Assembly (NCBI GenBank): GCA_944326115.1
Contig: CALVCQ010000001.1
Coordinates: forward strand, 1 to 64,000
Source: Candidatus Gastranaerophilales bacterium
GTDB taxonomy: Bacteria > Cyanobacteriota > Vampirovibrionia > Gastranaerophilales > Gastranaerophilaceae
DNA length: 64,000 bases
Reading direction: 5' to 3'
The position numbers and the translations under genes were made by a program. The notes under the pieces were generated by a model, which was not told the DNA's origin, made no database searches, and was given only the letters and a program-made list of their open reading frames with translations. Shown piece after piece: positions 1 to 64,000 of this stretch; position 1 is the stretch's first letter; every line of letters begins with the position of its first letter.

Positions 1-144
1 TTGTCAGAAAGCGATGAGCAAAAGGTAAAAGACATAAGACAAGAAATCACAAGATTAGACAAGATGACGGACAAAACTAATGAATATATAAAAACGGAAG
101 AAGATGTTTCGACATATTGGTATTTCGAAAATCATCTTCCTTAA
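1..144 (+). CDS. C-terminal end of an unidentified protein (partial)
   Basis: An open frame runs in from the left edge and stops at TAA 142-144, giving 47 visible residues that end in YWYFENHLP. The visible part is charged and helical (KDIRQEITRLDKMTDKTNEYI), so it looks like the tail of a coiled-coil or helical protein. The gene start lies outside the window and no family can be named. A strong hairpin with a T-run follows 11 bases after the stop, which supports a real gene end here. The next gene is convergent. Confidence 0.5.
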   Translation: MSESDEQKVKDIRQEITRLDKMTDKTNEYIKTEEDVSTYWYFENHLP

Positions 145-154
145 CAATAATCAT

Positions 155-194
155 AAAAGCACCGGCAGAGTAGCTTATTCTGCCAGTGCTTTTT
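155..194. terminator. Bidirectional intrinsic terminator
   Basis: AAAAGCACCGGCAGA (155-169) pairs with TCTGCCAGTGCTTTTT (179-194), with one mismatch in the stem and a short loop. T-rich tracts on both strands suit the convergent genes. The right arm overlaps the last codons of the leftward ATPase gene. Confidence 0.8.
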
Positions 195-1317
195 TATCTT
201 CTTCGAAATTATTGATATCCTCTACACTAATAGTTGTTTTTTCGTATTTTTTTAATGTTTTAATAAAGTCTGATATTGTTGCATTAGGTTTGTCTTGTAA
301 TGTTGACCTTAGGATATTAACAATATCTCCATTTGCATAAAATTTTTCAGGATTCACAAAAAATGCATTTACCAGATTATCAATATTACCCTCCGGTTTG
401 ATATTTAATGTATTAAAATTATCAACAATTATTTCTTTACAGGTTTTTCTGTCTGCAGTTCCAACAGGAACTTTAAAATTTGTCTGAGCAAGTATGTCAT
501 TATCTATAAATAAAGGGGTATTTGATGTTAAAAATAGTGTACATTTATATTTAGATGAACAGTCTTTGATAAAATTTTTAAATTTTTCTATATCAAAAGA
601 GCATTCATTAGCGAGTAATTCTGCTTCATTAACAACAATAATTGTCCGCTTTTTGTCAGTACTTTCATTGTAGTTTTTTAATGATTCTTCAGCATAATCC
701 TTAATCAGCTCCATTGCATCATCTTCGCCTCCTGAAACAGTTACAATGTTTGATAAACTTTGTTCAGCCAAAGCTTGAGCAAATGTTGTTTTACCATTAT
801 TTGAAGGACCATAAAACAAAACAATATTCGGCACATCTGCACCCTGTGAAGTTCTGTCTTTCATTATTGTTGAAAGGATAAATTCTTCTTTTAATTTCTC
901 TTTTATTTCTTCATAACCGGAGATTCTGTTAAAACCTTTGTTTTTTTCTATATTGTCCATTGCATCTAAAAATTTTGATATTACATCAAAATCTTTTGAA
1001 TAATTTTGTTTATCAGATTTGTCTAAAATTTCATTGATTTTTTTATATTCACGCAACGTTCTTTCATTCTCTCGCATCAATTCTTCTTGAGATTCCAAAG
1101 AAGAATCATACACTTTTTTCATTCGTTCTTGGTTTATCTGCTCGTACCTTTTTCTTAATTTAGCAGTTTCGTCAAAGGTATTATCATTCTTTTTAAAACT
1201 ATCATTTCCAAATGAGAGCGGATTTGTATAAAAAGTATTGGAAAAATGTGTATGCCCTGTTATATTTTTGTTTAATTTTTGTGAGTAATTAAAATTGCTG
1301 ATTGAATTAATTTTCAT
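175..1317 (-). CDS. AAA-family ATPase with intact Walker A and altered Walker B
   Basis: A 380-residue protein. Residues 1-45 are polar and Asn-rich, residues 50-100 are charged and probably coiled-coil, and an AAA domain begins near residue 130 (ISGYEEIKEKLKEE). Walker A is GPSNNGKT (170-177). The Walker B strand reads TIIVVNEAE (225-233), with Asn where the Asp is expected. The sensor-1 strand is LFLTSNTP (about 261-268). Substrate and partner are unknown. The start follows AAAGGAG seven bases upstream, which lies in the 3' end of the preceding gene; the two genes are one base apart and surely cotranscribed. The altered Walker B may slow or abolish hydrolysis while keeping ATP binding, which is inference. 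Confidence 0.85.
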   Translation of the reverse strand: MKINSISNFNYSQKLNKNITGHTHFSNTFYTNPLSFGNDSFKKNDNTFDETAKLRKRYEQINQERMKKVYDSSLESQEELMRENERTLREYKKINEILDKSDKQNYSKDFDVISKFLDAMDNIEKNKGFNRISGYEEIKEKLKEEFILSTIMKDRTSQGADVPNIVLFYGPSNNGKTTFAQALAEQSLSNIVTVSGGEDDAMELIKDYAEESLKNYNESTDKKRTIIVVNEAELLANECSFDIEKFKNFIKDCSSKYKCTLFLTSNTPLFIDNDILAQTNFKVPVGTADRKTCKEIIVDNFNTLNIKPEGNIDNLVNAFFVNPEKFYANGDIVNILRSTLQDKPNATISDFIKTLKKYEKTTISVEDINNFEEDKKALAE

Positions 1318-1318
1318 T

Positions 1319-3226
1319 TTATTGCTCCTTTATTTTTAATTTTACTAAAAATCTATTTGGTCCAATTGATGCACTTTCAAAATTTTCAAGGGGTTTATCT
1401 GTACGCATCAAAATAGTTGTATGAAATTTTTCAGAAGCAAGTTCTGCAAAACTTTTAAAATGAGCAATTGTTATTAAATCTTTTTTTGTTTTACTTGTTA
1501 AAAGCTTATCCAAATTGTGAACCTCAACAATTGTTCTTTTCCCTGTTTTTTGATATTCAAGCTCTGAAGCTTTGAGAATCTTTTTCAAGTCAAACACAGC
1601 TTTTAACATATCCGTATTTCCATTTTCAAGGAAATCATATTCTTTATAATTTACATCGAGAGATTTTCTTATGGAATCAGCTATAATTCTTGTTTTTTCT
1701 GCAGGTCCATATAACAATATACCGTTGCCATCCGGACCAAATGCATGTAAACCTGCTTTTTCAGTCACAAATGAATTTACATATTCTTGAATAAATTGAT
1801 TTTTATCTATATAACTAAAATCACATTGGTCTATTTTTTCAATAGTTTCTTTATACAATTTACCAAATTCAAACCCTTTAATAAATTTAATACTTATAGT
1901 ATCGTTGTTCTTCAGGCTGTTCAACACCTCATTTTGTTTTTCATTTTTTATTATCAACCTTAGATTAGAACCTTCTATACTGTTTTTTATAATTTCTTTA
2001 AATTTAATAAAATCTTCAGAATCTTTTTCTGTTTTTGAAACTAAATCTTCTAAACCATCTAAATAAAAATATGTATATTTGTTTTCTCTGTTATATAAGT
2101 CTTTTGCCTTAGGCAGCTCAGCAAGAATTTCTTCATTTAATTTTGCAAAGCCTTCTTTGTTTGCATCTATATTAACAAACTTGTCATCAACAATTGTTTG
2201 TAATTTCTCCAAAAATTGATTTGCAGTTTTTGATGTGACATTGTCAAAGAATAATATATCAGATTTATCTATTTTCCAGGCAAAATGGCTCAATGTTTGA
2301 ACTATGCTATCATCTAAATAGTCAGATAAAGATTCCATTATTTTATCGTGCTTAATACTTTCAATATCCGATTGAAGTCTGCTAAAATCTGCCAAATCAC
2401 CGGATAAATCAATTGTTTTAATTTCATCTGTAAAAATCAGTTTCATATGTTGTAAGGATTCAAGTTCTTTATTTTTGCCATTAGTAACATAAATCAATCG
2501 ATTGTTGGTATTAGACGCAATAAGTTCTCTGAATTTGTTCAAATATTCTTCATTATTGGGTTTGCTCAAATCGTTTAATAAAGTATCGATATTTTCAATA
2601 TTCAAGAAGGTATATTGCTTATTATTTTTGTAATTTTCTTTTGCACTTTGGGAAATTTTTGTTAATGTTCCAAAAAATTCATCCATAAACCCATTAGTGT
2701 ATTTTGTAGAGGAATATGCTGTTTTATATTTACCGGACAATATTTGTGTAATATTTTTAGCTTTTTCAGACGGTATGTTTTCTAAATTTATCAGCGGCGG
2801 CAAATCAGGTACATTGTTCAACCTTAATTCTTTTAACTTAAAAAGATATTCCAAAGGTAGAATATCCTGCTTTTTATTAACCAGAGCTTTTACAAATTCT
2901 GATTTATCAAGAGGAAGTTTTTTTATTCTGTTTTGCCAGCTCATTTTTAATTCTTCAGGCAGTCTTTTTATAAATTTATCTATTCTTTCAAGTGAATAGT
3001 TATTTTCCGAAGCAATCTTTCCCCTTTTTAGAGAATTATAAACAAGCAATGCTCCTGAACCAAGCACAGCCAAACCGCCTAATGCTAACAATAATTTATG
3101 AGAATCACGGTTTTTCTCAGCTTTTGGTGTTGTCACTGAACGGTTAGTATTTGTTTGTACGGTATTTTTCTTAGTAGAAGATGTTACAATAGGTTGTTGC
3201 TTTAAATCCTGAAAACTTATAGTCAT
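1319..3226 (-). CDS. Membrane-anchored protein with repeated, degenerate AAA-like modules
   Basis: A 635-residue protein, first gene of a two-gene operon (SD GGAG six bases before ATG). Residues 44-63 form one hydrophobic helix, so the long C-terminal part is tethered to a membrane. Three segments share one pattern, a beta strand plus acidic turn followed by a helix and a second strand: KQYTFLNIENIDTLL (203-217), NKYTYFYLDGLEDLV (382-396) and KRTIVEVHNLDKLL (563-576). These look like the Walker B-to-sensor-1 half of an AAA domain. P-loop-like strands precede the last two (ILFFDNVTSKT at 324-334, ILLYGPAEKTR at 503-513), but neither keeps the GK[ST] core. It probably cannot bind ATP and may be a scaffold for the downstream ATPase. 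No named family recognised. Confidence 0.75.
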   Translation of the reverse strand: MTISFQDLKQQPIVTSSTKKNTVQTNTNRSVTTPKAEKNRDSHKLLLALGGLAVLGSGALLVYNSLKRGKIASENNYSLERIDKFIKRLPEELKMSWQNRIKKLPLDKSEFVKALVNKKQDILPLEYLFKLKELRLNNVPDLPPLINLENIPSEKAKNITQILSGKYKTAYSSTKYTNGFMDEFFGTLTKISQSAKENYKNNKQYTFLNIENIDTLLNDLSKPNNEEYLNKFRELIASNTNNRLIYVTNGKNKELESLQHMKLIFTDEIKTIDLSGDLADFSRLQSDIESIKHDKIMESLSDYLDDSIVQTLSHFAWKIDKSDILFFDNVTSKTANQFLEKLQTIVDDKFVNIDANKEGFAKLNEEILAELPKAKDLYNRENKYTYFYLDGLEDLVSKTEKDSEDFIKFKEIIKNSIEGSNLRLIIKNEKQNEVLNSLKNNDTISIKFIKGFEFGKLYKETIEKIDQCDFSYIDKNQFIQEYVNSFVTEKAGLHAFGPDGNGILLYGPAEKTRIIADSIRKSLDVNYKEYDFLENGNTDMLKAVFDLKKILKASELEYQKTGKRTIVEVHNLDKLLTSKTKKDLITIAHFKSFAELASEKFHTTILMRTDKPLENFESASIGPNRFLVKLKIKEQ

Positions 3227-3482
3227 GTGCTACTCCAATATGTTGCTATATAAATTTTAAGTCTAAACATACATTTTTTTGTCAATAAAAATGTATTTGT
3301 TTTACAAAAATATAAATGGTTTTGGCGATAATAGAAAATATACATTTTACTGTTGAACAATATTATTTTTTAGCTCCAAGACAGGCATTATTAATCAATA
3401 CTTTTATATGAAATCCAAAAACAGAATATAAATGCGTTGGTACATAGAAATTTTGATACAATGACAAAAATAGTAGACTTAA

Positions 3483-3602
3483 AAAATAGATACGCCTGCT
3501 CTTAAAATAGCAACAGTACCACTGACAAGATTAAAACATCACGAAAATCCCGAAATAGCTAAAAAAGCAAATGAAACATTGAAAATTATCTTTAACAAAT
3601 AA
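3483..3602 (+). pseudogene. C-terminal remnant of a helical protein
   Basis: Between in-frame stops at 3480-3482 and 3600-3602 lies a fragment reading TPALKIATVPLTRLKHHENP and then EIAKKANETLKIIFNK. Its composition is protein-like and unlike the noise around it, but it has no start codon or ribosome binding site. It looks like the surviving tail of a gene whose 5' part was deleted. The family is not identified. Confidence 0.35.
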
Positions 3603-3754
3603 TAAAATTTTGGCAATTTTATCTATTAAAATTATTACAATAATTAAATATTTGCAAAAAATAATTATAATTAGAAATATATAACCCGAAGATATTATAT
3701 TTGTGAAATTCTTCACGCATTTTTGTGAAATATTTTTCTTATTTTTTAACTTTT

Positions 3755-3792
3755 TGCTCAAACTATCTGCAACTTATGCTCAAACTATCTGA
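3755..3792. repeat. Direct repeat of 15 bases
   Basis: TGCTCAAACTATCTG occurs at 3755-3769 and again at 3778-3792, a 23-base period. It lies near the remnant at 3483-3602 and could mark a past slippage or deletion junction. No function can be assigned. Confidence 0.6.
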
Positions 3793-3960
3793 ATGGTTAC
3801 AGAAATACGCACTGTTTTTGAGTTGTACGGATAATTTGATTATTTCGGAATAGTCCGGTTCCGCAAATTTTCAAAAAAATTTAAAACAAAGTCGGAAAAT
3901 TTTTCAACGGTCGGGATTTTTTTACACAAGCAAATTTCATAGTCCAATTTGAGTATTTTA

Positions 3961-4455
3961 CTAATCATAGTAAACCAGTCCGCCACCCTTATTTTTATCG
4001 ATTAATGTAAAGTGACCACAGATTTTATTTTCTCCAGAACGGACTATTTTCCCTGGTCCCATTAATGCATGATTGCGACTATCAAACTCCCCTGAATTTG
4101 ATAAGCTTAAATCTACTTTCATTCCTATACCTGGTTTATTCGTTACGGATTTTATTCCGTCTTCACAACATAATACTAAAACAGGTTCATTTTTAGGAAG
4201 CTTTAAATTATTAATAAAATCATATATTTCAATAACTTTGCCATCTTTTACGCTTGTCCCGCTCATTTGCCAACCTCTAGGAGTTAATGAGGAACCTACA
4301 CCGTGCCCTATAAGAATGTGTTTAATTTCTTTTGGAAAAGTTCCATCCGAAACAGATTCCATTATCCTTATTACGGAAGAAGAAAATGCTCCTTCTGCAC
4401 TATTGTACTTTAAAGTACAGTTTGTTACACTAATAATAAAAAGTCGGTTGGGCAT
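3961..4455 (-). CDS. Hypothetical protein, possible caspase/CHAT-like His-Cys fold
   Basis: A 164-residue protein without signal peptide or membrane helix. A hydrophobic strand ending in a His-Gly pair (KHILIGHG, His51) is followed about 45 residues later by a strand ending in Cys-Cys-Glu (PVLVLCCEDG, Cys96-Cys97). That order and spacing resemble the His-Gly and Cys motifs of clan CD peptidases (caspase and CHAT families), which are used in signalling and defence. This is fold-level inference only. No Shine-Dalgarno precedes the ATG; the start sits inside a perfect palindrome and an in-frame TAG lies just upstream, so this is the only ATG start possible there. Long non-coding flanks suggest a standalone accessory gene. 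Confidence 0.55.
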   Translation of the reverse strand: MPNRLFIISVTNCTLKYNSAEGAFSSSVIRIMESVSDGTFPKEIKHILIGHGVGSSLTPRGWQMSGTSVKDGKVIEIYDFINNLKLPKNEPVLVLCCEDGIKSVTNKPGIGMKVDLSLSNSGEFDSRNHALMGPGKIVRSGENKICGHFTLIDKNKGGGLVYYD

Positions 4456-4466
4456 ACATGCCCAAC
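4447..4466. repeat. Perfect palindrome over a start codon
   Basis: GTTGGGCAT and its exact complement ATGCCCAAC are separated by two bases. The ATG of the leftward gene at 3961-4455 lies in the left arm, so the palindrome could be an operator or an mRNA hairpin that hides the start. Related GTTGGG/CCAACC sequence recurs near 4630-4652. Confidence 0.6.
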
Positions 4467-4976
4467 AACACTAAATATTAGCCGTCGGAAGCTGTATGAT
4501 ATTGTTTTCTTAAACTGGCTTAAATCGGACTTTATTAGGACATAAAATTACAAAGAATATTTTAAATCAAACTGAAAACTTTCAAAATCAAAGAAAATTT
4601 CGAGTCCAATTAATGTCCTATTAATCGTTGTTGGGTTGAAAGACCAACCTCTGTACTATGGATGTTTGTTTTTTATAATTACGGCAAAATATATTCAGCA
4701 TCTACACTTATCAAGATATTTGTTCAATATTGTAATACTCAGACTCTATGTCAAAAATAATCAAACTGACTGTTTATTTATACTCAAAACGTCCCACCCT
4801 ATCCGTATAAAAAGAGGTTGACTTTTGCCAAACAACATTTTTGAACTATTGTGGATATACTTGTAGTTTAACGGTACACTTCAGAAAGCCCAACCTGCAA
4901 GATTTTACATCTTTTTGTTTTTTGGGCATATTAATTTTTTAAGAATAAATTTTCCAAAGCAAACAATAAAATAAAA

Positions 4977-5092
4977 TGTCATCCCGAATTTATTTCGGGA
5001 TCTTACCGGTTGGAAACAGAAACTTTAAGTTGGTTAGATTCTGCACTTCTTAAGAACAGGCTCACACAAAATTTTTAAGATCCTGAAACACC
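4977..5092. repeat. Dispersed inverted-repeat element, degraded copy
   Basis: The left end reads TGTCATCCCGAA, an A/T spacer, then TTTCGGGATCTTACC, a self-complementary end. The far end carries AAGATCCTGAAACA, complementary to it in part. A better copy of the same design lies at 50130-50242 (TGTCACCCTGAAC...TTTCAGGGTTTTACC). The shared order and spacing mark both as members of one non-coding, MITE-like family. The right boundary here is uncertain. Confidence 0.5.
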
Positions 5093-5207
5093 GGGCAGGG
5101 GTATAAAATCATGCTTCGTCATTCAGCTCAACGGATTTTGCAGCCAGTTCCGCAGGACAGTTATGTTTTTTCTGATGTAATATATTTTTGTTTAAAAAGT
5201 AATGTAA

Positions 5208-5227
5208 GTCGGATTTACTAATCCGAC
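5208..5227. other. Hairpin downstream of kdsC
   Basis: GTCGGATT and AATCCGAC form a perfect eight-base stem with loop TACT. It lies about 75 bases past the leftward kdsC stop and has no T-run on that strand, so it is at most a weak terminator or processing site. Confidence 0.35.
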
Positions 5228-5301
5228 AAATTTATATATAGAAAACAGTTTAGTTTTTATAACTATTGTTACAAATAAAAGAGTTTCATTATTTGTTAAA
5301 A

Positions 5302-5841
5302 TCATTCTCTGTTAACAATAGAATCGACAATATCTTGATACTTTCCTGTTGCTTTAAGAATAAAATCACACATTTCTCTTACGGCACCTTTTCCGCCGTT
5401 TTTTGAAGAAATAAAAAGCGAATGTGTTTTAACTTCTTCAACAGCATCATTAGGGCAGCATGGCAGACCTACTGTCTTTAATACACAAATATCAGGTAAA
5501 TCATCACCCATGTACGCAATTTCATCAGGTTTTAAGCTAAATTCTGACATAAAGTCTTTTAATGAAGCTATTTTGTTTTTACTGCCTTCATATAATTTTG
5601 TCATACAAAGATTTTTGAATCTGCAGCGAACAGTTCCGTTTTCTCTGGCTGTAATTATGGCGGTAACAAATCCGGATTTGCCTGCCATTATCACGCCCTG
5701 ACCGTCTTTTGCGTTAAAAGTTTTATATTCGACTCCGTTTTCATCAAAAGTTAATGATGCATCTGTCATTACGCCGTCAACATCAAAGACCAGCGCTTTT
5801 ACTTTGCTTGCTCTGTATTTTAAATCTATATCGCTGTTCAT
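5302..5841 (-). CDS. kdsC: 3-deoxy-D-manno-octulosonate 8-phosphate phosphatase
   Basis: This HAD-family phosphatase removes phosphate from KDO-8-phosphate to give KDO for lipopolysaccharide. The 179 residues match the small, cap-less KdsC type. The nucleophile motif is DVDGVMTD near residues 20-27 and the metal-binding motif is MGDDLPD near residues 116-122. The KNGGKGAVRE stretch near the C terminus is also typical. Its ATG overlaps the stop of kdsD by one base (TAATG), so translation is coupled. Linkage to kdsD makes the assignment specific rather than a generic HAD phosphatase. It implies a KDO-containing outer envelope. Confidence 0.92.
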   Translation of the reverse strand: MNSDIDLKYRASKVKALVFDVDGVMTDASLTFDENGVEYKTFNAKDGQGVIMAGKSGFVTAIITARENGTVRCRFKNLCMTKLYEGSKNKIASLKDFMSEFSLKPDEIAYMGDDLPDICVLKTVGLPCCPNDAVEEVKTHSLFISSKNGGKGAVREMCDFILKATGKYQDIVDSIVNRE

Positions 5842-6827
5842 TATGCTACTCCCGCCTTTAAAAGGTCATGAATGTGCAGCAACCCCACAGGTTTACCTCT
5901 GTCGTCACAAACGGCGAGAGATGTAATAGAATGTTTTTCCATTATATGCAAGGCTTTTGCGGCAAGGTCATTGATTAAAATAACTTTAGGATTGCAAGTC
6001 ATGACATCTTTTGCCTTAAGGTTTGACGTATTGTCGTATTTAAGAAGCGTTCTTCTGATATCTCCGTCTGTTAAGATGCCTGTCATTATTCCGTCTTCGT
6101 CAATAATAATTGCGCAGCCGAGTTTTTTTGCTGAAATAAGCTGAATTGTGTCATGAAAACTATTATTTTCATTTACAACAGGTATTCTTTCTCCTGTAAT
6201 CATTAAATCTGAGACATGATACAATACACCCCTGCCAAGAGCTCCTGACGGATGGAACATAAGAAAATCTTCTTCCGTAAATCCTCTTTTTTTCAAAAGA
6301 CATATAGCAACGGCATCCCCCATTGCAAGAGTAGCCGTAGTACTTGCTGTAGGAGCTTTACCCAGCGGGCAGGCTTCTTTTTCTACTGAAATATCAAGCA
6401 CTATATCTGCTTTTCTCCCGAGCGTGGAATCTTTTTTTCCTGTCATTGCAATCATTTTTACGCCAAAACGTTCTATTAAAGGTAAGAGATTCATAAGCTC
6501 CGCTGTTTCACCGCTGTTTGAGATTGCTATAACAACATCATCTCTGGTTATTAAACCGGAATCACCGTGAGTACTTTCTGCCGGATGAAGAAAATAAGAA
6601 GGGGTGCCTGTGGAGGACAGGGTTGCAGCAATTTTTTTGCCTATATGTCCGGATTTTCCCATTCCGGTGACTATAACCCGTCCTTTGCAATTGTACAGGA
6701 TATCAATTGCCTGTTCAAAGTCATCTCCGATTCTCTCTTTGAGTTTTAACACAGAATCTGCTTCTATCTGCAAAACTTCTTTTGCCAGATCGCAGATAGA
6801 GTTGATTTTATTTAGTGTTTGCAGCAT
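5841..6827 (-). CDS. kdsD: D-arabinose 5-phosphate isomerase
   Basis: This enzyme converts ribulose-5-phosphate to arabinose-5-phosphate, the first committed step of KDO synthesis. The 328-residue length is normal for KdsD/KpsF. An N-terminal SIS sugar isomerase domain carries VTGMGKSGHIGKK and the HPAESTHGDSG segment. Two CBS domains fill the C-terminal third (SDLMITGERIPVV onward, and KDVMTCNPKVI onward). The ATG is preceded by GTGAGG, and a good sigma-70 type promoter lies just upstream at 6853-6881. It is the first gene of the kdsD-kdsC operon. Confidence 0.94.
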   Translation of the reverse strand: MLQTLNKINSICDLAKEVLQIEADSVLKLKERIGDDFEQAIDILYNCKGRVIVTGMGKSGHIGKKIAATLSSTGTPSYFLHPAESTHGDSGLITRDDVVIAISNSGETAELMNLLPLIERFGVKMIAMTGKKDSTLGRKADIVLDISVEKEACPLGKAPTASTTATLAMGDAVAICLLKKRGFTEEDFLMFHPSGALGRGVLYHVSDLMITGERIPVVNENNSFHDTIQLISAKKLGCAIIIDEDGIMTGILTDGDIRRTLLKYDNTSNLKAKDVMTCNPKVILINDLAAKALHIMEKHSITSLAVCDDRGKPVGLLHIHDLLKAGVA

Positions 6828-6852
6828 ATTAACCTCACCCTTGTTTTATCTG

Positions 6853-6881
6853 ATTATATGATAAAAAAACGGTTAAATCAA
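6853..6881 (-). promoter_or_regulatory. Promoter of kdsD-kdsC
   Basis: On the minus strand TTGATT (6881-6876) and a perfect TATAAT (6858-6853) are separated by 17 bases. Transcription should begin near 6846, leaving a short leader that contains the GTGAGG ribosome binding site. Confidence 0.65.
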
Positions 6882-7071
6882 AACGAATCAATTTCTCATA
6901 CAGTCAACCAAAATTGACCTTTAATTACACGCCTGATTATTGACATTAGTAAATTTGTTTTTATTCACAAGAGTACGATGTTTGCCTTTAACATAAAGCT
7001 TCGTAACAGCTCAAAATCCACTATTAACCTTCATAAAAGGTTCTGTACAATTTAATCAACAGACGATTTTT

Positions 7072-7794
7072 TTACGGCTCTGTAAATTCCAGTTTTCTTG
7101 TTTCTTTGTTGTACTGCCATCCTTCTGTTAATTCATATACAACAAAATCAGCACCGTCTCCCTCCGCATCCAGCCAGCCCATGTTGTCTGTAGAGCTGCT
7201 CATAGCCTGACCGTTGCCGTTAGTAATACAAATATGCCCGGCTTTACCGTCTTTTGTAAATACTACAATCTTTCCTGCTGAAAGATTTTTTAAATCGTCT
7301 TCTTCAACATCAAGCTTTCTAAAACGTTCTGAATTTTCTTCAAAATATGATATAGAATCTTTTGCTTCACCTCTTGGCATATCATCATAATTATCTATGA
7401 TACCGGCTGACAAAAAAGATTTTTTTACACCTGTATAACAATCTCCTACCGTTTTAATTTCATCAGAAATTGCCTCTGTATACAGTGCAAGACAAACCTC
7501 TGCATCAGTTGCATTTTTTCTGTTTATTCCAACATTATCTTCTACTTTAAATGCAAAATCACAGTTTTTTAAAAAAGCATATTTTAAATTATTAACAGGA
7601 CCGTATTTTACAGAAGCAGGAATGTCTGCTGTATCCCCGATAATCACCATGTTTTCATCCAGAGTGATAATATCTACGGGTTCTTGCAATACAACGGCAG
7701 TAGATTCTTTTGGTATGGTATAGAATCTGCCTCCACCCGGCTCTAACGGAGCCGATACGGTTGTGCTAAAAATTTTTGCTGAAATTTTATCCAT
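7072..7794 (-). CDS. Hypothetical protein with NlpC/P60- or CHAP-like features
   Basis: A 240-residue protein. The C-terminal half resembles a papain-fold cell-wall peptidase: a cysteine at the head of a helix (VGDCYTGVKKSFLSAGI, Cys119), then a strand SAGKIVVF, then a histidine strand (AGHICITNGNGQAMSSS, His187), a pattern common in CHAP and NlpC/P60 proteins. There is no signal peptide, which is unusual for a wall hydrolase. The first 60 residues are extended and could be a separate small domain. AAGGA lies ten bases before the ATG. It stands alone between kdsD and a very small gene. Substrate is unknown and the fold assignment is inference. Confidence 0.7.
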   Translation of the reverse strand: MDKISAKIFSTTVSAPLEPGGGRFYTIPKESTAVVLQEPVDIITLDENMVIIGDTADIPASVKYGPVNNLKYAFLKNCDFAFKVEDNVGINRKNATDAEVCLALYTEAISDEIKTVGDCYTGVKKSFLSAGIIDNYDDMPRGEAKDSISYFEENSERFRKLDVEEDDLKNLSAGKIVVFTKDGKAGHICITNGNGQAMSSSTDNMGWLDAEGDGADFVVYELTEGWQYNKETRKLEFTEP

Positions 7795-7905
7795 ATAATT
7801 ATATTCCTTATATATATAAAGAATATAGCTATAAATAAATTGATATTTTCTGAAAAAATATTTAATTATGTTAATAAAATTTTACAATTATTCTATACTT
7901 AGCTT

Positions 7906-8082
7906 TTAAAACATTTCAAGACCGCAATATTTTGTTCTTGCAACGTTTGCCGTATTCTCAAAAGCTAATGTAAGAACTTTGTTTATTACTGATTTTACTT
8001 TTGCAATATCACAAGCAAGCTCATCATTTCTTTTTTCTTCTGCCTGTTTCAAAGCAAATTTAAATTTTTCAAAACCAATCAT
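7906..8082 (-). CDS. Small conserved-looking protein of 58 residues
   Basis: This short frame starts at ATG 8082-8080 with a strong Shine-Dalgarno (GGGAG, nine bases before the start) and ends at TAA 7908-7906. The product begins MIGFEKFKFALKQAEEKR and ends ARTKYCGLEMF. It is mostly helical, with a charged first half and two cysteines (Cys24 and Cys53). There is no membrane helix or signal peptide. The ribosome binding site, protein-like composition and clean flanks argue for a real gene. It lies between the 240-residue protein and the divergent nan operon. Function is not recognisable. Confidence 0.65.
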   Translation of the reverse strand: MIGFEKFKFALKQAEEKRNDELACDIAKVKSVINKVLTLAFENTANVARTKYCGLEMF

Positions 8083-8213
8083 GATTTAATACTCCCTTTT
8101 TTATTAACTTCACAATATACTTATCGGAAAATAAATATAAAAACTTTATACTTCTAATTAAATTATTAACAAATATTAACAATGAATTTAAACAATACAC
8201 GATAATAAACAAT

Positions 8214-8242
8214 TTGCCTATACCCGAAAGTAGAATTATAAT
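8214..8242 (+). promoter_or_regulatory. Promoter of nanE-nanK
   Basis: TTGCCT (8214-8219) and a perfect TATAAT (8237-8242) are 17 bases apart. The nanE ATG begins only eight bases after the -10 box, so the expected transcription start falls at or next to the A of the start codon. No Shine-Dalgarno exists, which suggests a leaderless message. Confidence 0.65.
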
Positions 8243-8249
8243 CTAATTT

Positions 8250-8951
8250 ATGGATATAATTACCCAAATAAAAAATAAAGTTATCGTGTCCGTACAGGCA
8301 ATGCCATCAGAACCTCTTTACAGAGAGGAATGTATGATTGCAATGATGCAATCAGTTGTAAAGGGTGGGGCTGCGGCTTTGAGAGTAGCAGGTGTCCGTG
8401 ATGTAATAAATGCAAAAAAATATTTTAACATTCCTGTGATAGGCATAACAAAACCGGAAGTTATCCCGCCGAATTGGAGAGAAATAGTTTATATAACACC
8501 AACAATAAAGGATGCAAAAGACCTTATACAGGCAGGTGCGGACATTGTTGCCCTTGATGGAACTTCCAGACCCAGAGGCGAAAATAATCTTAAACAGATA
8601 ATTAAATTTATAAAAATAAACAAAAAACTTGTTATGGCTGACGTGTCTACATTGCAAGAAGGCATAAATGCAAGGCTGCTCGGCGCTGATATTATATCTA
8701 CAACTCTTTCAGGCTACACGCTGGAATCTCCGGATACATCTGAGGAGCCTGATTTTGAACTTTTAAAAGGTCTGGTTGAGTCGGTTGATTGTCCGGTCAT
8801 TTTAGAAGGACGTATATGGCAGCCGTCACAGGTTGATAAAGCTTTTGAGATAGGCGCTCACTCGGTAGTAATAGGCTCTGCAATTACCAGACCACAGCTT
8901 ATAACAAAAAAATTTGTAAACAGAAACGAAAGAATTATAAAAAACGGATAA
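8250..8951 (+). CDS. nanE: N-acylglucosamine-6-phosphate 2-epimerase
   Basis: NanE converts N-acetylmannosamine-6-phosphate to N-acetylglucosamine-6-phosphate in sialic-acid catabolism. The 233-residue TIM barrel has the family start (VIVSVQAMPSEPLYR), the AALRVAG segment near residue 46, GADIVALDGTSRPR near the middle and a phosphate-binding C-terminal end (GAHSVVIGSAITRP). nanK follows three bases later. The start has no ribosome binding site and sits right behind a -10 box. No nanA lyase or sialic-acid transporter is in the window, so the organism may take up N-acetylmannosamine or carry nanA elsewhere. Confidence 0.93.
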   Translation: MDIITQIKNKVIVSVQAMPSEPLYREECMIAMMQSVVKGGAAALRVAGVRDVINAKKYFNIPVIGITKPEVIPPNWREIVYITPTIKDAKDLIQAGADIVALDGTSRPRGENNLKQIIKFIKINKKLVMADVSTLQEGINARLLGADIISTTLSGYTLESPDTSEEPDFELLKGLVESVDCPVILEGRIWQPSQVDKAFEIGAHSVVIGSAITRPQLITKKFVNRNERIIKNG

Positions 8952-8954
8952 GCT

Positions 8955-9881
8955 ATGACTCATTTAAAAAAGGCTCTGGGGATTGATATTGGCGGAACAA
9001 AAATATGTTACGGTATTGTAGATAGAAATGGCAATGTTCTGTCAGATATAAAAAAAACTCCTACTCCCAAAACCTCTGCAGAAATTTATGATACGTTGAA
9101 AAATATTATTCAAGAAAACTACAGCAATATTGATGTAGTAGGTCTTTCCTCTGCAGGTGCAGTAAATCTTGACAATACAAGAGTGGTAAGTTCTACCCCG
9201 AATTTACCTCACGGATATAACAATATAGATTTTTCAACCCTTTGTGATAAAAAAGTATATGTTGAAAATGATGCCAATTGTGCAGTTGTTGCTGAAGCAG
9301 CTATAGGTGCGGGCAAAGGATATCATACCGTATTGATGGCGACAATCGGAACCGGTATCGGCGGCGGTGTATATTCTGACGGAAAATTGTTTAGAGGTGC
9401 ACAGGGTAATGCCCTTGAAGTCGGCAGTCTGAAAATTTTTGCGGACAAAAGACAAAAATGCACCTGCGGCAGATACGACTGCTGGGAATCTTATGCCTCA
9501 GGAACCGGTTTAAAAAACTGTGCACAAAAAGGTGCACTGGAATATGAAGAGTTTAAAACGAGTATTTACAAAGACAAAAATCCGGAAGATATAACGACTT
9601 ATGATATTACTGACGGTGTAGCAAAAAAAGATGCTTTTTCCGTTCGTGTATTTGAACAATGGCTGTATTATATGTTTATAGGACTTGTATCGCTTACGGA
9701 TATATTCAATCCTGATTGCATAGTGATTTCCGGCGGTATGTGCAAATTTATAGACGTACAAAAGATGGAAGACAATATAAATAAAGAATCCGTAGTAACT
9801 GATGTTAAAGTAAAAATAGCTCAAACAGAAAATCGTGCGGGTATGATCGGGGCAGCTATACTTGCTCTGGTGCATACATGA
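8955..9881 (+). CDS. nanK: ROK-family sugar kinase, probably N-acetylmannosamine kinase
   Basis: This kinase would phosphorylate N-acetylmannosamine with ATP to feed NanE. The 308-residue sequence has the ROK phosphate loop (GIDIGGTKICYGIVD), the catalytic-base region NDANCAVVAEA, the GTGIGGGV motif and the ROK zinc motif CTCGRYDCWESYASG. That motif keeps three cysteines but replaces the usual Gly-x-Cys-x-Glu context with Tyr-Asp-Cys-Trp-Glu. The sequence alone cannot separate NanK from glucokinase; the tight linkage to nanE decides the name. GGATAAG at the end of nanE serves as the ribosome binding site. Confidence 0.85.
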   Translation: MTHLKKALGIDIGGTKICYGIVDRNGNVLSDIKKTPTPKTSAEIYDTLKNIIQENYSNIDVVGLSSAGAVNLDNTRVVSSTPNLPHGYNNIDFSTLCDKKVYVENDANCAVVAEAAIGAGKGYHTVLMATIGTGIGGGVYSDGKLFRGAQGNALEVGSLKIFADKRQKCTCGRYDCWESYASGTGLKNCAQKGALEYEEFKTSIYKDKNPEDITTYDITDGVAKKDAFSVRVFEQWLYYMFIGLVSLTDIFNPDCIVISGGMCKFIDVQKMEDNINKESVVTDVKVKIAQTENRAGMIGAAILALVHT

Positions 9882-10322
9882 TGACTGTGAGCCGTATAAT
9901 GACAACATGAAATCATCTGAAAATTGTATTTAAAACATTATCTCTATATGCTAAACTTTATCTGGTTCTTATTTTTTTAACACATGTAAAAATAATGAAG
10001 AATTGTATTCAAAAAAATTCGTGATAAGACTCTGCAGAACAAAATAATCCGGTGAATTGTTTTGTGCGAGGTAAATGACGTGAACGAATTTTTTGACAAA
10101 GTGAACACACACAACAAAGTTAGCAGTTGCGAACCTGTTTTAGAAACTTAACAAAATTAAATGTAAGTGAATGTCCTTTGATGATTTTTTTGCAAAGACA
10201 CGTTGCACTGAATCAAAGCCCTTTTACAAAACTTGATATAGTCAACTTTCGTCGGGCAGAGAAGCAAAATAATCAAATCTGAACAGGTTTGGCTGTGACA
10301 CCGGCTTAAATTTAATGTAATT
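9882..10322. other. Intergenic region between nanK and the phospholipid operon
   Basis: About 440 bases without a gene. It includes one copy of the variable-hairpin repeat (10014-10066). A TTGACA at 10093-10098 has no matching -10 box at normal spacing. No clear Shine-Dalgarno precedes the next ATG at 10323. Confidence 0.5.
10014..10066 (+). repeat. Variable-hairpin intergenic repeat, copy 1
   Basis: The head AAAATTCGTGATAAGACT continues as CTGC and is followed by a hairpin, ACAAAATAAT against ATTGTTTTGT. The same head recurs at 23161 (plus) and 26669 (minus), each followed by a hairpin of different sequence. The position just after nanK suggests a role as transcript end or mRNA stabiliser. 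Confidence 0.65.
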
Positions 10323-13300
10323 ATGGAAGCAATAAAAGATATTTTTAACAAGAATTTTATCAATTTATTTTTAGGTCAGTTGCTCACCCATCTGGGTGAT
10401 GCCGCTATACAGATAATACTGATGGCAATACTGGTAAACAGTGTAGATAAGCCGGGCAGTTTAATAGCTCTTATGCTGTTTTGTTTTGTATTTCCTTCCT
10501 TGATTGTCAGTATCTTTGCAGGAAGTGTTGTAGACCGTTTTTCCCGTAAAAAAATAATGATATACAGTTCATTGTACAGAGGGTTGGTTCTTGCTCTGTC
10601 AATCGGTCTTTACTTAAATTTTGCTGGTAATGCTTCTCTTGTACCAATGATAAAAATATACGGTATAGTGCTGAGTCTTTTAATCGGGACAGGTACAGCT
10701 TTTTTATATCCTGCAAAAATGGCTTCGGTGCCTAATGTCGTAGATGTACAGGGATTAAAAGCAGCAAACTCTCTTATATCAGGCTCCGGAACATGGGCGT
10801 TAACATTCGGAGCACTGGTTGCTAGCACGCTACTTTTGCATATCGGCATACTGAATATGTTTTATATGTGTTGTGCTATGTATTTTGCAGCACCTGTATT
10901 TTTATACTTTGTCAATTTAAGATATGATGAGGAGTCTAATTCATCCAGTTTTGACTTAATGAAAGATATAAAACAAACAGCAGCTTTTCTTGATAAACAC
11001 AAAAAAGCGCTTAATATGATTTTGCTGGCTGTTGTTGTTTCATTGATTTCCGTTACTTTCTATAATGCAATGAATACGCTTGCAACTGACGTTTATCAGG
11101 TAAGTGTGCAAGGTTTAGCCAGACTGAAATGGATGCTCGGCTGCGGTACATTTTACGGCGCATGTGTAATGATGTTGTTCGGACAACGTCTCAAGACTAC
11201 AAAAACACTTGTAACCGCATTTTTGGGGTTATTTGTATTTCTTGTTACAGCTGCTTTTTGTACAACATTTTTTAAGGCAAGAATTTGGCTCGGTGCAATA
11301 GGGCTTTGTGCTTCAGTGTTAAAAATTACTGTTGATACAATATTGCAAAAAGTTTCGCCTAACTTTATAAGAGGTAAAATTTTTGCATTTGCATCTATGC
11401 TGGAAACATTTGTATCGTTGGTCGGCATAGGGTTTGTTTCCGTGTGTGCTGATATTATACAGCCTCTTGCTATATTCCATGGAATTGCAATTCTTTCGGC
11501 TGTAATGGTTGTTTTACTGCTTGCTTTAAACAAAGATTTCAGATATTTTGTGCTAAGAATCACATTGGGACAGATATTCAAATGTTTGTTTAATTATAAA
11601 TTTGAAGGCGTTGATAATATTCCCAAAAAAGGTAAAATCATACTCGCTGGCAATCACACAGGACATTTAGATCCGTTTATTCTGCAAATGGCAACAAAAC
11701 GCAATCTGTGGTTTGTTACGGGACCTGCTGCTTTTAAAATTCCTGTTATCAGACACATGCTCAAATGGTTTAATGTACTGCCTTTGAATTTTGGTGCAGG
11801 AATAGAGGCAATTGAAGCAGGCGTAAATAAACTAATGCACGGTGAAGCAGTTATTATATTTCCGGAAGGCAAATTTACGGCAGACGGTACTCCATGTAAA
11901 TTTCACAGGGGGGCATCTGTTATGGCAAAAGAGGCAAATTGTCCTATTGTACCGTTTGCAATAAAAGGCGGTTTTGAAGCCTGGGGAAAAATTCGAAAAA
12001 ATCCAAAATTATTTACAACAATAATTATCCAGTTTGGTCAACCGATTACTGATTTGTCAGGCACTGACAAAGAAATAACAAAAGAACTTGAACAGCGTGT
12101 CAGATTTATGAAAAATTCTCTGGAATGCAGAGCATTTTATAAAATTAAAGATACTGAGTATACAAATTTCCTCGATATAATGAAACAATACAGTGATACT
12201 TACGGACAGACAAAAGCGGTATCCCTTAAGGTTAAAGACGGATATGAGGAGATAAGCTATATAGACTTAAAGCGACGTGCTAAAAAATTTGCCAATTATA
12301 TGATGGAAAATGCAGATGTTCAAAGAGGCGACAGAATTGCAATGCTTTGCGAATCACGTCCCGAGTTTGCGGTAGGTATATTTGCTTCTATCCAAACAGG
12401 TGCAATAACCGTTCCTCTTGATATAAAATTAACAGTTCCCGAGCATACGCATATACTGTCTGACTGTACCCCAAAAATTCTTCTTTGCTCAAGTCATTAT
12501 CTTGATCATGCTTTAGAACTTAAAAATAATGTTCCATCGATTCAGCAGATTTACGTTCTCGACGATGAAGAAAGACAACATCCGGAAATACTCTCTGTAT
12601 CAAAACTTGATGCTGATGTTGAAAAAAGTTTCAAGCGGGCACGTTCTATGGATGAAACAGCTCTTATTGTTTATACATCAGGGACAACAGGCAACCCTAA
12701 AGGTGTAATGATAAGTTTTGGCAATATCTATTCTCAGATGAAGGATTTTGAAAAAATATTTAAGCTCTCAAAAGATAATACTCTTCTGTCTATTTTACCG
12801 TTAAACCATCTTCTTGAACTTAACGTCGGTTTCTTTGGAATGTTGTTTATGGGCGCTAAAATTGTTTACATAAAAACTCTGAACCCGAAAGAGCTTTCTG
12901 CCGCTATGAAGGACAAACAAATTACAAACATGATAGTTGTTCCTCTTGTGGCTAAAATGCTGAAAAACAGTGTTGATAAGCAGTTAAAAAAGAAACCTGA
13001 ACATGTACAAAAGATGTTTAAACTAATGTATGCTGCAGCAAAATATATGCCGAGATTCGTCAGAAGAATTATGTTTAAATCAATTATAGACGGCTTTGGC
13101 GGCAAATTTGAATGTTTTATATCAGGCGGTGCGCCTCTTGATGCTGAAATAGCGGAATTCTTTGAAAGAATAGGTGTTCCTGCTTTTGAAGGATACGGAT
13201 TGACAGAAACCAGTCCGGTAATATCCACAAACCGCTATGAAGCTCACAAAATCGGAACTGTTGGCAAACCGCTTCCTTCCGTTACGGTAAAATTGTCAGA

Positions 13301-13829
13301 ACAGGGAGAGCTGCTTGTGACGGGACCAAACGTTATGCAGGGCTACTATAACAAGCCCGAAATGACCGCCGAAGTTATTGACGAGGACGGCTGGTTCCAC
13401 ACTGGCGATATCGGAGAAATCGACAAAGACGGATTTATAAAAATTACCGGAAGAATTAAAAACATGATTGTTTTGGGCGGCGGCAAAAAAATCTTCCCCG
13501 AAGAAGTGGAAGCAGTCCTTGAACAGTCACCTTTAATAAAAGAACTTTGCGTTCTTTCTTTAAAGATAAAATCCGGAAATAAAGCGGGTACGGAAGAAGT
13601 TGGAGTAATTATTGTTCCGTCTGATGAGCTTGCGCAAAAGCCGGATGAGGAGATACAAAAAGAACTCGAAGCCGAGGTTAAAAAACTTTCGTCAGCAAAC
13701 CTTGCCTCTTATAAGACACCTACGGTAGTAGTATTTAGAAGAGAAGATTTGCCGAAAACCTCTACACAAAAGGTTAAAAGAAAAGACCTGCTTGCATGGT
13801 ATGAAGGTTTGCAGGCAGAAAAGGTGTAA
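10323..13829 (+). CDS. aas: Fused lysophospholipid transporter, acyltransferase and acyl-ACP synthetase
   Basis: A 1168-residue three-part protein for uptake and reacylation of lysophospholipids at the inner membrane. Residues 1-405 are a 12-helix MFS transporter of LplT type. Residues about 425-605 are a PlsC-type acyltransferase with NHTGHLD (444-450, the HX4D motif) and FPEGK (513-517). Residues about 620-1160 are an AMP-forming acyl synthetase with YTSGTTGNPKG (784-794), GYGLTET (957-963), WFHTGDIGEID and GGGKKIFPEEVE. In E. coli, LplT and Aas are separate proteins; the triple fusion is known in other bacteria. It heads an operon with a WG-repeat protein, cdsA and plsC. There is no obvious Shine-Dalgarno before the ATG. 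Confidence 0.92.
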   Translation: MEAIKDIFNKNFINLFLGQLLTHLGDAAIQIILMAILVNSVDKPGSLIALMLFCFVFPSLIVSIFAGSVVDRFSRKKIMIYSSLYRGLVLALSIGLYLNFAGNASLVPMIKIYGIVLSLLIGTGTAFLYPAKMASVPNVVDVQGLKAANSLISGSGTWALTFGALVASTLLLHIGILNMFYMCCAMYFAAPVFLYFVNLRYDEESNSSSFDLMKDIKQTAAFLDKHKKALNMILLAVVVSLISVTFYNAMNTLATDVYQVSVQGLARLKWMLGCGTFYGACVMMLFGQRLKTTKTLVTAFLGLFVFLVTAAFCTTFFKARIWLGAIGLCASVLKITVDTILQKVSPNFIRGKIFAFASMLETFVSLVGIGFVSVCADIIQPLAIFHGIAILSAVMVVLLLALNKDFRYFVLRITLGQIFKCLFNYKFEGVDNIPKKGKIILAGNHTGHLDPFILQMATKRNLWFVTGPAAFKIPVIRHMLKWFNVLPLNFGAGIEAIEAGVNKLMHGEAVIIFPEGKFTADGTPCKFHRGASVMAKEANCPIVPFAIKGGFEAWGKIRKNPKLFTTIIIQFGQPITDLSGTDKEITKELEQRVRFMKNSLECRAFYKIKDTEYTNFLDIMKQYSDTYGQTKAVSLKVKDGYEEISYIDLKRRAKKFANYMMENADVQRGDRIAMLCESRPEFAVGIFASIQTGAITVPLDIKLTVPEHTHILSDCTPKILLCSSHYLDHALELKNNVPSIQQIYVLDDEERQHPEILSVSKLDADVEKSFKRARSMDETALIVYTSGTTGNPKGVMISFGNIYSQMKDFEKIFKLSKDNTLLSILPLNHLLELNVGFFGMLFMGAKIVYIKTLNPKELSAAMKDKQITNMIVVPLVAKMLKNSVDKQLKKKPEHVQKMFKLMYAAAKYMPRFVRRIMFKSIIDGFGGKFECFISGGAPLDAEIAEFFERIGVPAFEGYGLTETSPVISTNRYEAHKIGTVGKPLPSVTVKLSEQGELLVTGPNVMQGYYNKPEMTAEVIDEDGWFHTGDIGEIDKDGFIKITGRIKNMIVLGGGKKIFPEEVEAVLEQSPLIKELCVLSLKIKSGNKAGTEEVGVIIVPSDELAQKPDEEIQKELEAEVKKLSSANLASYKTPTVVVFRREDLPKTSTQKVKRKDLLAWYEGLQAEKV

Positions 13830-13833
13830 AAAC

Positions 13834-14619
13834 GTGAAAAACTTTTTATCGAAATTTATAATATTAACTTTTTGCGCAGGACTTTGCACCGGCGCTATCT
13901 GCTGTAATGCCGGTGCAGAGGCAACTACATTGAATAAGGAATATAAAATTTTCAAATGTAATGAAGAAGGCACATGTATTGTGCGAAATAAAGTATTAAA
14001 ATCTTCAATAGCAGATAAAGATGCTAATGTATTATTGCCTTTTGAATACTCTAGCATATCCATTGCGACCGACGGAAGCAATAATTTTATTTTAAGAAAA
14101 GATAATAAAACCGGTATTGCCGACAAAAACGGAAAAATCATTATTCCCTGCGAGTATTTGCTGATAATACACTTAAAAAATACCGGTAAATATAAAATTA
14201 AGCCTGACTGGAGTGAAAATGTCGGGCTTGCAGATATGAAAACAGGACACATAGATGTTCCGCCGGTGTATCAGTATATTGCTCCAATGCAAAACGGTGC
14301 ATATCTTGTAGAAAATAACGATAAACAGGGCGTATTAAACGAAAATTTTAAACTTATTATTCCTGCGGAATACTATTTTATAATGCTTTTTCCGGGGCAT
14401 AAATACTACAGGCTGCACAAGGTAGTTACTTTTACAAATCAGGAAGGATTGCCACAAACTCAGGACAAATACGGTATATCAGATATAAACGGTAATATTG
14501 TTGTACCTGTTGAATGCAGTTGGATAGACAAAAATTTATCTTCGTATAAACAAAAAGTTATTAAAGACGGTAAAAATTATATTTTTGATGCTAAAACAGG
14601 TGTTTTACAGAAAGTTTAA
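13834..14619 (+). CDS. Secreted WG-repeat protein
   Basis: I place the start at GTG 13834, behind AAAAGG, so that the protein opens with a signal peptide (KNFLSKFIILTFCAGLCTGA, cleavage near the first 30 residues). An ATG at 13792 would start inside aas. The 261-residue product carries several WG-type beta repeats of the form K.G..D.NGK.I.P..Y, for example KTGIADKNGKIIIPCEY, KQGVLNENFKLIIPAEY and KYGISDINGNIVVPVE. Such repeats form beta-propeller-like or solenoid folds and often bind proteins at the cell surface. It lies between two phospholipid genes, but a role there is inference. Confidence 0.85.
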   Translation: MKNFLSKFIILTFCAGLCTGAICCNAGAEATTLNKEYKIFKCNEEGTCIVRNKVLKSSIADKDANVLLPFEYSSISIATDGSNNFILRKDNKTGIADKNGKIIIPCEYLLIIHLKNTGKYKIKPDWSENVGLADMKTGHIDVPPVYQYIAPMQNGAYLVENNDKQGVLNENFKLIIPAEYYFIMLFPGHKYYRLHKVVTFTNQEGLPQTQDKYGISDINGNIVVPVECSWIDKNLSSYKQKVIKDGKNYIFDAKTGVLQKV

Positions 14620-14700
14620 GAAAGAGCTAATGTAGTGAACGAATTATGCATAAGAATATAAGTTGTCAGATGACGGTTTGAAAAACAGATAGGAGAAAAA

Positions 14701-15657
14701 GTGGAACAATTTGTATTTACTCACAATGTTAAAATTGCACTTGTAATTTTATATTCGTTTATATTTTTGCTCCTTGCAATTGTAAAAATTGCTCAATGGA
14801 CAACAAAAAAAGATTTAGACAATATCTGGATAAGGATAAAATCTTTTCTTTTAATCTGTGTATTTTTCACAGCTGCATTTTGTTTCAACAAAATAGTTGC
14901 GTTTCTGTTTTTAATGCTTATTAGTTACCTGTGTTTAAAAGAATTTTTATCGTTGATTCCGACAAGAAAGACTGACAGAAAAGTACTTTTGTGGGCTTAC
15001 TGGTCGATTCCTGTTTCTTACTACATTGTATATATACACTGGGCAACACTGTTTTATCTGTTTATTCCTTTGTATATGTTTATTCTTATTTCTGTTCGTA
15101 TGGTGATGTCGAGCAATACAGAAGGTTTTTTAAAGAACCTTGCTGTTATACAGTACGGATTGATGACAACGGTTTATGCACTCGGATATCTGGGAATGAC
15201 CGCAATAATACCTATGCAATATAACCCTAAAGGCGGTGCGATTGGTTTATTATTTTATATTTTGATACTTACTGTTAGTAATGATTTTATACAGATGTTT
15301 TGCGGAAAAGCTTTAGGAAAACACAAAATTATACCAAAAGTCAGTCCTAATAAAACGTGGGAAGGTTTTATAGGCGGAGTAATCGGTACAACAATATTAT
15401 CGGTTGTTATGGCTTATTTCTTAACTCCGTTTACTCTGTTACAATCAATTTTTGCAGGTGCAGTACTGGCTGTATTCGGCTTTTTCGGTGATGTGACAAT
15501 GTCCGCCATAAAAAGAGATATGGGCGTAAAAGATACAAGCAGCTTAATACCCGGGCATGGCGGTATTCTTGACAGACTTGACAGTCTTCTGTTTACGGCG
15601 CCGTTGTTCTTCCATTATTTTGCATACATTAATACAATAGTATTTACAAGAGGGTAA
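14701..15657 (+). CDS. cdsA: Phosphatidate cytidylyltransferase
   Basis: CdsA makes CDP-diacylglycerol from phosphatidic acid and CTP, the branch point of phospholipid synthesis. The protein is 318 residues with about eight membrane helices and the family signature near the C terminus: SPNKTWEGFIGG, GDVTMSAIKRDMGVKD, and PGHGGILDRLDS. The start is GTG at 14701 with AGGAG five bases upstream. It is preceded by the WG-repeat gene and followed by plsC, so this segment holds two consecutive steps of the pathway. Confidence 0.95.
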   Translation: MEQFVFTHNVKIALVILYSFIFLLLAIVKIAQWTTKKDLDNIWIRIKSFLLICVFFTAAFCFNKIVAFLFLMLISYLCLKEFLSLIPTRKTDRKVLLWAYWSIPVSYYIVYIHWATLFYLFIPLYMFILISVRMVMSSNTEGFLKNLAVIQYGLMTTVYALGYLGMTAIIPMQYNPKGGAIGLLFYILILTVSNDFIQMFCGKALGKHKIIPKVSPNKTWEGFIGGVIGTTILSVVMAYFLTPFTLLQSIFAGAVLAVFGFFGDVTMSAIKRDMGVKDTSSLIPGHGGILDRLDSLLFTAPLFFHYFAYINTIVFTRG

Positions 15658-15662
15658 TGATA

Positions 15663-16319
15663 ATGTTTTATGACTTTTTAAAATACATAACCTTTACTTT
15701 TTTAATAAAACCGTTTATTTATCTGGTATTCGGTGTAAATGTTTCCGGCGCGGACAATCTTCCTAAAATCAATAAAGGTGCATCTATAATTGTTGCAAAC
15801 CACAACAGCCATTTTGACACATTAATCTTGATGTGTTTATTCTCAGGATCTCAAATATTAAAAATACATCCGGTTGCAGCGGCTGATTATTTTTGCAATA
15901 CAGCAATAAAAAAATTTATTTTTACAAAACTGCTGGGTATTATCCCTCTTTCCCGTAAAGTAAAAAAAGCAACTGAAGAAGAACTTTTTAAAGACATAAA
16001 TGAACCTTTGAGAAAAGGGCAAACAATAATTATTTACCCTGAAGGAACCAGAGGAACAGACAATACACTTTCTAAATTCAAATCAGGTGTAGCTCATATA
16101 GCAAGAATGAATCCTGATATACCTGTTGTTCCGTGCTATATTAACGGTCCTGACAGAATTTTGCCAAAAGGCAGCTTCTTGTGGGTGCCTTTTATAGCGG
16201 ATGTATACATATCAGAACCGGTATACTATGACAATACTTCGACAAAAGACTTTACTGCACGCATACAATCAGCGGTAGAAAAATTGAAAGATGAACACAA
16301 ACGAAGAGAAGAGTTATAA
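15663..16319 (+). CDS. plsC: 1-acyl-glycerol-3-phosphate acyltransferase
   Basis: PlsC acylates lysophosphatidic acid to phosphatidic acid, the substrate of CdsA encoded just upstream. The 218 residues include the catalytic NHNSHFD (HX4D) near residue 45 and YPEGTRG near residue 125. An N-terminal hydrophobic stretch (residues 5-25) would anchor it to the inner membrane. An ATG at 15657 overlaps the cdsA stop as TAATG, but the ATG at 15663 has the better distance (eight bases) from AGGG and is preferred. It is the second PlsC-type domain in this operon after that of the Aas fusion. Confidence 0.93.
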   Translation: MFYDFLKYITFTFLIKPFIYLVFGVNVSGADNLPKINKGASIIVANHNSHFDTLILMCLFSGSQILKIHPVAAADYFCNTAIKKFIFTKLLGIIPLSRKVKKATEEELFKDINEPLRKGQTIIIYPEGTRGTDNTLSKFKSGVAHIARMNPDIPVVPCYINGPDRILPKGSFLWVPFIADVYISEPVYYDNTSTKDFTARIQSAVEKLKDEHKRREEL

Positions 16320-16372
16320 TAAATAAGGGAAAAATTATGATTTCATACGGAAAATATAGTCTATTCTTTTGA

Positions 16373-16401
16373 TTGACTAAATATAATAAATTTGTTATTA
16401 T
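16373..16401 (+). promoter_or_regulatory. Promoter of the McrB-like gene
   Basis: TTGACT (16373-16378) and TATTAT (16396-16401) are separated by 17 bases. Transcription should start near 16408, so the open frame upstream of 16479 is not part of the protein. Confidence 0.6.
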
Positions 16402-16478
16402 TTGCGCAAAACAGTGTTCTATTTAATTTATTCGATTTAAAAAAATCACGACCACAAAGAGATAAAGGAGTTGAAAAG

Positions 16479-17864
16479 ATGTTAAATATCCCCAAAAATC
16501 AAATTTTTTACGGACCGTCAGGCTGCAGCAAAAGTTTTAATCTTATTTTGGAAGCACTAAAAATTACTGGCTCCCCGCTGATTAGTCCGGATAAAAATCA
16601 TATATATACGGAAGAAGAATGCACAAAATTAATTGACGAATTCGATAATAAAAAAAGAACGGGAGAAATTGAATTAATAAGCTTTCATGACTCATATTCT
16701 TATATTGATTTTATCGAAGGCAGCAAACTTGATATAAAAGACGGCAGAAATTTATCCGGATATGAAATGAATTTTACAGATCGCTGCGGCTGTTTTAAAA
16801 AGATAGCGCAAAGAGCTTTATTTGAATGTCTTGATATTCCTCTGATAAAGAAATTACAGATTTTTTCTTTTACAAAACTTATGGAATATTTTAGGGAACT
16901 TTATCCTATGGGCTCGGTGTTCAGTATTGAATCATCGACATTTGAGCTTGTACGTTATACAAACAAATCAATAGTAATAAAGCCAAATTCACAGTCGGCA
17001 ATGCTGGAACTTTTATATGAACCTTTTGAAAAAATGCTTGAAAAGAGTATTCAAAGAGATATTCAAGGTCATGAACTTAAAGAAATTCTTGAGCCGTACA
17101 AAGGTTCTATAGCTTATTATAATGCAATATTTTTAAAATTAATTGATATATATGAAGCTGCCAAGATAAAACTTATTGAAGAATTTTACCGTGGCTCGTA
17201 CGAACTCAAAAAAGAAAACATGAAACCTTTTGTTTTAATAATAGAAGAAATCGACAATACAAATATCTCAAAAGTATTTGGAGAACTCATATCCCTGCTT
17301 GATGAAGACAAAAGAGGTCAGAGAATAGTCAGATTACCATATTCTCAGGAAAGATTTATGGTTCCTGAAAATTTATACATAATTGGTACAATAACAACAC
17401 CAAGCTATTTGACAGACTACAAAAACTGGAATATTTTATTAAGAAAATTCTCGTTTGTGAAACATTCGCCAAACCCTGCAATGGTTGCAGATTTTGGATG
17501 TAATTTCAGTGAAAAGTTCAAAATTTTAAACGAAAGAATTTCGCTTGTACTTGGTGAAGAATATCAAATCGGACATGGATTTTTCTTAAAAACCAAATAT
17601 GAAAATGCAGACATTAACAAATTAAAAGAACTCTGGTACAGATATGTATATCCGAGATTAAGGCTGTATCTTAACAAAGATTTTGACAGAATGCAGGCTA
17701 TACTTGGTGCGGCTAAAGATGACGGTTCTTCTTTTATAAAAACAAGAAACTGTATAAAATTACCGAATAATTACCAGCTTGATGAATCGAAAAAATTTAT
17801 ATATGCTGATCAAAATGCAGATAATTTTGATTTTCAACAGGCTTTAGAATATGCTTTCAGCTAA
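16479..17864 (+). CDS. Orphan McrB-like AAA+ NTPase with altered motifs
   Basis: I place the start at ATG 16479 behind AAAGGAG (16464-16470), giving 461 residues. The layout follows the McrB GTPase domain: Walker A GPSGCSKS (12-19), ISFHDSYSYIDFIEG (67-81; McrB proteins have FHQSYSYEDFIEG), Walker B LIIEEID (253-259), NISKVFGELISLLDEDKRG (262-280), LYIIGTITT (299-307) and IGHGFF (364-369). Three changes stand out: the McrB NRGN signature reads DNTN, the sensor strand reads IGTITT rather than IGTMNT, and the arginine-finger stretch (LLRKFSF) has one Arg. No DNA-binding N-terminal domain and no mcrC are adjacent, so it is unlikely to be a standard restriction enzyme. It has its own promoter and terminator. 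Confidence 0.8.
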   Translation: MLNIPKNQIFYGPSGCSKSFNLILEALKITGSPLISPDKNHIYTEEECTKLIDEFDNKKRTGEIELISFHDSYSYIDFIEGSKLDIKDGRNLSGYEMNFTDRCGCFKKIAQRALFECLDIPLIKKLQIFSFTKLMEYFRELYPMGSVFSIESSTFELVRYTNKSIVIKPNSQSAMLELLYEPFEKMLEKSIQRDIQGHELKEILEPYKGSIAYYNAIFLKLIDIYEAAKIKLIEEFYRGSYELKKENMKPFVLIIEEIDNTNISKVFGELISLLDEDKRGQRIVRLPYSQERFMVPENLYIIGTITTPSYLTDYKNWNILLRKFSFVKHSPNPAMVADFGCNFSEKFKILNERISLVLGEEYQIGHGFFLKTKYENADINKLKELWYRYVYPRLRLYLNKDFDRMQAILGAAKDDGSSFIKTRNCIKLPNNYQLDESKKFIYADQNADNFDFQQALEYAFS

Positions 17865-17867
17865 TTT

Positions 17868-17901
17868 AAATGACTGAGCGGAAACCTGCTCAGTCATTTT
17901 T
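17868..17901 (+). terminator. Intrinsic terminator after the McrB-like gene
   Basis: AAATGACTGAGC (17868-17879) pairs with GCTCAGTCATTT (17888-17899) and is followed by a T-rich tract. It starts four bases after the stop codon. Confidence 0.85.
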
Positions 17902-17950
17902 AATTTTTGGGGTATCCTGGTCTTTTTAGTGTATACTGCGATATAAATTT

Positions 17951-17982
17951 AAAAGCGGGAAAAGAAACCTTCCCGCTTTTTT
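17951..17982. terminator. Bidirectional terminator after the rhodanese gene
   Basis: AAAAGCGGGAA (17951-17961) pairs with TTCCCGCTTTT (17970-17980) and a T-run continues. The minus strand carries a matching T-run, which suits the leftward gene that stops at 17990. Confidence 0.8.
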
Positions 17983-17989
17983 ATAAAGT

Positions 17990-18403
17990 TTAATTAGGAT
18001 AATCTGCATCATCTGTTTCAACAATGTCAAAATCCCGTTTTTTCCATCCTTTAAATCCGCCCAAAAGCTCCATTACCGGATATCCTTTATCAGCAAGTAT
18101 GTAAGCGGCTTTTTTGCTTTTCTGACATAAGAAAGAATAGGTATATATAATGTTAATCTTGTCTTTTGAAAGCTGTACGAGCTGTTCTTCAAGCTGGTCA
18201 AACGGGATATGAACGGCATAGGGAATATGACCTTTTATGTAATCGTCATAATCTCTTACATCAATGAGATTGAATTCCTCAAGATGTTTTTCCATAAGAT
18301 GTTTCAATCTGTCCGGACCTATCATAAATGCAAGTTTTTCCAGAAAAAAATCTTTTGCTTTTCCCGTGTCTTTTGTTCGTTTTAAAATGTCTTCATGTTT
18401 CAT
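17990..18403 (-). CDS. Rhodanese-like domain protein
   Basis: I place the start at ATG 18403, which has AAAGGAG seven bases upstream; an earlier in-frame start would put that site inside the gene. The 137-residue product is a single rhodanese domain, a sulfur-carrier fold: LIDVRDYDDYIKGHIPYAVH, then the active-site region IIYTYSFLCQKSKKAAYILA with one cysteine, then GYPVMELLGGFKGWKKRDF. The cysteine follows a longer lead than in classical rhodaneses, similar to the TYxxxC variant seen in some single-domain proteins. Cytoplasmic. Sulfur donor and acceptor are unknown. Confidence 0.85.
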   Translation of the reverse strand: MKHEDILKRTKDTGKAKDFFLEKLAFMIGPDRLKHLMEKHLEEFNLIDVRDYDDYIKGHIPYAVHIPFDQLEEQLVQLSKDKINIIYTYSFLCQKSKKAAYILADKGYPVMELLGGFKGWKKRDFDIVETDDADYPN

Positions 18404-18494
18404 TTTTATCTCCTTTAATTTCTTTTTCAAATTAAAGGAAAATATATTTTATTTCATTCGACAAAAGTAGCATTTCAGTCTCTGTTAAGCGGTA

Positions 18495-19220
18495 TTATTT
18501 TCCAAACCTTCTGTTTCTCCGGTCAAATTCCATAATAGCTTTGTCCAGCTCTTCTTTATCAAATTCCGGCCAGTATGTGTCCGTCACATATACTTCCGAA
18601 TATGCTATCTGCCATAAAAGGTAGTTGCTTATGCGTTTTTCACCGCCTGTGCGGATAAGCAGATCAGGATCTGGTATATTTTTTGTGTATAAATGGCTGG
18701 AAATTGTTTCTTCTGTTATTTCTTCAGCAGATATCCCTTCTTTTACAATTGTTTTAAGCGCATTCGTTATTTCATCACGGGAACCGTAATTAAAAGCTAT
18801 ATTGAGATTGACGCCAGTGTTGTTTTTTGTTCGGTTTTCCGCATTGTGCACTATTTCAACAAGTTTTTTATTTAATTTTGAAAGATCACCGAGAAATCTA
18901 ATTTTAACATTCTCTTTGTGCATTTCTTCCAGTTCGTTTAAGAGAGTTTTTGCAAGCAGATTCATTAAAAATTCGACTTCTTCTTTTTTTCTGTTCCAGT
19001 TTTCCGTAGAAAAAGCATATACAGTCAAATATTTAATTTCGTATCTGTCAAAAAGCCGCATTGTGCCTCGCAAAGAGTCAACACCTTTCTGGTGACCGAC
19101 TGCGGAAGGAAGATGTTTTTCTTTTGCCCAGCGTCTGTTGCCGTCCATGATTACGGCAATGTGTTTAAGATTTGTTTTTTTTACTATTTCTTTGATATTT
19201 AATTCTTCTGCTGTTTCCAA
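18495..19220 (-). CDS. uppS: Isoprenyl transferase (undecaprenyl diphosphate synthase)
   Basis: This enzyme adds isopentenyl units to farnesyl diphosphate to give the undecaprenyl carrier for peptidoglycan and O-glycan synthesis. The 241 residues contain IAVIMDGNRRWAK (with the catalytic Asp), GHQKGVDSLR, the TVYAFSTENW motif and the C-terminal DLLIRTGGEKRISNYLLWQ. The start is TTG at 19220 with AAGGA seven bases upstream. It is a single leftward gene between the rhodanese and a divergent FtsB-like gene. Confidence 0.95.
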   Translation of the reverse strand: METAEELNIKEIVKKTNLKHIAVIMDGNRRWAKEKHLPSAVGHQKGVDSLRGTMRLFDRYEIKYLTVYAFSTENWNRKKEEVEFLMNLLAKTLLNELEEMHKENVKIRFLGDLSKLNKKLVEIVHNAENRTKNNTGVNLNIAFNYGSRDEITNALKTIVKEGISAEEITEETISSHLYTKNIPDPDLLIRTGGEKRISNYLLWQIAYSEVYVTDTYWPEFDKEELDKAIMEFDRRNRRFGK

Positions 19221-19327
19221 GCTTTTATCCTTTATAAATTATTAATGTCTCCGGTCTTGTGTATTCATATCAGCATACATTTTAAGACTCTCACAAAATA
19301 AGTTTATTATCGTACAACCTTTGTGAT

Positions 19328-19356
19328 TTGCTATCCTGATATGTTGACATTATAAT
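19328..19356 (+). promoter_or_regulatory. Promoter of the FtsB-like gene
   Basis: TTGCTA (19328-19333) and a perfect TATAAT (19351-19356) are 17 bases apart, about 30 bases before the GTG start. Confidence 0.6.
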
Positions 19357-19388
19357 ATTATAACAAAATAAAATTTAGGGGCAAAACA

Positions 19389-19796
19389 GTGAAAAAACCT
19401 GATTTGATAGTAAAAACTCAGGAGAAAAATAATAAGCGTAAAAACAAAATACGTTTTTACTATTCTTTTCTTACAATAGTTTTGTTGATTTGTCTCGTGC
19501 AAATAGGGATAAGTGCTTTTAATAATATAACAAAAAGCATAAGCTACCACGGTAAAATTAAAAAAATGAAAGCTTTAAATCAGCAGGCTTACGCCGAAAA
19601 CAGAAAGCTCAAAGAAGAGCTTGAGGACTTCAGCTCTTTAAAAAGTCTGGAAGCAATAGCCAGAAATAATCTTAAAATGGCAGGTGAAGATGAAGTGCTC
19701 GTAATTATCAATAAGCCCCAGCCAGCTGTTGAGGAAAATAAGAAGAAAAAAACAGTAAAACACAAAAACACAAAACCTGCTAAAACTAAATTATAA
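19389..19796 (+). CDS. FtsB/DivIC-like septum formation protein
   Basis: A 135-residue bitopic membrane protein. A basic cytoplasmic N terminus (1-25) is followed by one membrane helix (about 26-46), a coiled coil (55-80, KIKKMKALNQQAYAENRKLK and onward) and the family end SLKSLEAIARNNLKMAGEDEVLVII. FtsB/DivIC proteins link early and late division proteins at the septum. A Lys-rich tail of about 25 residues after the core is unusual. The GTG start lies behind AGGGG and a clear promoter. A terminator-like hairpin follows directly, so it is monocistronic. Confidence 0.85.
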   Translation: MKKPDLIVKTQEKNNKRKNKIRFYYSFLTIVLLICLVQIGISAFNNITKSISYHGKIKKMKALNQQAYAENRKLKEELEDFSSLKSLEAIARNNLKMAGEDEVLVIINKPQPAVEENKKKKTVKHKNTKPAKTKL

Positions 19797-19803
19797 AAAA
19801 GAG

Positions 19804-19839
19804 AAAGCTCCTTTGTATTTTCATACTTAAAGGAGCTTT
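19804..19839 (+). terminator. Hairpin terminator after the FtsB-like gene
   Basis: AAAGCTCCTTT (19804-19814) pairs perfectly with AAAGGAGCTTT (19829-19839). The T-run after the stem is short, so termination may be partial. Confidence 0.6.
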
Positions 19840-19881
19840 GTTAATAATGTTGCGACATAGAAGTAAAAACCTTACTTCTGT

Positions 19882-20124
19882 TTGCTTTTCAGCATTTTGT
19901 TACAAACTGTAGCGCTTATCATTGTTTACTTTATGGCTACCAGTTTGGCTGAGATTCCTATATTTGAATTAATCATTTTTGCACTTGCAATTGCCATTGA
20001 GCGTCTTTTTTTTGCACCTCTTAAAAGAAATGCTACACCTTCGCTTATGTTGCTTGCTGCTCTGTTTGCTTTTTTTAACATTAACTGTACCCCTGTTTTC
20101 AATACGCTTAGTCTAATCTTGTGA
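19882..20124 (+). CDS. Small membrane protein, uncertain
   Basis: An 80-residue hydrophobic frame that starts at TTG 19882; an in-frame stop lies at 19864-19866, and the next ATG is at residue 18. It would span the membrane two or three times (IIVYFMATSLAEIP, ELIIFALAIAIERLFFAP, LMLLAALFAFFNI). The ribosome binding site is weak. A short hairpin (AGAAGTAA/TTACTTCT) sits just before the start. Composition is plausible for a real small membrane protein, but I cannot name it and spurious translation of AT-rich DNA remains possible. Confidence 0.35.
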   Translation: MLFSILLQTVALIIVYFMATSLAEIPIFELIIFALAIAIERLFFAPLKRNATPSLMLLAALFAFFNINCTPVFNTLSLIL

Positions 20125-20231
20125 TGTCTTAACTTTTTTATGACATCTATATTCTTTTTATCGGGTCAATTAAAATTTTCTTTAGGATTTTATCTACTTT
20201 TGTTACATAAGTTTACAATACAAAATAAAAA

Positions 20232-20255
20232 GCCTTTAACAGATGTGTTAAAGGC
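20232..20255 (-). terminator. Second hairpin downstream of the yjbQ operon
   Basis: GCCTTTAACA and TGTTAAAGGC form a perfect ten-base stem with a four-base loop. On the minus strand it is followed by TTTTTATTTT, the pattern of an intrinsic terminator about 260 bases past yjbQ. Confidence 0.6.
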
Positions 20256-20440
20256 GTATTCGGTTAGTAATTTGGTAGTTAGGTTATAGAGTTTATGGAG
20301 TTATTAGGATTAAACTTTATTTTAATAATTAAGAACTATTTTCTATTTCATACACTTCTGTTTTTTTAATGAGTGTGAAGAAAAAAAATTTACTGAATTG
20401 AATATATTTATTACAAAAGTTAACAATTTATTTCTAACAC

Positions 20441-20484
20441 ACAAAAACCATTGTTTAAGCAGTATGCCGTACAATGGTTTTTGT
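20441..20484 (-). terminator. Terminator of the yjbQ operon
   Basis: ACAAAAACCATTGT (20441-20454) and ACAATGGTTTTTGT (20471-20484) are perfect 14-base complements. The stem lies about 33 bases past the yjbQ stop and places a T-run on the minus strand. Confidence 0.75.
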
Positions 20485-20516
20485 ATTTAAAATAATAAAT
20501 AAAAATCTTTGAAATA

Positions 20517-20933
20517 TCAGGTAATAATCTGGACATAGATATGGCGTGATCTTGGTTTATTGTCAAAATCTATAAGCACAATCTGCTGCCATGTTCCTAA
20601 AAGTAAGGCTCCGTCTATTAACGGAACGGATACGGAACTGCCTAAAAGAGCAGCTCTGACATGCGCATAACCGTTGCCGTCATGCCATGTATCGTCATGA
20701 TGATAGCTTTTGTCCATAGGTGCAATATCGTCTAGAATATCGGGCAAGTCCTTAACCAGTCCCGGTTCATATTCTATAGTTGTAATCGATGCTGTGCTTC
20801 CCGGAAGCGCAACTATAACGCATCCGTTTTTCAGATTATGCTGATATACTGCGGATTTTACCTTTTGTGTGATATCAATAATATCCGTAAATCCACGGGT
20901 ATTTATTGTAAAATTTTCCGTATAAACAGTCAT
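20517..20933 (-). CDS. yjbQ: YjbQ family protein (UPF0047)
   Basis: The 138-residue length and sequence match the YjbQ family, small trimeric proteins; some members show weak thiamin-phosphate synthase activity, but the physiological role is unsettled. Family features visible are TRGFTDIIDITQKV, the SYHHDDTWHDGNGYAHVRA segment with several histidines at the proposed active site, and GTWQQIVLIDFDNKPRSRHI near the end. Its ATG overlaps the stop of the upstream secreted-protein gene by one base (TAATG), so the two are translationally coupled although their functions are not obviously related. Confidence 0.9.
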   Translation of the reverse strand: MTVYTENFTINTRGFTDIIDITQKVKSAVYQHNLKNGCVIVALPGSTASITTIEYEPGLVKDLPDILDDIAPMDKSYHHDDTWHDGNGYAHVRAALLGSSVSVPLIDGALLLGTWQQIVLIDFDNKPRSRHIYVQIIT

Positions 20934-21988
20934 TACCTGGCGTCTCCTGTATATTTATATAAATCTATATCTCTTACTCTCATTGCAAAATAAGGTTTGG
21001 ATTGATTTTTTTCTTTTATAAATATTATAAAAGTATTATTAAAGAAGAAATTTCTCCCTTTTTGTTTTACAGCAACAGGCATAGACATTACCTTTATATC
21101 CATGATTGCTTCGCTTTTTAATTTTACGCCGGTATTGTTCATATTAAAATCAGCAGTCTGCAAAGCCTGAGAAATATAAAGTTTGTCTGTATGAAGAATT
21201 TCTTTGTTGCACAATTCCGGATAGCCTGTTTTTGCTTTCAGGCTCATAAACGGGACTTTTAGTTTATCACCTGCTGCAAATTTTTTATTTCCTTTATATT
21301 TTTGTGATTTTATGTTCAGGTCATTATATAAATCTTCAAAATTAAAGTTCAGGTTTGTTCTGTATAAAATAACCTCATCTTTATCTGATTTCAACGAAAC
21401 TGCATAATCAAACCGGTTGTTGTAAAAAAGTACATCTACACCGTTATAAAGGTTTTGCGGGCTGTTTTTGTCAATACCGAAGTACTGCACTTTTTGTTTG
21501 CTTCTTGCAAATTTTTCAACACCGAGGATATCAAATCTTGTTGTGAATTTAAAATCTTTTAGAAGCATAGAATAAATAAGATATGCATTTGTCGGGTCAT
21601 TCCAGTTTACATTGTTTAAAAGTTCGCTTTTTTCTTTGAATTTGTTCCATATTGCATCTTCAATTTGTTTTTTTAAGGCATTATTTGTTCTGCCGTAAGC
21701 AACGTAATAAGAATCTTGCGACAGCATATTCTTTTTAAATTCCTGACGATTTAATATTTTTACATTCTGAGGAGTTCCGCCGTTGAACATAATATAGCCT
21801 TTTACAATATTGTTCATAAACTCATTCCAGGCGAGCTGAAATGTTGCAACCCACAGTCTGTCCTGTTGTTTAAATTCCGATGAAAAAGCCGGCAGCATTT
21901 CAGGTGCGGTGTTTTTGTTTTTTGCGAGTGCAATACCGCCTGTGAGAATAAAAGCCGTAAGTATAAATGTTAGAAATATTTTTTTCAT
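20933..21988 (-). CDS. Secreted serpin-like hypothetical protein
   Basis: A 351-residue protein with a signal peptide (MKKIFLTFILTAFILTGGIA, cleavage near LAKN). The N-terminal region has RLWVATFQLAWNEFMNNIVKG (residues 44-64), the middle has VDVLFYNNRFDYAVSLK (184-200), and the C-terminal part reads NMNNTGVKLKSEAI (282-295) followed by FNNTFIIFIKEK (316-327) and PYFAMRV. The last two stretches resemble the serpin hinge (N-E-x-G-x-x-A) and the conserved C-terminal strand ending in a MGRV-like motif. I also recall similar proteins from Clostridia. True inhibitor function is unproven, since the hinge has Lys and Ser-Glu where small residues are expected. Confidence 0.65.
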   Translation of the reverse strand: MKKIFLTFILTAFILTGGIALAKNKNTAPEMLPAFSSEFKQQDRLWVATFQLAWNEFMNNIVKGYIMFNGGTPQNVKILNRQEFKKNMLSQDSYYVAYGRTNNALKKQIEDAIWNKFKEKSELLNNVNWNDPTNAYLIYSMLLKDFKFTTRFDILGVEKFARSKQKVQYFGIDKNSPQNLYNGVDVLFYNNRFDYAVSLKSDKDEVILYRTNLNFNFEDLYNDLNIKSQKYKGNKKFAAGDKLKVPFMSLKAKTGYPELCNKEILHTDKLYISQALQTADFNMNNTGVKLKSEAIMDIKVMSMPVAVKQKGRNFFFNNTFIIFIKEKNQSKPYFAMRVRDIDLYKYTGDAR

Positions 21989-22162
21989 AAAAACTCCCTG
22001 TGAATATGTCTAATTTACTGTAATATGAAATTGTTGTTACAAGTTTAATTTTTATTAGTATAAAACAAAGGTAAACATTTGTAACCTGACCGGATAATTA
22101 TAATCAATTATTTTTTATAAAAACACTTTATATATATAAGGTTAGTTCAGACAGGTTATTTT

Positions 22163-23143
22163 ATGTTTGGTTGTGTAAAAAGTCTTTATTCTTTAGGAAG
22201 AACGATTTATTCGTCAAGAACAGCCGGTGCATCTGCCGGTACAATGTTTGATGCTTTTGTTCATACAATGAGCCGTCCCCATATTGCAAGGCAGTCGGCA
22301 AGAAAAATTGTTGCACAGACGCAAGAAGCAGCTACTCAACTGGAGAAAACAGCGGATGAAATATTAAGAAAATCCGGAGTTGATGCAGAGGTTTCCTGCA
22401 GGGTAAAAAGTGTAGATTCAACAGCAGCAAAACAGATAAGATATATGCAGGGGTTTGATACGTACGAAAATCAGCGAAGCAAAGTTCTTGATATTATATC
22501 AGGCAGAGGTATGACAGAATTAATCGGAGATTCATACGGCATAAGATACACTCTCAAATCAGGCAGTTTTGATGATTTATTTAACGCTATTGCTGACAGA
22601 ACAAGAACTCATTCCGATTTCTTTGTAAAAAGTATTGAAGATTACCATGGCTGTAATATAACACCCTATGCAAACAAAAATATTCTTGATAATTATGCAA
22701 GCCTTGTTTATAAAGATACAAAAGGGAATATAAAACAAACAATTGCAACCAGTGCCGAAAAAAAATCGGGCTATACTCGTGATAATATTAACGCAGCTAT
22801 AAACGGTACAAATACAGAAATACAGGTTGGCGGTAAATTCACAAATCCGTGGGGTGATGTTGAACATTATTTATATGATATAAGACAGGGCAAACCTCTT
22901 GATTTGTCAAAATTAACACCTGAACAAAAAGAAATTGCACTGAAACTTCAAAGGGAATATAAAAAATTACTGCAAAACAAAAAAGCAAATGACTATTTCA
23001 CTACAAACTATTTAAATAAAATCTGGGAATATTTAAGAAATTCCGAGCTTAAAGGACTTGATGCACCGGAACTTCCTCCGTTCCCTGCAGGTTACAGTGA
23101 TGTATTGAGGGCGGAAAATATCATGAAACTTGCGCATTCTTAG
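22163..23143 (+). CDS. Divergent RelA/SpoT-like nucleotidyltransferase-fold protein
   Basis: A 326-residue protein. Residues 75-240 follow the order of the alarmone synthetase fold: RVKSVDSTAAKQ (80-91; RSH proteins have R-x-K-S-xx-S), IGDSYGIRYT (121-130; D-xx-G-I-R), an FVKSIEDYHG stretch (154-163), SGYTRDNINAAI (202-213; G-Y-x-x-x-H in true enzymes, here with Asn), TEIQVGG (218-224; E-I/V-Q-I) and WGDVEHYLYD (230-239). There is no HD hydrolase, TGS or ACT domain. A 70-residue N-terminal extension and a helical tail (245-326) flank the core. It could be a small alarmone synthetase or a toxin of that fold. It stands alone, with no visible antitoxin gene beside it. Confidence 0.65.
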   Translation: MFGCVKSLYSLGRTIYSSRTAGASAGTMFDAFVHTMSRPHIARQSARKIVAQTQEAATQLEKTADEILRKSGVDAEVSCRVKSVDSTAAKQIRYMQGFDTYENQRSKVLDIISGRGMTELIGDSYGIRYTLKSGSFDDLFNAIADRTRTHSDFFVKSIEDYHGCNITPYANKNILDNYASLVYKDTKGNIKQTIATSAEKKSGYTRDNINAAINGTNTEIQVGGKFTNPWGDVEHYLYDIRQGKPLDLSKLTPEQKEIALKLQREYKKLLQNKKANDYFTTNYLNKIWEYLRNSELKGLDAPELPPFPAGYSDVLRAENIMKLAHS

Positions 23144-23160
23144 AATGTTTTGTCATAAAC

Positions 23161-23223
23161 TGTCCGGGAAAATTCGTGATAAAACTCTGCCAAACAAAAC
23201 AATCCTGTGAATTGTTTTGTGAG
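23161..23223 (+). repeat. Variable-hairpin intergenic repeat, copy 2
   Basis: The head TGTCCGGGAAAATTCGTGAT continues as AAAACTCTGCC, then a perfect hairpin ACAAAACAAT/ATTGTTTTGT and GAG. It lies between the convergent RelA/SpoT-like gene and secA and may act as a transcript end for either. Confidence 0.7.
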
Positions 23224-23244
23224 AAAGAAACAGCTTAATTTGCT

Positions 23245-26046
23245 TTACTTATTTTTTCCGCAGCAGTTTTTATATTTTTTCCCGCTTCCGCAAGGGCACG
23301 GGTCGTTTCTGCCGATTTTGTCGACTCTGTGTACTGGAGAATGAACAGTTTCTTCCTCATATTCTGACGGCGCCTTAAATTCCTGTGCTGCCTGAGACAG
23401 CTGTGTCTGTATCACATCGTCGTCTCTTCTGTTTACAATCTGTACACCAAAACGGGTCCTGAACAGGTATTTAACAGTTTCTGACTGGATTTCATACATC
23501 ATATTGTTAAACAGGTCATAAGCTTCTCTTTTGTATTCAATAAGCGGGTCTTTTTGCCCGTAAGCTCTGAGTCCTATACCGTCACGGAGCATATCGATAT
23601 TGTGCAGGTGGTCAATCCATTTGTTGTCTACAACCCTTAACAAAATATCTTTTTCGATATTTCTCATAACATTTGTATGAGAGAACGGTTCTTCGGGAGT
23701 ATAACCGGTTTCATACTGTTCCTGAATACTGTTATAAAAGCTTATTGTCTCTTCTTCGTGTTCTCTGTATGCATCTATTGCAAGTTTTTTGAACTTTTCA
23801 AAAATAGATTCATAGCTCAAGCCTTGAATATCATTGACTTCAAGATAAGATAACTGCGGCACAAGGGAATGTACCTCTTTTATCATACCCTGCAAGTCCT
23901 CGTAGATGTATTCTTGAGGATTCTGCCCCGGAGAAATGTAGCTTTTTATGATTCTGTCCATTTCTCTTTCAATCATGTAATAAATATCAGCGGTTAAATC
24001 TTCGCCTTTTAACACTCTGCGTCTCTGGCTGTAGAATTTTTCTCTTTGAATATTCATTACATCATCGTATTCAAGTACGCTTTTTCTTATGTCAAAGTGA
24101 TATGTCTCAACTTTTCTCTGCGAAGCCTGAATCTGTCTTGTGATAAGTTTTGATTCAATTGCCATATCCTCTTCAACATTGAGGGTGTTCATAAGATTGA
24201 TAATATGCTGCCCGCCGAAAATCCTCATCAAATCGTCTTCTAATGATAAGAAAAATCTTGTTGAGCCGGGGTCGCCCTGTCTTGCTGCACGCCCTCTCAG
24301 CTGGTTGTCGATACGGCGTGATTCGTGTCTTTCAGTACCTATTACGTGTAAACCGCCTGCCTGAACTACTTTTTCGTGTTCTGCTTCTGTTATGGCTTTA
24401 GCTTCTTTTAAAGCAGCCTCTTTTTGTGCTTCATAATCCGGACTGTCCGGTGTAATACCTTTGTTATCAAGCATATCCTTTGCAAGATATTCTGCGTTAC
24501 CGCCTAAAAGAATGTCGGTGCCTCGTCCTGCCATATTTGTTGCAATAGTCACAGCTCCCCATCTGCCTGCCTGTGCAATGATATATGCTTCTTTTTCGTG
24601 GTGTTTTGCGTTTAATACGTTATGTTTTATGCCTCGTTTTTTCAATAAATCAGACAGATACTCGGATTTATCGATACTGATTGTACCGACAAGCACGGGT
24701 CTGCCTTTTTCATGCATCTTTATAATTTCGTCCACAACCGCAAGGTATTTTTGTTTTTGCGATTTATAAACAACATCCGGCAGGTTGATTCTGATATCCG
24801 GCTTGTTTGTAGGAATTGTTGTTACTTCAAGATTGTAAATCTTGCCGAATTCAGCTTCTTCTGTCATTGCAGTACCTGTCATACCGGCAAGTTTGGGATA
24901 CAGTCTGAACAGATTCTGGAAGGTAATGCTTGCAAGAGTCTGTGTTTCATCCTGAATTTGAACGCCTTCTTTAGCTTCAACAGCCTGATGAAGTCCGTCT
25001 GACCAGCGGCGTCCTTCCATTAAACGACCTGTAAATTCATCAACGATTATGACTTCGCCGTTTTTAATTACATAGTCGGTATCTTTTTGATACAATTCTT
25101 TTGCCTTAAGGGCTTGAAACAGATGATGAGCATACTGGTTGTGCACATCAAACAAATCTTCTATACCGAGAAGCTTTTCTGCATGGTCTATGCCTTCTTC
25201 TGATAAAATAACATTTTTGTTCTTTTCATCTACTTCATAATCCACATTCTTTTGTAATTGCGGAGCAACTTTTGCCATGGTCTGATAAAGCTGAGCCGAC
25301 TGCTCGAGACGTCCTGAAATAATCAACGGTGTTCTTGCCTCGTCAATTAAAATAGAGTCGACTTCATCGATAATTGCATAGTTGTAAGGACGCTGAACAA
25401 GCATGTCCAAACTGCCTGCCATGTTGTCTCTTAAGTAGTCAAAACCGAATTCGTTATTTGTTCCGTAGGTGATATCGCAGGCATAGGCAGCTTTTTTACG
25501 TTCAAAATCATCATAGCCCCGTTCAGAATTAGCAAGAATAACGCCTACACTGAGACCGAGGAATTTATAAATTTTGCCCATCCACTCGCTGTCACGCTTT
25601 GCAAGGTAATCGTTAACAGTAATTACATGAACACCTTTGCCGGTCAGTGCATTTAAGTATGCCGGCAGAGTAGCCACAAGAGTTTTACCTTCACCTGTTC
25701 TCATTTCTGCAATATGTCCGTTATGCAAGAATATACCGCCTATAAGCTGTACATCAAAGTGGCGCATGTTAAGAACTCTTTTGCCGGCTTCTCTTACAAC
25801 GGCAAAGGCTTCCGGAAGTATTTCATCGAGTGCTTTTTTTTCTAAAGCTCTGTCTTTTTTAGTATCTGATGAAGTTTCTCTGTTTCTTAAGTGTTCTTTA
25901 AATTCTTCTGTCTTAGCACGCAATTGCTCATCAGTAAGCTTTTCCATTTCTGGTTCAAGCTTGTTTATATGTTCGACAATGGGCATCATTTTTTTTACTT
26001 TATTTTCGTTCGGATCACCCAGTAGTTTGAATAATAAATCTAACAT
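23245..26046 (-). CDS. secA: Preprotein translocase ATPase SecA
   Basis: SecA drives protein export through SecYEG. The 933-residue protein is full length. Walker A is MRTGEGKT (115-122), the DEAD-like box is DEVD (227-230), and the second motor domain has the [15 protein letters not shown] and [20 protein letters not shown] motifs. The C terminus keeps the zinc motif with Cys917, Cys919, Cys928 and Cys929, which binds SecB or lipids in other species. GAGG lies 13 bases before the ATG, a longer distance than usual. The upstream gap of nearly 800 bases is unusually long, and related repeats lie on both sides. Confidence 0.97.
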
Positions 26047-26470
26047 TATATAAAATTTTCCTCAAATCTAGTTTCTTTAAGATGATTCTATCACGCACAC
26101 AGTATTTTGCACAGCATTAAATCATCAGACAGTTGTCTGATTTTAAGACATCTGAATTTTGTACCGCTAAATCCGTGGAGCGACTGCAAGTCGGACGGTT
26201 GTGAAACTGCATGAGTGGGATCTTGCTTGTAGCCGGAGGCATCTTGATGTTTGCGGCTAAAATTAATATTTTCATATAGTCAACTGACTCCGACTACGTC
26301 TTGGATTATTGGCGTTCGTAAGGTTTGGTATTCCGTTTCGAAATTTTATTCTAAAATTTCTTCACTCCATCTACCTTGCTCACATGGCTGTTCGCTCACT
26401 TCGTTCGTCTTCACAGCCGCTCTTTCACTGTTTACAAATCAATAATACAAAGAAAAACCTTTGATAATTT

Positions 26471-26516
26471 CGTGAAGCCATTTTGCACGTTTCGCCTCAG
26501 CTCAACGGCAAAAGAA
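26471..26516 (-). repeat. Shared non-coding block, copy A
   Basis: On the minus strand TTCTTTTGCCG (26516-26506) is followed by GTGCAAAATGGCTTCACG (26488-26471). The same two words, in the same order and at about the same spacing, occur at 47645-47687, in the gap upstream of ftsH. The intervening bases differ. Confidence 0.55.
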
Positions 26517-26610
26517 GGCAAATCCGCTCTTGGATTTTCTTCACGCTCGGACGTTTTCCAATTTTTATACTGCGTGCAGAAACTGTGTTTCTGGCTTAGC
26601 ACCTCTCATA

Positions 26611-26669
26611 AAATATGACATTCAGTCATATTTATTCGGCAGAGTCTTATCACGAATTTTTCCCGGACA
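26611..26669 (-). repeat. Variable-hairpin intergenic repeat, copy 3
   Basis: On the minus strand the head TGTCCGGGAAAAATTCGTGA continues as TAAGACTCTGCC and is followed by a hairpin with perfect arms AAATATGAC (26611-26619) and GTCATATTT (26625-26633). The head matches copies 1 and 2, while the hairpin arms are unrelated in sequence. Confidence 0.7.
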
Positions 26670-26716
26670 AATTAAAGACAAATTTACAGAAAAAATATTT
26701 GTTGCGGCATGTGTTA

Positions 26717-26745
26717 TTTGTACAAAATTTTTTTTCGTATGATAA
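26717..26745 (+). promoter_or_regulatory. Promoter of the acetyl-CoA synthetase gene
   Basis: TTGTAC (26717-26722) and GATAAT (26740-26745) are 17 bases apart. The start codon lies about 90 bases downstream, so a leader of moderate length is expected. Confidence 0.55.
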
Positions 26746-26838
26746 TGATACTGGTGGATTTCACAATAGTGAATAAATAATTTTTTTTAAAGTTAATTCG
26801 TGAAAAGGCAATAAAAACCAAAAAAGAAAGGTAAAAAA

Positions 26839-29004
26839 ATGCTAAAAGAACAACTGGACAAAATCATGCGCCCGAAAGCAATTGCCGTAATCGGTGCGTC
26901 TACAAAGGACCACACTATCGGTTCTGACATCATGAAAAGATTAAAAGAATATAATTTTACAGGCGACATTTACCCTGTAAACCCTAAAGGCGGCGAAATT
27001 CAAGGTTTCAAAGCTTATACAAGCGTAAAAGAAATCCCCGGCAACGTTGATTTGGCAATAATCGTTATTGCACAAAAATTTGTATTAAACGCAATCGACG
27101 AATGCCATGAAAAAGGAATCAAAGGCATTTGTATAATCTCTGCAGGCTTTAAAGAAGCAGGTGAAGAAGGCGCTAAAGCAGAAAAAGAACTCGTTGCCAA
27201 ATTAAAAGAATACGGTATGAGATGTGTAGGTCCTAACTGCCTCGGTGTTGTAAACACTGCTCCCGACATCAGAATGGACGGATGTTTTGCTGAATCTCTT
27301 CCCGAAAGAGGCAACATCGGTTTTGTTTCTCAATCAGGTGCTTTAGGCGGCGGTATTTTAAACATCTTAAAAGACCTCAACCTGGGTTTTGCACAGTTTA
27401 TTTCTATCGGCAACCAGGCAGATGTAAACGCAGAAACTGCTATTGAATACTGGGAAAACGAAGACGATGTACAACAAATTTTGTTATACATGGAATCTAT
27501 CCAAAACCCTGCAAACTTTAGAAAACTTGCTACAAGAGTAACAAAGAAAAAACCTATCCTTGCTCTTAAAGCAGGCCGTTCAGCAGCAGGTGCTTCTGCA
27601 GCATCTTCTCACACAGGCTCTTTAGCCGGTGCAGACAAAGCTGCTAACGCATTATTACAGCAATCAGGCGTTATCAGAGAATATTCTTTGAAAAACCTTT
27701 TTGCAACCGCTAAAGTTTTTGCTACTTCTCCTATACCGAAAGGCGACAGAGTAGCTATTATCACAAACTCAGGCGGCCCCGGTATCATGGCTACAGATGC
27801 TGTATGTGAATATGGTATGCAAATGGCAAAAATTTCCGATGCAACAAAAGAAAAATTAAGAAGCTTTTTACCTGCAGCTGCAAGTGTTAAAAACCCTATC
27901 GATATGATTGCTTCTGCTCCTATCGAACACTACAAACAAACACTTGAAACAGTTATTGCAGATGAAAATGTTGATATGATTGCAGTTATTTACCTGCCGT
28001 TCTTAGGATTGAAAGACATTGATGTTGCTAAAGCATTGATGGAAATCAAAGCTAAAAACCCTGAAAAACCGATTATCGGTATTTTCATGACAAAGAACGA
28101 ATTCTTTACACAACTTTCTAACATGGATGTTAATATGCCGTTCTTTATGTATGCGGAAGAAGCTGCTGACGGCTTTAACAGACTTAACCAGCAGAGATTG
28201 TGGATGGAAAGAGCAGAAGGTAAAATCCCTGTATTTGACGTAGATAAAGCTAAAGCTGAAAGAATAATCAAAGGTGCTGTAGCTGACGGACGTGCTCAGC
28301 TGACTACTTTAGAATCTATTGATGTATTAGACGCTTACGGTATCAGAGCTTGCAAATACGGTCTTGCAACAAACGAAGAAGAAGTTGTAAATCTCGGTAA
28401 CTCTATCGGCTACCCTGTTGTTATGAAGATGACTTCAAAAACAACTTCTCACAAAACTGATGTAGGCGGTGTAAGAGTAAACATCCAGTCAGAAGAACAA
28501 TTGAGAGCAGAATACAAAGACCTTATTGCAAAATTGACAGAAAAAGGACTTATTGACGGTCTGGAAGGCGTTATCATTCAAGAAATGGTAAAAGGCAACC
28601 GTGAAATGGTTTGCGGTATTGCTACAGACCCGCAATACGGCCCGATGATGATGTTCGGCTTAGGCGGTGTATTCATCGAAACAATGAAAGACGTTACTTT
28701 CAGAATCGCTCCTTTGACAGATGTTGATGCTGATGAAATGATTAAATCAGTAAAAGCATATGAACTCTTAAAAGGTGCTAGAGGTACAAAACCTGCTGAT
28801 ATGGCACAAATCCAAGAAACTCTCTTGAGATTGTCTCAGATGGTTAATGACTTCAAATTCATTGACGAGCTCGATATTAACCCGCTTCTTATCTCTGAAA
28901 AAACCGGCGAAGGCATTGCAGTTGACGGACGTATCAAAGTAAGAGTTGACGAAGTTAAAGAATACTTTGGCTGCGGTTCTGAATGCTGTGCATGCGGCAA
29001 GTAA
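26839..29004 (+). CDS. Acetate-CoA ligase (ADP-forming), fused alpha-beta type
   Basis: This enzyme turns acetyl-CoA, ADP and phosphate into acetate, CoA and ATP, a substrate-level ATP step in fermenters. The 721 residues run as CoA-binding domain (RPKAIAVIGASTKD), succinyl-CoA ligase-like domains (GFVSQSGALGGGI near residue 165; SSHTGSLAG near residue 255, with the likely phospho-His) and a C-terminal ATP-grasp domain (PVVMKMTSKTTSHKTDVGGV; IIQEMVKGNREMVCG). The last ten residues hold four cysteines (712, 716, 717, 719), which I do not expect in the family. Codon choice is strongly skewed to AAC and ATC compared with neighbouring genes, which suggests very high expression. AAAGG precedes the ATG. 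Confidence 0.93.
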   Translation: MLKEQLDKIMRPKAIAVIGASTKDHTIGSDIMKRLKEYNFTGDIYPVNPKGGEIQGFKAYTSVKEIPGNVDLAIIVIAQKFVLNAIDECHEKGIKGICIISAGFKEAGEEGAKAEKELVAKLKEYGMRCVGPNCLGVVNTAPDIRMDGCFAESLPERGNIGFVSQSGALGGGILNILKDLNLGFAQFISIGNQADVNAETAIEYWENEDDVQQILLYMESIQNPANFRKLATRVTKKKPILALKAGRSAAGASAASSHTGSLAGADKAANALLQQSGVIREYSLKNLFATAKVFATSPIPKGDRVAIITNSGGPGIMATDAVCEYGMQMAKISDATKEKLRSFLPAAASVKNPIDMIASAPIEHYKQTLETVIADENVDMIAVIYLPFLGLKDIDVAKALMEIKAKNPEKPIIGIFMTKNEFFTQLSNMDVNMPFFMYAEEAADGFNRLNQQRLWMERAEGKIPVFDVDKAKAERIIKGAVADGRAQLTTLESIDVLDAYGIRACKYGLATNEEEVVNLGNSIGYPVVMKMTSKTTSHKTDVGGVRVNIQSEEQLRAEYKDLIAKLTEKGLIDGLEGVIIQEMVKGNREMVCGIATDPQYGPMMMFGLGGVFIETMKDVTFRIAPLTDVDADEMIKSVKAYELLKGARGTKPADMAQIQETLLRLSQMVNDFKFIDELDINPLLISEKTGEGIAVDGRIKVRVDEVKEYFGCGSECCACGK

Positions 29005-29021
29005 TTTGATAAATCTATAGC

Positions 29022-29060
29022 AAAATCAGGTACGGATTTCCGTACCTGATTTTTGTTTTT
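29022..29060 (+). terminator. Terminator after the acetyl-CoA synthetase gene
   Basis: AAAATCAGGTACGG and CCGTACCTGATTTTT form a long perfect stem with a short loop and a T-rich tail, 18 bases after the stop. Confidence 0.9.
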
Positions 29061-29161
29061 AATACAGATTTGCTGCATAATGCTGAATGGAATTTGTTAA
29101 AATATAGACATAGGAGTTTGTTAATATTATTATAATTACAGACTAATTAAGGAGAGTTTCT

Positions 29162-29980
29162 ATGAAATTAATGGAAGGCAAAAAAGGTATTATTTTTGGA
29201 GTTTCAAACGCAAGGGGTATAGCATACTCTATTGCAAAACAGATTTATGAAGCAGGCGGTGATATTGCTTTTACTTATGCTAACGAAGCAATGGAATCAC
29301 GTGTACGTCCGCTGGCAGAAGAAATGAATGCCAAAATGATTGTTGAATGCGACGTAACAAACGAAGAACAGGTTAAAAAAGTATTTGAACAATATGAAAA
29401 AATATACGGAAAACTGGATTTTGTTATCCATGCCGTTGCTTTTGCAAACAAAGAAGACTTAATGGGCGACTTTATTGAAACATCAAAAGCAGGCTGGGAT
29501 ACAGCACTCGGTGTAAGTGCTTATTCTCTTGTTACTTTAGCAAGAAATGCAAAACCATTATTTAATGAAGGAGGTGCAATGCTTGCTCTGACATATCTGG
29601 GGTCAGAATATGTGGTTGCAAACTACAATGTAATGGGTGTTGCAAAGGCTGCACTTGAATCTTCAGCAAGGTATCTTGCTGACAGCCTTGGTAAAATCGG
29701 AGTCAGAGTCAACTGTCTTTCTGCCGGCGCTGTTAAAACGCTTGCTGCCAGAGGCATTTCAGGATTTGACAGAATGCTTAAAGCTGCTATATTAAAGGCT
29801 CCTTTAAAAAGAAATGTTTCACTTGAAGATGTAGGAAAAACGGGTTTGTATCTTGTTTCTGATTTATCTTCGGGTGTAACCGGTGAAATTGTTCATGTAG
29901 ATTGCGGATGTCATGCTGTTTATGCTTCTTTTGAAGAAATGGAAGCTACGTACGCTTATCAAAAAGAACACCAAAACTAG
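29162..29980 (+). CDS. fabI: Enoyl-ACP reductase (NADH), FabI
   Basis: FabI reduces enoyl-ACP in each round of fatty-acid elongation. The 272 residues show the short-chain dehydrogenase fold in its FabI form: IIFGVSNARGIAYSIAK for NADH binding, Tyr145 and the catalytic Tyr155 with Lys162 in YNVMGVAK (Y-x6-K), and the C-terminal VTGEIVHVDCG. AAGGAG lies upstream of the ATG. It is followed by a terminator, so it is a single-gene unit. The substrate supply genes accD and accA are about 4 kb downstream. Confidence 0.95.
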   Translation: MKLMEGKKGIIFGVSNARGIAYSIAKQIYEAGGDIAFTYANEAMESRVRPLAEEMNAKMIVECDVTNEEQVKKVFEQYEKIYGKLDFVIHAVAFANKEDLMGDFIETSKAGWDTALGVSAYSLVTLARNAKPLFNEGGAMLALTYLGSEYVVANYNVMGVAKAALESSARYLADSLGKIGVRVNCLSAGAVKTLAARGISGFDRMLKAAILKAPLKRNVSLEDVGKTGLYLVSDLSSGVTGEIVHVDCGCHAVYASFEEMEATYAYQKEHQN

Positions 29981-29983
29981 AGT

Positions 29984-30012
29984 AAAAAGGGGCAGCCGAT
30001 GCCCCTTTTATT
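29984..30012 (+). terminator. Terminator after fabI
   Basis: AAAAAGGGGC (29984-29993) pairs with GCCCCTTTTATT (30001-30012), four bases after the fabI stop. Confidence 0.8.
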
Positions 30013-30063
30013 ATAAAAATCAAAAACATAAATACACGAAACATTAATAAAAGGACGAAAAAG

Positions 30064-31497
30064 ATGATTATCAAGAAAAACAAAACAAAAATTGTTGCCA
30101 CACTGGGACCGGTTAGTCGTGATGAAAAAATTATCGAAGAAATGATTCTCTCCGGTGCGACAATGTTTAGAATCAATACTTCTCACAACACACCCGAAGA
30201 GCATGCAGAAACCATTGAAAAAATCAGAAATGTAGAAAAAAGACTGAAAACATTTATACCTGTTCTTGTTGATTTGCAGGGTCCGAAAATCAGAGTAGGA
30301 AACTTGATTGAGCCTATACCTTTGGAACCCGGTAAAGAACTTGTTCTTGAATACGGTCTGGAACAGACTGACCCGAATATTGTTCCCGTAGACTACAAAG
30401 GTGTTGCAGAAGATGTACATGTGGGTGAATGCATACTTCTTGATGACGGTAAAATTAAAATCGAAGTTACAAAAAAAGAAGGAACAAAAGTTCATGTAAA
30501 AGTTCTTCACGGTGAACTTTTAAAACCGAGAAAGGGTATAAATATCCCCGGCGGAACAAAAAGTGTTTCTGCAATAACAGAGCGTGACGTTGATTTTATT
30601 AAATTTGCAGTAGACAACGGTGCTGATTATCTTGCACTTTCTTTTGTAAGAGACAAAGACGATGTCATGCTTGCGAAAAAATATCTGAGTCATTTCGGGG
30701 CTGATATTCCGATAGTTGCAAAAATAGAAAAACCTGAAGCTGTTAAAAATATTGAATCAATCCTTGACGTTGTTGATGCTGTAATGGTGGCAAGAGGCGA
30801 CCTCGGTATTGAGCTTGCGCCGGAAAAAGTTCCTATGGTCCAAAAGCAAATTGTTGATGCGGCTTTTGCTCACAGAAAAACATGTATAGTTGCCACACAA
30901 ATGCTGGAATCCATGATAGAAGAACCTATTCCGACAAGAGCGGAAGCATCAGATGTTGCAAATGCTATTCTTGACGGTGCAGATGCTGTAATGCTTTCAG
31001 GCGAAACAGCTGCAGGCAAATATCCTGTAGAATCCGTAAAAATGATGGCAATGATAGCTCATGATGTTGAGCAGAGTAATTTTGTAAGTTACAATCTGGA
31101 TTTACCGATGAATCCTATGTATGAGCCTACACCGCAGGCAATTGCAGCCGCTGCTGTTAAAATGGCAAAAGATTTGGAAGCAAAGGCAATTCTTGCATTT
31201 ACGCATACCGGTTATACGCCGAAACTTCTTTCAAAATTGAGACCGTCTGTGCCGGTTCTTGCTATTTCAGATAATGAAAAAACTTGCAGAAAACTCAATT
31301 TGTTCTGGGATATGCATCCTTATCAAAAAGACTGGGATGTGGTATTGAACGATGAATTGCTCAAAAAAATCGATAAATTGCTGCTTGAAAAAACAGAATA
31401 CAAAAAAGACGACAGAGTAATTATTATCGGTTCTATTCCTAACCTGATTACAGGCAGAACAAATTTTGTACGTGTTCACAGAATGTGTGCATTTTAA
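30064..31497 (+). CDS. pyk: Pyruvate kinase
   Basis: Pyruvate kinase makes pyruvate and ATP from phosphoenolpyruvate in the last step of glycolysis. The 477 residues show NKTKIVATLGPVS at the N terminus, DLQGPKIRVG, the signature AKIEKPEAVKN, MVARGDLGIEL, and the MLSGETAAGKYPVE motif, then the C-terminal regulatory domain. Length matches the standard enzyme without an extra PEP-utiliser domain. It sits between two terminators as its own transcription unit. Together with the ADP-forming acetyl-CoA synthetase it supports a substrate-level ATP economy. Confidence 0.97.
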   Translation: MIIKKNKTKIVATLGPVSRDEKIIEEMILSGATMFRINTSHNTPEEHAETIEKIRNVEKRLKTFIPVLVDLQGPKIRVGNLIEPIPLEPGKELVLEYGLEQTDPNIVPVDYKGVAEDVHVGECILLDDGKIKIEVTKKEGTKVHVKVLHGELLKPRKGINIPGGTKSVSAITERDVDFIKFAVDNGADYLALSFVRDKDDVMLAKKYLSHFGADIPIVAKIEKPEAVKNIESILDVVDAVMVARGDLGIELAPEKVPMVQKQIVDAAFAHRKTCIVATQMLESMIEEPIPTRAEASDVANAILDGADAVMLSGETAAGKYPVESVKMMAMIAHDVEQSNFVSYNLDLPMNPMYEPTPQAIAAAAVKMAKDLEAKAILAFTHTGYTPKLLSKLRPSVPVLAISDNEKTCRKLNLFWDMHPYQKDWDVVLNDELLKKIDKLLLEKTEYKKDDRVIIIGSIPNLITGRTNFVRVHRMCAF

Positions 31498-31522
31498 TTC
31501 GGGTAATTAATCAATCAATATC

Positions 31523-31567
31523 AAAAAGCAGCCCTTTAATTTTACAAGCTAAAGGGCTGCTTTTTAA
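31523..31567 (+). terminator. Terminator after pyk
   Basis: AAAAAGCAGCCCTTTA and TAAAGGGCTGCTTTTT form a perfect 16-base stem, with the T-run included in the right arm. Confidence 0.9.
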
Positions 31568-31714
31568 AACAAAATTCTTCAAATCTATGCCCGTTGTGCA
31601 GACTTATTTACAAAAACCATCGTGTCATACAATATTTACAAAACTGCATATTTTAAGATAAAAGACGAAATTTATAATATAATCATAGTACATAATATTT
31701 GTTAAGGGAAAAAA

Positions 31715-33622
31715 ATGAAAAATATACTAAATACAAGCGAAATCTGGCAGTACTGGCATATTGGCAATGATTTAAAGAAAGTTTTGGAAACATCATCAAA
31801 TGTTATATTGCCGCAAAACAGAGATGAACTTATCAATCTGTCTACAAACGGAAAAGATAATAGTACATACGAAGTTTTTTATGATGTAGACGGCAAGGGC
31901 AAAGTTGCTGAAGCAACGGTAGTAAGATGCAAAAACGGTATTGCTGTTAATTATATGGATCCTTATATGAGAAGAAGAGATCCGAATTGCATGGTTGTTA
32001 ATAATATTGCAATGACTGATAAAATTACATTCAAGGAAAGATTTCAAAAAGATTTTGATCCGTTGAGACAGGAAACTCTTGATTGGCTTGCTTCTAACGA
32101 ACTTATACTTGTACCGTTTATGGCAGGCGGTATAAAATACGGTTATCCTGCTTTGATGGTTGCTCCTAAAAATGCTGCATTTTTTGCTGCAAGTATATAT
32201 GATTTGCAGGGCATGATACAACTGGATAAACTGGAAAAAGATTTTGAACCGATGGCTATAATCTATGTTGCACCGCCGTTTAGACATACTCATTTTGAAG
32301 GGAAACAGGTAGTTGTTCATAATCAACAGAGCAAAGTTCATGAGGTATTTTCTTACAATTTATATCCGGGACCAAGCGCAAAAAAAGGCGTGTACGGGGT
32401 GCTGCTGGCACTGGGATTAAAAGAAGATTTTGTAACAGTACATGCTTCTACTGTTAATATAACAACGCCTTATGATAATGATATAAGCATACTCCATGAA
32501 GGTGCATCGGGCAGCGGTAAAAGTGAAATGCTTGAATATGCTCACCGTGAGGAAGACGGACGATTGTTGCTTGGCAGAAATGTTGTTACGGGAGAAGAAA
32601 AGCACCTTGCTTTGCCGCAAGGTTGTAAGCTAAAACCTGTTACTGACGATATGGCTCTTTGCCATCCCAGTTTTTATAAAGACAACGGAAGGCTTTGCGT
32701 TGCAGATGCGGAAAAATCATGGTTTGTTAGAATTGATCATATAAAAAAATACGGTACTGATCCGAATCTGGAATCTGTAACAACTAATCCTAAAGAACCG
32801 CTTATATTTTTTAACCTTGAGGCACATCCAAATGCTACATGTCTTATATGGGAGCATACAGAAGATGAACCCGGTAAGAAATGTCCTAATCCGAGGATTA
32901 TCATACCCAGAGAACAGATGAAAAATATTCAAGACGGTCCTATAGAAATAGACTACAGAAGTTTTGGACTTAGAACTCCGCCTTGTACCAAAGAAAATCC
33001 TTCTTACGGAATATTCGGTATGCTGCATATTCTGCCTCCGGCTCTTGCATGGTTGTGGCGTCTTGTTGCACCAAGGGGATTCGGCAATCCGAGTATATCA
33101 GGTGAAGGCAAAGATTCATTCAAACTGCAAAGCGAAGGTGTAGGCTCTTTCTGGCCGTTTGCAACCGGAAAAAGAGTAGATCTTGCCAATATTCTTTTAG
33201 AACAATTTATGAGGACAACAAAAACAAGAAATATTCTTATACCAAATCAACATATCGGAGCCTGGGAAGTAGGTTTTATGGGTGAATGGGTAATCAGAGA
33301 ATATCTGGCAAGAAGAGGACAGGCTTCTTTTAAAAAGCTCAATCTGAAACCGGCAAGACATCCTCTGGGCGGATATATACCGGAAAATATTCATATCGAA
33401 GGTACTCCTATCTCCAAGAAATTCTTTGATGTAACCAAGCAGCCGCAAATTGAAGATGAAGGATATGATAAGGGTGCGAAAATGCTTGAAGATTTCTTTA
33501 AAGAAGAACTCAAGTTGTATTTAAAATCGGATCTTCATCCTTTGGGTAAGGCTATTATACTGTGCTGTATGGACAACGGTACCGTAGAGGATTATGAAAA
33601 ACTTATACCGGGTACTTATTAA
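31715..33622 (+). CDS. DUF4914 family P-loop protein
   Basis: A 635-residue cytoplasmic protein that I recognise as DUF4914, a family without assigned function. A P-loop GASGSGKS (263-270) follows a His-Glu pair (ISILHEGASG), and a TDDMA motif lies about 40 residues later (310-314). This arrangement resembles PEP carboxykinase and HPr kinase, so a phosphotransfer role is plausible but inferred. Other conserved-looking stretches are EHTEDEPGKKCPNPR, WLWRLVAPRGFGNPSI and PNQHIGAWEVGFMGEW. AAGGG precedes the ATG. It is a single gene between pyk and accD, and central carbon metabolism on both sides makes a metabolic role likely. Confidence 0.8.
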   Translation: MKNILNTSEIWQYWHIGNDLKKVLETSSNVILPQNRDELINLSTNGKDNSTYEVFYDVDGKGKVAEATVVRCKNGIAVNYMDPYMRRRDPNCMVVNNIAMTDKITFKERFQKDFDPLRQETLDWLASNELILVPFMAGGIKYGYPALMVAPKNAAFFAASIYDLQGMIQLDKLEKDFEPMAIIYVAPPFRHTHFEGKQVVVHNQQSKVHEVFSYNLYPGPSAKKGVYGVLLALGLKEDFVTVHASTVNITTPYDNDISILHEGASGSGKSEMLEYAHREEDGRLLLGRNVVTGEEKHLALPQGCKLKPVTDDMALCHPSFYKDNGRLCVADAEKSWFVRIDHIKKYGTDPNLESVTTNPKEPLIFFNLEAHPNATCLIWEHTEDEPGKKCPNPRIIIPREQMKNIQDGPIEIDYRSFGLRTPPCTKENPSYGIFGMLHILPPALAWLWRLVAPRGFGNPSISGEGKDSFKLQSEGVGSFWPFATGKRVDLANILLEQFMRTTKTRNILIPNQHIGAWEVGFMGEWVIREYLARRGQASFKKLNLKPARHPLGGYIPENIHIEGTPISKKFFDVTKQPQIEDEGYDKGAKMLEDFFKEELKLYLKSDLHPLGKAIILCCMDNGTVEDYEKLIPGTY

Positions 33623-33624
33623 TG

Positions 33625-33650
33625 TCTAATCAAGTGTCGCAGCTGCCGGC
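33625..33650 (+). repeat. Dispersed intergenic repeat end
   Basis: TCTAATCAAGTGTCGCAGCT continues as GCCGGC right after the DUF4914 stop. Nearly the same string occurs at 47486-47511, upstream of ftsH. The rest of this gap (33651-33888) shows no gene. A TATAAT at 33821-33826 lies upstream of accD, but the -35 match is poor. Confidence 0.6.
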
Positions 33651-33888
33651 TTGAGTCTGTCTGACGGGACAACTTACAAACTGTCTTAGAGGAATTTGTC
33701 TGCACCATGTGTATTTCGTTTATACTGTTCGGCTCTGGTTTGCCTCTGCCATAAATCAGAGTGGTTCGCATCTTCACAACACTATTTACGACTTTTTGCA
33801 TGTTTATGCAGGGTTTGTAGTATAATATGTTAAAATGTTTTATATTGAATTAAATAAAGTTATATTTTGACAAGGGGTATAAATATAA

Positions 33889-34752
33889 ATGACATTAAAA
33901 GATTGGTTTGAAACCAGAAAAGAAGAACAGCATGCCGCACGACCCATTGATCCTAAAATCGATGATTATATAGGAAAACTGTGGGTAAAATGTTTTAACT
34001 GCAATGCTCAGCTGCCCAGAAAAGAACTTGAGCATCACATGATGGTTTGTCCTGAATGCGGTTATCATTTCAGAATAAATGCCAGAACAAGAATCCGGCA
34101 GTTGTTTGATGAAGGAACTTTTCAAGAATACTTTGAAAATATTGCTCCTTCCGATCCTCTGGACTTTGTAGATACGGAATCTTATACCGAAAGACAGCAA
34201 AAAGCAAAAGAAAAAACAAACCTGAATGATGCTGTTGTTACCGGAACCGGCAAAGTTGAGGGGGAAGAAATTGCCTGCGCAATTATGGATTTTGAATATA
34301 TGGGCGGTTCAATGGGCAGTGTTGTCGGTGAAAAAGTTACAAGAATTATGGAACTTGCCATAGAAAAAAGGCTTCCTGTTGTGACAATTACCGCTTCAGG
34401 CGGTGCAAGAATGCAGGAGAGTGCACTTTCACTGATGCAAATGGCAAAGACAAGCTGTGCTGTTGCAAGACTTAATGATGAAAAGATTCTCTATATTAAT
34501 ATCCTGACCGATCCGACTTACGGAGGTGTGACTGCAAGTTTTGGCACAATAGGTGATATTATTATTGCAGAACAGGGTGCACGTATCGGTTTTGCAGGCA
34601 GACGTGTAATCGAGCAGACAATTAGACAAAAACTTCCTGCGGATTTCCAGACTGCGGAATATCTTATGAAACACGGGCAGCTTGATATGATTTGTAAAAG
34701 AAGCGAGCTAAAAGAAACTCTTGCAAAAATATTGAGACTCCACAAACATTAA
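33889..34752 (+). CDS. accD: Acetyl-CoA carboxylase carboxyltransferase, beta subunit
   Basis: AccD with AccA transfers the carboxyl group from biotin to acetyl-CoA, giving malonyl-CoA for fatty-acid synthesis. The 287 residues include the N-terminal zinc ribbon with Cys35, Cys38, Cys54 and Cys57, and the crotonase-fold core (FEYMGGSMGSVVGEK, TASGGARMQESALSLMQM, DPTYGGVTASFGTIGDI). accA follows 22 bases later, the usual complex partner. accB and accC are not in the window. Confidence 0.96.
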   Translation: MTLKDWFETRKEEQHAARPIDPKIDDYIGKLWVKCFNCNAQLPRKELEHHMMVCPECGYHFRINARTRIRQLFDEGTFQEYFENIAPSDPLDFVDTESYTERQQKAKEKTNLNDAVVTGTGKVEGEEIACAIMDFEYMGGSMGSVVGEKVTRIMELAIEKRLPVVTITASGGARMQESALSLMQMAKTSCAVARLNDEKILYINILTDPTYGGVTASFGTIGDIIIAEQGARIGFAGRRVIEQTIRQKLPADFQTAEYLMKHGQLDMICKRSELKETLAKILRLHKH

Positions 34753-34774
34753 TATTATTAGGATAATTGGTGAT

Positions 34775-35722
34775 ATGAAATTAGATTTTGAAAAACCCAT
34801 AACAAAAATAGAAGAAAAAATAGAAGAATTAAAAAAAATGAGTGAAGAATCAGGCATGGATTTGTCAAAGGAAATAGAAGTTTTTGAACAACAGTCACAC
34901 GAATACAAAAAAGAGCTGTATGAAAACTTAAAACCTTCTCAAAAATTGCAAATAGCAAGACATCCGAACCGTCCGAATTTTATAGACTATATTCATCTGA
35001 TTACCACGGATTTTGTCGAAATGCACGGTGACAGGGAAGGTACGGACGACAGAGCAATAATAGGCGGCGTGGCAAAAATAGGTGACACCCCTGTTATGCT
35101 TGTGGGTACGGTTAAAGGTAAATCAACAAAAGAAAACCTTGTATACAATTTTGGGATGCCCCAGCCGGAAGGCTACAGAAAAGCATTGAGATTATTTGAA
35201 CATGCAAACAGATTCGGTCTGCCGATTGTGACTTTGATTGATACCCCCGGTGCTTACCCCGGAATTAAAGCGGAAGAACACGGTCAGGGCATAGCTATTG
35301 CTGTTAACCTTAAAGAAATGGCAAAACTTGAAGTTCCGGTGATTGCTGTAATCACCGGAGAAGGCTGCTCCGGCGGTGCTCTCGGGCTTGCTGTTGCAAA
35401 CAAGGTTCTGGTTCTCGAGCATGCTTATTACACGGTAATTTCACCGGAGGGCTGTGCTTCTATACTCTGGCGTGATGCCTCTAAAGCAGCAGAAGCAGCA
35501 GAGGCTCTTAAAATCACAGGTCCTGATTTGTTAAAATACAACATTATTGACGGAATTGTAAAAGAACCTTTAGGCGGCGCTCATTATGATTATGAGGCAA
35601 TGGGTGATGAGCTCAAAAAAGAGATTTTAAAAGCACTAAATGAGTACAAAAACAAGACTCCGCAGGAACTTAAAAAAGACAGATATAACAAGTTCAGAAG
35701 AATGGGTGTTTTTAATTCTTAA
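34775..35722 (+). CDS. accA: Acetyl-CoA carboxylase carboxyltransferase, alpha subunit
   Basis: AccA completes the carboxyltransferase heterotetramer with AccD. The 315-residue protein has a coiled N-terminal region (residues 1-60), then RHPNRPNFIDYI, MHGDREGTDDRAIIGGVA, the FGMPQPEGYRKALR segment, DTPGAYPGIKAEEHGQG, the oxyanion-hole region EGCSGGALGLAVANKV and SPEGCASILWRDASKA. It is the second gene of the accD-accA operon. The next gene is convergent and only nine bases away, with no clear terminator between them, so the two transcripts may overlap. Confidence 0.96.
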   Translation: MKLDFEKPITKIEEKIEELKKMSEESGMDLSKEIEVFEQQSHEYKKELYENLKPSQKLQIARHPNRPNFIDYIHLITTDFVEMHGDREGTDDRAIIGGVAKIGDTPVMLVGTVKGKSTKENLVYNFGMPQPEGYRKALRLFEHANRFGLPIVTLIDTPGAYPGIKAEEHGQGIAIAVNLKEMAKLEVPVIAVITGEGCSGGALGLAVANKVLVLEHAYYTVISPEGCASILWRDASKAAEAAEALKITGPDLLKYNIIDGIVKEPLGGAHYDYEAMGDELKKEILKALNEYKNKTPQELKKDRYNKFRRMGVFNS

Positions 35723-35731
35723 AATAATTTT

Positions 35732-37222
35732 TTATACAGGATTAGCGGAATTCAGCAAATAAGTTTCCAGCGCACTGGTTATAGAGGCTGCTGTTTTTTG
35801 TTGAAAATTTTCATCGAGGAGTTTTGCATAATCATGAGGGTTAATCATGTAAGCGACTTCTATCAGCACGGACAGAGGCAGACTCGGACGGGTCATGACC
35901 AGGCTGTACTTTGCCACTCCGTCATCTCTTGTTCCCAGATCTTTTATTAATGTATTTCTCAGTAATTTTGCAAGTTCAACGGATTCCGCATTGTAATAAA
36001 AAACCGCAGTACCGTGCTTTTCATAAGGATTGGCTCCGTCTGAAAGAGCATTTGCGTGTATGCTCAGCAAAAACAATGCATCTTGCTGCTTGGCAATCAA
36101 CGGACGTTGTTTTAGAGGAACTGTTGAGTCGTCAGTTCTTGTCATAATAACGAGGGCACCTCTATTTTCCAGCTCTTTTTTCAATTTTTTTGCGATATCG
36201 AGATTTATATCTTTTTCTTTTACACCGGTGGGTCCGGTTGCACCGTATTCGTCCCCGCCGTGACCGGCATCTATTGCTACTTTAATTCCTTTAAACGGAT
36301 TGTTTGCTTCTATTTGCGGTGTTTTTCTTATCTTTATAACAAGAGTATTCCCCTCATAATATGCGTCATATCCCCAGAGTTTGGAGTTTAACTCTATATA
36401 ATATGTAGAAGTCATATCCTGTGCTGTTGAGTTTACGGCAAAGCTGTTTATTGTTCCGCATTGGTTAAAAACGGTTGTATCGGCAGCGTTCTCTTTCAGG
36501 TTGTAAAGTTCAACATTCAGCCCTTTTTCTGTTTCCGTTATCCGGTACGGAACGGGGAATGACAGGTCTGTTTTTATATAATTATATAATTTGTCCTCTG
36601 ATAAAGAGACTTTTGTTGCTGAGGCAAGCATTTTGCCTTTAATTGCGGAATAGTTTACAATATTCTCCGCTTTTATCCAGGCAGATTTTGACGGTGACAG
36701 ATAAATCCTGTAATAATCACCTTTTTTCCCGTTTAGCATCAATACCGTATTTTTATCCAGATGGGTAATGCGCTGTGCATTTTCGTCAGGCTGGGCTCTG
36801 AGCGGGGTATTTTCTTTTATAACTGCTGCATATATGTACTGATTTTCAGGAAAATTCTCCGTTGCCGGTTCTTTCACCATAAGATTTGCTTCAGGTACTT
36901 TTTTAATAATATATGTGAATATTTCATGTTCGGTATCATTTTGTGAGTCAATTATTATTCTGTTAAAACCGTCTTTTAAAGGGACAACCTCTACAAATGA
37001 TCCGTTTTCGTATACAGTTACCTCTTTATCGTTAATTGTAAGTTTGGAACCCGGCTTTGTATTTCCGATAAAAAATGTCGAGGATGCACTTACTTCTGTA
37101 TTCGGGCTTTTCGGATATATTATCTGCAAGGCTCTTGTAGGTTCTACCGTAAAAAATAAAACTAATAATGACAAAGTAAAAGTTTTACCCGCAACTTTAA
37201 AAAATTGAAAAATTTCTCTCAT
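35732..37222 (-). CDS. Secreted N-acetylmuramoyl-L-alanine amidase (Amidase_3)
   Basis: The start is placed at ATG 37222, with GGAAG eight bases upstream; an ATG 15 bases earlier has no ribosome binding site. The 496-residue product has a signal peptide (about 1-32), an Ig-like or wall-anchoring N-terminal region, an SH3-like segment (APLRAQPDENAQRITHLDK is the closest match, written here as seen around TPLRAQPDENAQRI), an AMIN-like beta domain, and a C-terminal zinc amidase with IDAGHGGDEYGA, an acidic metal ligand in GVKEKDINLDIA, LLSIHANA and IEVAYMIN. It cleaves stem peptides from glycan strands during division or turnover. Confidence 0.9.
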   Translation of the reverse strand: MREIFQFFKVAGKTFTLSLLVLFFTVEPTRALQIIYPKSPNTEVSASSTFFIGNTKPGSKLTINDKEVTVYENGSFVEVVPLKDGFNRIIIDSQNDTEHEIFTYIIKKVPEANLMVKEPATENFPENQYIYAAVIKENTPLRAQPDENAQRITHLDKNTVLMLNGKKGDYYRIYLSPSKSAWIKAENIVNYSAIKGKMLASATKVSLSEDKLYNYIKTDLSFPVPYRITETEKGLNVELYNLKENAADTTVFNQCGTINSFAVNSTAQDMTSTYYIELNSKLWGYDAYYEGNTLVIKIRKTPQIEANNPFKGIKVAIDAGHGGDEYGATGPTGVKEKDINLDIAKKLKKELENRGALVIMTRTDDSTVPLKQRPLIAKQQDALFLLSIHANALSDGANPYEKHGTAVFYYNAESVELAKLLRNTLIKDLGTRDDGVAKYSLVMTRPSLPLSVLIEVAYMINPHDYAKLLDENFQQKTAASITSALETYLLNSANPV

Positions 37223-37324
37223 AAAACAATCTTCCATCTTAAATACTATGTAATAATTATTTCAAATTTTTTTTTAAAATGCAAAAAATTTGTAAACTCC
37301 GGAAGCAATTGTTTCAGATAGAAT

Positions 37325-38719
37325 TTATTTAACTTTTTCTTTAATCATATTTGTTATTATTGCAGATAATAACAGCACGAATGCTCCGATAAAGAAAGTG
37401 TATTCCCAGTGATAATTAAGTCCTTCCACAGACTGAAAATCGCATTTTGAAATAATCCAGGCGACAATCGTGCAAACAAGTATTTGCGGTCCTGCAATAA
37501 ATATATTAAAAATCCCCATAACCGCACCTTCCGAGCCTTTTTGTATATATTCTGACAACATAGCAAAAGGCAAAGAAAGTATACTTGACCAGCCTATTCC
37601 GGCGAGCCCCATCAGAATCATTACCGCTATCGGATTGGTTGTAAACCCGATTAAAAGATAAGCTGCAGTCATTATAATAAGAGAGAATAAGTGTACAATT
37701 TTATTCCCGTATTTTGTTGAAAAAATGCCTATCGGTATAGAAACAATAAAACAAACCAGATTTAAAACAGCAAAACATATTGAAGAAAAATTTGTTGCCT
37801 GTGCAACGGAATTTTCATAATTATCTTTCATCAAATCTGAAACGACCGAAAGATCCGGAACTCCGTATACAGTGTGAATAGCAAACTGTGTAAAGAAAAT
37901 GAACATACACATAACACCTATCCAGGTGAAAAATTGCATAATACAAATCTTGTAAACCTCCGGCGAGGAATTCAAAAATGTTTTGAGATCATCTATAAAT
38001 GTGTGTGCAGGTTTTTCCGTACATTCATCACTTTTATCTGTTTCCTGATGTTTTTCGCTAAAAGTTAAGCAAGTCCAGCTCATACCCAGCAGAAAAGCCA
38101 GTGCAGCCATAATAAACTGCGCTTCGATAGACATTTGATAATCAAAAATCCATTTTAAAAAAGGTGCAGTACCTGCTGCAATAACAGAACCGAGTCCGAT
38201 TGCAAAACTTAGATATGAATTTGCAATGGAATGCTGTTCTGGAACAATATTATCCGGAATTAATGCCCTGTAAGGACCTTGCGCTGCATTGACACACGCA
38301 TCTATAATCCATATCATTACAGCCGCTACCAGTAATCCTCCTAACGCAGGAACAGGTATATGAAGCTGTTGCGCAATTACGCCTGCAATAGTTTCAGAAT
38401 TCGGAAATGCCCACAATGCCATTGCTGCAAGAACAGCACCAAGCATAAGATAAGGACGCCGGCGTCCGAATTTAGTATGAGTGTTATCGCTTAATGCACC
38501 TATAATCGGCTGTACAACCATTCCCGTCACCGGTCCTGCGAGCCATATAAGCCCGAATATAAACGGAGAAGCACCTAAGTCCTCGGTAACAGGTCCTGAC
38601 AATATAATTCTCATCTGCCAGGCAAATTGCAAACCGAAAAAGCCCAGACAAAAATTAAGAAGCTGAAAAGTTGTCAGTTTTCTTAGTCCGTTGTTTGCAG
38701 CCGAAGTGTTCTCATCCAT
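37325..38719 (-). CDS. MFS sugar transporter, SLC45/GPH-like
   Basis: A 464-residue protein with 12 predicted membrane helices. The first cytoplasmic loop reads GALSDNTHTKFGRRRPYLML, the MFS motif A region in the form typical of SLC45-like and GPH disaccharide-proton symporters. The N-terminal FCLGFFGLQFAWQMRIILSG is also typical, and a long central loop (about residues 225-250) separates the two six-helix halves. The likely substrate is a sugar such as sucrose, maltose or a related glucoside, which cannot be resolved by eye. No glycosidase is adjacent. Confidence 0.85.
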   Translation of the reverse strand: MDENTSAANNGLRKLTTFQLLNFCLGFFGLQFAWQMRIILSGPVTEDLGASPFIFGLIWLAGPVTGMVVQPIIGALSDNTHTKFGRRRPYLMLGAVLAAMALWAFPNSETIAGVIAQQLHIPVPALGGLLVAAVMIWIIDACVNAAQGPYRALIPDNIVPEQHSIANSYLSFAIGLGSVIAAGTAPFLKWIFDYQMSIEAQFIMAALAFLLGMSWTCLTFSEKHQETDKSDECTEKPAHTFIDDLKTFLNSSPEVYKICIMQFFTWIGVMCMFIFFTQFAIHTVYGVPDLSVVSDLMKDNYENSVAQATNFSSICFAVLNLVCFIVSIPIGIFSTKYGNKIVHLFSLIIMTAAYLLIGFTTNPIAVMILMGLAGIGWSSILSLPFAMLSEYIQKGSEGAVMGIFNIFIAGPQILVCTIVAWIISKCDFQSVEGLNYHWEYTFFIGAFVLLLSAIITNMIKEKVK

Positions 38720-38956
38720 TTTAAAAAATTTCCTCTCGTAATATGTAGATGCTTTTTCATTATATTAAGAAATATCTCTAAAATCAAAAATTTTATTTTA
38801 TTACATAATCTTACATAATCGCATTTTTATTGTTAAAATAAAAATGTCTTAGAAATATTTTCTCAGGGAGTAACCGGGATAAAGATTTTCAAGGCTGTCC
38901 GGCATTATTGCCGTGTTATTGTTTAGTTTTTAAAATTTATTTTTGAGGCAGCATTA

Positions 38957-39634
38957 ATGGAAAAAGTAAAGACACTTTTTGATGTAATAGGTCCTGTAAT
39001 GATAGGTCCCTCCAGCTCACATACAGCCGGTGCTGTCAGAATAGGACTGCTTGCCGGCAAAATATTCGGAGAAATTCCTCAAAAGGTAAGTTTTAAGCTT
39101 TACAATTCTTTTGCAAAAACAGGCAGAGGTCACGGTACCGATAAAGGACTCCTTGGCGGGGTGCTGGGAATGGATGTGGACAGTGAATCCATAAAAAAAT
39201 CTTTTGATATTGCAAACAAACTTAATGTTGAATACAACTTTGAGTATCTGGAAGATTATAACAGACATCCGAATTCCGTTGATATTATTTTACAAGGAAA
39301 AAATATTGAAAAAATGAAGATAAGCGGAATTTCAAAAGGTGCCGGAGAGGTCGCCGTTACAAAAATCAACGGCTATAATTTTAATATAAACGGTGATTAT
39401 GACACACTTGTTTTAATATACAAAGACAAACCCGGAATGATATACAAAGTAACAGCTCTGATACAGTCTGCAAATCTGAATATTGCCTCCATGCATTGTG
39501 ACAGAAATGCTAAAGGACAGGAAGCGTCTATGGGCATTTGCCTTGACGGCGGTATTTCAAATGAAATTTTTGATAAGCTCGAACAAATAGAAGAAGTATA
39601 TTTAATCAGAAATATAGAGATGTTGAAAAAATGA
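38957..39634 (+). CDS. sdaAB: L-serine ammonia-lyase, iron-sulfur-dependent, beta subunit
   Basis: This subunit with SdaAA deaminates L-serine to pyruvate and ammonia. The 225 residues contain the DVIGPVMIGPSSSHTAGAVR signature near the start and a C-terminal ACT domain (YDTLVLIYKDKPGMIYKVTA) that usually binds serine. GAGG lies nine bases before the ATG. Its stop overlaps the sdaAA start by four bases (ATGA). The two-subunit form is typical of Clostridia and other anaerobes. The 236-base leader contains a short structured stretch at 38861-38913. Confidence 0.95.
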   Translation: MEKVKTLFDVIGPVMIGPSSSHTAGAVRIGLLAGKIFGEIPQKVSFKLYNSFAKTGRGHGTDKGLLGGVLGMDVDSESIKKSFDIANKLNVEYNFEYLEDYNRHPNSVDIILQGKNIEKMKISGISKGAGEVAVTKINGYNFNINGDYDTLVLIYKDKPGMIYKVTALIQSANLNIASMHCDRNAKGQEASMGICLDGGISNEIFDKLEQIEEVYLIRNIEMLKK

Positions 39635-40521
39635 TAAAACCCGATAATTTTAAAGATTTTTTAGCACTGGCAGAAAAAGAAAATAAAAAATTATATGAAA
39701 TATGCCAGAAATATGAAGCGGATTCTCTGGAAATTGCTCAGGAAGAAATAAGAGACAGAGTAAAAATTGTTCTTGATGCAATGAAAGATGCAATAAAAAA
39801 AGGATTGAACTCAAAAGAAAAATCCTCAAGCGGTTTGAGCGGGGATGATTGTGCAAAACTTATTGAAAGATACAAAAAGGGAAAATCTTTATTTTCCAAA
39901 ACCTGTCAAAAAGTTTTGACTTATTCTCTTGCAACAATAGAACAGAATGCAAGAATGGGCAAAATTGCTGCCTGCCCGACAGCGGGTTCATGCGGAATTG
40001 TGCCGTCTGTAATCGTTGCAATGGCGGAAGCGATGGATTTTGATGAAGAAATACAAATAAATGCCCTTATTACAGCAGGTTTTATCGGTGAAGTTGTGTC
40101 AGAAAAACTTGCCCTTGCAGGGGCTGTGGCAGGTTGTCAAAGTGAATGCGGTGTTGCGGCGGCAATGGCTGCGGCTGCACTGGCGGAAATGTGCGGCGCA
40201 ACAAATGAGCAAATCTTAAACGCTGCCGCTCTTACATTAAAAAATATTTTGGGACTTGTTTGTGATCCTGTTGCCGGTCTTGTCGAAGTTCCATGTGTAA
40301 AAAGAAATGCGTTTTTATCTGTTTATGCTGTTACGGGTGCAGAGCTCGCTCTTGCAGGTATACAATCAGTAATTCCGATTGATGAAATAGTAGAAGCAAT
40401 GAAACAGGTAGGTGATATGATATCTCCAAAACTTAAAGAAAGTTCCGAAGCCGGTCTTGCGGTTACGCCTACAGGATTAAAGATTACTTATGAACTTTCA
40501 CAAAAATGGCAAAATCCTTGA
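39631..40521 (+). CDS. sdaAA: L-serine ammonia-lyase, iron-sulfur-dependent, alpha subunit
   Basis: The alpha subunit carries the oxygen-sensitive iron-sulfur cluster that abstracts the serine hydroxyl. The 296 residues show ARMGKIAACPTAGSCGIVPS (first cluster cysteine region), AGCQSECGVAAAMAAAALAE and LVCDPVAGLVEVPCVKRNA, which hold the further conserved cysteines. It is coupled to sdaAB by an ATGA overlap. The pair channels serine into pyruvate and so into acetate and ATP, consistent with anaerobic life. Confidence 0.96.
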   Translation: MIKPDNFKDFLALAEKENKKLYEICQKYEADSLEIAQEEIRDRVKIVLDAMKDAIKKGLNSKEKSSSGLSGDDCAKLIERYKKGKSLFSKTCQKVLTYSLATIEQNARMGKIAACPTAGSCGIVPSVIVAMAEAMDFDEEIQINALITAGFIGEVVSEKLALAGAVAGCQSECGVAAAMAAAALAEMCGATNEQILNAAALTLKNILGLVCDPVAGLVEVPCVKRNAFLSVYAVTGAELALAGIQSVIPIDEIVEAMKQVGDMISPKLKESSEAGLAVTPTGLKITYELSQKWQNP

Positions 40522-40586
40522 GTGCAACATCCTTTGTTTCTGTGTTAAAATTGTTTAGGAATTAGATTTTTAAGGGAAGATAATAT

Positions 40587-42038
40587 ATGGTATCACAAGC
40601 AATCAGAGATAAATATGAGGTGGTTATAGGGCTTGAGGTTCATGCTCAACTCAAAACAAAATCGAAAATTTTTGCCCCTGATTCTACAGAATTCGGAGCG
40701 GAACCAAATACTCATACAAGCACAATTACTCTCGGTATGCCCGGTGTTTTGCCTGTTTTGAACAGAGAATGTGTTAACATGGGGATACTTCTCGGTTTGG
40801 CTTTGAATTGTGAAATTCCCGAAAGATGTAAATTTGACAGAAAACAGTATTTTTATCCTGATTTACCGAAAGGTTATCAGATTTCCCAGTATGACCAGCC
40901 TATATGTGTAAACGGTTATATAAATATTAACGGCAAAAAAATCGGTATTACCCGTGCACACCTTGAAGAAGATGCCGGTAAATTAGTCCACGCAGGTGCT
41001 GACGGGCTTGCCGGATCATTGTATTCACTTGTTGATTTAAACCGTGCAGGCACACCTCTTCTGGAAATTGTTTCGGAACCGGATATGCGCTCCAGCGAGG
41101 AAGCAAGAGCCTACATGGAAGAGCTTAGAAACATTGTTCGCTATATAGGTGTTTGCGACGGCAACCTTGAAGAAGGTTCTATGAGATGTGATGCTAATAT
41201 TTCCGTAATGCCGAAAGGCTCTGATAAATTCGGTACCCGTGCGGAGATTAAAAATATCAACAGTTTTTCAGCACTGCAAAGAGCTATTGAGTATGAAATT
41301 GACCGTCAGATAGAAATTGTGGAAGAAGGCGGAGAAGTTGATCAGGAAACAAGGCTCTGGGATGATAATCAGAAAGTTACAAAAACAATGAGAAGTAAAG
41401 AGGATGCAAATGATTATCGTTACTTCCCGGAACCGGATTTAATGCCTGTTGAAATTTCAAGAGAATGGGTAGAAGAAATCAGAGCAAAAATGCCTGAACT
41501 TCCCGAACAAAAACGCAAAAGATATGAAGGTTTGGGCTTGAGTGCTTATGACGCAAATGTTATGGTCGAGCAAATGGAAACAGCTCTGTTTTACGACGAA
41601 GTGTTGAGACTGGGTGCGGATTACAGAATTGCAAATAACCTGCTTGTCGGTGATATTACGGCATATTTAAAAGAAAACAATGTAAATATTAACGCAACAA
41701 AACTTACGCCGAAAGCACTTGCAGAGCTTGTAGAAATGATTGTAAAGGGAACTATATCAAACAATATAGCGAAGAAAATTTTGCCGCAAATGCTTCAAAA
41801 CGGTGCCGGTGCAAAAGAGATTGTAGAAAAAGAAGGTCTCAGCGTAATTTCCGATGAAGGTGCGATAAAAGAACTTGTTGAAAAAGTTGTGGCAAACAAT
41901 CCCGCTCAGGTACAGGCTTACAAAAACGGCAAGACAAACCTTATGGGATTTTTCGTAGGTCAAATTATGAAAGAAACAAAAGGCAGAGCAAATCCACAGG
42001 TTATCAACAAACTTCTTGCGGAAGCTTTGAATAAGTAA
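40587..42038 (+). CDS. gatB: Aspartyl/glutamyl-tRNA amidotransferase subunit B
   Basis: GatB phosphorylates and amidates misacylated Glu-tRNA(Gln) or Asp-tRNA(Asn) within the GatCAB complex. The 483 residues begin with YEVVIGLEVHAQLKTKSKIF, carry LPKGYQISQYDQPICVNGYI and HLEEDAGKLVH, and end with the YqeY-like tail (PQVINKLLAEALNK). Length is standard. gatA and gatC are not in the window. GGGAAG precedes the ATG. Confidence 0.97.
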   Translation: MVSQAIRDKYEVVIGLEVHAQLKTKSKIFAPDSTEFGAEPNTHTSTITLGMPGVLPVLNRECVNMGILLGLALNCEIPERCKFDRKQYFYPDLPKGYQISQYDQPICVNGYININGKKIGITRAHLEEDAGKLVHAGADGLAGSLYSLVDLNRAGTPLLEIVSEPDMRSSEEARAYMEELRNIVRYIGVCDGNLEEGSMRCDANISVMPKGSDKFGTRAEIKNINSFSALQRAIEYEIDRQIEIVEEGGEVDQETRLWDDNQKVTKTMRSKEDANDYRYFPEPDLMPVEISREWVEEIRAKMPELPEQKRKRYEGLGLSAYDANVMVEQMETALFYDEVLRLGADYRIANNLLVGDITAYLKENNVNINATKLTPKALAELVEMIVKGTISNNIAKKILPQMLQNGAGAKEIVEKEGLSVISDEGAIKELVEKVVANNPAQVQAYKNGKTNLMGFFVGQIMKETKGRANPQVINKLLAEALNK

Positions 42039-42104
42039 CACAGTGTATTCCGCTTACAGTATCAGTGTTTGTCTAAATAAATCTGCTGCGGCAGTGGTTT
42101 ATTA

Positions 42105-42151
42105 ACGCTTTAAATTATAAGCGTAAAATATTTTGCAAATAAAAATTTGCA
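42105..42151. other. Two short hairpins between gatB and dapA
   Basis: ACGCTT/AAGCGT (42105-42124) and TGCAAAT/ATTTGCA (42134-42151) lie between the convergent gatB and dapA stops. Stems are short and T-runs are interrupted, so these are weak terminator candidates. Confidence 0.35.
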
Positions 42152-42179
42152 GGAGTAAAATTCAAAATATCAGCGCAGA

Positions 42180-43067
42180 TTAAATGTAATCTTTTAATAC
42201 CGCTGTTAGTTCCTGTCTTTCCTCTTCATCCAGCTCAACAAGAGGACGTCTTACATAATTTTCAGTAATTTTCATTTGTTTAAGACACTCTTTAACCGGA
42301 ACAGGATTTGGAGCCATAAATATTTTTTTGAATAGCGGATACAAACTTAAATGAACTTTTGTAGCCTGTGCAATTTTACCGGATTTAAAAAGATTAATCA
42401 TTTCATGCATTTGACGTCCGATTATATGTGAAGCAACAGAGATTACTCCGTGGGCTCCTACAGCCATCATTGGCAGGGTAAGACTGTCATCTCCGGAATA
42501 AATAACAAAATCTCCGGGACACAGCCGTCTTGTTTCTGTAATCATATCCATATCCGCAACACTTTGTTTTACAGCAAAGATATTTTTGTGTTTTTCTGCA
42601 AGAAATGCTATTGTTTCGGGTTTCATTGTAATGCCGGTTCGTCCGGGAATATTGTATAAAAGAACAGGTAAATCCGTAGATTCAGCAATAGTTGAAAAAT
42701 GAGCAATCAAACCTTTTTGAGACGGTTTGTTATAGTAAGGAACAACGGAAAGGATTGCATCTGCACCGCACTGTTTTGCGTTATTTGTTGCCATAACAGC
42801 TGTCTTTGTGCAATTTGAGCCTGCGCCCATAATAAGTTTTGCTCTGCCGTTTGCAGTCTTTTTTACAAAGTTAAAAATTTCAACTTCTTCATCGTGAGTC
42901 AATGTCGGGGATTCCCCTGTTGTACCGGCAACAAGAATGCTTTCCGTTCCTGTAGAGATAAGATGTTCTACGAGTTTTTCCAGCGATTTGTAATCAACAT
43001 TTCTGTCTTTATCCATCGGCGTAATCATTGCCGTAATAATTTCACCCGCATCAAAACGCATAGTCAT
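42180..43067 (-). CDS. dapA: 4-hydroxy-tetrahydrodipicolinate synthase
   Basis: DapA condenses pyruvate with aspartate semialdehyde, the first step of lysine and diaminopimelate synthesis. The 295-residue TIM barrel shows AGTTGESPTLTHDE, YYNKPSQKGL, the catalytic Tyr138 in LLYNIPGRTG and the Schiff-base Lys167 in NIFAVKQS. AAAGGAG lies six bases before the ATG. It is a single leftward gene; diaminopimelate is needed for the peptidoglycan cut by the amidase encoded about 5 kb away. Confidence 0.96.
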   Translation of the reverse strand: MTMRFDAGEIITAMITPMDKDRNVDYKSLEKLVEHLISTGTESILVAGTTGESPTLTHDEEVEIFNFVKKTANGRAKLIMGAGSNCTKTAVMATNNAKQCGADAILSVVPYYNKPSQKGLIAHFSTIAESTDLPVLLYNIPGRTGITMKPETIAFLAEKHKNIFAVKQSVADMDMITETRRLCPGDFVIYSGDDSLTLPMMAVGAHGVISVASHIIGRQMHEMINLFKSGKIAQATKVHLSLYPLFKKIFMAPNPVPVKECLKQMKITENYVRRPLVELDEEERQELTAVLKDYI

Positions 43068-43131
43068 AAAACTCTCCTTTAATAATCTTTTATAAAGAAA
43101 GTATAGTTTATAAGTATGATTAATACAATAT

Positions 43132-43593
43132 TTATTTTATATAATCACAGTAGCCCGATTCTACCATGTGTTTGCTTAAACTGTCGCTGCCTATATAAAA
43201 TTCACCGACAAGATGTCCGAAAAGTCCCATTCCTTTAGGCACAAAATAAATATTATCACCGTGTTCCCTAAAAATTTTCAATAAATATACTGACGGTTTT
43301 CTGCTTATTCTTACGGAACGTTTTCTCGGGCGCAGGTAAATATTGCCGTTGCTGCTTTTTAAAGCATATACCCTGCTGTATTCATGACAGTTTAAGTTTG
43401 ATACATAAACAGATCCGACATGTCTTTCCAGCTTTATTTTTATTTCCAGAGCATTTTCTATCCCTATAAATTCAGCTTTTTCTTTTTTATTCCATTCAAT
43501 AGGATTAAGCACCTTCACAGAAAATGCCGGTAAACATACAAAGTTAATCACTGCCAGAAAAATAAAAATTTTTTTGTACAGAGCGGATTTCAC
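43132..43593 (-). CDS. Secreted nuclease-like (SNase-fold) protein, probably degenerate
   Basis: A 153-residue protein with a signal peptide (residues 1-25, KKIFIFLAVINFVCLPAFS). The C-terminal stretch GEFYIGSDSLSKHMVESGYC resembles the last helix and strand of staphylococcal-type nucleases (LY-x-G-x-D-x-N-x-x-M-V-x-x-G-x-A). The usual catalytic R-x-x-G-I-D-x-P-E motif is not evident; LNCHEYSR stands in its place. It may be a binding domain or a changed nuclease. Its ATG is one base past the miaB stop, so the two are cotranscribed. Confidence 0.55.
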   Translation of the reverse strand: MKSALYKKIFIFLAVINFVCLPAFSVKVLNPIEWNKKEKAEFIGIENALEIKIKLERHVGSVYVSNLNCHEYSRVYALKSSNGNIYLRPRKRSVRISRKPSVYLLKIFREHGDNIYFVPKGMGLFGHLVGEFYIGSDSLSKHMVESGYCDYIK

Positions 43594-43594
43594 T

Positions 43595-44989
43595 CTAAAT
43601 TTCTCCTCTCAAATGCCACGTGCTGGCGCCTGTAATTTTTACGTTAACAAATTCACCGACAAGATTTTTGGTACCTTCAAAATGAACGATTTTATTATTT
43701 CTTGCTCTGCCGGCAAGAATTATCTTACAGTCTTTGTCCTCAAATGACTCAACAAGAATTTCAAAGGTTTTTCCGATGCATTTTTTATTTGATTTCAAGC
43801 AGGCTTCTCTGTTTTTTTCATTCAAACGGGCAAGTCTTTCAAATTTTGTTTCTTCATCAATAAATTTGTCTGTCCATTTTGCGGCTTTTGTTTTTATTCT
43901 TGGTGAATACGCTGCGGTATTGGAATAATCCAGTTCAAATTCGTCTATTGCACTCAGTGTATCAAGAAATTCTTCTTCTGTTTCACCGGGGAATCCCGCT
44001 ATAAAATCTGAGGTTATTGCCACATTTTCAAAAGTATTTCTGATTTTTTTTACAATTACCCCGTACTCTTCTCTGTTGTATCTGCGGTTCATTTCTTTCA
44101 ACACTTTTGAATTGCCTGATTGCATAGGAATGTGGAAAAATTCGCATACTTTGTCACATTCTTTTACCGCTTGAATCAAATCATCGGTAATATCTGTCGG
44201 GTAAGATGTTACAAAACGGATTCTAAATTTTCCTTCTATTTTATTCAAGTCCCGAAGCAGGTTAGCCAGAGTAACTTCTCTGCCGTCATAATCTTTGTCT
44301 TTGTCAAGAGTCTTGCCGTAACTGTCAACATTCTGTCCGAGCAGTGTTATTTCCTTAAATCCTTCTTGTATTGCTTTTTTTGCTTCTTCTAAAATTTCGG
44401 CAGGTTTTCTGCTTCTTTCTCTTCCTCTTGTAAAAGGAACTATGCAGTAAGTACAAAAATTGTTGCAGCCCTCCATAATCGGAATCCAGGCATTCAGGCT
44501 TTTTGCCCTTTTAATTTCATATTTTGCTTCTTGTTCACCGTCTGTGAATTTCTTCGGAGTTTCGTTTGCAGCACAGACTCTTTCACCTTCGTTTATTCTT
44601 TTGATTAATTCCGGAAGTTCGTATACATTGTTTGTTCCAAAGACTAAGTCTACATAAGGGAAACGCTTTAAAAGTTTTTCTTTGTCCTGCTGCGCTACAC
44701 AACCGCAAAAGGCAATTTTAATATTTTTAAAGGGCTTGCTCTGAAGCTCTTTTTGCCTTTCCTCCTGTTTCCATTTACCCCATACACCCACAAGGCTGTA
44801 TGCTTTATCAGCGGAAAGTTGTCTGATAGAGCAGGTATTTACCATCAACAAATCCGCTTCTTTAGGTTCTGTTGTTTCTTCATAGCCAAAATGCGAGAGC
44901 ATACCGAGGATTCTTTCCGTATCGGATTTATTCATCTGGCAGCCCATTGTCTCTATATAAACTTTTTTATTAAAATTTTTATTTTCCAT
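43595..44989 (-). CDS. miaB: tRNA-2-methylthio-N6-isopentenyladenosine synthase
   Basis: MiaB adds the methylthio group at A37 of tRNAs reading U-initial codons. The 464 residues have the N-terminal cluster cysteines (Cys17, Cys53, and one of Cys95/Cys97), the radical-SAM motif CNNFCTYC (Cys175, Cys179, Cys182) and a C-terminal TRAM domain (LVESFEDKDCKIILAGRARN onward). Length and motif set match MiaB rather than RimO or MtaB. It heads an operon with the nuclease-like secreted protein. Confidence 0.95.
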   Translation of the reverse strand: MENKNFNKKVYIETMGCQMNKSDTERILGMLSHFGYEETTEPKEADLLMVNTCSIRQLSADKAYSLVGVWGKWKQEERQKELQSKPFKNIKIAFCGCVAQQDKEKLLKRFPYVDLVFGTNNVYELPELIKRINEGERVCAANETPKKFTDGEQEAKYEIKRAKSLNAWIPIMEGCNNFCTYCIVPFTRGRERSRKPAEILEEAKKAIQEGFKEITLLGQNVDSYGKTLDKDKDYDGREVTLANLLRDLNKIEGKFRIRFVTSYPTDITDDLIQAVKECDKVCEFFHIPMQSGNSKVLKEMNRRYNREEYGVIVKKIRNTFENVAITSDFIAGFPGETEEEFLDTLSAIDEFELDYSNTAAYSPRIKTKAAKWTDKFIDEETKFERLARLNEKNREACLKSNKKCIGKTFEILVESFEDKDCKIILAGRARNNKIVHFEGTKNLVGEFVNVKITGASTWHLRGEI

Positions 44990-45114
44990 AAAAATATTAT
45001 ATTTAAAAGATACTCCTGTTTGTGTAACAAAAGATTAATAATCTTTCATATCATGGCAAAATATATTTTTCATAAGTATTTAGAAGATAAGCTAACCCTT
45101 AGGAAGGAGTAAAA

Positions 45115-45507
45115 ATGTTTACAGTAACAAGATTAGCAGCCGCAATGACTACACTGGGAAGAAAAGCAGTAAAAAATGTTGCAAAAAATAAAATTAACCT
45201 CACAAATGCCAGCGATGATTTTAAATCATTGTATAGCGATAATGTACAATCCCATCCTTACAGCAAAAATATTTTTAAAAGAGCTTACATCTGGATAAAA
45301 GAATTTATCGAAAACTATAAATATTTGAAAGGTTTTATAAAAGAAACAGTAAATAAATATAAAGATTCCAGAAATGAAGAATTAACAGGTAAAGTAAAAA
45401 GACAGGAAATTAAAGAAGTGAAAAAATCCCTGTTAGAAAATATCAAAGGTATAGTTAATTCATTAAAAAAAGAAATTAAAAGTTTGAAAACCTCATCAAA
45501 ATCATAA
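45115..45507 (+). CDS. Hypothetical basic helical protein
   Basis: A 130-residue Lys-rich protein with a very strong ribosome binding site (AGGAAGGAG, six bases before ATG). The first 25 residues are weakly amphipathic (TRLAAAMTTLGRKAVKNVAK), and the rest is charged and helical, with a probable coiled coil at 85-125. No signal peptide or membrane helix and no family recognised. It is followed by a perfect palindromic hairpin and faces ftsH. The strong translation signal suggests an abundant product. Confidence 0.7.
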   Translation: MFTVTRLAAAMTTLGRKAVKNVAKNKINLTNASDDFKSLYSDNVQSHPYSKNIFKRAYIWIKEFIENYKYLKGFIKETVNKYKDSRNEELTGKVKRQEIKEVKKSLLENIKGIVNSLKKEIKSLKTSSKS

Positions 45508-45531
45508 GAATCCTTTCTTAAAAGACACAAA

Positions 45532-45561
45532 ACACCCGTTATTGATATCAATAACGGGTGT
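45532..45561. terminator. Perfect palindromic hairpin between convergent genes
   Basis: ACACCCGTTATTGAT and ATCAATAACGGGTGT are exact complements with no spacer. Position between the convergent stops at 45507 and 45595 fits a shared terminator, although T-runs are weak. Confidence 0.6.
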
Positions 45562-45594
45562 CAACTATTCATTATTCATCTTTATCCAGATATT

Positions 45595-47469
45595 TTACGC
45601 ATCATGCGGCTGTCTGGATTCTTCAACACGTTTCATTATCGCTACAAACTCTTCTTCATCCAGAGTTTCACGCTCGAGCAGTTCTTTTGCAATAACTTCC
45701 AACATATCACGGTTGCCGAGAAGAAGTTCTTTAGCAAGATTGTATCTCTCATCTACAATTCTTTTTACTTCTCTGTCTATATCAGCAGCAATTTCTTCGG
45801 AATAATCTCTGGAATGTCCGAAATCTCTGCCCATAAACACATGTTCTTCACTTTTACCGTATGCCATGTTCCCCATTTTAAAAGACATGCCGTAGGTTGT
45901 AACCATGTTTCTTGCGGTAGATGTGACTTTTTCAAGGTCATTCTGGGCGCCTGTTGTGATGGAATCAGGCCCGTAGATAATCTCTTCTGCAACACGACCG
46001 CCTAAAAGCATTGTAATTCTGTCTAAAAGTTGTGACTTTTTCAGGGTCAGATGGTCTTTCTCAGGCAGTGTCATTGTTACACCGAGCGCCATTCCTCTCG
46101 GGATAATTGATACCTTGTGAAGCGGATCTGTGTTTTGCAAAAGTTTTGCAAGAAGGGCATGTCCGACTTCGTGGTAAGCTGTATTTTCTTTTTCTTCGTC
46201 GGAAATAATTCTGCTTTTCTTTTCAGGACCTGCTATTACTTTATCAATAGCTTCTTCCAGATCAGGCATGTCTATTTTATCTTTGTTATGTCTGGCTGCA
46301 AGCAAAGCAGCTTCGTTCAAGAGGTTTTGTAAATCCGCACCCGTAAAACCGGGAGTTCTTTTTGCAAGAACTTTCAGATCCACATTATCTGCAAGCGGTT
46401 TATTTTTTGCATGTACGTTCAATATTTGTTCACGACCCAGAATATCAGGTCTGTGTACAACTATCTGTCTGTCAAAACGTCCCGGTCTTAATAATGCATT
46501 ATCCAGAATATCCGGTCTGTTTGTTGCTGCGATTACAATAATATTTGTATTTTCGTCAAAACCGTCCATTTCAACAAGCAGCTGGTTTAAAGTCTGTTCT
46601 CTCTCATCGTGTCCGCCTCCCATGCCGGCACCTCTCTGACGTCCGACAGCATCGATTTCATCGATAAATATAATGCAGGGCTGATGTTTTTTTGCCTGTT
46701 CAAATAGGTCTCTTACACGAGAAGCACCTACACCGACAAACATTTCGACAAAATCTGAACCGCTTATGGAAAAGAACGGAACGCCTGCTTCTCCGGCAAC
46801 AGCTTTTGCCATTAATGTTTTACCTGTACCCGGAACACCGACAAGCAGAACGCCTTTAGGTATTTTAGCACCGAGTTTAATATATTTTTCACCGTTTTTA
46901 AGGAAATCAACGATTTCTTCAAGTTCCTGTTTTTCTTCATCTATACCGGCAACATCGTTAAATGTGACTTTAACCTTGCTGTCGAGCATCAACTTGGCTC
47001 TGCTTTTACCGAAAGACATTGCCTGAGAACCGCCTGATTGAAGTGTTTTTGCCATTAATATAACAAAACCTATAATCAGAACAAACGGAAGAATAATAGA
47101 CAAAAATCCCATAAATTGAGAAGTATCACTCGGCTTTTTAACATTTACATCTACATTTTTTTCTTCTAATTTTTGATAAAGACTCAGGTCGTTCATCGGA
47201 ATCATAACCCTGTATTGAACGCTTACAACGTGTTTTTTATTTGCAACGGAAACAACTTTTTCCTGCTGACCTGCTTTGGGTTTTGCAATAAGTGTATCTT
47301 TATCAATCTGGACTGATTCTATCTGTCCGCTTTTAACTTTATTTAAAAACTGTGAATATGAAATATCTTTTGTATCGGTAGCCTGTCCGGGGAACAACAT
47401 CGAAGCAAGGCACAATATCAAAAGAACAACAACTATCCAGATACCTGTAGATTGGCTTTTATTCATCAT
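45595..47469 (-). CDS. ftsH: ATP-dependent zinc metalloprotease FtsH
   Basis: FtsH degrades misassembled membrane proteins and selected regulators. The 624 residues have two membrane helices (about 10-28 and 119-140) around a periplasmic domain, an AAA domain with Walker A GVPGTGKT (211-218), the [15 protein letters not shown] Walker B region (266-280) and the pore-loop phenylalanine in VEMFVG, and a C-terminal peptidase with HEVGH (433-437). AGAGG precedes the ATG-ATG start. The upstream gap of about 490 bases holds repeats. Confidence 0.97.
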
Positions 47470-47960
47470 TTTTTCCTCTAATTAATCTAATCTAGTGTCG
47501 CAGATGCCGGCGGCTCTCTTGAAATTCCTTCCTGCTCGTTGTTGCCGCTGACTATGCTTCGCTGCCGTCAGCTTCGCACTCGCTCATCGGATTTCACCCG
47601 TCCGGAATTTCGCTCAACGCAGCCGGCATCTGCTCATCTTTGACTTCTTTTGCCGAAATCTTTGATTTCGTGCAAAATGTCTTCACGTATAGTGAACAAG
47701 TGACTTTCAAAAATTTTGCTCTTCCCGTTCATTTTGACTTGACATTTAGTTAACTCAAAACGGAGTCCTTCTTATCGCAAAATTTTCTCGTACAGCTTTT
47801 ACAAAATTATATCATTTTTTTTTATTTATACAAAAAATACAGACTTTTTACCGTATTTTCGTCAATTGTAAACTTATGTAAATTATAAACTAAAAAACAT
47901 AAAGTTTACAACCTATTTTGCCGATATAAAAATTACAAGCAATAAGGGGTATGATACAAA
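47470..47960. other. Divergent intergenic region upstream of ftsH
   Basis: About 490 bases between divergent genes. The first 200 are unusually GC-rich for this genome and built from repeats (see 47486-47690). The remainder is AT-rich and probably holds promoters, but I find no -35/-10 pair with good spacing. No gene. Confidence 0.5.
47486..47690. repeat. GC-rich composite repeat element
   Basis: The left end TCTAATCTAGTGTCGCAGAT matches the sequence at 33625. GCAGATGCCGGC (47500-47511) and GCCGGCATCTGC (47622-47633) are perfect 12-base inverted repeats about 110 bases apart. The stretch after the right arm (TTCTTTTGCCG at 47645, GTGCAAAATGTCTTCACG at 47670-47687) matches the minus strand at 26471-26516. 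It looks like a mosaic of dispersed non-coding elements. Confidence 0.6.
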
Positions 47961-48491
47961 ATGAGTCTTGGCATCACGTTAAACACAAACAGAAACTACA
48001 TTGATACATCTGCCGTAAACGAAATTACAAAACAAATTTTTACAAAGGCAGATAATAAGACAACTTCTTTTGATACAAATGTAGTTGATTTATCAAAATT
48101 CAGAAGACCTGAAGTCGGTATTGATTTGTACAGCCAGAGAACAAATCTCGACACTGCAAAATTTGTGGCAGTAAGAAATGCGGGTCTTGATATCAACTTG
48201 AATCAAAACTTTATAGCAAATGTACAATACCTGAATACCATGGCTGCACTTGGCACTGAGAAAGTACAAAAAAATGTTGAAGGTAAATTGATTGCGCCTG
48301 TAGCTGAAGGTGACAAATCCGAAATAAAGAATGTATTTAACCTTCCGGGAACAATCGAATTAAACGCTTCTAAAAATCTCGATAAAGATAAAAGAGGCTC
48401 AAATCCGTTCTCTTTTAACGCAATGAACACAAATAAAGGTAAAGAACAAAGAGAGCAAAGAGAAGAAAAAATTATTAATATCTTTGCATAA
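47961..48491 (+). CDS. Hypothetical protein, lineage-specific type
   Basis: A 176-residue protein, Asn- and Lys-rich, without signal peptide or membrane helix. The N terminus (SLGITLNTNRNYIDTSAVNE) is polar and Asn-rich. A middle part (residues 65-110) has alternating hydrophobic residues, and the end is highly charged (KGKEQREQREEKIINIFA). AAGGGG lies 11 bases before the ATG. A terminator follows. Nothing identifies a function; composition suggests a partly disordered protein. Confidence 0.7.
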   Translation: MSLGITLNTNRNYIDTSAVNEITKQIFTKADNKTTSFDTNVVDLSKFRRPEVGIDLYSQRTNLDTAKFVAVRNAGLDINLNQNFIANVQYLNTMAALGTEKVQKNVEGKLIAPVAEGDKSEIKNVFNLPGTIELNASKNLDKDKRGSNPFSFNAMNTNKGKEQREQREEKIINIFA

Positions 48492-48535
48492 TACATTCAA
48501 CATTCCCCTAGTAAATACTTATTGCTTAATTATTT

Positions 48536-48567
48536 AGATGAGTCCTCAAACTCATCTTTTTTATTTT
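48536..48567 (+). terminator. Terminator after the 176-residue protein gene
   Basis: AGATGAGT (48536-48543) pairs with ACTCATCT (48550-48557) and is followed by a T-rich tract. Confidence 0.75.
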
Positions 48568-48674
48568 TTATATCCCATTAAAATGAAGGAAATTAGACAA
48601 CAGGTACTTTTAAGATGTACTGATTTGATGTAATATATTTTATATTCCACAGCAGTAATCAGGTTAATATTATT

Positions 48675-50111
48675 ATGTTGAAACTGTTTAACACTTATTC
48701 AAACAAGACAGAAGAATTTGTTCCGATAAACGGTAATAAAGTAAATATGTATGTGTGCGGTCCCACTGTATATGACAATCCGCATCTCGGGCATGCAAGA
48801 TGTTACATAACATGGGATGTTGTATACAGATACCTTAAATTTCTCGGTTATGATGTAAAATACTGTCGCAATGTTACGGATGTTGATGACAAAATTTTGA
48901 ATAAATCGGTTAAAGAAAACTGTACACCTGATGAAATTGCAAAAAAATATTACGATGTTTTTTCTGACTCAATGAAAAAACTCAACAACCTCAAACCTGA
49001 TGTTGAGCCTTTTGCGACAAAGACTCTCGGGGATATGATAAAAATGGTTAAAATCCTTATAGAAAAAGGTTATGCTTATGAGGTCAACGGAGACGTTTAT
49101 TTCAGGGTAAAAAAATTCCCGAAATACGGATATCTAAGCAAACAGCCGATTGATGACCTTGAATCCGGCGCAAGGGTAGAGGCTTCTGATATAAAAGAAG
49201 ACCCTCTGGATTTTGCTCTGTGGAAAAAGGATGAAAAATTCGGCTACAAAAGCCCCTGGGGGATAGGCAGACCGGGCTGGCACATAGAGTGTTCCGCCAT
49301 GAGCAAAAAATATCTGGCTGATGAAATTGACATCCACGCAGGCGGTGCAGACCTTATTTTTCCTCACCACGAAAATGAAATAGCCCAATCCGAATGTGCT
49401 AACGGCTGCAGGTTTGTAAAATACTGGCTGCATAACGGCTTTGTAACTATTAACAAAGAAAAAATGTCTAAGTCTCTGGGCAATTTTATAACCATAGATG
49501 ATTTGCTTTCCAAATACGATGCAAACACAATAAGATTCTTTATTTTAACCAACAACTACAGAATGCCGGTTGAATTTAATGATGAAGCTTTAGACGCTGC
49601 TGCGGCGGGTGCAAAAAGGTTAAAGAATGCGGCAAATAATGTTCTGACCCGGGTCGGAAAAGATGCAATTGCTGATATTTTTGATGCACCGGAAATTGAT
49701 GAATTTAAAGAAGCAATGAATGATGACTTTAATACTTCAAAAGCTCTTGCTGTATTGTTTGAAACAGCCACAAAAGCTAATAAAGCAAAAGATGAAAATG
49801 ATAAAGAAAATGCGATAAAGTATATTTCTATTCTTATTAAACTTGCAAGAGTTCTCGGGTTTGACATTGAAAAGGTTGAGCTTGATGAAAATCAGCTAAA
49901 AGAAAAGCTGGATACAATTATTGACGAATTTGAGTTTATCGAGGATAAAAATGCAGATGCAAAGGATATTATGGCAAAGATAATACAGGTCAGAAACGAA
50001 GCCCGTGCACAAAAGAACTGGGATACAGCTGACAGGATAAGAAATTCGCTTGATAAAATCAATATTGTTTTAAAAGATTCAAAAGAAGGTACAGTATTTG
50101 AGGTCAAATAA
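48675..50111 (+). CDS. cysS: Cysteinyl-tRNA synthetase
   Basis: This enzyme charges tRNA(Cys). The 478 residues are full length. The zinc-binding and HIGH region reads [17 protein letters not shown] (HLGH as the HIGH motif), the second zinc region is [10 protein letters not shown], and the KMSKS loop is [10 protein letters not shown]. The C-terminal DALR-type helical domain follows. AGG lies well upstream of the ATG, with a longer spacer than usual. Confidence 0.97.
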
Positions 50112-50129
50112 CCGGAAATCAATATAATT

Positions 50130-50242
50130 TGTCACCCTGAACTTATTTCAGGGTTTTACCAAAAACATTGTTATTTGTAATTTATCTAAAATAAAGATAA
50201 CTTCGATTTTGGGAAAGATGCTGAAACAAGTTCAGCATGACA
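50130..50242. repeat. Dispersed inverted-repeat element, good copy
   Basis: It begins TGTCACCCTGAACTTATTTC and ends GAAACAAGTTCAGCATGACA, imperfect inverted repeats of about 20 bases. Each end can also fold on itself. About 70 AT-rich bases lie between them. The left end is related to the element at 4977. It has no coding capacity and fits a MITE- or REP-like sequence. It ends 38 bases before coaE, so coaE transcription may start inside it or read through it. Confidence 0.7.
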
Positions 50243-50279
50243 CACAAATAGCACTCAACAAAATGAAAGTTGGCAAAGT

Positions 50280-50870
50280 ATGTTAAAAGTAGGTCTCACA
50301 GGAAATATTGCATCGGGAAAATCAATTGTACAGAGTTATCTTGAAAAAAAGGGAATCCCTGTTATAGATGCGGATTGGATTTGCCATCGTTTAATGGATG
50401 AAAATGAAGAAGTTATTGAAAAAGTTAAAAAACTTTTTGAAGGTAAAGATATTTTTTTAGAAGACGGCAGATTAGGACGCCACAAAATAGGGCTGATTGT
50501 TTTTGCGGATCCTGAAAAAATGGAGGCGTTGGAGGATATTCTTCACCCTCTTGTGGAAGAAAGAATCAAACAGTTTTTTGAGGAAAATGAAGATGAAGAA
50601 ATCGTTGTTGCTTCCGTACCTTTGCTGTTTGAAGAAAACATGCAGAATATGTTTGACCGTACTATCCTTGTTTGTGCTGACAAAAAAATCCGTCTGCAAA
50701 GGCTTATGACAAGGAGAGGTTATCCTTTAGAACATGCTCTTGAGCGTATAAATGCTCAGGTTTCACAGGAAGAAAAACGAAACATTGCTGATTTTATTAT
50801 TGAAAACAATAACAATCTTATAGAACTCGAAACACAGATAGAAAAAACCCTTGAAAGGTTGTGGCTATGA
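50280..50870 (+). CDS. coaE: Dephospho-CoA kinase
   Basis: CoaE phosphorylates dephospho-CoA in the last step of coenzyme A synthesis. The 196 residues include the P-loop GLTGNIASGKS (7-ish to 16), DADWICHRL and the ASVPLLFEENM segment, then RLMTRRGYPLEHALERINAQ. Length is standard. The stop overlaps the next start as ATGA. coaBC, an earlier enzyme of the same pathway, lies about 7 kb downstream on the other strand. Confidence 0.95.
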   Translation: MLKVGLTGNIASGKSIVQSYLEKKGIPVIDADWICHRLMDENEEVIEKVKKLFEGKDIFLEDGRLGRHKIGLIVFADPEKMEALEDILHPLVEERIKQFFEENEDEEIVVASVPLLFEENMQNMFDRTILVCADKKIRLQRLMTRRGYPLEHALERINAQVSQEEKRNIADFIIENNNNLIELETQIEKTLERLWL

Positions 50871-51316
50871 TACTGAAAATCCACAGGATTCCGGATAGAA
50901 TAGTTTTCCGTACGATTTTTGCTCTTTTAATTTTATGGAATTTAAAATATTTTTTCCTTATATTCCAGATTCCTTTTACACTGTTGTTTGTGGATTATAT
51001 CAAGGGTAATGCTTTTTATTCACAGATTTCCGATATAAGAAATGCTATTAAAGATATAAAAGATTTTCAGGATGAAGGCAAAACGGGGTTTGTATCAGAC
51101 ATAGCACAGGCAAGTGTTTTCGATATCCAAAGCTCAATACGTGATTTTTATCTCACACAGTATGCGGTTGTTCCTTCCGTTGTAAAAAACGATGCGGAAG
51201 AAGTATATGTTATAGCAGCTTATGACACAAAACAAAAAACCGCTTTACTAAAAGGATACAAGCTTGTAAAAAAAATAAACGACAGAACTTATTTATATAA
51301 AAAGGTAAAAGAATAA
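50867..51316 (+). CDS. Hypothetical membrane protein paired with a GT-C type enzyme
   Basis: The start is ATG 50867, overlapping the coaE stop by four bases. The 149-residue product has one strong membrane helix near the N terminus (residues about 15-45, FRTIFALLILWNLKYFFLIF and onward) and a soluble domain of about 90 residues. It ends seven bases before the next gene, a polytopic GT-C protein, so the two probably act together, perhaps as accessory subunit and transferase. No family recognised. Confidence 0.7.
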   Translation: MILKIHRIPDRIVFRTIFALLILWNLKYFFLIFQIPFTLLFVDYIKGNAFYSQISDIRNAIKDIKDFQDEGKTGFVSDIAQASVFDIQSSIRDFYLTQYAVVPSVVKNDAEEVYVIAAYDTKQKTALLKGYKLVKKINDRTYLYKKVKE

Positions 51317-51323
51317 AGGCGGA

Positions 51324-52655
51324 ATGATGTTTTTGGGATTTGTTACTGGACTTTTGATAACAATACTGACAGGATATTTTGCTGTCTCAATAATAGAAAG
51401 AGAAATGGAATTGAGGTTCAGAATTTTGTTTTCAATACCGCTGGGATTGGGAATAAATTCTGTTTTGTATTTCTTATATTTATATTTTAATTTCAACAGT
51501 TTTAATAGTTTTCGGATTTTTGAAATAATAGCTGCCGTCATTCTTGCTTTGATTTATTACAACGATGAAAAGCCTGATTTGAGCAAACATAAATTCAAAA
51601 AACTTTCCAACTGGTTTTATCTGCTAAATATATATGCTGTTTTGATATATTTAAAATATTTTATCAATAATCCCATGGGAAGCTGGGACGGATTCAGAAT
51701 CTGGAATATAAAAGCCGAGTTTCTGGCTTTGAATACTCCTTTGTGGCAGAATGTATTTTCTCTGCCTCATTTTATGTCGCATAATGACTATCCTCTGTTG
51801 CTGCCTTCTGCTACGGCAAGACTGTGGAGCTATACAGGTGGCGAGAATTTTGCGGTTAACGTAACGATAGGGCTATTGTTTACTTTCGGGCTTGTGTATT
51901 TATTATTTCAGGCACTCGAGTATTTTAAAAGTGAAAAAATAGCGGTAGTCGTGACATCGGTATTTATGATTCTGGATATATTTCTTGTAAACGGCGCTGC
52001 CCAGTGTGCGGATGTTCCGCTTGCATATATGTATTTATGCACATTTGTTTGTTTGTTTTTATATTTCAGAAAAGAAAAATTTTCTTATATTGCACTTGCA
52101 ACAATTTTTGCGGCATTTTCAGCCTGGACCAAAAATGAAGGGATAATGTTTTTCTTAATATTTCTTGCCGTTGCAGCCGTTTGGATGATTTACAAAAAGA
52201 TGTACAAAAAAGCATGCATTACGGCTTTGATTGCTTTACCTGCGATAGCTTTTATTGTGTGGTTTAAGTATCTTGCACATTCTCCCAATGATTTGATTGC
52301 AGGATTTTTTATACTGAAGACTTATCATTTTGCTTTTGACTGGAGCAGATATATGGCTATATTAAAGACTTTTGTTAATATTGTATTCTCAAAATTTCTG
52401 CTTCTTTTTGTACTTTTACTGCTTTGTACAAAAGGATTCAGGATAAAAGAAAAAAATATAATGCCGTTTAAACTTTCCTGTGCAATATTCTTATTATGTA
52501 TTGCCGGATATTTTCTGGTTTATTTATTTTCTCCGCATGATATAAACTGGCTTGTGGAAAATTCTCTTGATAGAATAATAATACAATTATTACCTGTGTT
52601 TTTATTTCTTTTTGCGGTTAATTTAAGAATAGGTAAACCGGACAGCAATAAATAA
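51324..52655 (+). CDS. Polytopic GT-C type glycosyltransferase-like membrane protein
   Basis: A 443-residue protein with about 11-12 membrane helices. The first large external loop has NNPMGSWDGFRIWNIKAEFL with an acidic residue after Trp, and HNDYPLLLPSATARLW follows. Both patterns are typical of GT-C enzymes (ArnT and RgtA-like), which move sugars from polyprenyl-phosphate donors outside the inner membrane. The likely acceptor is an envelope glycan or lipid, unknown here. AAAGG precedes the ATG. It is the third gene of the coaE operon. A family 2 glycosyltransferase at 62918-63610 could supply such donors, which is inference. Confidence 0.75.
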   Translation: MMFLGFVTGLLITILTGYFAVSIIEREMELRFRILFSIPLGLGINSVLYFLYLYFNFNSFNSFRIFEIIAAVILALIYYNDEKPDLSKHKFKKLSNWFYLLNIYAVLIYLKYFINNPMGSWDGFRIWNIKAEFLALNTPLWQNVFSLPHFMSHNDYPLLLPSATARLWSYTGGENFAVNVTIGLLFTFGLVYLLFQALEYFKSEKIAVVVTSVFMILDIFLVNGAAQCADVPLAYMYLCTFVCLFLYFRKEKFSYIALATIFAAFSAWTKNEGIMFFLIFLAVAAVWMIYKKMYKKACITALIALPAIAFIVWFKYLAHSPNDLIAGFFILKTYHFAFDWSRYMAILKTFVNIVFSKFLLLFVLLLLCTKGFRIKEKNIMPFKLSCAIFLLCIAGYFLVYLFSPHDINWLVENSLDRIIIQLLPVFLFLFAVNLRIGKPDSNK

Positions 52656-52727
52656 GCTCTTACTATTTTAAAGATGTATGATAAAATTGTAATGTTCAAA
52701 AATTAAAGTAATATAAGGTAAATCAAT

Positions 52728-53264
52728 ATGAAAAATAGAATGATAATGTCTGTAATAGCTTCAATGGTGTTGGCAGGAGGGCTTTTTGCTTTTGCTGCAA
52801 CAACACCGCAGCCTGTTAATCTTGATACAACGGCTGTACAAAAAGCACAGACAAAAGCAGTTCAGTCTAACATTCCGCCGTCTGACGCAAATCAATATGT
52901 CTGTGTAAAACCGCTGGATGTTGTGGCAAATCCTGATATGTATTTGAATAAAAAAATTAAATTCAGAGCTGCTTTTGATAAATTCTCCACACTCGGGCTG
53001 GATTACAAACCCGCACTGCGTGATTCTCAAAAGTATATCTCTTTCTTAATTAAAAGAGATGATGTAACAGACCATACAATTCCGTTGTCAGAGATGAAGA
53101 TTTTTATCAAACGTACAGAAGCGGAAAAATTTATTGACCTTGATTCGGGTGATATTATAGAAGTATACGGCAAAGTATTTTCTAACGCACTGACAGACCC
53201 GTGGATAGACACGGATAAACTTATTGTTGTGGAAAAGAAAAATAAAGATACAGAGAAAAAATAA
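52728..53264 (+). CDS. Secreted hypothetical protein
   Basis: A 178-residue protein with a clear signal peptide (MIMSVIASMVLAGGLFAFAA, cleavage near residue 25). The mature part has a Gln/Ala/Thr-rich linker (30-50) and a beta-rich domain: VCVKPLDVVANPDMYLNKKI, then an extended region, then DSGDIIEVYGKVFSNALTDP. The pattern (a strand pair with -VxVKPLDVVxNPxxYxxKxIxF) resembles small OB-like domains, but no family name is certain. AAGG lies upstream of the ATG. It is a single gene ahead of flhB. Confidence 0.7.
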   Translation: MKNRMIMSVIASMVLAGGLFAFAATTPQPVNLDTTAVQKAQTKAVQSNIPPSDANQYVCVKPLDVVANPDMYLNKKIKFRAAFDKFSTLGLDYKPALRDSQKYISFLIKRDDVTDHTIPLSEMKIFIKRTEAEKFIDLDSGDIIEVYGKVFSNALTDPWIDTDKLIVVEKKNKDTEKK

Positions 53265-53325
53265 AAAGATAATATCATTTGTTAGCAGTCTGTTTTTTGG
53301 CAAATGCTTGAAATCAGTTGACCGT

Positions 53326-53348
53326 ATGAAATATTAATTATATTTCAT
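53326..53348. repeat. Palindrome upstream of flhB
   Basis: ATGAAATAT and ATATTTCAT are perfect complements with a five-base spacer. It overlaps the region where a promoter for the flhB operon would be expected (TTGACC at 53318-53323), so it may be an operator. Confidence 0.4.
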
Positions 53349-53402
53349 GATAGAATATTGTCGTTGAGTTTGGTTAGATAAAAAATTTAAGGACCCTTCC
53401 CC

Positions 53403-54503
53403 ATGGGTGATGAAGACAAGCAGTTTGAGGCATCTCACCAAAAACTGGAAAAAGCTAGAAAAGAAGGTCAGGTTGTAAAATCAAAAGATTTTTCAACCGC
53501 TCTGGCTATGATTGTAATGTTTTTTGCTATTGCAAAGCTTGCTCCGTTTATTTTTGATCAGATATCAAGACTTTTTGTACTTTGTTATGAACAAATACCG
53601 CATCACAGTCTGGAAACAATAGGGCTGCCATATTTGTTGTTTATTACTCTTGTACCTACAGTGCTTATTATTGCGCCGATACTTGCTCTGGCTATGTTTA
53701 TTGCTATTATCGGTGATTTTATACAGGTGGGTCCTTTGTTTACAACTACACCGCTTGCGCCAAAGCTTGATAAACTCAATCCGACAAAGTATTTTAAAAA
53801 TCTGATGTCAATAAAAACTCTTTTTGAGCTTGTAAAAAACATAATTAAAGTTCTTATTCTGGGTTATGTGGGCTGGTCAGTATACAGCAGCCATTTTGAA
53901 GCTATTTTGAGTCTCGCTGCCATAGAAAATAATTTTGCTGTTATGCAGGAGTTTGGTGCTTTGATAATGGACTTTGTTATAAAAGCCAGCATTGCATTTT
54001 TAATAATATCTGCAGCGGATTACGGCATGACAAGATGGAAATTTTTACAGGATCAAAAAATGTCTTTTAAAGAAGTAAAAGATGAGTATAAAAACACGGA
54101 AGGAGATCCTAATGTAAAAGCGGCACTAAGACAGCGCAGGCAGCAGATGATGCAACAGGGCATGATGGATGCTGTGCCGGATGCGGATTTTGTTGTTACA
54201 AATCCGACACATGTCGCATGCGCCCTAAAATATGTTCAGGAGGAAATGGAATCACCAAAGCTTGTGGCTAAGGGTACTGAACTTTTTGCAAAAAAAATTA
54301 TACAAATTGCAAGAGACCACGGAGTTCCGGTTATAGAAAATCCTCCTGTTGCAAGAGCTTTATTTCGTCTTGTTGATGTAAACAGAGAAATACCCCCTGA
54401 TTTGTATAAAGCAGTAGCGGAAATCTTATTGTTTGTATACAATTTGCGAAAAACACAAAAACCTAGTAATATAGATACTAAGATAGATAAAAAACAATCA
54501 TGA
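53403..54503 (+). CDS. flhB: Flagellar export protein FlhB
   Basis: FlhB is the membrane switch of the flagellar type III export apparatus that sets substrate order. The 366 residues have the N-terminal KQFEASHQKLEKARKEGQVV, four membrane helices (about 30-50, 75-105, 140-160 and 185-205) and a cytoplasmic domain with the self-cleavage site NPTH (267-270). AAGGA precedes the ATG. No other flagellar structural gene is in the window. The next gene, a FliA-type sigma factor, overlaps by four bases, which supports a flagellar rather than injectisome role. Confidence 0.95.
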   Translation: MGDEDKQFEASHQKLEKARKEGQVVKSKDFSTALAMIVMFFAIAKLAPFIFDQISRLFVLCYEQIPHHSLETIGLPYLLFITLVPTVLIIAPILALAMFIAIIGDFIQVGPLFTTTPLAPKLDKLNPTKYFKNLMSIKTLFELVKNIIKVLILGYVGWSVYSSHFEAILSLAAIENNFAVMQEFGALIMDFVIKASIAFLIISAADYGMTRWKFLQDQKMSFKEVKDEYKNTEGDPNVKAALRQRRQQMMQQGMMDAVPDADFVVTNPTHVACALKYVQEEMESPKLVAKGTELFAKKIIQIARDHGVPVIENPPVARALFRLVDVNREIPPDLYKAVAEILLFVYNLRKTQKPSNIDTKIDKKQS

Positions 54504-55171
54504 TTAATAACGTTTCTCAAAATAAAATTAAAGAATACATTTCAATTGTAGAAAAGGTAGCAAAGGTAGAGCACAGACGTATTCCGTCACACATGGTGGA
54601 CTACGATGAGCTTGTGTCTATCGGTATTATTGCCGTACAGGCAATGATAAAGAATAAAACACCCGAACAGCTTGAAAAATATAATAGTTCTTATATAGGT
54701 ACAGCTGTAAGATGGGCAATAAGAAATGAGCTTCGAAATCGTTATAAATGGTATACTCTAAAGCATAACAAATCAGAAGAGGACGGTGTGGAACCCGATA
54801 CAGGTTCAGACGGTTTGGATGTTTCTCCCGGCAAAGTAAGAGAAGCTATTTATGAAACAATTTTATCCATAGATTCTATTGCCGCAGCATCATCGGATAA
54901 TGATTCTCCTTTTGATTTTATAAAAGATCCTCATGCACTGCCTGATGAAAAAGCTGAAATATCGGAACTCGGTAAAGCTATAAGAGAGGCTATTGCAACA
55001 TTACCGCAAAAAGACAGGCTTGTTGTAGAATACAGATTTTACAGAAATATGCAGGTTAAAGAAATTGCAGAACAGGTAGGACTTTCTTCTTCCCGTATTA
55101 CAAGAATTGTTCAATCCGCACTAAACCATGTACGAGAATACCTTATTGCGCATGAGCATTACGGCTACTAA
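54500..55171 (+). CDS. FliA/WhiG-type sigma-70 factor
   Basis: A 223-residue sigma factor with regions 2, 3 and 4. Region 2 reads HMVDYDELVSIGIIAVQAMI and the following RWAIRNELRNRY. Region 4 reads ATLPQKDRLVVEYRFYRNMQ, then VKEIAEQVGLSSSRITRIVQ. Length and pattern fit the FliA group, which controls flagellar late genes. The ATG overlaps the flhB stop (ATGA). Region 3 holds an unusual acidic and Ser-rich insert (about residues 93-150). A FlgM-type anti-sigma factor is not visible here. Confidence 0.88.
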   Translation: MINNVSQNKIKEYISIVEKVAKVEHRRIPSHMVDYDELVSIGIIAVQAMIKNKTPEQLEKYNSSYIGTAVRWAIRNELRNRYKWYTLKHNKSEEDGVEPDTGSDGLDVSPGKVREAIYETILSIDSIAAASSDNDSPFDFIKDPHALPDEKAEISELGKAIREAIATLPQKDRLVVEYRFYRNMQVKEIAEQVGLSSSRITRIVQSALNHVREYLIAHEHYGY

Positions 55172-55185
55172 ACAGGATTTATCTT

Positions 55186-56184
55186 TTGTTCAGTTTGTTT
55201 ACAATAATATTAATAATTATTTTTTTTATTTTATTTTTTCTGCAAATATATTTGTTTGTAAGTTATAACAGGCTCAAAAAAATATACAGACAGCACAAAA
55301 AGCTCTTGAATACCCTTACAAAAACCATTAATTCCGTAAGATACGGAAATCTTTACGAGCGGGTAAATGAAGAAATTTTTCAAACTTTTCCTAATCTTGC
55401 ACAAAGCGTTAATTCAATGATTGAATCTATTGTTGACAGAGAGGACATGATTAAAGAGTATCAAAACGATTTGAGCAAAAAAATTGATGCGTTGAAAGAA
55501 ATAGAAAAATTGAAAGAAGATTTTGTCGCAACGTTGACGCATGATCTGAAGGTGCCTATTCTTGCGGAAAAAAATATGCTTGGTTTTTTGCTGGATGAAA
55601 AATTCGGAGAGTTGAATGACAAACAAAAAGAAGCTTTGTTCCATTTAAAAAATTCTAACAAAGAGCTAGTTGAGCTTGTTGAAATTATATTGGAAACATA
55701 CAAACTCAATGAAACAAAAATAGAGCTTAACCTTGAAGAAACGAATGTAAACAGGCTCTTGACAGAAACTATAGATGAGATGAAACCCATAGCCGATACG
55801 GACTTTATACAAATAAACTACAAAAGTGAATTTGACGGAAGAGTAAAACTGGATAAATTTTATATGAAACGTGTCTTAAAAAATCTTATACTGAATGCAA
55901 TATCATTTAGCAGCAGTTCAGGTGCCGTTGATATAGAGCTTTGTAATGATAATGAAAATATCTACATAAAAATTACGAATTACGGAAAAGGTATAAAAAA
56001 AGAAGAAGTTGATCATGTTTTTGACAAATATTACACAACCGCAAAAAAATTTCGTAAAGTAGGCACCGGACTTGGTTTATATCTGTCTAACAAAATTATA
56101 CAGGCACACAAAGGCAGGATTTTTATAGAATCCAGAGATCATGAATATACAACTTTTATTACGGAACTGGCTATCGCTGTTTAA
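55186..56184 (+). CDS. Membrane-bound sensor histidine kinase
   Basis: A 332-residue kinase with one N-terminal membrane helix (3-26), a long coiled linker (28-110), a HisKA dimerisation domain with phospho-acceptor His119 in TLTHDLKVPI, and a HATPase_c domain (N box NLILNAISFSSSSG, G1 NYGKGIKKEE, G2 GTGLGLYLSN). There is no periplasmic sensing domain. The start is TTG, with AGGA upstream, 14 bases after the sigma factor stop. No response regulator gene is adjacent. It is the last gene of the flhB operon and may tune motility genes. Confidence 0.9.
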   Translation: MFSLFTIILIIIFFILFFLQIYLFVSYNRLKKIYRQHKKLLNTLTKTINSVRYGNLYERVNEEIFQTFPNLAQSVNSMIESIVDREDMIKEYQNDLSKKIDALKEIEKLKEDFVATLTHDLKVPILAEKNMLGFLLDEKFGELNDKQKEALFHLKNSNKELVELVEIILETYKLNETKIELNLEETNVNRLLTETIDEMKPIADTDFIQINYKSEFDGRVKLDKFYMKRVLKNLILNAISFSSSSGAVDIELCNDNENIYIKITNYGKGIKKEEVDHVFDKYYTTAKKFRKVGTGLGLYLSNKIIQAHKGRIFIESRDHEYTTFITELAIAV

Positions 56185-56199
56185 ATATATGAATTATAT

Positions 56200-56796
56200 T
56201 TATTGCAGCTGTACGGAGGTTTCTTTCCCGGTTACTCTGTCCCAGCGAAAATAGCTGTAGTATATACGAACATTTCTTACAATGTTGAGCCAGTCTTTTT
56301 GCTGGTATTGCAAGAAATATTTTGGATTTTTATTTATATAATGGATGGATACAATGCCTTCATAAGCTGAAGTAACTCGTAAAATTTCGCACTGGGCAGG
56401 CATGATTTTATTTTTTTCCGCACACCATATTGCAACAGAATCCTCCGGACGGTCTTTTATAATAGTGCTTCGCATTGTTTGATTCTGAGAAGCAGCACTT
56501 GCAAGAAGATTCGACATAAATTTATAGCAATTGCTGCCTTTTGCCCAGTTATATGCATGGAATACTACAGATTCTGTCCAGTCATTTTGATATGAGTATG
56601 ACGGAATCCATTGTGATATGGTTTCATCGTACTGTTTGCCGAAATATATTTGTTTCCAGTTTTTGTTGTAATCCGGATAGGTAATAAGAGCTGTCTGATA
56701 TGCATTTGCAGCATGAGAAAACATATTCATTAATAAAAAGCAAATTATGAATAGTTTTGTTCTAAACGTATTCCCATGCCGGTTTTTCTTTTGCAA
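56200..56796 (-). CDS. Secreted hypothetical protein
   Basis: A protein of about 198 residues with a signal peptide (TKLFIICFLLMNMFSHAANA). Three TTG codons in a row (56802-56794) follow GAGG; the third has the best distance (six bases) and is used here. The gene overlaps the end of the Nif3-like gene by about 35 bases. The mature part is aromatic-rich (WKQIYFGKQY, SQWIPSYSYQNDW) with a central helix (YKFMSNLLASAASQNQ) and two cysteines in CAEKNKIMPAQC. I do not recognise the family. Confidence 0.65.
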   Translation of the reverse strand: MQKKNRHGNTFRTKLFIICFLLMNMFSHAANAYQTALITYPDYNKNWKQIYFGKQYDETISQWIPSYSYQNDWTESVVFHAYNWAKGSNCYKFMSNLLASAASQNQTMRSTIIKDRPEDSVAIWCAEKNKIMPAQCEILRVTSAYEGIVSIHYINKNPKYFLQYQQKDWLNIVRNVRIYYSYFRWDRVTGKETSVQLQ

Positions 56797-57505
56797 CAAC
56801 AACCTCTATTCTTTGTTTACTGCTCTCGAGCAGATTCTTTATTTCTTCCACAAAAGGTTTTTCTGATTCAAAATGACCTATATCAAGTATTGCAGCCCGT
56901 CTTGAATCAAGGGCGTCATGATATTTTACTTCTGATGTTACATAAGCGTCAATATTGTATTTTTCAACTTCCTGTATAAAATCGGCTCCGGCGCCTGCAC
57001 ATACGGCAACGGTTTTTATTCTGGATTTATTGGCATTGTTTACAAGTTTTATTCTCTCAACATTAAAAGCGAGTTTGACATAGGAAATGAGCTCTCCGAG
57101 TCCCATTTCATGCGGAGCAAGTCCGACTCTTACAAAATCGTTTAAAGGAGCTGTTTTTTTTAGATTCAATTTTTTTGCAAATAAATCACTTGTTCCGTGC
57201 TTTGTTTTGTCGCAATTTGTATGAAGCGAATATATTTGAATCCCCCGTTGGATTGCTTTTATTAACTTTATATCTTTGATTATTTTAACCGGTTTAAATA
57301 TGACAGGATGATGGGATACAATAAGATTGCAGCCTAATTCCACGGCTTGATTTATAACTTCATCTGTCACAGACAGACATATTAAAACTTTTGTCGTATT
57401 ATCATTGCCGAAAAATACCTGCCAGCCTGAATTATCCCAGCTTTCCGCAAGTTCCGGCGGTGCAAAATTTTCCAGAATTCTTATTATTTCACTTGTTCTT
57501 GCCAT
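56762..57505 (-). CDS. Nif3-like dinuclear metal centre protein
   Basis: A 247-residue protein of the YbgI/YqfO (Nif3) family; members bind two metal ions and the cellular role is debated (GTP cyclohydrolase-like claims exist). Visible metal-ligand motifs are LIVSHHPVIF near residue 68, SLHTNCDKTKHG near residue 95, and IDAYVTSEVKYHDALD with IGHFESE near the C terminus. GGAG lies six bases before the ATG, within the end of coaBC; the two genes overlap by 22 bases. It lacks the central insertion found in longer homologues. Confidence 0.9.
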   Translation of the reverse strand: MARTSEIIRILENFAPPELAESWDNSGWQVFFGNDNTTKVLICLSVTDEVINQAVELGCNLIVSHHPVIFKPVKIIKDIKLIKAIQRGIQIYSLHTNCDKTKHGTSDLFAKKLNLKKTAPLNDFVRVGLAPHEMGLGELISYVKLAFNVERIKLVNNANKSRIKTVAVCAGAGADFIQEVEKYNIDAYVTSEVKYHDALDSRRAAILDIGHFESEKPFVEEIKNLLESSKQRIEVVVAKEKPAWEYV

Positions 57506-58689
57506 ATATGCTCCAGTATCTTTTGTGCAATATTCTCTTTTGTATTTTTATCAAATTTTTTAATATTTAAATTTTTGTCCAAAATATAAACTTCGTTATA
57601 GTCACTGGAAAAACCTGTATCCATTCTTGAAATATCATTCGCTACAAGCCAATCGCAGTTTTTTTTCAGAATTTTTTTCTTTGCATTTTCAATCAAATCA
57701 TTACTTTCAGCACAAAACCCTATTACTGTTTGTGTTTGTTTTTTTATTTTACATATTTCAGACAGTATGTCGGGATTTTTTACAAGCTTTATTGTGATTT
57801 CACCGGTATCTTCTTTTTTTATCTTTAAACCGGCTGTATTTTCCGGACGAAAATCAGCAACTGCCGCTGCCATAATAATGATATCCGCATTTTCAAACTC
57901 TTTTTTTACGGTTTCAAACATTTCCTTTGCAGAGGTTACGTTTATTATTTTACCGGATATATTGTTGTTTGTAACAGGAACGCTTGTTATCAAGGTCACA
58001 TCAGCACCTGCTTCCTGTGCTTTTTTTGCAAGTGCAAAGCCCATTTTTCCGGAGCTGTAATTGCCTATATATCTGACAGGATCTATATTTTCTTTTGTGC
58101 CGCCTGCTGTAATTATAACCCTTTTCCCTTTCAAAAACAGATTTGTTCGGTCTAATATGCTGCACACAGTATCAAAAATTTTATCTAAATCAGCTAATCT
58201 TCCCTGACCGTTTGTTCCGCAGGCAAGATAGCCTTCCTGTGGTTCTATGAAAACAGAGCCGTAAGTTTTTAATGTTTCTATATTTTTTTGAACTGCTTTG
58301 TTATTCCACATGCCAGTGTTCATTGCAGGTGCAAAAATCATTTGTTTTTGAAAAGCGCATGCTAAAGATGTCAAAAGGTTGTCGCAGATTCCGTTTGCAA
58401 TTTTGCCTATTGTATTAGAGCTTGCAGGTGCAATCAAAAACACATCCGCCCAGTCGCAGAGTGCAATGTGTTCTGGTTTTTTGTCCTCATAGTCAAACTG
58501 ATTTACATAAACCGGCTCCTGAGACAAAGTTTCCAGTGTAAGAGGGGTAATAAATTCCGTTGCGTGTTTTGTCAGAACAATTTTAACATTTGCGTTGTGT
58601 TTTTTGAACATACGAATAAGCTCGCATATCTTGTATGCTGCAATACCGCCTGTTATCCCTATTAATATGTTTTTGCCTGTAATGCTCAT
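57484..58689 (-). CDS. coaBC: Phosphopantothenoylcysteine synthetase/decarboxylase
   Basis: The bifunctional enzyme couples phosphopantothenate to cysteine (CoaB) and decarboxylates the product (CoaC) in coenzyme A synthesis. The 401 residues begin with the flavoprotein decarboxylase (ILIGITGGIAAYK; active-site PAMNTGMWNN; ACGTNGQGRLAD) and continue into the CoaB half (VIITAGGTKENIDPVRYIGN; SSGKMGFALAKKA; KNPDIL). Order and length are standard. It is followed by an overlapping Nif3-like gene. The coaE gene of the same pathway is also in the window. Confidence 0.96.
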   Translation of the reverse strand: MSITGKNILIGITGGIAAYKICELIRMFKKHNANVKIVLTKHATEFITPLTLETLSQEPVYVNQFDYEDKKPEHIALCDWADVFLIAPASSNTIGKIANGICDNLLTSLACAFQKQMIFAPAMNTGMWNNKAVQKNIETLKTYGSVFIEPQEGYLACGTNGQGRLADLDKIFDTVCSILDRTNLFLKGKRVIITAGGTKENIDPVRYIGNYSSGKMGFALAKKAQEAGADVTLITSVPVTNNNISGKIINVTSAKEMFETVKKEFENADIIIMAAAVADFRPENTAGLKIKKEDTGEITIKLVKNPDILSEICKIKKQTQTVIGFCAESNDLIENAKKKILKKNCDWLVANDISRMDTGFSSDYNEVYILDKNLNIKKFDKNTKENIAQKILEHIWQEQVK

Positions 58690-58721
58690 GAAATTTGACT
58701 TTCTTGCGAAATTTTAACGGA

Positions 58722-59762
58722 TTATTCCTGATACATTCCTACGGTTTTTCTTACCTGTTTAAGTACTTCTTCCGCTTTTGCCCGTGCTTTTTCATCACCC
58801 TGTCTGATTATTTCTTTAACAAGTTCCGGGTGTTGTTCATAATATTTTCTGCGTTCTCTTATAGGACGCAGGTAGTCATTTATCAAAGCCGCAAGTTCAC
58901 GTTTGCAGTCTGCGCATCCACGTTTACCGGCAATACATTCCTCTTGCACCTGTTTGATTTTTTCTTCCGTTGCAAATGCTTTCCAGTACTCAAAAGCTAC
59001 TTCGCATTTGTCCGGATGACCGGGATCATCTTTTCTTGCACGGCTTCTGTCAGTGATTGCTTTCATAATAGTTTTTGTTGTTGTTTCATCATCATCGGAT
59101 ATTTTTATGTCATTATGAAAAGATTTTCCCATTTTTTGTCCGTCAACACCTTTTAGCATTGGTATGTTGGTAAGAAGCGGTTTTGCTTCTTTAAAGAGTT
59201 CAGTTTTGTAGATATTATTAAATCTTCTTGCAATATCTCTTGTGATTTCTATGTGTGCAACCTGATCTATGCCGACAGGAACAAAATCAACGTTAAATGT
59301 TAAAATATCAGCCGACATCAAAACCGGATAACCCAAAAAACCGTAAGAAACATTTGGTTTTGAGTCACCGTCAGGAGTTTTTATCATTTTTACCAGATCT
59401 TTAAGCGTCGGGTCTCTTTCCACCCAGTTTTGCGGGGTAATCATACTGAGATATACGTGAAGTTCAGCTGTTTGTGGTAAATGAGACTGAATATATATGC
59501 TGCATTTTGCCGGATCTATACCTGCTGCCAGCCAGTCTAGTACTATGTCCGTCGTGTTGCCAATCAAATCCTGCGTGCTGTCAAACTTTGTAGTAAGAGC
59601 GTGCCAATCCGCAACAAAAAAGAAACATTCGTATTCGTCCTGCAGTTTTACCATATTTTTTAAAACACCGATATAGTGTCCCAGATGGAGTTTGCCTGTG
59701 GGTCTCATACCAGTGACAATAAGCCCTTTTTTGACTTTTCCGGCAGATTGATTTTCAGCCAT
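58722..59762 (-). CDS. trpS: Tryptophanyl-tRNA synthetase
   Basis: This class I synthetase charges tRNA(Trp). The 346 residues include the HIGH motif as GKLHLGHYIG, the tryptophan-binding region FVADWHALTT, and the KMSKS motif in the form KMGKS (VDGQKMGKSFHN). Four cysteines in CIAGKRGCADCKRE form a small insert typical of some trpS subtypes with an iron-sulfur or zinc site. AAGGAAATG precedes the start. It is probably first in a unit with coaBC, 32 bases away. Confidence 0.95.
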   Translation of the reverse strand: MAENQSAGKVKKGLIVTGMRPTGKLHLGHYIGVLKNMVKLQDEYECFFFVADWHALTTKFDSTQDLIGNTTDIVLDWLAAGIDPAKCSIYIQSHLPQTAELHVYLSMITPQNWVERDPTLKDLVKMIKTPDGDSKPNVSYGFLGYPVLMSADILTFNVDFVPVGIDQVAHIEITRDIARRFNNIYKTELFKEAKPLLTNIPMLKGVDGQKMGKSFHNDIKISDDDETTTKTIMKAITDRSRARKDDPGHPDKCEVAFEYWKAFATEEKIKQVQEECIAGKRGCADCKRELAALINDYLRPIRERRKYYEQHPELVKEIIRQGDEKARAKAEEVLKQVRKTVGMYQE

Positions 59763-59925
59763 TTACATTTCCTTTCTTATATATCCAAGGCAATTATATA
59801 ACACTCATATATGAAATGCCATATAATATATCCGCTGTAATACCTTAGTGTTTCTACAAGCCGGATATGCATCAGCATTTGTCCGGTATAAAGTAAAGAT
59901 TAGAAAAAATTTGTATGAAAAAGAA

Positions 59926-61407
59926 TCAACCGTGCGTTCTTATAAAGTTTTCAAACATGTGATAAACTTTGTCTGTATACCAGTAAGCTTCGTTTGATGT
60001 GTCAAAAACTCCGTCCCAGTGTCTTTCACATTCTGTCCAGGCATCGTTTGCCTGCATTTCTTTTGTTCGCAGCATTTGTTCATGAGTATTGGTGTAAGGA
60101 GACAGCGGGAAAATATCTGCAAGCTGCATGTAAGATGGCAATTTATCTTCCTTGTAATTGTATCCGAACAGGCATGAATTTATTCTGTTTAATCTCTTTC
60201 CCTCTTCGTATCTGGAAGAGCCTTCATCGTTGTCATTAGATACTTCCGGACCCGCTGCATAGTCTCTTGAATATTTCTGGCATTCAGCTTCCCATCTGAC
60301 GCTTTCAAAATTATCAGCTCTTCCCCAGTCAGTGCCGGCTGTATAACCTGCCTGTTTAAATTCATATCTGCTGTCGCATTTTTCACCGACAAACGACAGA
60401 TCATTCCGTCCTGTTTTTTGTCTAATTTCATAGGTTATATACGCCATCTGGTCTTTATTCGGAACATCTCCGACTCCGCAGTAGTAATTTTTGTCAAAGA
60501 CATGTTTTCCGCTGTCAAAGTATATAGCGTCAAATCCAAGTTCTATTCCCCATACACAGGCATCAATAAATGCTTTTTCGTGTTCATACCAGTTAAAAGA
60601 TTGTCCTTTAACTCTTAATTGATCGGAGGACAGAGGCATTCTGAATCCTGTTTTGAAGCCCAGCAAATGAGCCATATCATTAAAAGCTTTTACCTGTTCA
60701 TCTGCACCCATTTTGCCGAATAATCCGTCACTTGTTAATGTCTGGCTTATTCCTGTATGCAGATTTGCACAGTAAAGGGAACCTGCATCTTTGTATCCGT
60801 CTCCGTATAAAGATGGATACAGCTGTGACAGAACAATGCAATTCGCAAAAGAATTTGGTGATGTAGGGATGGCAAGAAGCATTTTCATTGCACCGAAAAG
60901 ACCTTCCGTTGCTCTATTTCCGTCATATTTTGCAACTATTCTCGGATTGATTTCTATGTAATTTGCGTGTCTTCCCCATTTGTCCCCAAAATTTGGAGAA
61001 GGAATATAAGGCGGAATTCCCGGGTATTGTTGATCCGGTTTGATGATTGTGCATAAAGATTGTATTGTTCTCTCCGGTGTGAGCCTTAGCAGTTCTGCGG
61101 GTCTGGCGTTTAGCCATTTTTTGTTATTGACCTGATATATTCTGCTTTTTGCCCAGTTATCTTCGTATACGTCATTTCTGCCGGTTGATATCCAGAACAA
61201 TTTTTTTAATGGCTGCTGGTCTCCGTAATATCCCTTGAATGAAATTAAAGCTTTGTTTACCAATGCTCTTTGTGTCTCAAATTTATCAATTTGAGACGGG
61301 TTCAAATTAACGGGTTTGCATTCGGCTCCATGAACGCCGGATAACAATGATGACCTTGTATAAGCTCTTCTTTTTGTCGTTGTATTAACAGAAATTGCAT
61401 CAATCAT
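59926..61407 (-). CDS. Hypothetical protein, possible TIM-barrel glycosidase
   Basis: The start is taken at ATG 61407, behind GTGGA; an upstream TTG is less likely. The 493-residue product has no signal peptide. An ISFKG tag lies at 55-59. The central part has strand-plus-acid patterns of a TIM-barrel hydrolase: LGFKTGFRMP (about 250-256), GFDAIYFDSGKH (291-302; Asp298) and DLSFVGEKCDSR (337-348; Glu342), with many Trp and Tyr. One Asp after strand four and one Glu after a later strand fit a retaining glycosidase, but no named family is recognised. Single gene with long flanks. Confidence 0.55.
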   Translation of the reverse strand: MIDAISVNTTTKRRAYTRSSLLSGVHGAECKPVNLNPSQIDKFETQRALVNKALISFKGYYGDQQPLKKLFWISTGRNDVYEDNWAKSRIYQVNNKKWLNARPAELLRLTPERTIQSLCTIIKPDQQYPGIPPYIPSPNFGDKWGRHANYIEINPRIVAKYDGNRATEGLFGAMKMLLAIPTSPNSFANCIVLSQLYPSLYGDGYKDAGSLYCANLHTGISQTLTSDGLFGKMGADEQVKAFNDMAHLLGFKTGFRMPLSSDQLRVKGQSFNWYEHEKAFIDACVWGIELGFDAIYFDSGKHVFDKNYYCGVGDVPNKDQMAYITYEIRQKTGRNDLSFVGEKCDSRYEFKQAGYTAGTDWGRADNFESVRWEAECQKYSRDYAAGPEVSNDNDEGSSRYEEGKRLNRINSCLFGYNYKEDKLPSYMQLADIFPLSPYTNTHEQMLRTKEMQANDAWTECERHWDGVFDTSNEAYWYTDKVYHMFENFIRTHG

Positions 61408-61549
61408 ATTTCCACTAAAACACAAACATAAAATAATTTGCTAGTAGTTTATAAATTGAAATTTAATTATTTTATTAAAAAAATTATCGACATGTATATA
61501 TATTAAAGGGCATATAAATATTCTTCGGCTTAATTTACTCTGTTTTTAT

Positions 61550-61589
61550 TCCGGATACACGGTTCAATATTTTTAATCGTCTCCGGATA
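61550..61589. repeat. Direct repeat upstream of the ECF sigma operon
   Basis: TCCGGATA occurs at 61550-61557 and at 61582-61589, 32 bases apart, about 20-60 bases before the sigma factor start. Such a pair may be a binding site for a regulator. Confidence 0.4.
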
Positions 61590-61607
61590 GATTTAGAGAG
61601 AAATAAG

Positions 61608-62213
61608 TTGCTAATATTCGGTAAAAAACAATACAAAACAAAAAACCAGCAGGAATTGATATTAATGGCGCAAAATGACGATTTGGAAGCCGTGGAGGAG
61701 CTTGTAAAAAGAAATCAGGATAGTGTTTATGCGTCATTTTATTATTTGAGCGGAAGCTGTGAAGATATTCTGGATTTGACACAGGAGGCTCTTTTAAAGA
61801 TGGCAAAAAATATTAAGAAACTAAAAGATCCTTTCAAGTTTAAACCGTGGTTGAATCAAATTGTGACAAGACTTTTTTACGATTATCTCAGAAGTAAAAA
61901 TCGTAAACTGCAGACTGTTCCTATAGATAAAAAAGATGACGAAGAGCAGGACAGATTTAATGTAGCGGAAGTCCCCTGCAATAAATGTTCTCCTGAACAG
62001 TCCAGCCTGAATTCGGAACTTAACTGTATAATAGAACGTTCCATTCATAAACTTCCGGAATCTTTCAGACTGGCAATTGTATTAAGAGAGTTTCAGGGTC
62101 TGAGTTATGAAGAAATTGCGGAAATAACAAAAACAAACGTAGGAACGGTGAAATCCCGTATCGCCAGAGCCAGAAATAAACTTCAGGAAGATTTAAAAGA
62201 ATATATTGCATAG
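61608..62213 (+). CDS. ECF-type sigma-70 factor
   Basis: A 201-residue alternative sigma factor with region 2 (MAQNDDLEAVEELVKRNQDS to WLNQIVTRLFYDYLRSKNRK) and region 4 (LPESFRLAIVLREFQGLSYE, then EIAEITKTNVGTVKSRIARA), without regions 1 and 3. The start is TTG 61608 with AGAGAG upstream. The linker holds two cysteines in PCNKCSPEQSS (about residues 124-133), possibly redox or metal responsive. A zinc-finger anti-sigma gene follows 23 bases later, so it is probably controlled by that membrane anti-sigma factor. Confidence 0.92.
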   Translation: MLIFGKKQYKTKNQQELILMAQNDDLEAVEELVKRNQDSVYASFYYLSGSCEDILDLTQEALLKMAKNIKKLKDPFKFKPWLNQIVTRLFYDYLRSKNRKLQTVPIDKKDDEEQDRFNVAEVPCNKCSPEQSSLNSELNCIIERSIHKLPESFRLAIVLREFQGLSYEEIAEITKTNVGTVKSRIARARNKLQEDLKEYIA

Positions 62214-62236
62214 CATAACAAAGAGGTGTTGACAAA

Positions 62237-62917
62237 ATGAAAGACAAGGCGGTTTGCAGAAAAGTGACATCTATGTTGTCTCTTTATATTGATGACAAAG
62301 TTACGTTACAGGAAAAATCTTTTATAGAAGAGCATCTTGCAGCATGTGATGAGTGTCATCAAAAATATCTTTACCTGAAATCTCTTATTAAAAATTTGAA
62401 AGATTCATACAAACAGGTACTGGAGCTGGCTGTAAAAAAACAAAAACAGGTGACTTTCAATATAAGAGAACATGAAAAATTTTTGAACAGAATATCTCCT
62501 TACGTGGATAATGAACTTGATTCAAAAGAATGTTTTGACTTTAGAAAATATTTGATGAAATCGAAATCCGCACAAAAAGAGCTGAAAAAATTGTATACTT
62601 TACAAAAAAAGTTAAAAAATTCATTTAATGAAACAAAAAAATTTGCACCAAAACGAATTACACATAATGTAATGAGAAAAATAACACCTGAAAAAACATT
62701 TTTTGAGAGCACTATTATAGAGGGTATTTTTTCACAGAAGACAGCTAAAGCAGCCATTCTTGCAGGATTGATCCTGTTCGGCGCTTATGAATTCAAACAG
62801 CTGGATACTCCCTTAAAAGAAAAAACCAAACAGATACTGTTAAAAGAAGTTCACAGAAGCATTGGACCTGCAAATACAAATACACCAAAAACAGACGATG
62901 ATTTTATTAAGTTTTAA
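62237..62917 (+). CDS. Zinc-finger anti-sigma factor, membrane-anchored
   Basis: A 226-residue protein. The N-terminal zf-HC2 (ZAS) domain has Cys7, His33, Cys37 and Cys40 (EEHLAACDECHQ). A second, decayed copy at residues 85-120 (LNRISPYVDNELDSKECFDF) has lost most ligands. One membrane helix lies at about 169-186 (TAKAAILAGLILFGAYEF), followed by a short tail of 40 residues. It probably holds the upstream ECF sigma factor inactive at the membrane. AGAGGTG lies upstream of the ATG. The next gene is convergent and begins at the adjacent base. Confidence 0.88.
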   Translation: MKDKAVCRKVTSMLSLYIDDKVTLQEKSFIEEHLAACDECHQKYLYLKSLIKNLKDSYKQVLELAVKKQKQVTFNIREHEKFLNRISPYVDNELDSKECFDFRKYLMKSKSAQKELKKLYTLQKKLKNSFNETKKFAPKRITHNVMRKITPEKTFFESTIIEGIFSQKTAKAAILAGLILFGAYEFKQLDTPLKEKTKQILLKEVHRSIGPANTNTPKTDDDFIKF

Positions 62918-63610
62918 TTAATCGGTAAATCTGAATTTTAAAAGAGCCCATATTGCATGGAAACCGTCAATCCAGGTTATTTTTTTCCCTTCTGAATATT
63001 CTCTGCCGTAATAGGAGATAGGAAGTTCATAAAGTCTTGCATGTCTTTTCAGTACTTTTGCCGTAATCTCCGGCTCAAAATCGAACCTGTCAGATTTTAT
63101 TTCTATACCCTGTAAAAATTTTGTGTTAAAAGCTTTATAACATGTTTCCATATCTGAAAGAGTAGCTCCGTACAGGATGTTTGTTGTAAGAGTCAGAACT
63201 TTATTTCCGAGCCAGTGCGTAAACATAAACGAACGGGAAGGTTTTGCGCCAGTGAGTCTTGAACCGTATACAACATCAGCTTTGTCCTTTATGATAAGCC
63301 GTATGAGTTCTTCGTAATCATTCGGGTCGTACTCAAGGTCGGCATCTTGAATAACCATAATATCCCCTGTGATATGAGCCATTGCTGTTCTTATGGCAGC
63401 GCCTTTGCCCTGATTTTTCTCGTGGTAATAAATCTTGTATTTATTTTCAAGAGTCTTCAAATGTTCTCTTGTTCCGTCATAAGACATATCATCAACAAGT
63501 ACAATCTCCTTTTCCAACCCGCAAAACGGTGCCTGTTCTATTTTTTCAAGAATTGCATCTATTGTTTTTCTTTCATTATAAACAGGAACCACTATACTTA
63601 TTTTTTTCAT
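62918..63610 (-). CDS. Family 2 glycosyltransferase, dolichyl-phosphate mannose synthase-like
   Basis: A 230-residue cytoplasmic GT-A enzyme. It starts with ISIVVPVYNERKTIDAIL, has the acidic residues VLVDDMSYDGT (39-46) and the metal-binding VIQDADLEYDP (Asp89-Ala-Asp91), and NQGKGAAIRTAM. DMETCYKAFN and FDFEPEITAKV are typical of DPM1-like enzymes that load a sugar on a polyprenyl phosphate. There are no membrane helices, so it lacks the GtrB-type anchor. It could make the donor for a GT-C transferase such as the one at 51324, but that link is inference. Confidence 0.9.
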   Translation of the reverse strand: MKKISIVVPVYNERKTIDAILEKIEQAPFCGLEKEIVLVDDMSYDGTREHLKTLENKYKIYYHEKNQGKGAAIRTAMAHITGDIMVIQDADLEYDPNDYEELIRLIIKDKADVVYGSRLTGAKPSRSFMFTHWLGNKVLTLTTNILYGATLSDMETCYKAFNTKFLQGIEIKSDRFDFEPEITAKVLKRHARLYELPISYYGREYSEGKKITWIDGFHAIWALLKFRFTD

Positions 63611-63694
63611 GTTTCTCCCCGATATCGAGTATCTTTATTTATAAATTCTAAAAAATATTGTATAATTAAATAAAGATTATGTTAAGGGTGTTAT

Positions 63695-64000
63695 ATGGAA
63701 GATTTTATAAAATCCGTTTGTGTAGAAGATATAAACAATGCTCAAAATACGATGTTTTCTCTGTTTAAGACTTTAGAAACAGCCAGTCTCGGAAGTCTTT
63801 GCGCAAAAGCGGAAATGATTCATAACACTTTTCTCGTTAACAAATCTTATGAATTTATAGCTCAGAATCTTTCATTAATGGCTATTTTAAAATACAAAGC
63901 AGACAAATCCAACTATAAAATTGCATTGAATATGCTGGAGGATGCCAGATTTCTTGCGGAAAATTCTCAGAATAAAAATGCAATTAAAACAAACAGTTTT
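63695..64000 (+). CDS. Hypothetical protein (N-terminal part)
   Basis: A frame starts at ATG 63695 with AAGG upstream and runs off the right edge after 102 codons. It begins MEDFIKSVCVEDINNAQNTM and is helical, with no signal peptide or membrane helix. The segment KADKSNYKIALNMLEDARFL looks like a helical repeat, but nothing can be assigned. The stop lies outside the window. Confidence 0.6.
   Translation, partial: MEDFIKSVCVEDINNAQNTMFSLFKTLETASLGSLCAKAEMIHNTFLVNKSYEFIAQNLSLMAILKYKADKSNYKIALNMLEDARFLAENSQNKNAIKTNSF

Follow-up and report, generated by a model that had tools for sequence, protein, structure and literature searches.

A predicted membrane-anchored chain of three AAA-like modules encoded beside an AAA protein without an arginine finger in Candidatus Gastranaerophilales

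The DNA analysed here (the window) covers the initial 64 kb of a contig from a 2.15 Mb genome; close to its start it encodes two adjoining proteins, P (635 aa) and D (380 aa), which we think are probably partners of an unusual kind: P would be a membrane-anchored activator that completes the ATP site of D in trans. The folds, the complementary motifs, the linkage of the genes, the concerted evolution of the finger segment and the purifying selection were established by computation, and physical contact between D and P, catalysis in trans and membrane insertion are inferences only. What gives the arrangement its meaning is an active partner without an arginine finger together with pseudo-AAA partners that keep one.

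Architecture of P and D

Both open reading frames were confirmed on the minus strand, with D one base downstream of P. Among public sequences, the named relatives of D come from Candidatus Gastranaerophilales MAGs. The features of the locus are as follows (a dot denotes no strand).

1-144, plus: second pseudo-AAA gene, convergent and truncated by the contig end; final 47 codons plus stop (translation matches the L040 C terminus)
164-184, dot: palindrome with T-runs on either side, terminator-like, between D and the convergent gene (consensus scan; 2 found, 1.2 expected)
175-1317, minus: D, active AAA protein of 380 aa; disordered N terminus, helical region 46-121, large domain about 126-285, lid 290-357 (Pfam, AlphaFold2)
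463-501, minus: D segment at the classical AAA arginine-finger site, NDILAQTNFKVPV, Arg-free (alignment to p97 LRRFGRF)
520-522, minus: D sensor-1 Asn266, invariant among the actives of alignment A3
625-642, minus: D Walker B IIVVNE, residues 226-231, with Glu231 retained and Asn in place of Asp
787-810, minus: D Walker A GPSNNGKT, residues 170-177
1319-3226, minus: P, chain of three pseudo-AAA modules with a predicted N-terminal membrane anchor (ORF, profiles, AlphaFold2)
1334-1471, minus: P residues 586-631, in concerted evolution with the convergent pseudo-AAA of the same cluster (identity comparison)
1334-1723, minus: P module 3 (residues 502-631), AAA-like core without lid that superposes on p97 D1 (HMM, AlphaFold2, structure match)
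1352-1354, minus: P Arg625 (GPNRF) at the arginine-finger position, invariant among the P-type and convergent pseudo-AAA rows of alignment A2
1454-1456, minus: P Lys591 in helix alpha3, kept in 53/58 pseudo-AAA proteins (alignment)
1877-2257, minus: P module 2 (residues 324-450), AAA-like core; Walker motifs and finger Arg absent (HMM, alignment, AlphaFold2)
2435-2794, minus: P module 1 (residues 145-264), AAA-like core; Walker motifs and finger Arg absent (HMM, alignment, AlphaFold2)
3026-3106, minus: predicted membrane helix of P, residues 41-67 (hydropathy plus an AlphaFold2 helix of low pLDDT)
3227-3589, dot: upstream DNA common to other genomes; homology ends at 3589 in L060 and L041 and at 3342 in L040

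In locus L040, positions 9902-10939 hold an intact 345-aa pseudo-AAA gene, convergent to D, that matches the translation of window 1-144. A promoter scan gave results at chance level.

The sequence-only reading had described P as one pattern repeated three times, and this was upheld by an HMM trained without any P sequence, on 17 AAA domains with Walker A taken from the window's D and related loci. The HMM matched P residues 470-635 (E 1.5e-15), 115-300 (5.6e-8) and 300-470 (6.8e-8), and the best of 800 composition shuffles reached 1e-4. In profile-profile comparisons against the 17-domain set, modules 3, 1 and 2 of the P family gave E values of 2e-12, 9e-7 and 6e-10. Direct comparison of module profiles with one another was weaker, and the self-comparison that had been proposed as a check succeeded only in part: modules 1 and 3 matched at 86% probability, modules 2 and 3 at 29% and modules 1 and 2 at 8%. 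As the last two values are too weak, direct self-similarity was rejected as proof of the repeat, which is instead demonstrated by the AAA profile that all three modules share. Searches with P gave no significant match in Pfam, NCBIfam, PADLOC or PHROGs, nor did its profile give one among PDB sequences; a pseudo-AAA relative in L062 exceeds the Pfam AAA cutoff.

The AlphaFold2 model of P was made with nine sequences, only 4 of which cover modules 1 and 2. It gives the same order of elements with five strands, b1-a1-b2-a2-b3-a-a3-b4-a4-b5, in all three modules (145-264, 324-450 and 502-631) and in D (165-284), so that the AAA-like alpha/beta cores whose absence would have refuted the sequence-only reading are predicted in each P module and in D. 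Block pLDDT is mostly 70-85 in the module cores, and the modules are placed relative to one another without confidence (pTM 0.32). The predicted module 3 superposes on p97 D1 with Z 15.4 over 157 residues at 2.9 A. P-loop-like strands lacking GK[ST] had been noted before two of the repeats; Walker A is indeed absent, but a strand at the P-loop position is predicted in all three modules rather than two. A hydrophobic helix is predicted in P and its relatives and in 19/58 pseudo-AAA proteins. Judged by profiles and models, P contains three AAA-like modules.

D was expected to carry a real Walker A, and it does (GPSNNGKT), with a match to Pfam AAA (PF00004) at E 1.4e-9 and 39 bits (cutoff 21.2). 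Walker B Glu231, sensor-1 Asn266 and, from the model, the helical lid are kept as well. The motifs are conserved across alignment A3, and actives of the window's type retain Walker A, the Walker B Glu and sensor 1. The AlphaFold2 model (pLDDT 80.8) consists of a large domain plus the lid, and the closest of the structural matches listed is archaeal Vps4/CdvC (4lcb, Z 20.5 over 236 residues). By sequence, the nearest PDB profiles are those of p97/Cdc48/VAT/AFG2, the p97 profile giving E 1e-49, and in PHROGs D matches a phage clamp loader at 8.7e-9. In the alignment, the arginine finger of the second region of homology is absent from D and from its 11-row clade. D is thus, as far as its sequence and model tell, a complete classical AAA domain plus lid, minus the finger Arg.

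Finger arginine, gene linkage and concerted evolution

Finger residues were counted in an alignment of 129 domains from 62 sequence stretches, with redundancy removed at 70% and unrelated AAA proteins left out of the finger-column counts. Arg occupies the finger column in 54/58 pseudo-AAA proteins, which are without Walker A/B, versus 10/41 small actives (Fisher 7e-13, relatedness uncorrected). The structural alignment ends by pairing P 635 with p97 372, which, provided that there is no gap over the final ten residues, puts R625 on R362, an arginine finger of p97 D1. On the tree of the actives, the finger-Arg state needs about 7 changes, at least 3 of them forced by well-supported branches, and two clades are uniformly Arg-free, that of the window's D (11 rows) and another (14 rows). 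Roughly one small active in four, in clades other than these, carries its own Arg although its pseudo partner keeps one too. Because of these, complementarity is confined to certain clades, including the window's, and the pairing may have arisen ancestrally for a reason other than trans activation. Within the window's clade the active and pseudo subunits are complementary, as read from their aligned motifs. In one case only (L204), DD replaces DE in Walker B of the active and Asn replaces the finger Arg in its pseudo partner; the two halves of this putative ATP site are altered together.

A pseudo-AAA gene lies no more than three genes from the active in 52/59 small actives. When only loci with over 4 kb on both sides were considered, this rose to 36/37, and the lone exception, L182, is a match that contains stop codons. 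The linkage that was to be sought in related genomes is therefore conserved. Together with the profiles and the predicted structures, it supports the earlier suggestion of a membrane-anchored pseudo-AAA chain coupled to a Walker-A-bearing AAA. Note that neither the linkage nor the motif counts are phylogenetically independent.

The finger segment of P (residues 586-631) is 74% identical between pseudo partners within a cluster, compared with 50% between clusters and 48% between P orthologues. The corresponding values for the remainder of module 3 are 41%, 32% and 36%. Only four independent clusters, each with a P-type and a single-module pseudo-AAA protein, were available for this comparison; all four within-cluster identities exceed the highest between-cluster identity. 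As the finger segments match within clusters, both pseudo partners seem to have been fitted to one D through the finger face. The sequence-only reading did not extend to the missing finger of D, the Arg and Lys of module 3, the third gene, the limits of the family, the concerted evolution or the recent transfer described below.

Proposed activation in trans, its rivals and known systems

In the proposed mechanism P and D would belong as subunits to one heteromeric AAA ATPase associated with the membrane. D would bind ATP by means of Walker A, Glu231, Asn266 and the lid, without an arginine finger of its own, whereas neither P module 3 nor the lone module of the convergent protein would bind ATP in the usual way; these would instead present Arg625, and probably also Lys591, to the nucleotide of D. 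The ATP site would be complete only at the interface between D and a pseudo-AAA module and would be fixed at the membrane by the N-terminal helix of P, with modules 1 and 2 perhaps acting as nucleotide-free spacers or scaffold. Trans activation has points against it, namely the Arg-bearing actives of other clades, the Asn of D at the Walker B Asp position, and the presence of P without D in G116.

P might instead be a decaying gene, an inactive duplicate devoid of function, but this we find hardly credible. Walker motifs are found in none of its three modules and the finger Arg is missing from modules 1 and 2, for which the term "decayed" used in the sequence-only reading can be retained. It does not suit module 3, which keeps an invariant Lys (K591) and Arg (R625). 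Moreover, P is under purifying selection as estimated from its orthologues (dN/dS 0.22-0.36 overall, with too few changes in short segments to read), its frames remain open at 624-661 aa across several genera, and it has been transferred recently between genera as an intact unit. A functional P could also be a membrane-bound scaffold or substrate adaptor, the modules of which dock onto a homo-oligomer of D that hydrolyses ATP by other means, such as Lys in place of Arg. Two of the three P modules do lack the Arg, and close to the finger region D has a Lys (NFK282), a residue frequent at a nearby column of the actives. That Lys, however, lies outside the finger column and gives way to other residues in other actives, few residues of the pseudo family are kept as well as the Arg, and it is the finger face that shows concerted evolution. 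We consider an adaptor role quite unlikely.

A more specific form of the trans-activation explanation, and not its opposite, is a mixed ring in which the three modules of P would fill three neighbouring positions of a hexamer as a covalent half-ring and D would fill the others. The single chain of P does hold three modules in tandem that are alike in size, and the clusters L043 and L184 encode one active plus three separate pseudo-AAA proteins. Yet the module count is not constant, being two in L063 and three in L061, L042, L193 and the window, the P modules are without the lids that help classical AAA rings to close, and AlphaFold2 gives no confident placing of the modules. The mixed ring remains possible, though rather doubtful. 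A D-P heterodimer would fit as well.

The closest likeness to activation of D by P is found in the animal TorsinA-LAP1/LULL1 systems, where an active protein without a finger is paired with a membrane-anchored partner that lacks Walker A and the lid and has a conserved finger Arg (PMC4358337, PMC4999309). Torsin is an AAA+ protein without an arginine finger, and LAP1 has an AAA+-like fold in which Walker A is absent, Walker B is altered and the C-terminal domain is absent; Arg563 of LAP1 is strictly conserved and its mutation lowers ATPase activity (PMC4358337). A later structure casts doubt on a torsin-LAP1 heterohexameric ring and suggests a heterodimer, and torsin is grouped with HslU, ClpX and Lon (PMC4999309). 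D and P meet the torsin/LAP1 criterion of a finger-less active and a pseudo-AAA with a conserved Arg. They differ in that D is of the classical p97/Vps4 type whereas torsin belongs to the HCLR clade, in that P has three modules with the Arg in the last only, and in being bacterial and operon-encoded, the torsin system residing in the ER and nuclear envelope. The Pfam search of D and P, read up to E 1, showed neither the Torsin nor the LAP1 family; they were likewise not among the 50 structural matches listed for D or P module 3, which is uninformative either way. Since the tests made gave no LAP1 homology and D is near p97/Vps4, we read the resemblance as convergence: by sequence and prediction P resembles LAP1 in its features, and by this analogy the logic would be shared but not the homology.

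Trans arginine fingers from a membrane-anchored pseudo-ATPase have been studied chiefly in torsins, the assembly state of which is still disputed. A diverse bacterial family with both Arg-free and Arg-bearing active clades would let comparison address two matters, whether such assemblies are rings or dimers and how pseudo-ATPase activators evolved. We offer only tentatively, and would not expect to see fully borne out, the broader possibility that a torsin-like switch arose independently in bacteria: an ATP-dead AAA chain bound to the membrane would both position and ignite a soluble AAA motor, and in the P-type one such chain would take up several adjacent subunit places in a mixed ring that has a single catalytic finger.

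Other AAA assemblies share parts of this arrangement. In clamp loaders (DnaX with delta'; RFC with RFC5) a neighbour's site receives its arginine from an AAA+ subunit that is itself ATP-dead, as proposed for P, but these are soluble pentamers with a collar domain and the best PDB matches of D, by sequence and structure, are p97, VAT, AFG2 and Vps4. On unsystematic inspection, genes for a collar domain, a clamp or primer-template partners were not noticed beside the cluster. Archaeal Vps4/CdvC and p97/Cdc48 resemble D in their AAA domain and lid; they have their own arginine fingers and form homomeric rings, in contrast to D, which is Arg-free and lies beside pseudo-AAA partners. Pex1/Pex6 and Ycf2-FtsHi are likewise membrane-associated heteromeric AAA assemblies with partly inactive domains, and the Ycf2-FtsHi structure 8xkv is among the structural matches listed for P module 3. 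Their subunits, however, are full-length homologues with lids and further domains, and neither contains a lone pseudo-AAA chain.

Distribution, transfer and neighbouring genes

With a threshold of E 1e-30, actives of the family were found in 60/241 genomes and 20/50 genera of Gastranaerophilales, and in the phylum sample they occurred solely in that order. On present sequences this is a new accessory family, limited to Gastranaerophilales as far as sampled. We found no literature on the family in Gastranaerophilales/Melainabacteria, which does not prove that none exists; the present account interprets for the first time, at the level of mechanism, a multi-gene accessory system of gut bacteria that have not been cultured. 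Two other readings, a known defence system and a phage or viral origin, were considered and rejected. PADLOC gave D only generic AAA matches (TRIP13, mad8 and IetA) rather than a known defence system, with one weak restriction-enzyme match for a 97-aa cluster protein, and among viral contigs there were 8 distant AAA loci, with no partner proteins recognised in PHROGs.

The P-D DNA is 93-95% identical to copies elsewhere, including those of other genera (G033 and G116), whereas the adjoining core genes kdsD/kdsC are 74% and 70% identical to those of G033 and G116 and mostly 75-80% identical within the genus. This difference indicates that the P-D unit was transferred recently. The kdsD/kdsC flanks were found in genus mates, but 3589-5302 was unmatched there and no clean empty insertion site could be read. 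In G116 (L041 10400-12319) P is intact and D was not found, the homology to the window ending inside the start of D.

Clusters of the window's type also encode the 97-aa protein mentioned above and proteins of 98-117 aa (with hydrophobic segments), 321-377 aa (without significant Pfam match) and 598-653 aa. Fusions occur too: L062 joins the 377-aa protein to a pseudo-AAA, and L048 joins D to a 693-aa region that is a relative of a separate 630-aa protein of L045. Many clusters share a protein of about 390-450 aa, which also occurs next to larger active AAA proteins (700-850 aa) of a second kind. In a second cluster type (L174, L176, L177, L185, L188, L191 and L205) such a 700-850-aa active and a protein of about 390-440 aa are convergent to an active/pseudo-AAA pair, and most have in addition a small 121-126-aa protein. 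L047 carries tandem 480-aa pseudo-AAA genes (10815-12257 and 12270-13712) with identical N termini and profile scores, either a recent duplication or an assembly artefact.

The anchor segment of P (window 2939-3157, residues 24-96), LLLALGGLAVLGSGALLVYNSLKRGK, is met again elsewhere in the order, in proteins that are in other respects unrelated (L059 6996-8027; L023; L037), as if it were an exchangeable anchor. A motif like (I/L/V)SF(K/G/Q) occurs within the first 70 residues of 44/111 family proteins versus 4/111 in the next stretch, and in 74/488 versus 14/488 of other ORFs. It is carried by the N termini of the window's P and D and by proteins of L040, L042, L058 and many other loci, and is possibly a sorting signal widely used in Gastranaerophilales. 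Beside the window-type cluster of L040, positions 2036-3937 encode a 4-alpha-glucanotransferase-like protein (partial match to Pfam GH77) with an N-terminal ISFK and a C-terminal hydrophobic segment.

What the first reader, a model, noticed from the sequence alone, without database searches (positions are those of the whole stretch)
22163..23143. Divergent RelA/SpoT-fold protein without hydrolase or antitoxin neighbour
Motif order follows the alarmone synthetase fold (R-x-K-S, D-xx-G-I-R, E-I-Q, W-xx-x-E-H), but the G-Y-x-x-x-H histidine is Asn, and the core is framed by a 70-residue N-terminal extension and a helical tail. It could make an unusual nucleotide signal, modify RNA like toxic small alarmone synthetases, or be inactive.
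Basis: partly seen in the sequence, partly recalled or inferred. Interest (0 to 1): 0.6.

Follow-up and report, generated by a model that had tools for sequence, protein, structure and literature searches.

The report
Alarmone-synthetase-fold protein with paired partner
The gene encodes an apparently working relative of the enzymes that make bacterial alarm nucleotides, and in gut Gastranaerophilales it nearly always sits beside a small partner gene, as toxin and antidote genes do; in this genome the two have been moved about 82,000 bases apart.

Summary
Window 22163-23143 (+) is a 326-aa ORF with an RSH/SYNTH (alarmone synthetase) fold. It gets no Pfam or PDB hit alone, but its order-wide family does (PDB RelP E 1.9e-6; PF04607 in 28 of 39 members), and the AlphaFold2 model's top 35 Foldseek PDB hits are all RSH enzymes (SAS, CapRel, FaRel2, Rel, SpoT). 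Catalytic and ATP-site residues are invariant or nearly so and dN/dS is about 0.1, so inactivity is unlikely. Asn at this motif is known in (p)ppApp synthetases (Apk2, and by inference Apk1). The acceptor loop also carries a 24-54-residue insertion.

'No antitoxin neighbour' is local. In the other 28 orthologues a 124-176-aa partner gene lies directly downstream. Partner and enzyme co-occur in 20 of 20 genomes, against 0 of 79 without the enzyme. In this genome the partner is intact 82 kb away on the same contig. Other RSH proteins of the order, including 1,600-2,700-aa giants, mostly have distant homologues of the partner next to them.

Best reading: an adenosine- or RNA-directed 3'-pyrophosphokinase restrained by its partner (toxSAS-like). 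Toxicity, product and neutralisation are inferred.

The parts
22163..23143 (+). ORF P0001, 326 aa, RSH/SYNTH-fold protein (predicted 3'-pyrophosphokinase)
22163..22240 (+). Residues 1-26, disordered leader with the conserved G[KR].[VI]Y[ST][ST] motif seen in most orthologues
   Evidence: pLDDT about 40
22241..22378 (+). Residues 27-72, N-terminal helices before the SYNTH core (FDAF...; helices 28-36, 39-55, 57-71)
22400..22432 (+). Residues 80-90, ATP (pyrophosphate donor) site R-x-K-x-x-x-S-x-x-x-K; R80 and K82 invariant in 39 sequences
22529..22546 (+). Residues 123-128, D-S-Y-G-I-R; D123 is the predicted Mg2+ aspartate, invariant with G126 and R128
22643..22774 (+). Residues 161-204, G-loop (acceptor site) with an insertion: 43 residues from Y161 to Y204 (33-63 in the family) against 9-10 in canonical Rel; Y169 invariant
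   Evidence: against A6
22769..22786 (+). Residues 203-208, GYTRDN, the syn3 motif; Asn (orthologues) or Gln (18 of 19 paralogues) in place of the RSH His
22817..22825 (+). Residues 219-221, E-I-Q; E219 is the predicted catalytic Glu (37 Glu, 2 Asp of 39)
22850..22867 (+). Residues 230-235, W-G-D-V-E-H; H235 invariant
22919..23131 (+). Residues 253-323, C-terminal helical tail
23144..23247 (.). Breakpoint interval. In the other 28 orthologues the partner gene starts here; in this genome secA (convergent) follows, and the partner lies outside the window at contig C1:104951-105325 (+)
20517..21988 (-). Conserved upstream flank (signal-peptide protein of 351 aa and a UPF0047 protein), syntenic with many orthologues; marks the ancestral locus, not part of the module

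Best explanation
P0001 is an active RSH-fold 3'-pyrophosphokinase whose acceptor pocket has been remodelled (His to Asn in GYxxxH, long G-loop insertion), so that it most likely transfers pyrophosphate from ATP to an adenosine acceptor (ATP/ADP, or a tRNA 3'-CCA end) rather than making (p)ppGpp. It works as one half of a two-gene module with a small basic alpha/beta protein that binds the SYNTH domain and keeps it off, in the manner of toxin-antitoxin or effector-immunity toxSAS pairs. In this genome a rearrangement separated the two genes by 82 kb, so the partner must act in trans. Shown here: fold, conservation of catalytic residues, purifying selection, strict gene pairing and the split. 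Inferred: activity, acceptor, neutralisation.
For: Fold and family: PDB profile hits are RSH enzymes; PF04607 in 28 of 39 members; Foldseek top hits SAS1, RelP, CapRel, exported SAS, SpoT, Rel, FaRel2. Catalytic residues invariant or nearly so. dN/dS 0.09-0.18 for the enzyme and 0.08-0.18 for the partner, including the split pair. Pairing: the partner lies directly downstream on the same strand in all 19 other orthologues of the first set and in 9 held-out orthologues of another genus. Partner hits at E<1e-30 occur in exactly the 20 of 99 genomes that have the enzyme, Fisher p 2e-21. Distant homologues of the partner lie next to most paralogues, including giants with the SYNTH domain in mid-protein (hhalign E 4e-8 and 9e-8; control comparisons 0.29 and 0.35). 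Asn at syn3 characterises Apk2 (p)ppApp synthetase (PMC12226406); (p)ppApp-type toxSAS are neutralised by proteins that occlude the acceptor site (PMC11782079).
Against: No assay exists. The pair sits at a conserved chromosomal locus in many genomes of the genus, has no homologue in the phage, plasmid or viral collections searched, and tolerates an 82-kb split, all less typical of a mobile toxin-antitoxin module. The partner has no sequence or fold match to a known antitoxin. Syn2 is canonical (GIR), not the Apk2 form. In the Apk2 work, swapping the syn motifs did not convert specificity, so Asn alone does not fix the acceptor.
Confidence: 0.55

Rival explanations
1. A vertically inherited, non-toxic regulatory synthetase: P0001 makes an alarmone (perhaps (p)ppGpp or a variant) and the small protein is a sensor or activating subunit that switches it on, rather than an antitoxin.
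For: Conserved chromosomal location with the same flanking genes in many genomes of the genus, no phage or plasmid copies found, both genes under steady purifying selection and retained after being separated. A bifunctional-length Rel is present in the same genome and could clear the product.
Against: Five of 23 genomes of the same genus lack both genes together. The acceptor loop and syn3 motif differ from (p)ppGpp synthetases. The same pairing occurs with giant multidomain proteins, which fits effector and immunity better than metabolism.
Confidence: 0.27
2. An exported effector with its chaperone: P0001 is delivered out of the cell and the downstream protein is a secretion chaperone rather than an inhibitor of the SYNTH domain.
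For: Effector-like giants in the order carry the same domain with HD, GNAT or calpain domains. Exported alarmone synthetases are known (PMC12691689). Disordered N-terminal leader and a short hydrophobic N-terminal motif shared with some lineage proteins.
Against: No signal peptide or known secretion domain found. The partner is basic (median pI 9.35), unlike classical acidic type III chaperones (general knowledge). The partner follows the SYNTH domain whether that is C-terminal or in the middle of the protein.
Confidence: 0.13
3. A catalytically dead pseudoenzyme kept as a binding or scaffold protein.
For: GYxxxH His is lost; sequence is too diverged for Pfam.
Against: All other catalytic and ATP-site residues are invariant or nearly so in 39 sequences. 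Asn at this position is found in active (p)ppApp synthetases (PMC12226406, PMC12691689).
Confidence: 0.05

Closest known systems
Apk2 (MuF-linked (p)ppApp synthetase toxin of temperate phages) with IapK and Aph1
   Same: SYNTH domain with Asn in place of His at syn3; followed by a small downstream gene
   Different: P0001 has no MuF domain, canonical syn2 (GIR), a long G-loop insertion and no adjacent hydrolase gene; no similarity of the partner to IapK was found (IapK itself was not compared directly)
Apk1/Tas1-Tis1 (type VI effector and immunity) and SaEAS (exported synthetase)
   Same: Same fold (8vx3 is a Foldseek hit); active-site Asn reported for both enzymes
   Different: No PAAR domain or Sec signal; partner not matched to any solved structure by sequence or fold
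FaRel2-ATfaRel2 and CapRel (tRNA-pyrophosphorylating toxSAS)
   Same: Fold hits, two-gene toxin-antitoxin logic, N-terminal helices before the core
   Different: Partner is alpha-beta4-alpha-alpha, with no match to these proteins; tRNA-binding residues not comparable
RelP/RelQ small alarmone synthetases
   Same: Best sequence-profile match (6fgk, 6ewz), same core motifs
   Different: GYxxxN not GYxxxH, acceptor-loop insertion, obligate partner gene

Membership tests
RSH/SYNTH superfamily (PF04607-like) | Significant profile match to RSH synthetases | tested here: met
   Family profile hits RelP E 1.9e-6; 28 of 39 members match PF04607; P0001 alone does not
RSH/SYNTH superfamily (PF04607-like) | SYNTH fold | tested here: met
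   AlphaFold2 model, pLDDT 89.5; Foldseek top hits all RSH, E down to 1.3e-4, although TM-scores are low (0.2-0.56)
RSH/SYNTH superfamily (PF04607-like) | Catalytic Asp and Glu and ATP-site Arg/Lys | tested here: met
   D123, R80, K82 and R128 in 39 of 39; E219 Glu 37, Asp 2
Canonical (p)ppGpp synthetase (Rel, RelP, RelQ) | GYxxxH acceptor motif and short G-loop | tested here: not met
   N208 in P0001; 43 residues between Y161 and Y204 against 9-10
toxSAS toxin-antitoxin or effector-immunity module | Adjacent small cognate gene, co-inherited | tested here: met
   28 of 29 orthologues adjacent; co-occurrence 20/20 against 0/79. In this genome the partner is 82 kb away
toxSAS toxin-antitoxin or effector-immunity module | Partner homologous to a known antitoxin (pZFD, Tis1, SAH, Panacea) | tested here: not met
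   No significant Pfam, PADLOC, NCBIfam, PDB-sequence or Foldseek match
toxSAS toxin-antitoxin or effector-immunity module | Toxicity and neutralisation by the partner | not testable with these tools
   Needs expression assays
Apk (p)ppApp synthetases | Asn at syn3 (GxN for SxH) | tested here: met
   GYTRDN; Asn in 20 of 20 orthologues; signature from PMC12226406
Apk (p)ppApp synthetases | Apk2-type syn2 and syn4 (RYT, YH) and a MuF or PAAR N-terminus | tested here: not met
   Syn2 is GIR in RSH register, syn4 is QVGG, no delivery domain found
Apk (p)ppApp synthetases | Makes (p)ppApp | not testable with these tools
   Needs nucleotide assay

The most novel reading that the evidence does not exclude
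Gastranaerophilales carry an order-wide expansion of SYNTH-domain proteins (stand-alone of 320-550 aa, and giants of 1,600-3,300 aa with HD, GNAT or protease domains) controlled by a new superfamily of small partner proteins, with a remodelled acceptor site that makes a product other than (p)ppGpp. This would be a new alarmone-type toxin or effector system with a previously undescribed antitoxin fold.
Probability: 0.4. Interest if true: 0.72.

Novelty: new variant of a known kind. Interest (0 to 1): 0.55.

Why it matters
It adds a diverged branch of alarmone-synthetase-fold enzymes, spread over an uncultured gut order in which nothing comparable turned up in the literature searched, and links it to a partner protein family with no annotation. 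If the partner neutralises the enzyme, it is a new way to control RSH toxins. The fixed Asn/Gln and the G-loop insertion give a natural test of what sets acceptor choice in RSH enzymes, which the Apk2 motif swaps left open. It also shows that 'no antitoxin next door' can be a local rearrangement rather than the ancestral state.

Tried and rejected
(1) Chance resemblance: rejected by profile and fold. (2) Direct Pfam, PHROG, NCBIfam, PADLOC or PDB hits for P0001 alone: none meaningful. (3) Phage, plasmid or viral origin: no homologue; the A2 alignment was too diverse for a viral pattern search. (4) Partner fold: best Foldseek hits are weak and mixed (E >= 0.025), so no fold is named. (5) Apk2-like syn2 'RYT': P0001 reads GIRYT, but in RSH register the motif is canonical GIR, so this was not counted as evidence. 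(6) The N-terminal motif as a general export signal: enriched (18 of 451 proteins in the first 45 aa against about 1% elsewhere), but mostly because of the partner proteins themselves. (7) The dN/dS value printed for the neighbouring 351-aa gene used a wrong frame and is not used. (9) The two key Apk1/Apk2 papers (PMC10083569, PMC6883173) are not held, so the register of the Apk1/SaEAS Asn with N208 is inferred from spacing and the Apk2 text.

Full report
What is there. Window 22163-23143 (+) is a complete ORF of 326 aa. The reverse strand there has no long frame except a 96-aa mechanical one. The genome is a draft Gastranaerophilales assembly (2.15 Mb in 92 contigs; named relatives). The window neighbours are UppS, a DivIC-like protein, a UPF0047 protein and a 351-aa signal-peptide protein upstream, then secA (convergent), an acyl-CoA synthetase-like protein, an enoyl reductase-like protein and pyruvate kinase downstream; only UPF0047 and DivIC were confirmed with Pfam, the others are named by eye from the translations.

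Is it an RSH fold? P0001 alone has no significant match in Pfam or the PDB. A search of 99 related genomes gave 20 clear orthologues, the window's own included, and many more distant paralogues. The profile of 39 members matches RelP E 1.9e-6, other SAS, Rel and RelA chains. 28 of the 39 match PF04607 at E<=1, and paralogues L060, L064 and L065 exceed its gathering score. The AlphaFold2 model (pLDDT 89.5, pTM 0.83) finds SAS1, RelP, CapRel, an exported SAS, SpoT, Rel and FaRel2 as its first 35 PDB matches, and phage RelA/SpoT and Tas1 proteins among viral models. TM-scores are low (0.2-0.56), so this is a diverged member. The strand and helix order fits the SYNTH topology with extra N-terminal and C-terminal helices.

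Is the active site intact? In 39 sequences R80, K82, D123, G126, R128, Y161, Y169, Y204, T205, Q221 and H235 are invariant; E219 is Glu in 37 and Asp in 2. The His of GYxxxH is Asn in all 20 orthologues, Gln in 18 paralogues and His in one (L065). The loop from the conserved DY Tyr to GY is 33-63 residues long against 9-10 in the canonical Rel proteins of the same order, an insertion in the acceptor-binding G-loop with an invariant Tyr (Y169). dN/dS is 0.09-0.18 between orthologues and 0.11 between the window copy and its closest relative. Published work reports that Apk2 (p)ppApp synthetases have GxN where RSH has SxH at syn3 (PMC12226406), and lists an Asn among the active-site residues of Apk1 and SaEAS (PMC12691689). 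The Asn therefore does not argue for an inactive enzyme; it points to a changed acceptor, possibly adenosine. The same paper could not switch specificity by swapping these motifs, so the acceptor is a guess.

The partner gene. In the other 19 orthologues of the first set a gene of about 124-176 codons lies directly downstream on the same strand. Nine further orthologues from another genus, not used to build the model, all have it too, making 28 of 29; the window is the exception. A profile of the partner hits strongly (E<1e-30) in exactly the 20 genomes that have the enzyme and in none of the other 79, apart from two marginal hits (Fisher p 2e-21). In the window's genome the partner is intact at contig C1:104951-105325 (+), 63% identical to that of the closest relative, followed by the genes that follow it elsewhere. 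The ancestral locus has thus been split exactly between the two genes by about 82 kb that begins with secA. SecA has different 3' neighbours in most relatives, so gene order here is fluid; a misassembly cannot be excluded. Both genes remain under purifying selection (0.11 and 0.14 for the split pair).

The wider family. A search of 286 genomes of the order found the domain at E<=1e-8 in 120, in open frames of about 320 to 3,330 aa. Giant proteins carry the domain at the C-terminus or in the middle, with HD, GNAT or calpain-like domains elsewhere. Next to most of the paralogues examined there is again a small same-strand gene; it was not found for L045, L059, L062 and L065, and L060 is at a contig end. 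These small proteins are distant homologues of each other (hhalign probability about 95%, E 4e-8 and 9e-8; direct A3-A5 comparison not significant; controls 0.2%). The window's genome has a second, intact module (475 aa plus 143 aa) on contig C2 and a 771-residue Rel-type frame on C7. Because the partner follows the SYNTH domain across architectures, it most likely acts on that domain. Its predicted fold is alpha-beta4-alpha-alpha (pLDDT 77), with no convincing match in the PDB or family libraries. It is basic (median pI 9.35).

How it most likely works. ATP binds the conserved donor site; D123 holds Mg2+; E219 activates the 3'-OH of an acceptor bound under Y204 and the enlarged G-loop; pyrophosphate is transferred. 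The partner binds the SYNTH core and restrains it, as IapK/Tis1 (acceptor side) or ATfaRel2 (donor side) do for known toxSAS (PMC11782079). Enzyme chemistry follows from the fold and conserved residues; acceptor identity, toxicity and neutralisation are inference. The main rival, a non-toxic synthetase with a regulatory subunit, is favoured by the conserved chromosomal locus and the lack of mobile copies.

Verdict. Observation confirmed, interpretation partly supported. A member of the RSH superfamily by fold and residues, not a canonical (p)ppGpp synthetase by two tested features, and a toxSAS-like pair by gene arrangement only. No description of this group was found in the papers searched, which is not proof that none exists.

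Noticed in passing
L033-L042 (e.g. L036:3845-10867, L037:335-7774, L040:4634-11773): Giant proteins of 1,600-2,745 aa in Gastranaerophilales combine the SYNTH-like domain with HD, GNAT or calpain-like domains; several share an N-terminal helical stretch (e.g. 'AEGLSG...'). They look like multidomain effectors.
   Followed up: partly
Partner proteins and neighbours in L056, L057, L041, L043: Short N-terminal motif [IV]xF[KGSTQ][AGS] (NISFKA, INFQG, VSFSG) in 18 of 451 proteins within the first 45 aa against about 1% elsewhere; possible sorting signal, but most cases are the partner family itself.
   Followed up: partly
L065:4537-5574 (G071 contig 71): The only family member examined with the canonical His (GYTAGH); by eye its neighbours look like phage head genes, so it may be prophage-borne.
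   Followed up: no
G000 contig C2:45961-46992 and downstream (L162): A second SYNTH-fold protein (475 aa) with an adjacent 143-aa partner in the same genome.
   Followed up: partly
window 23144-23247 and contig C1 104850-104950: Breakpoints of an 82-kb stretch that separates the two genes of the module; rearrangement or misassembly.
   Followed up: partly
window 16392-17864: By eye, an McrB-like AAA+ ATPase frame (GPSGCSKS) starting with TTG; no partner nuclease was looked for.
   Followed up: no
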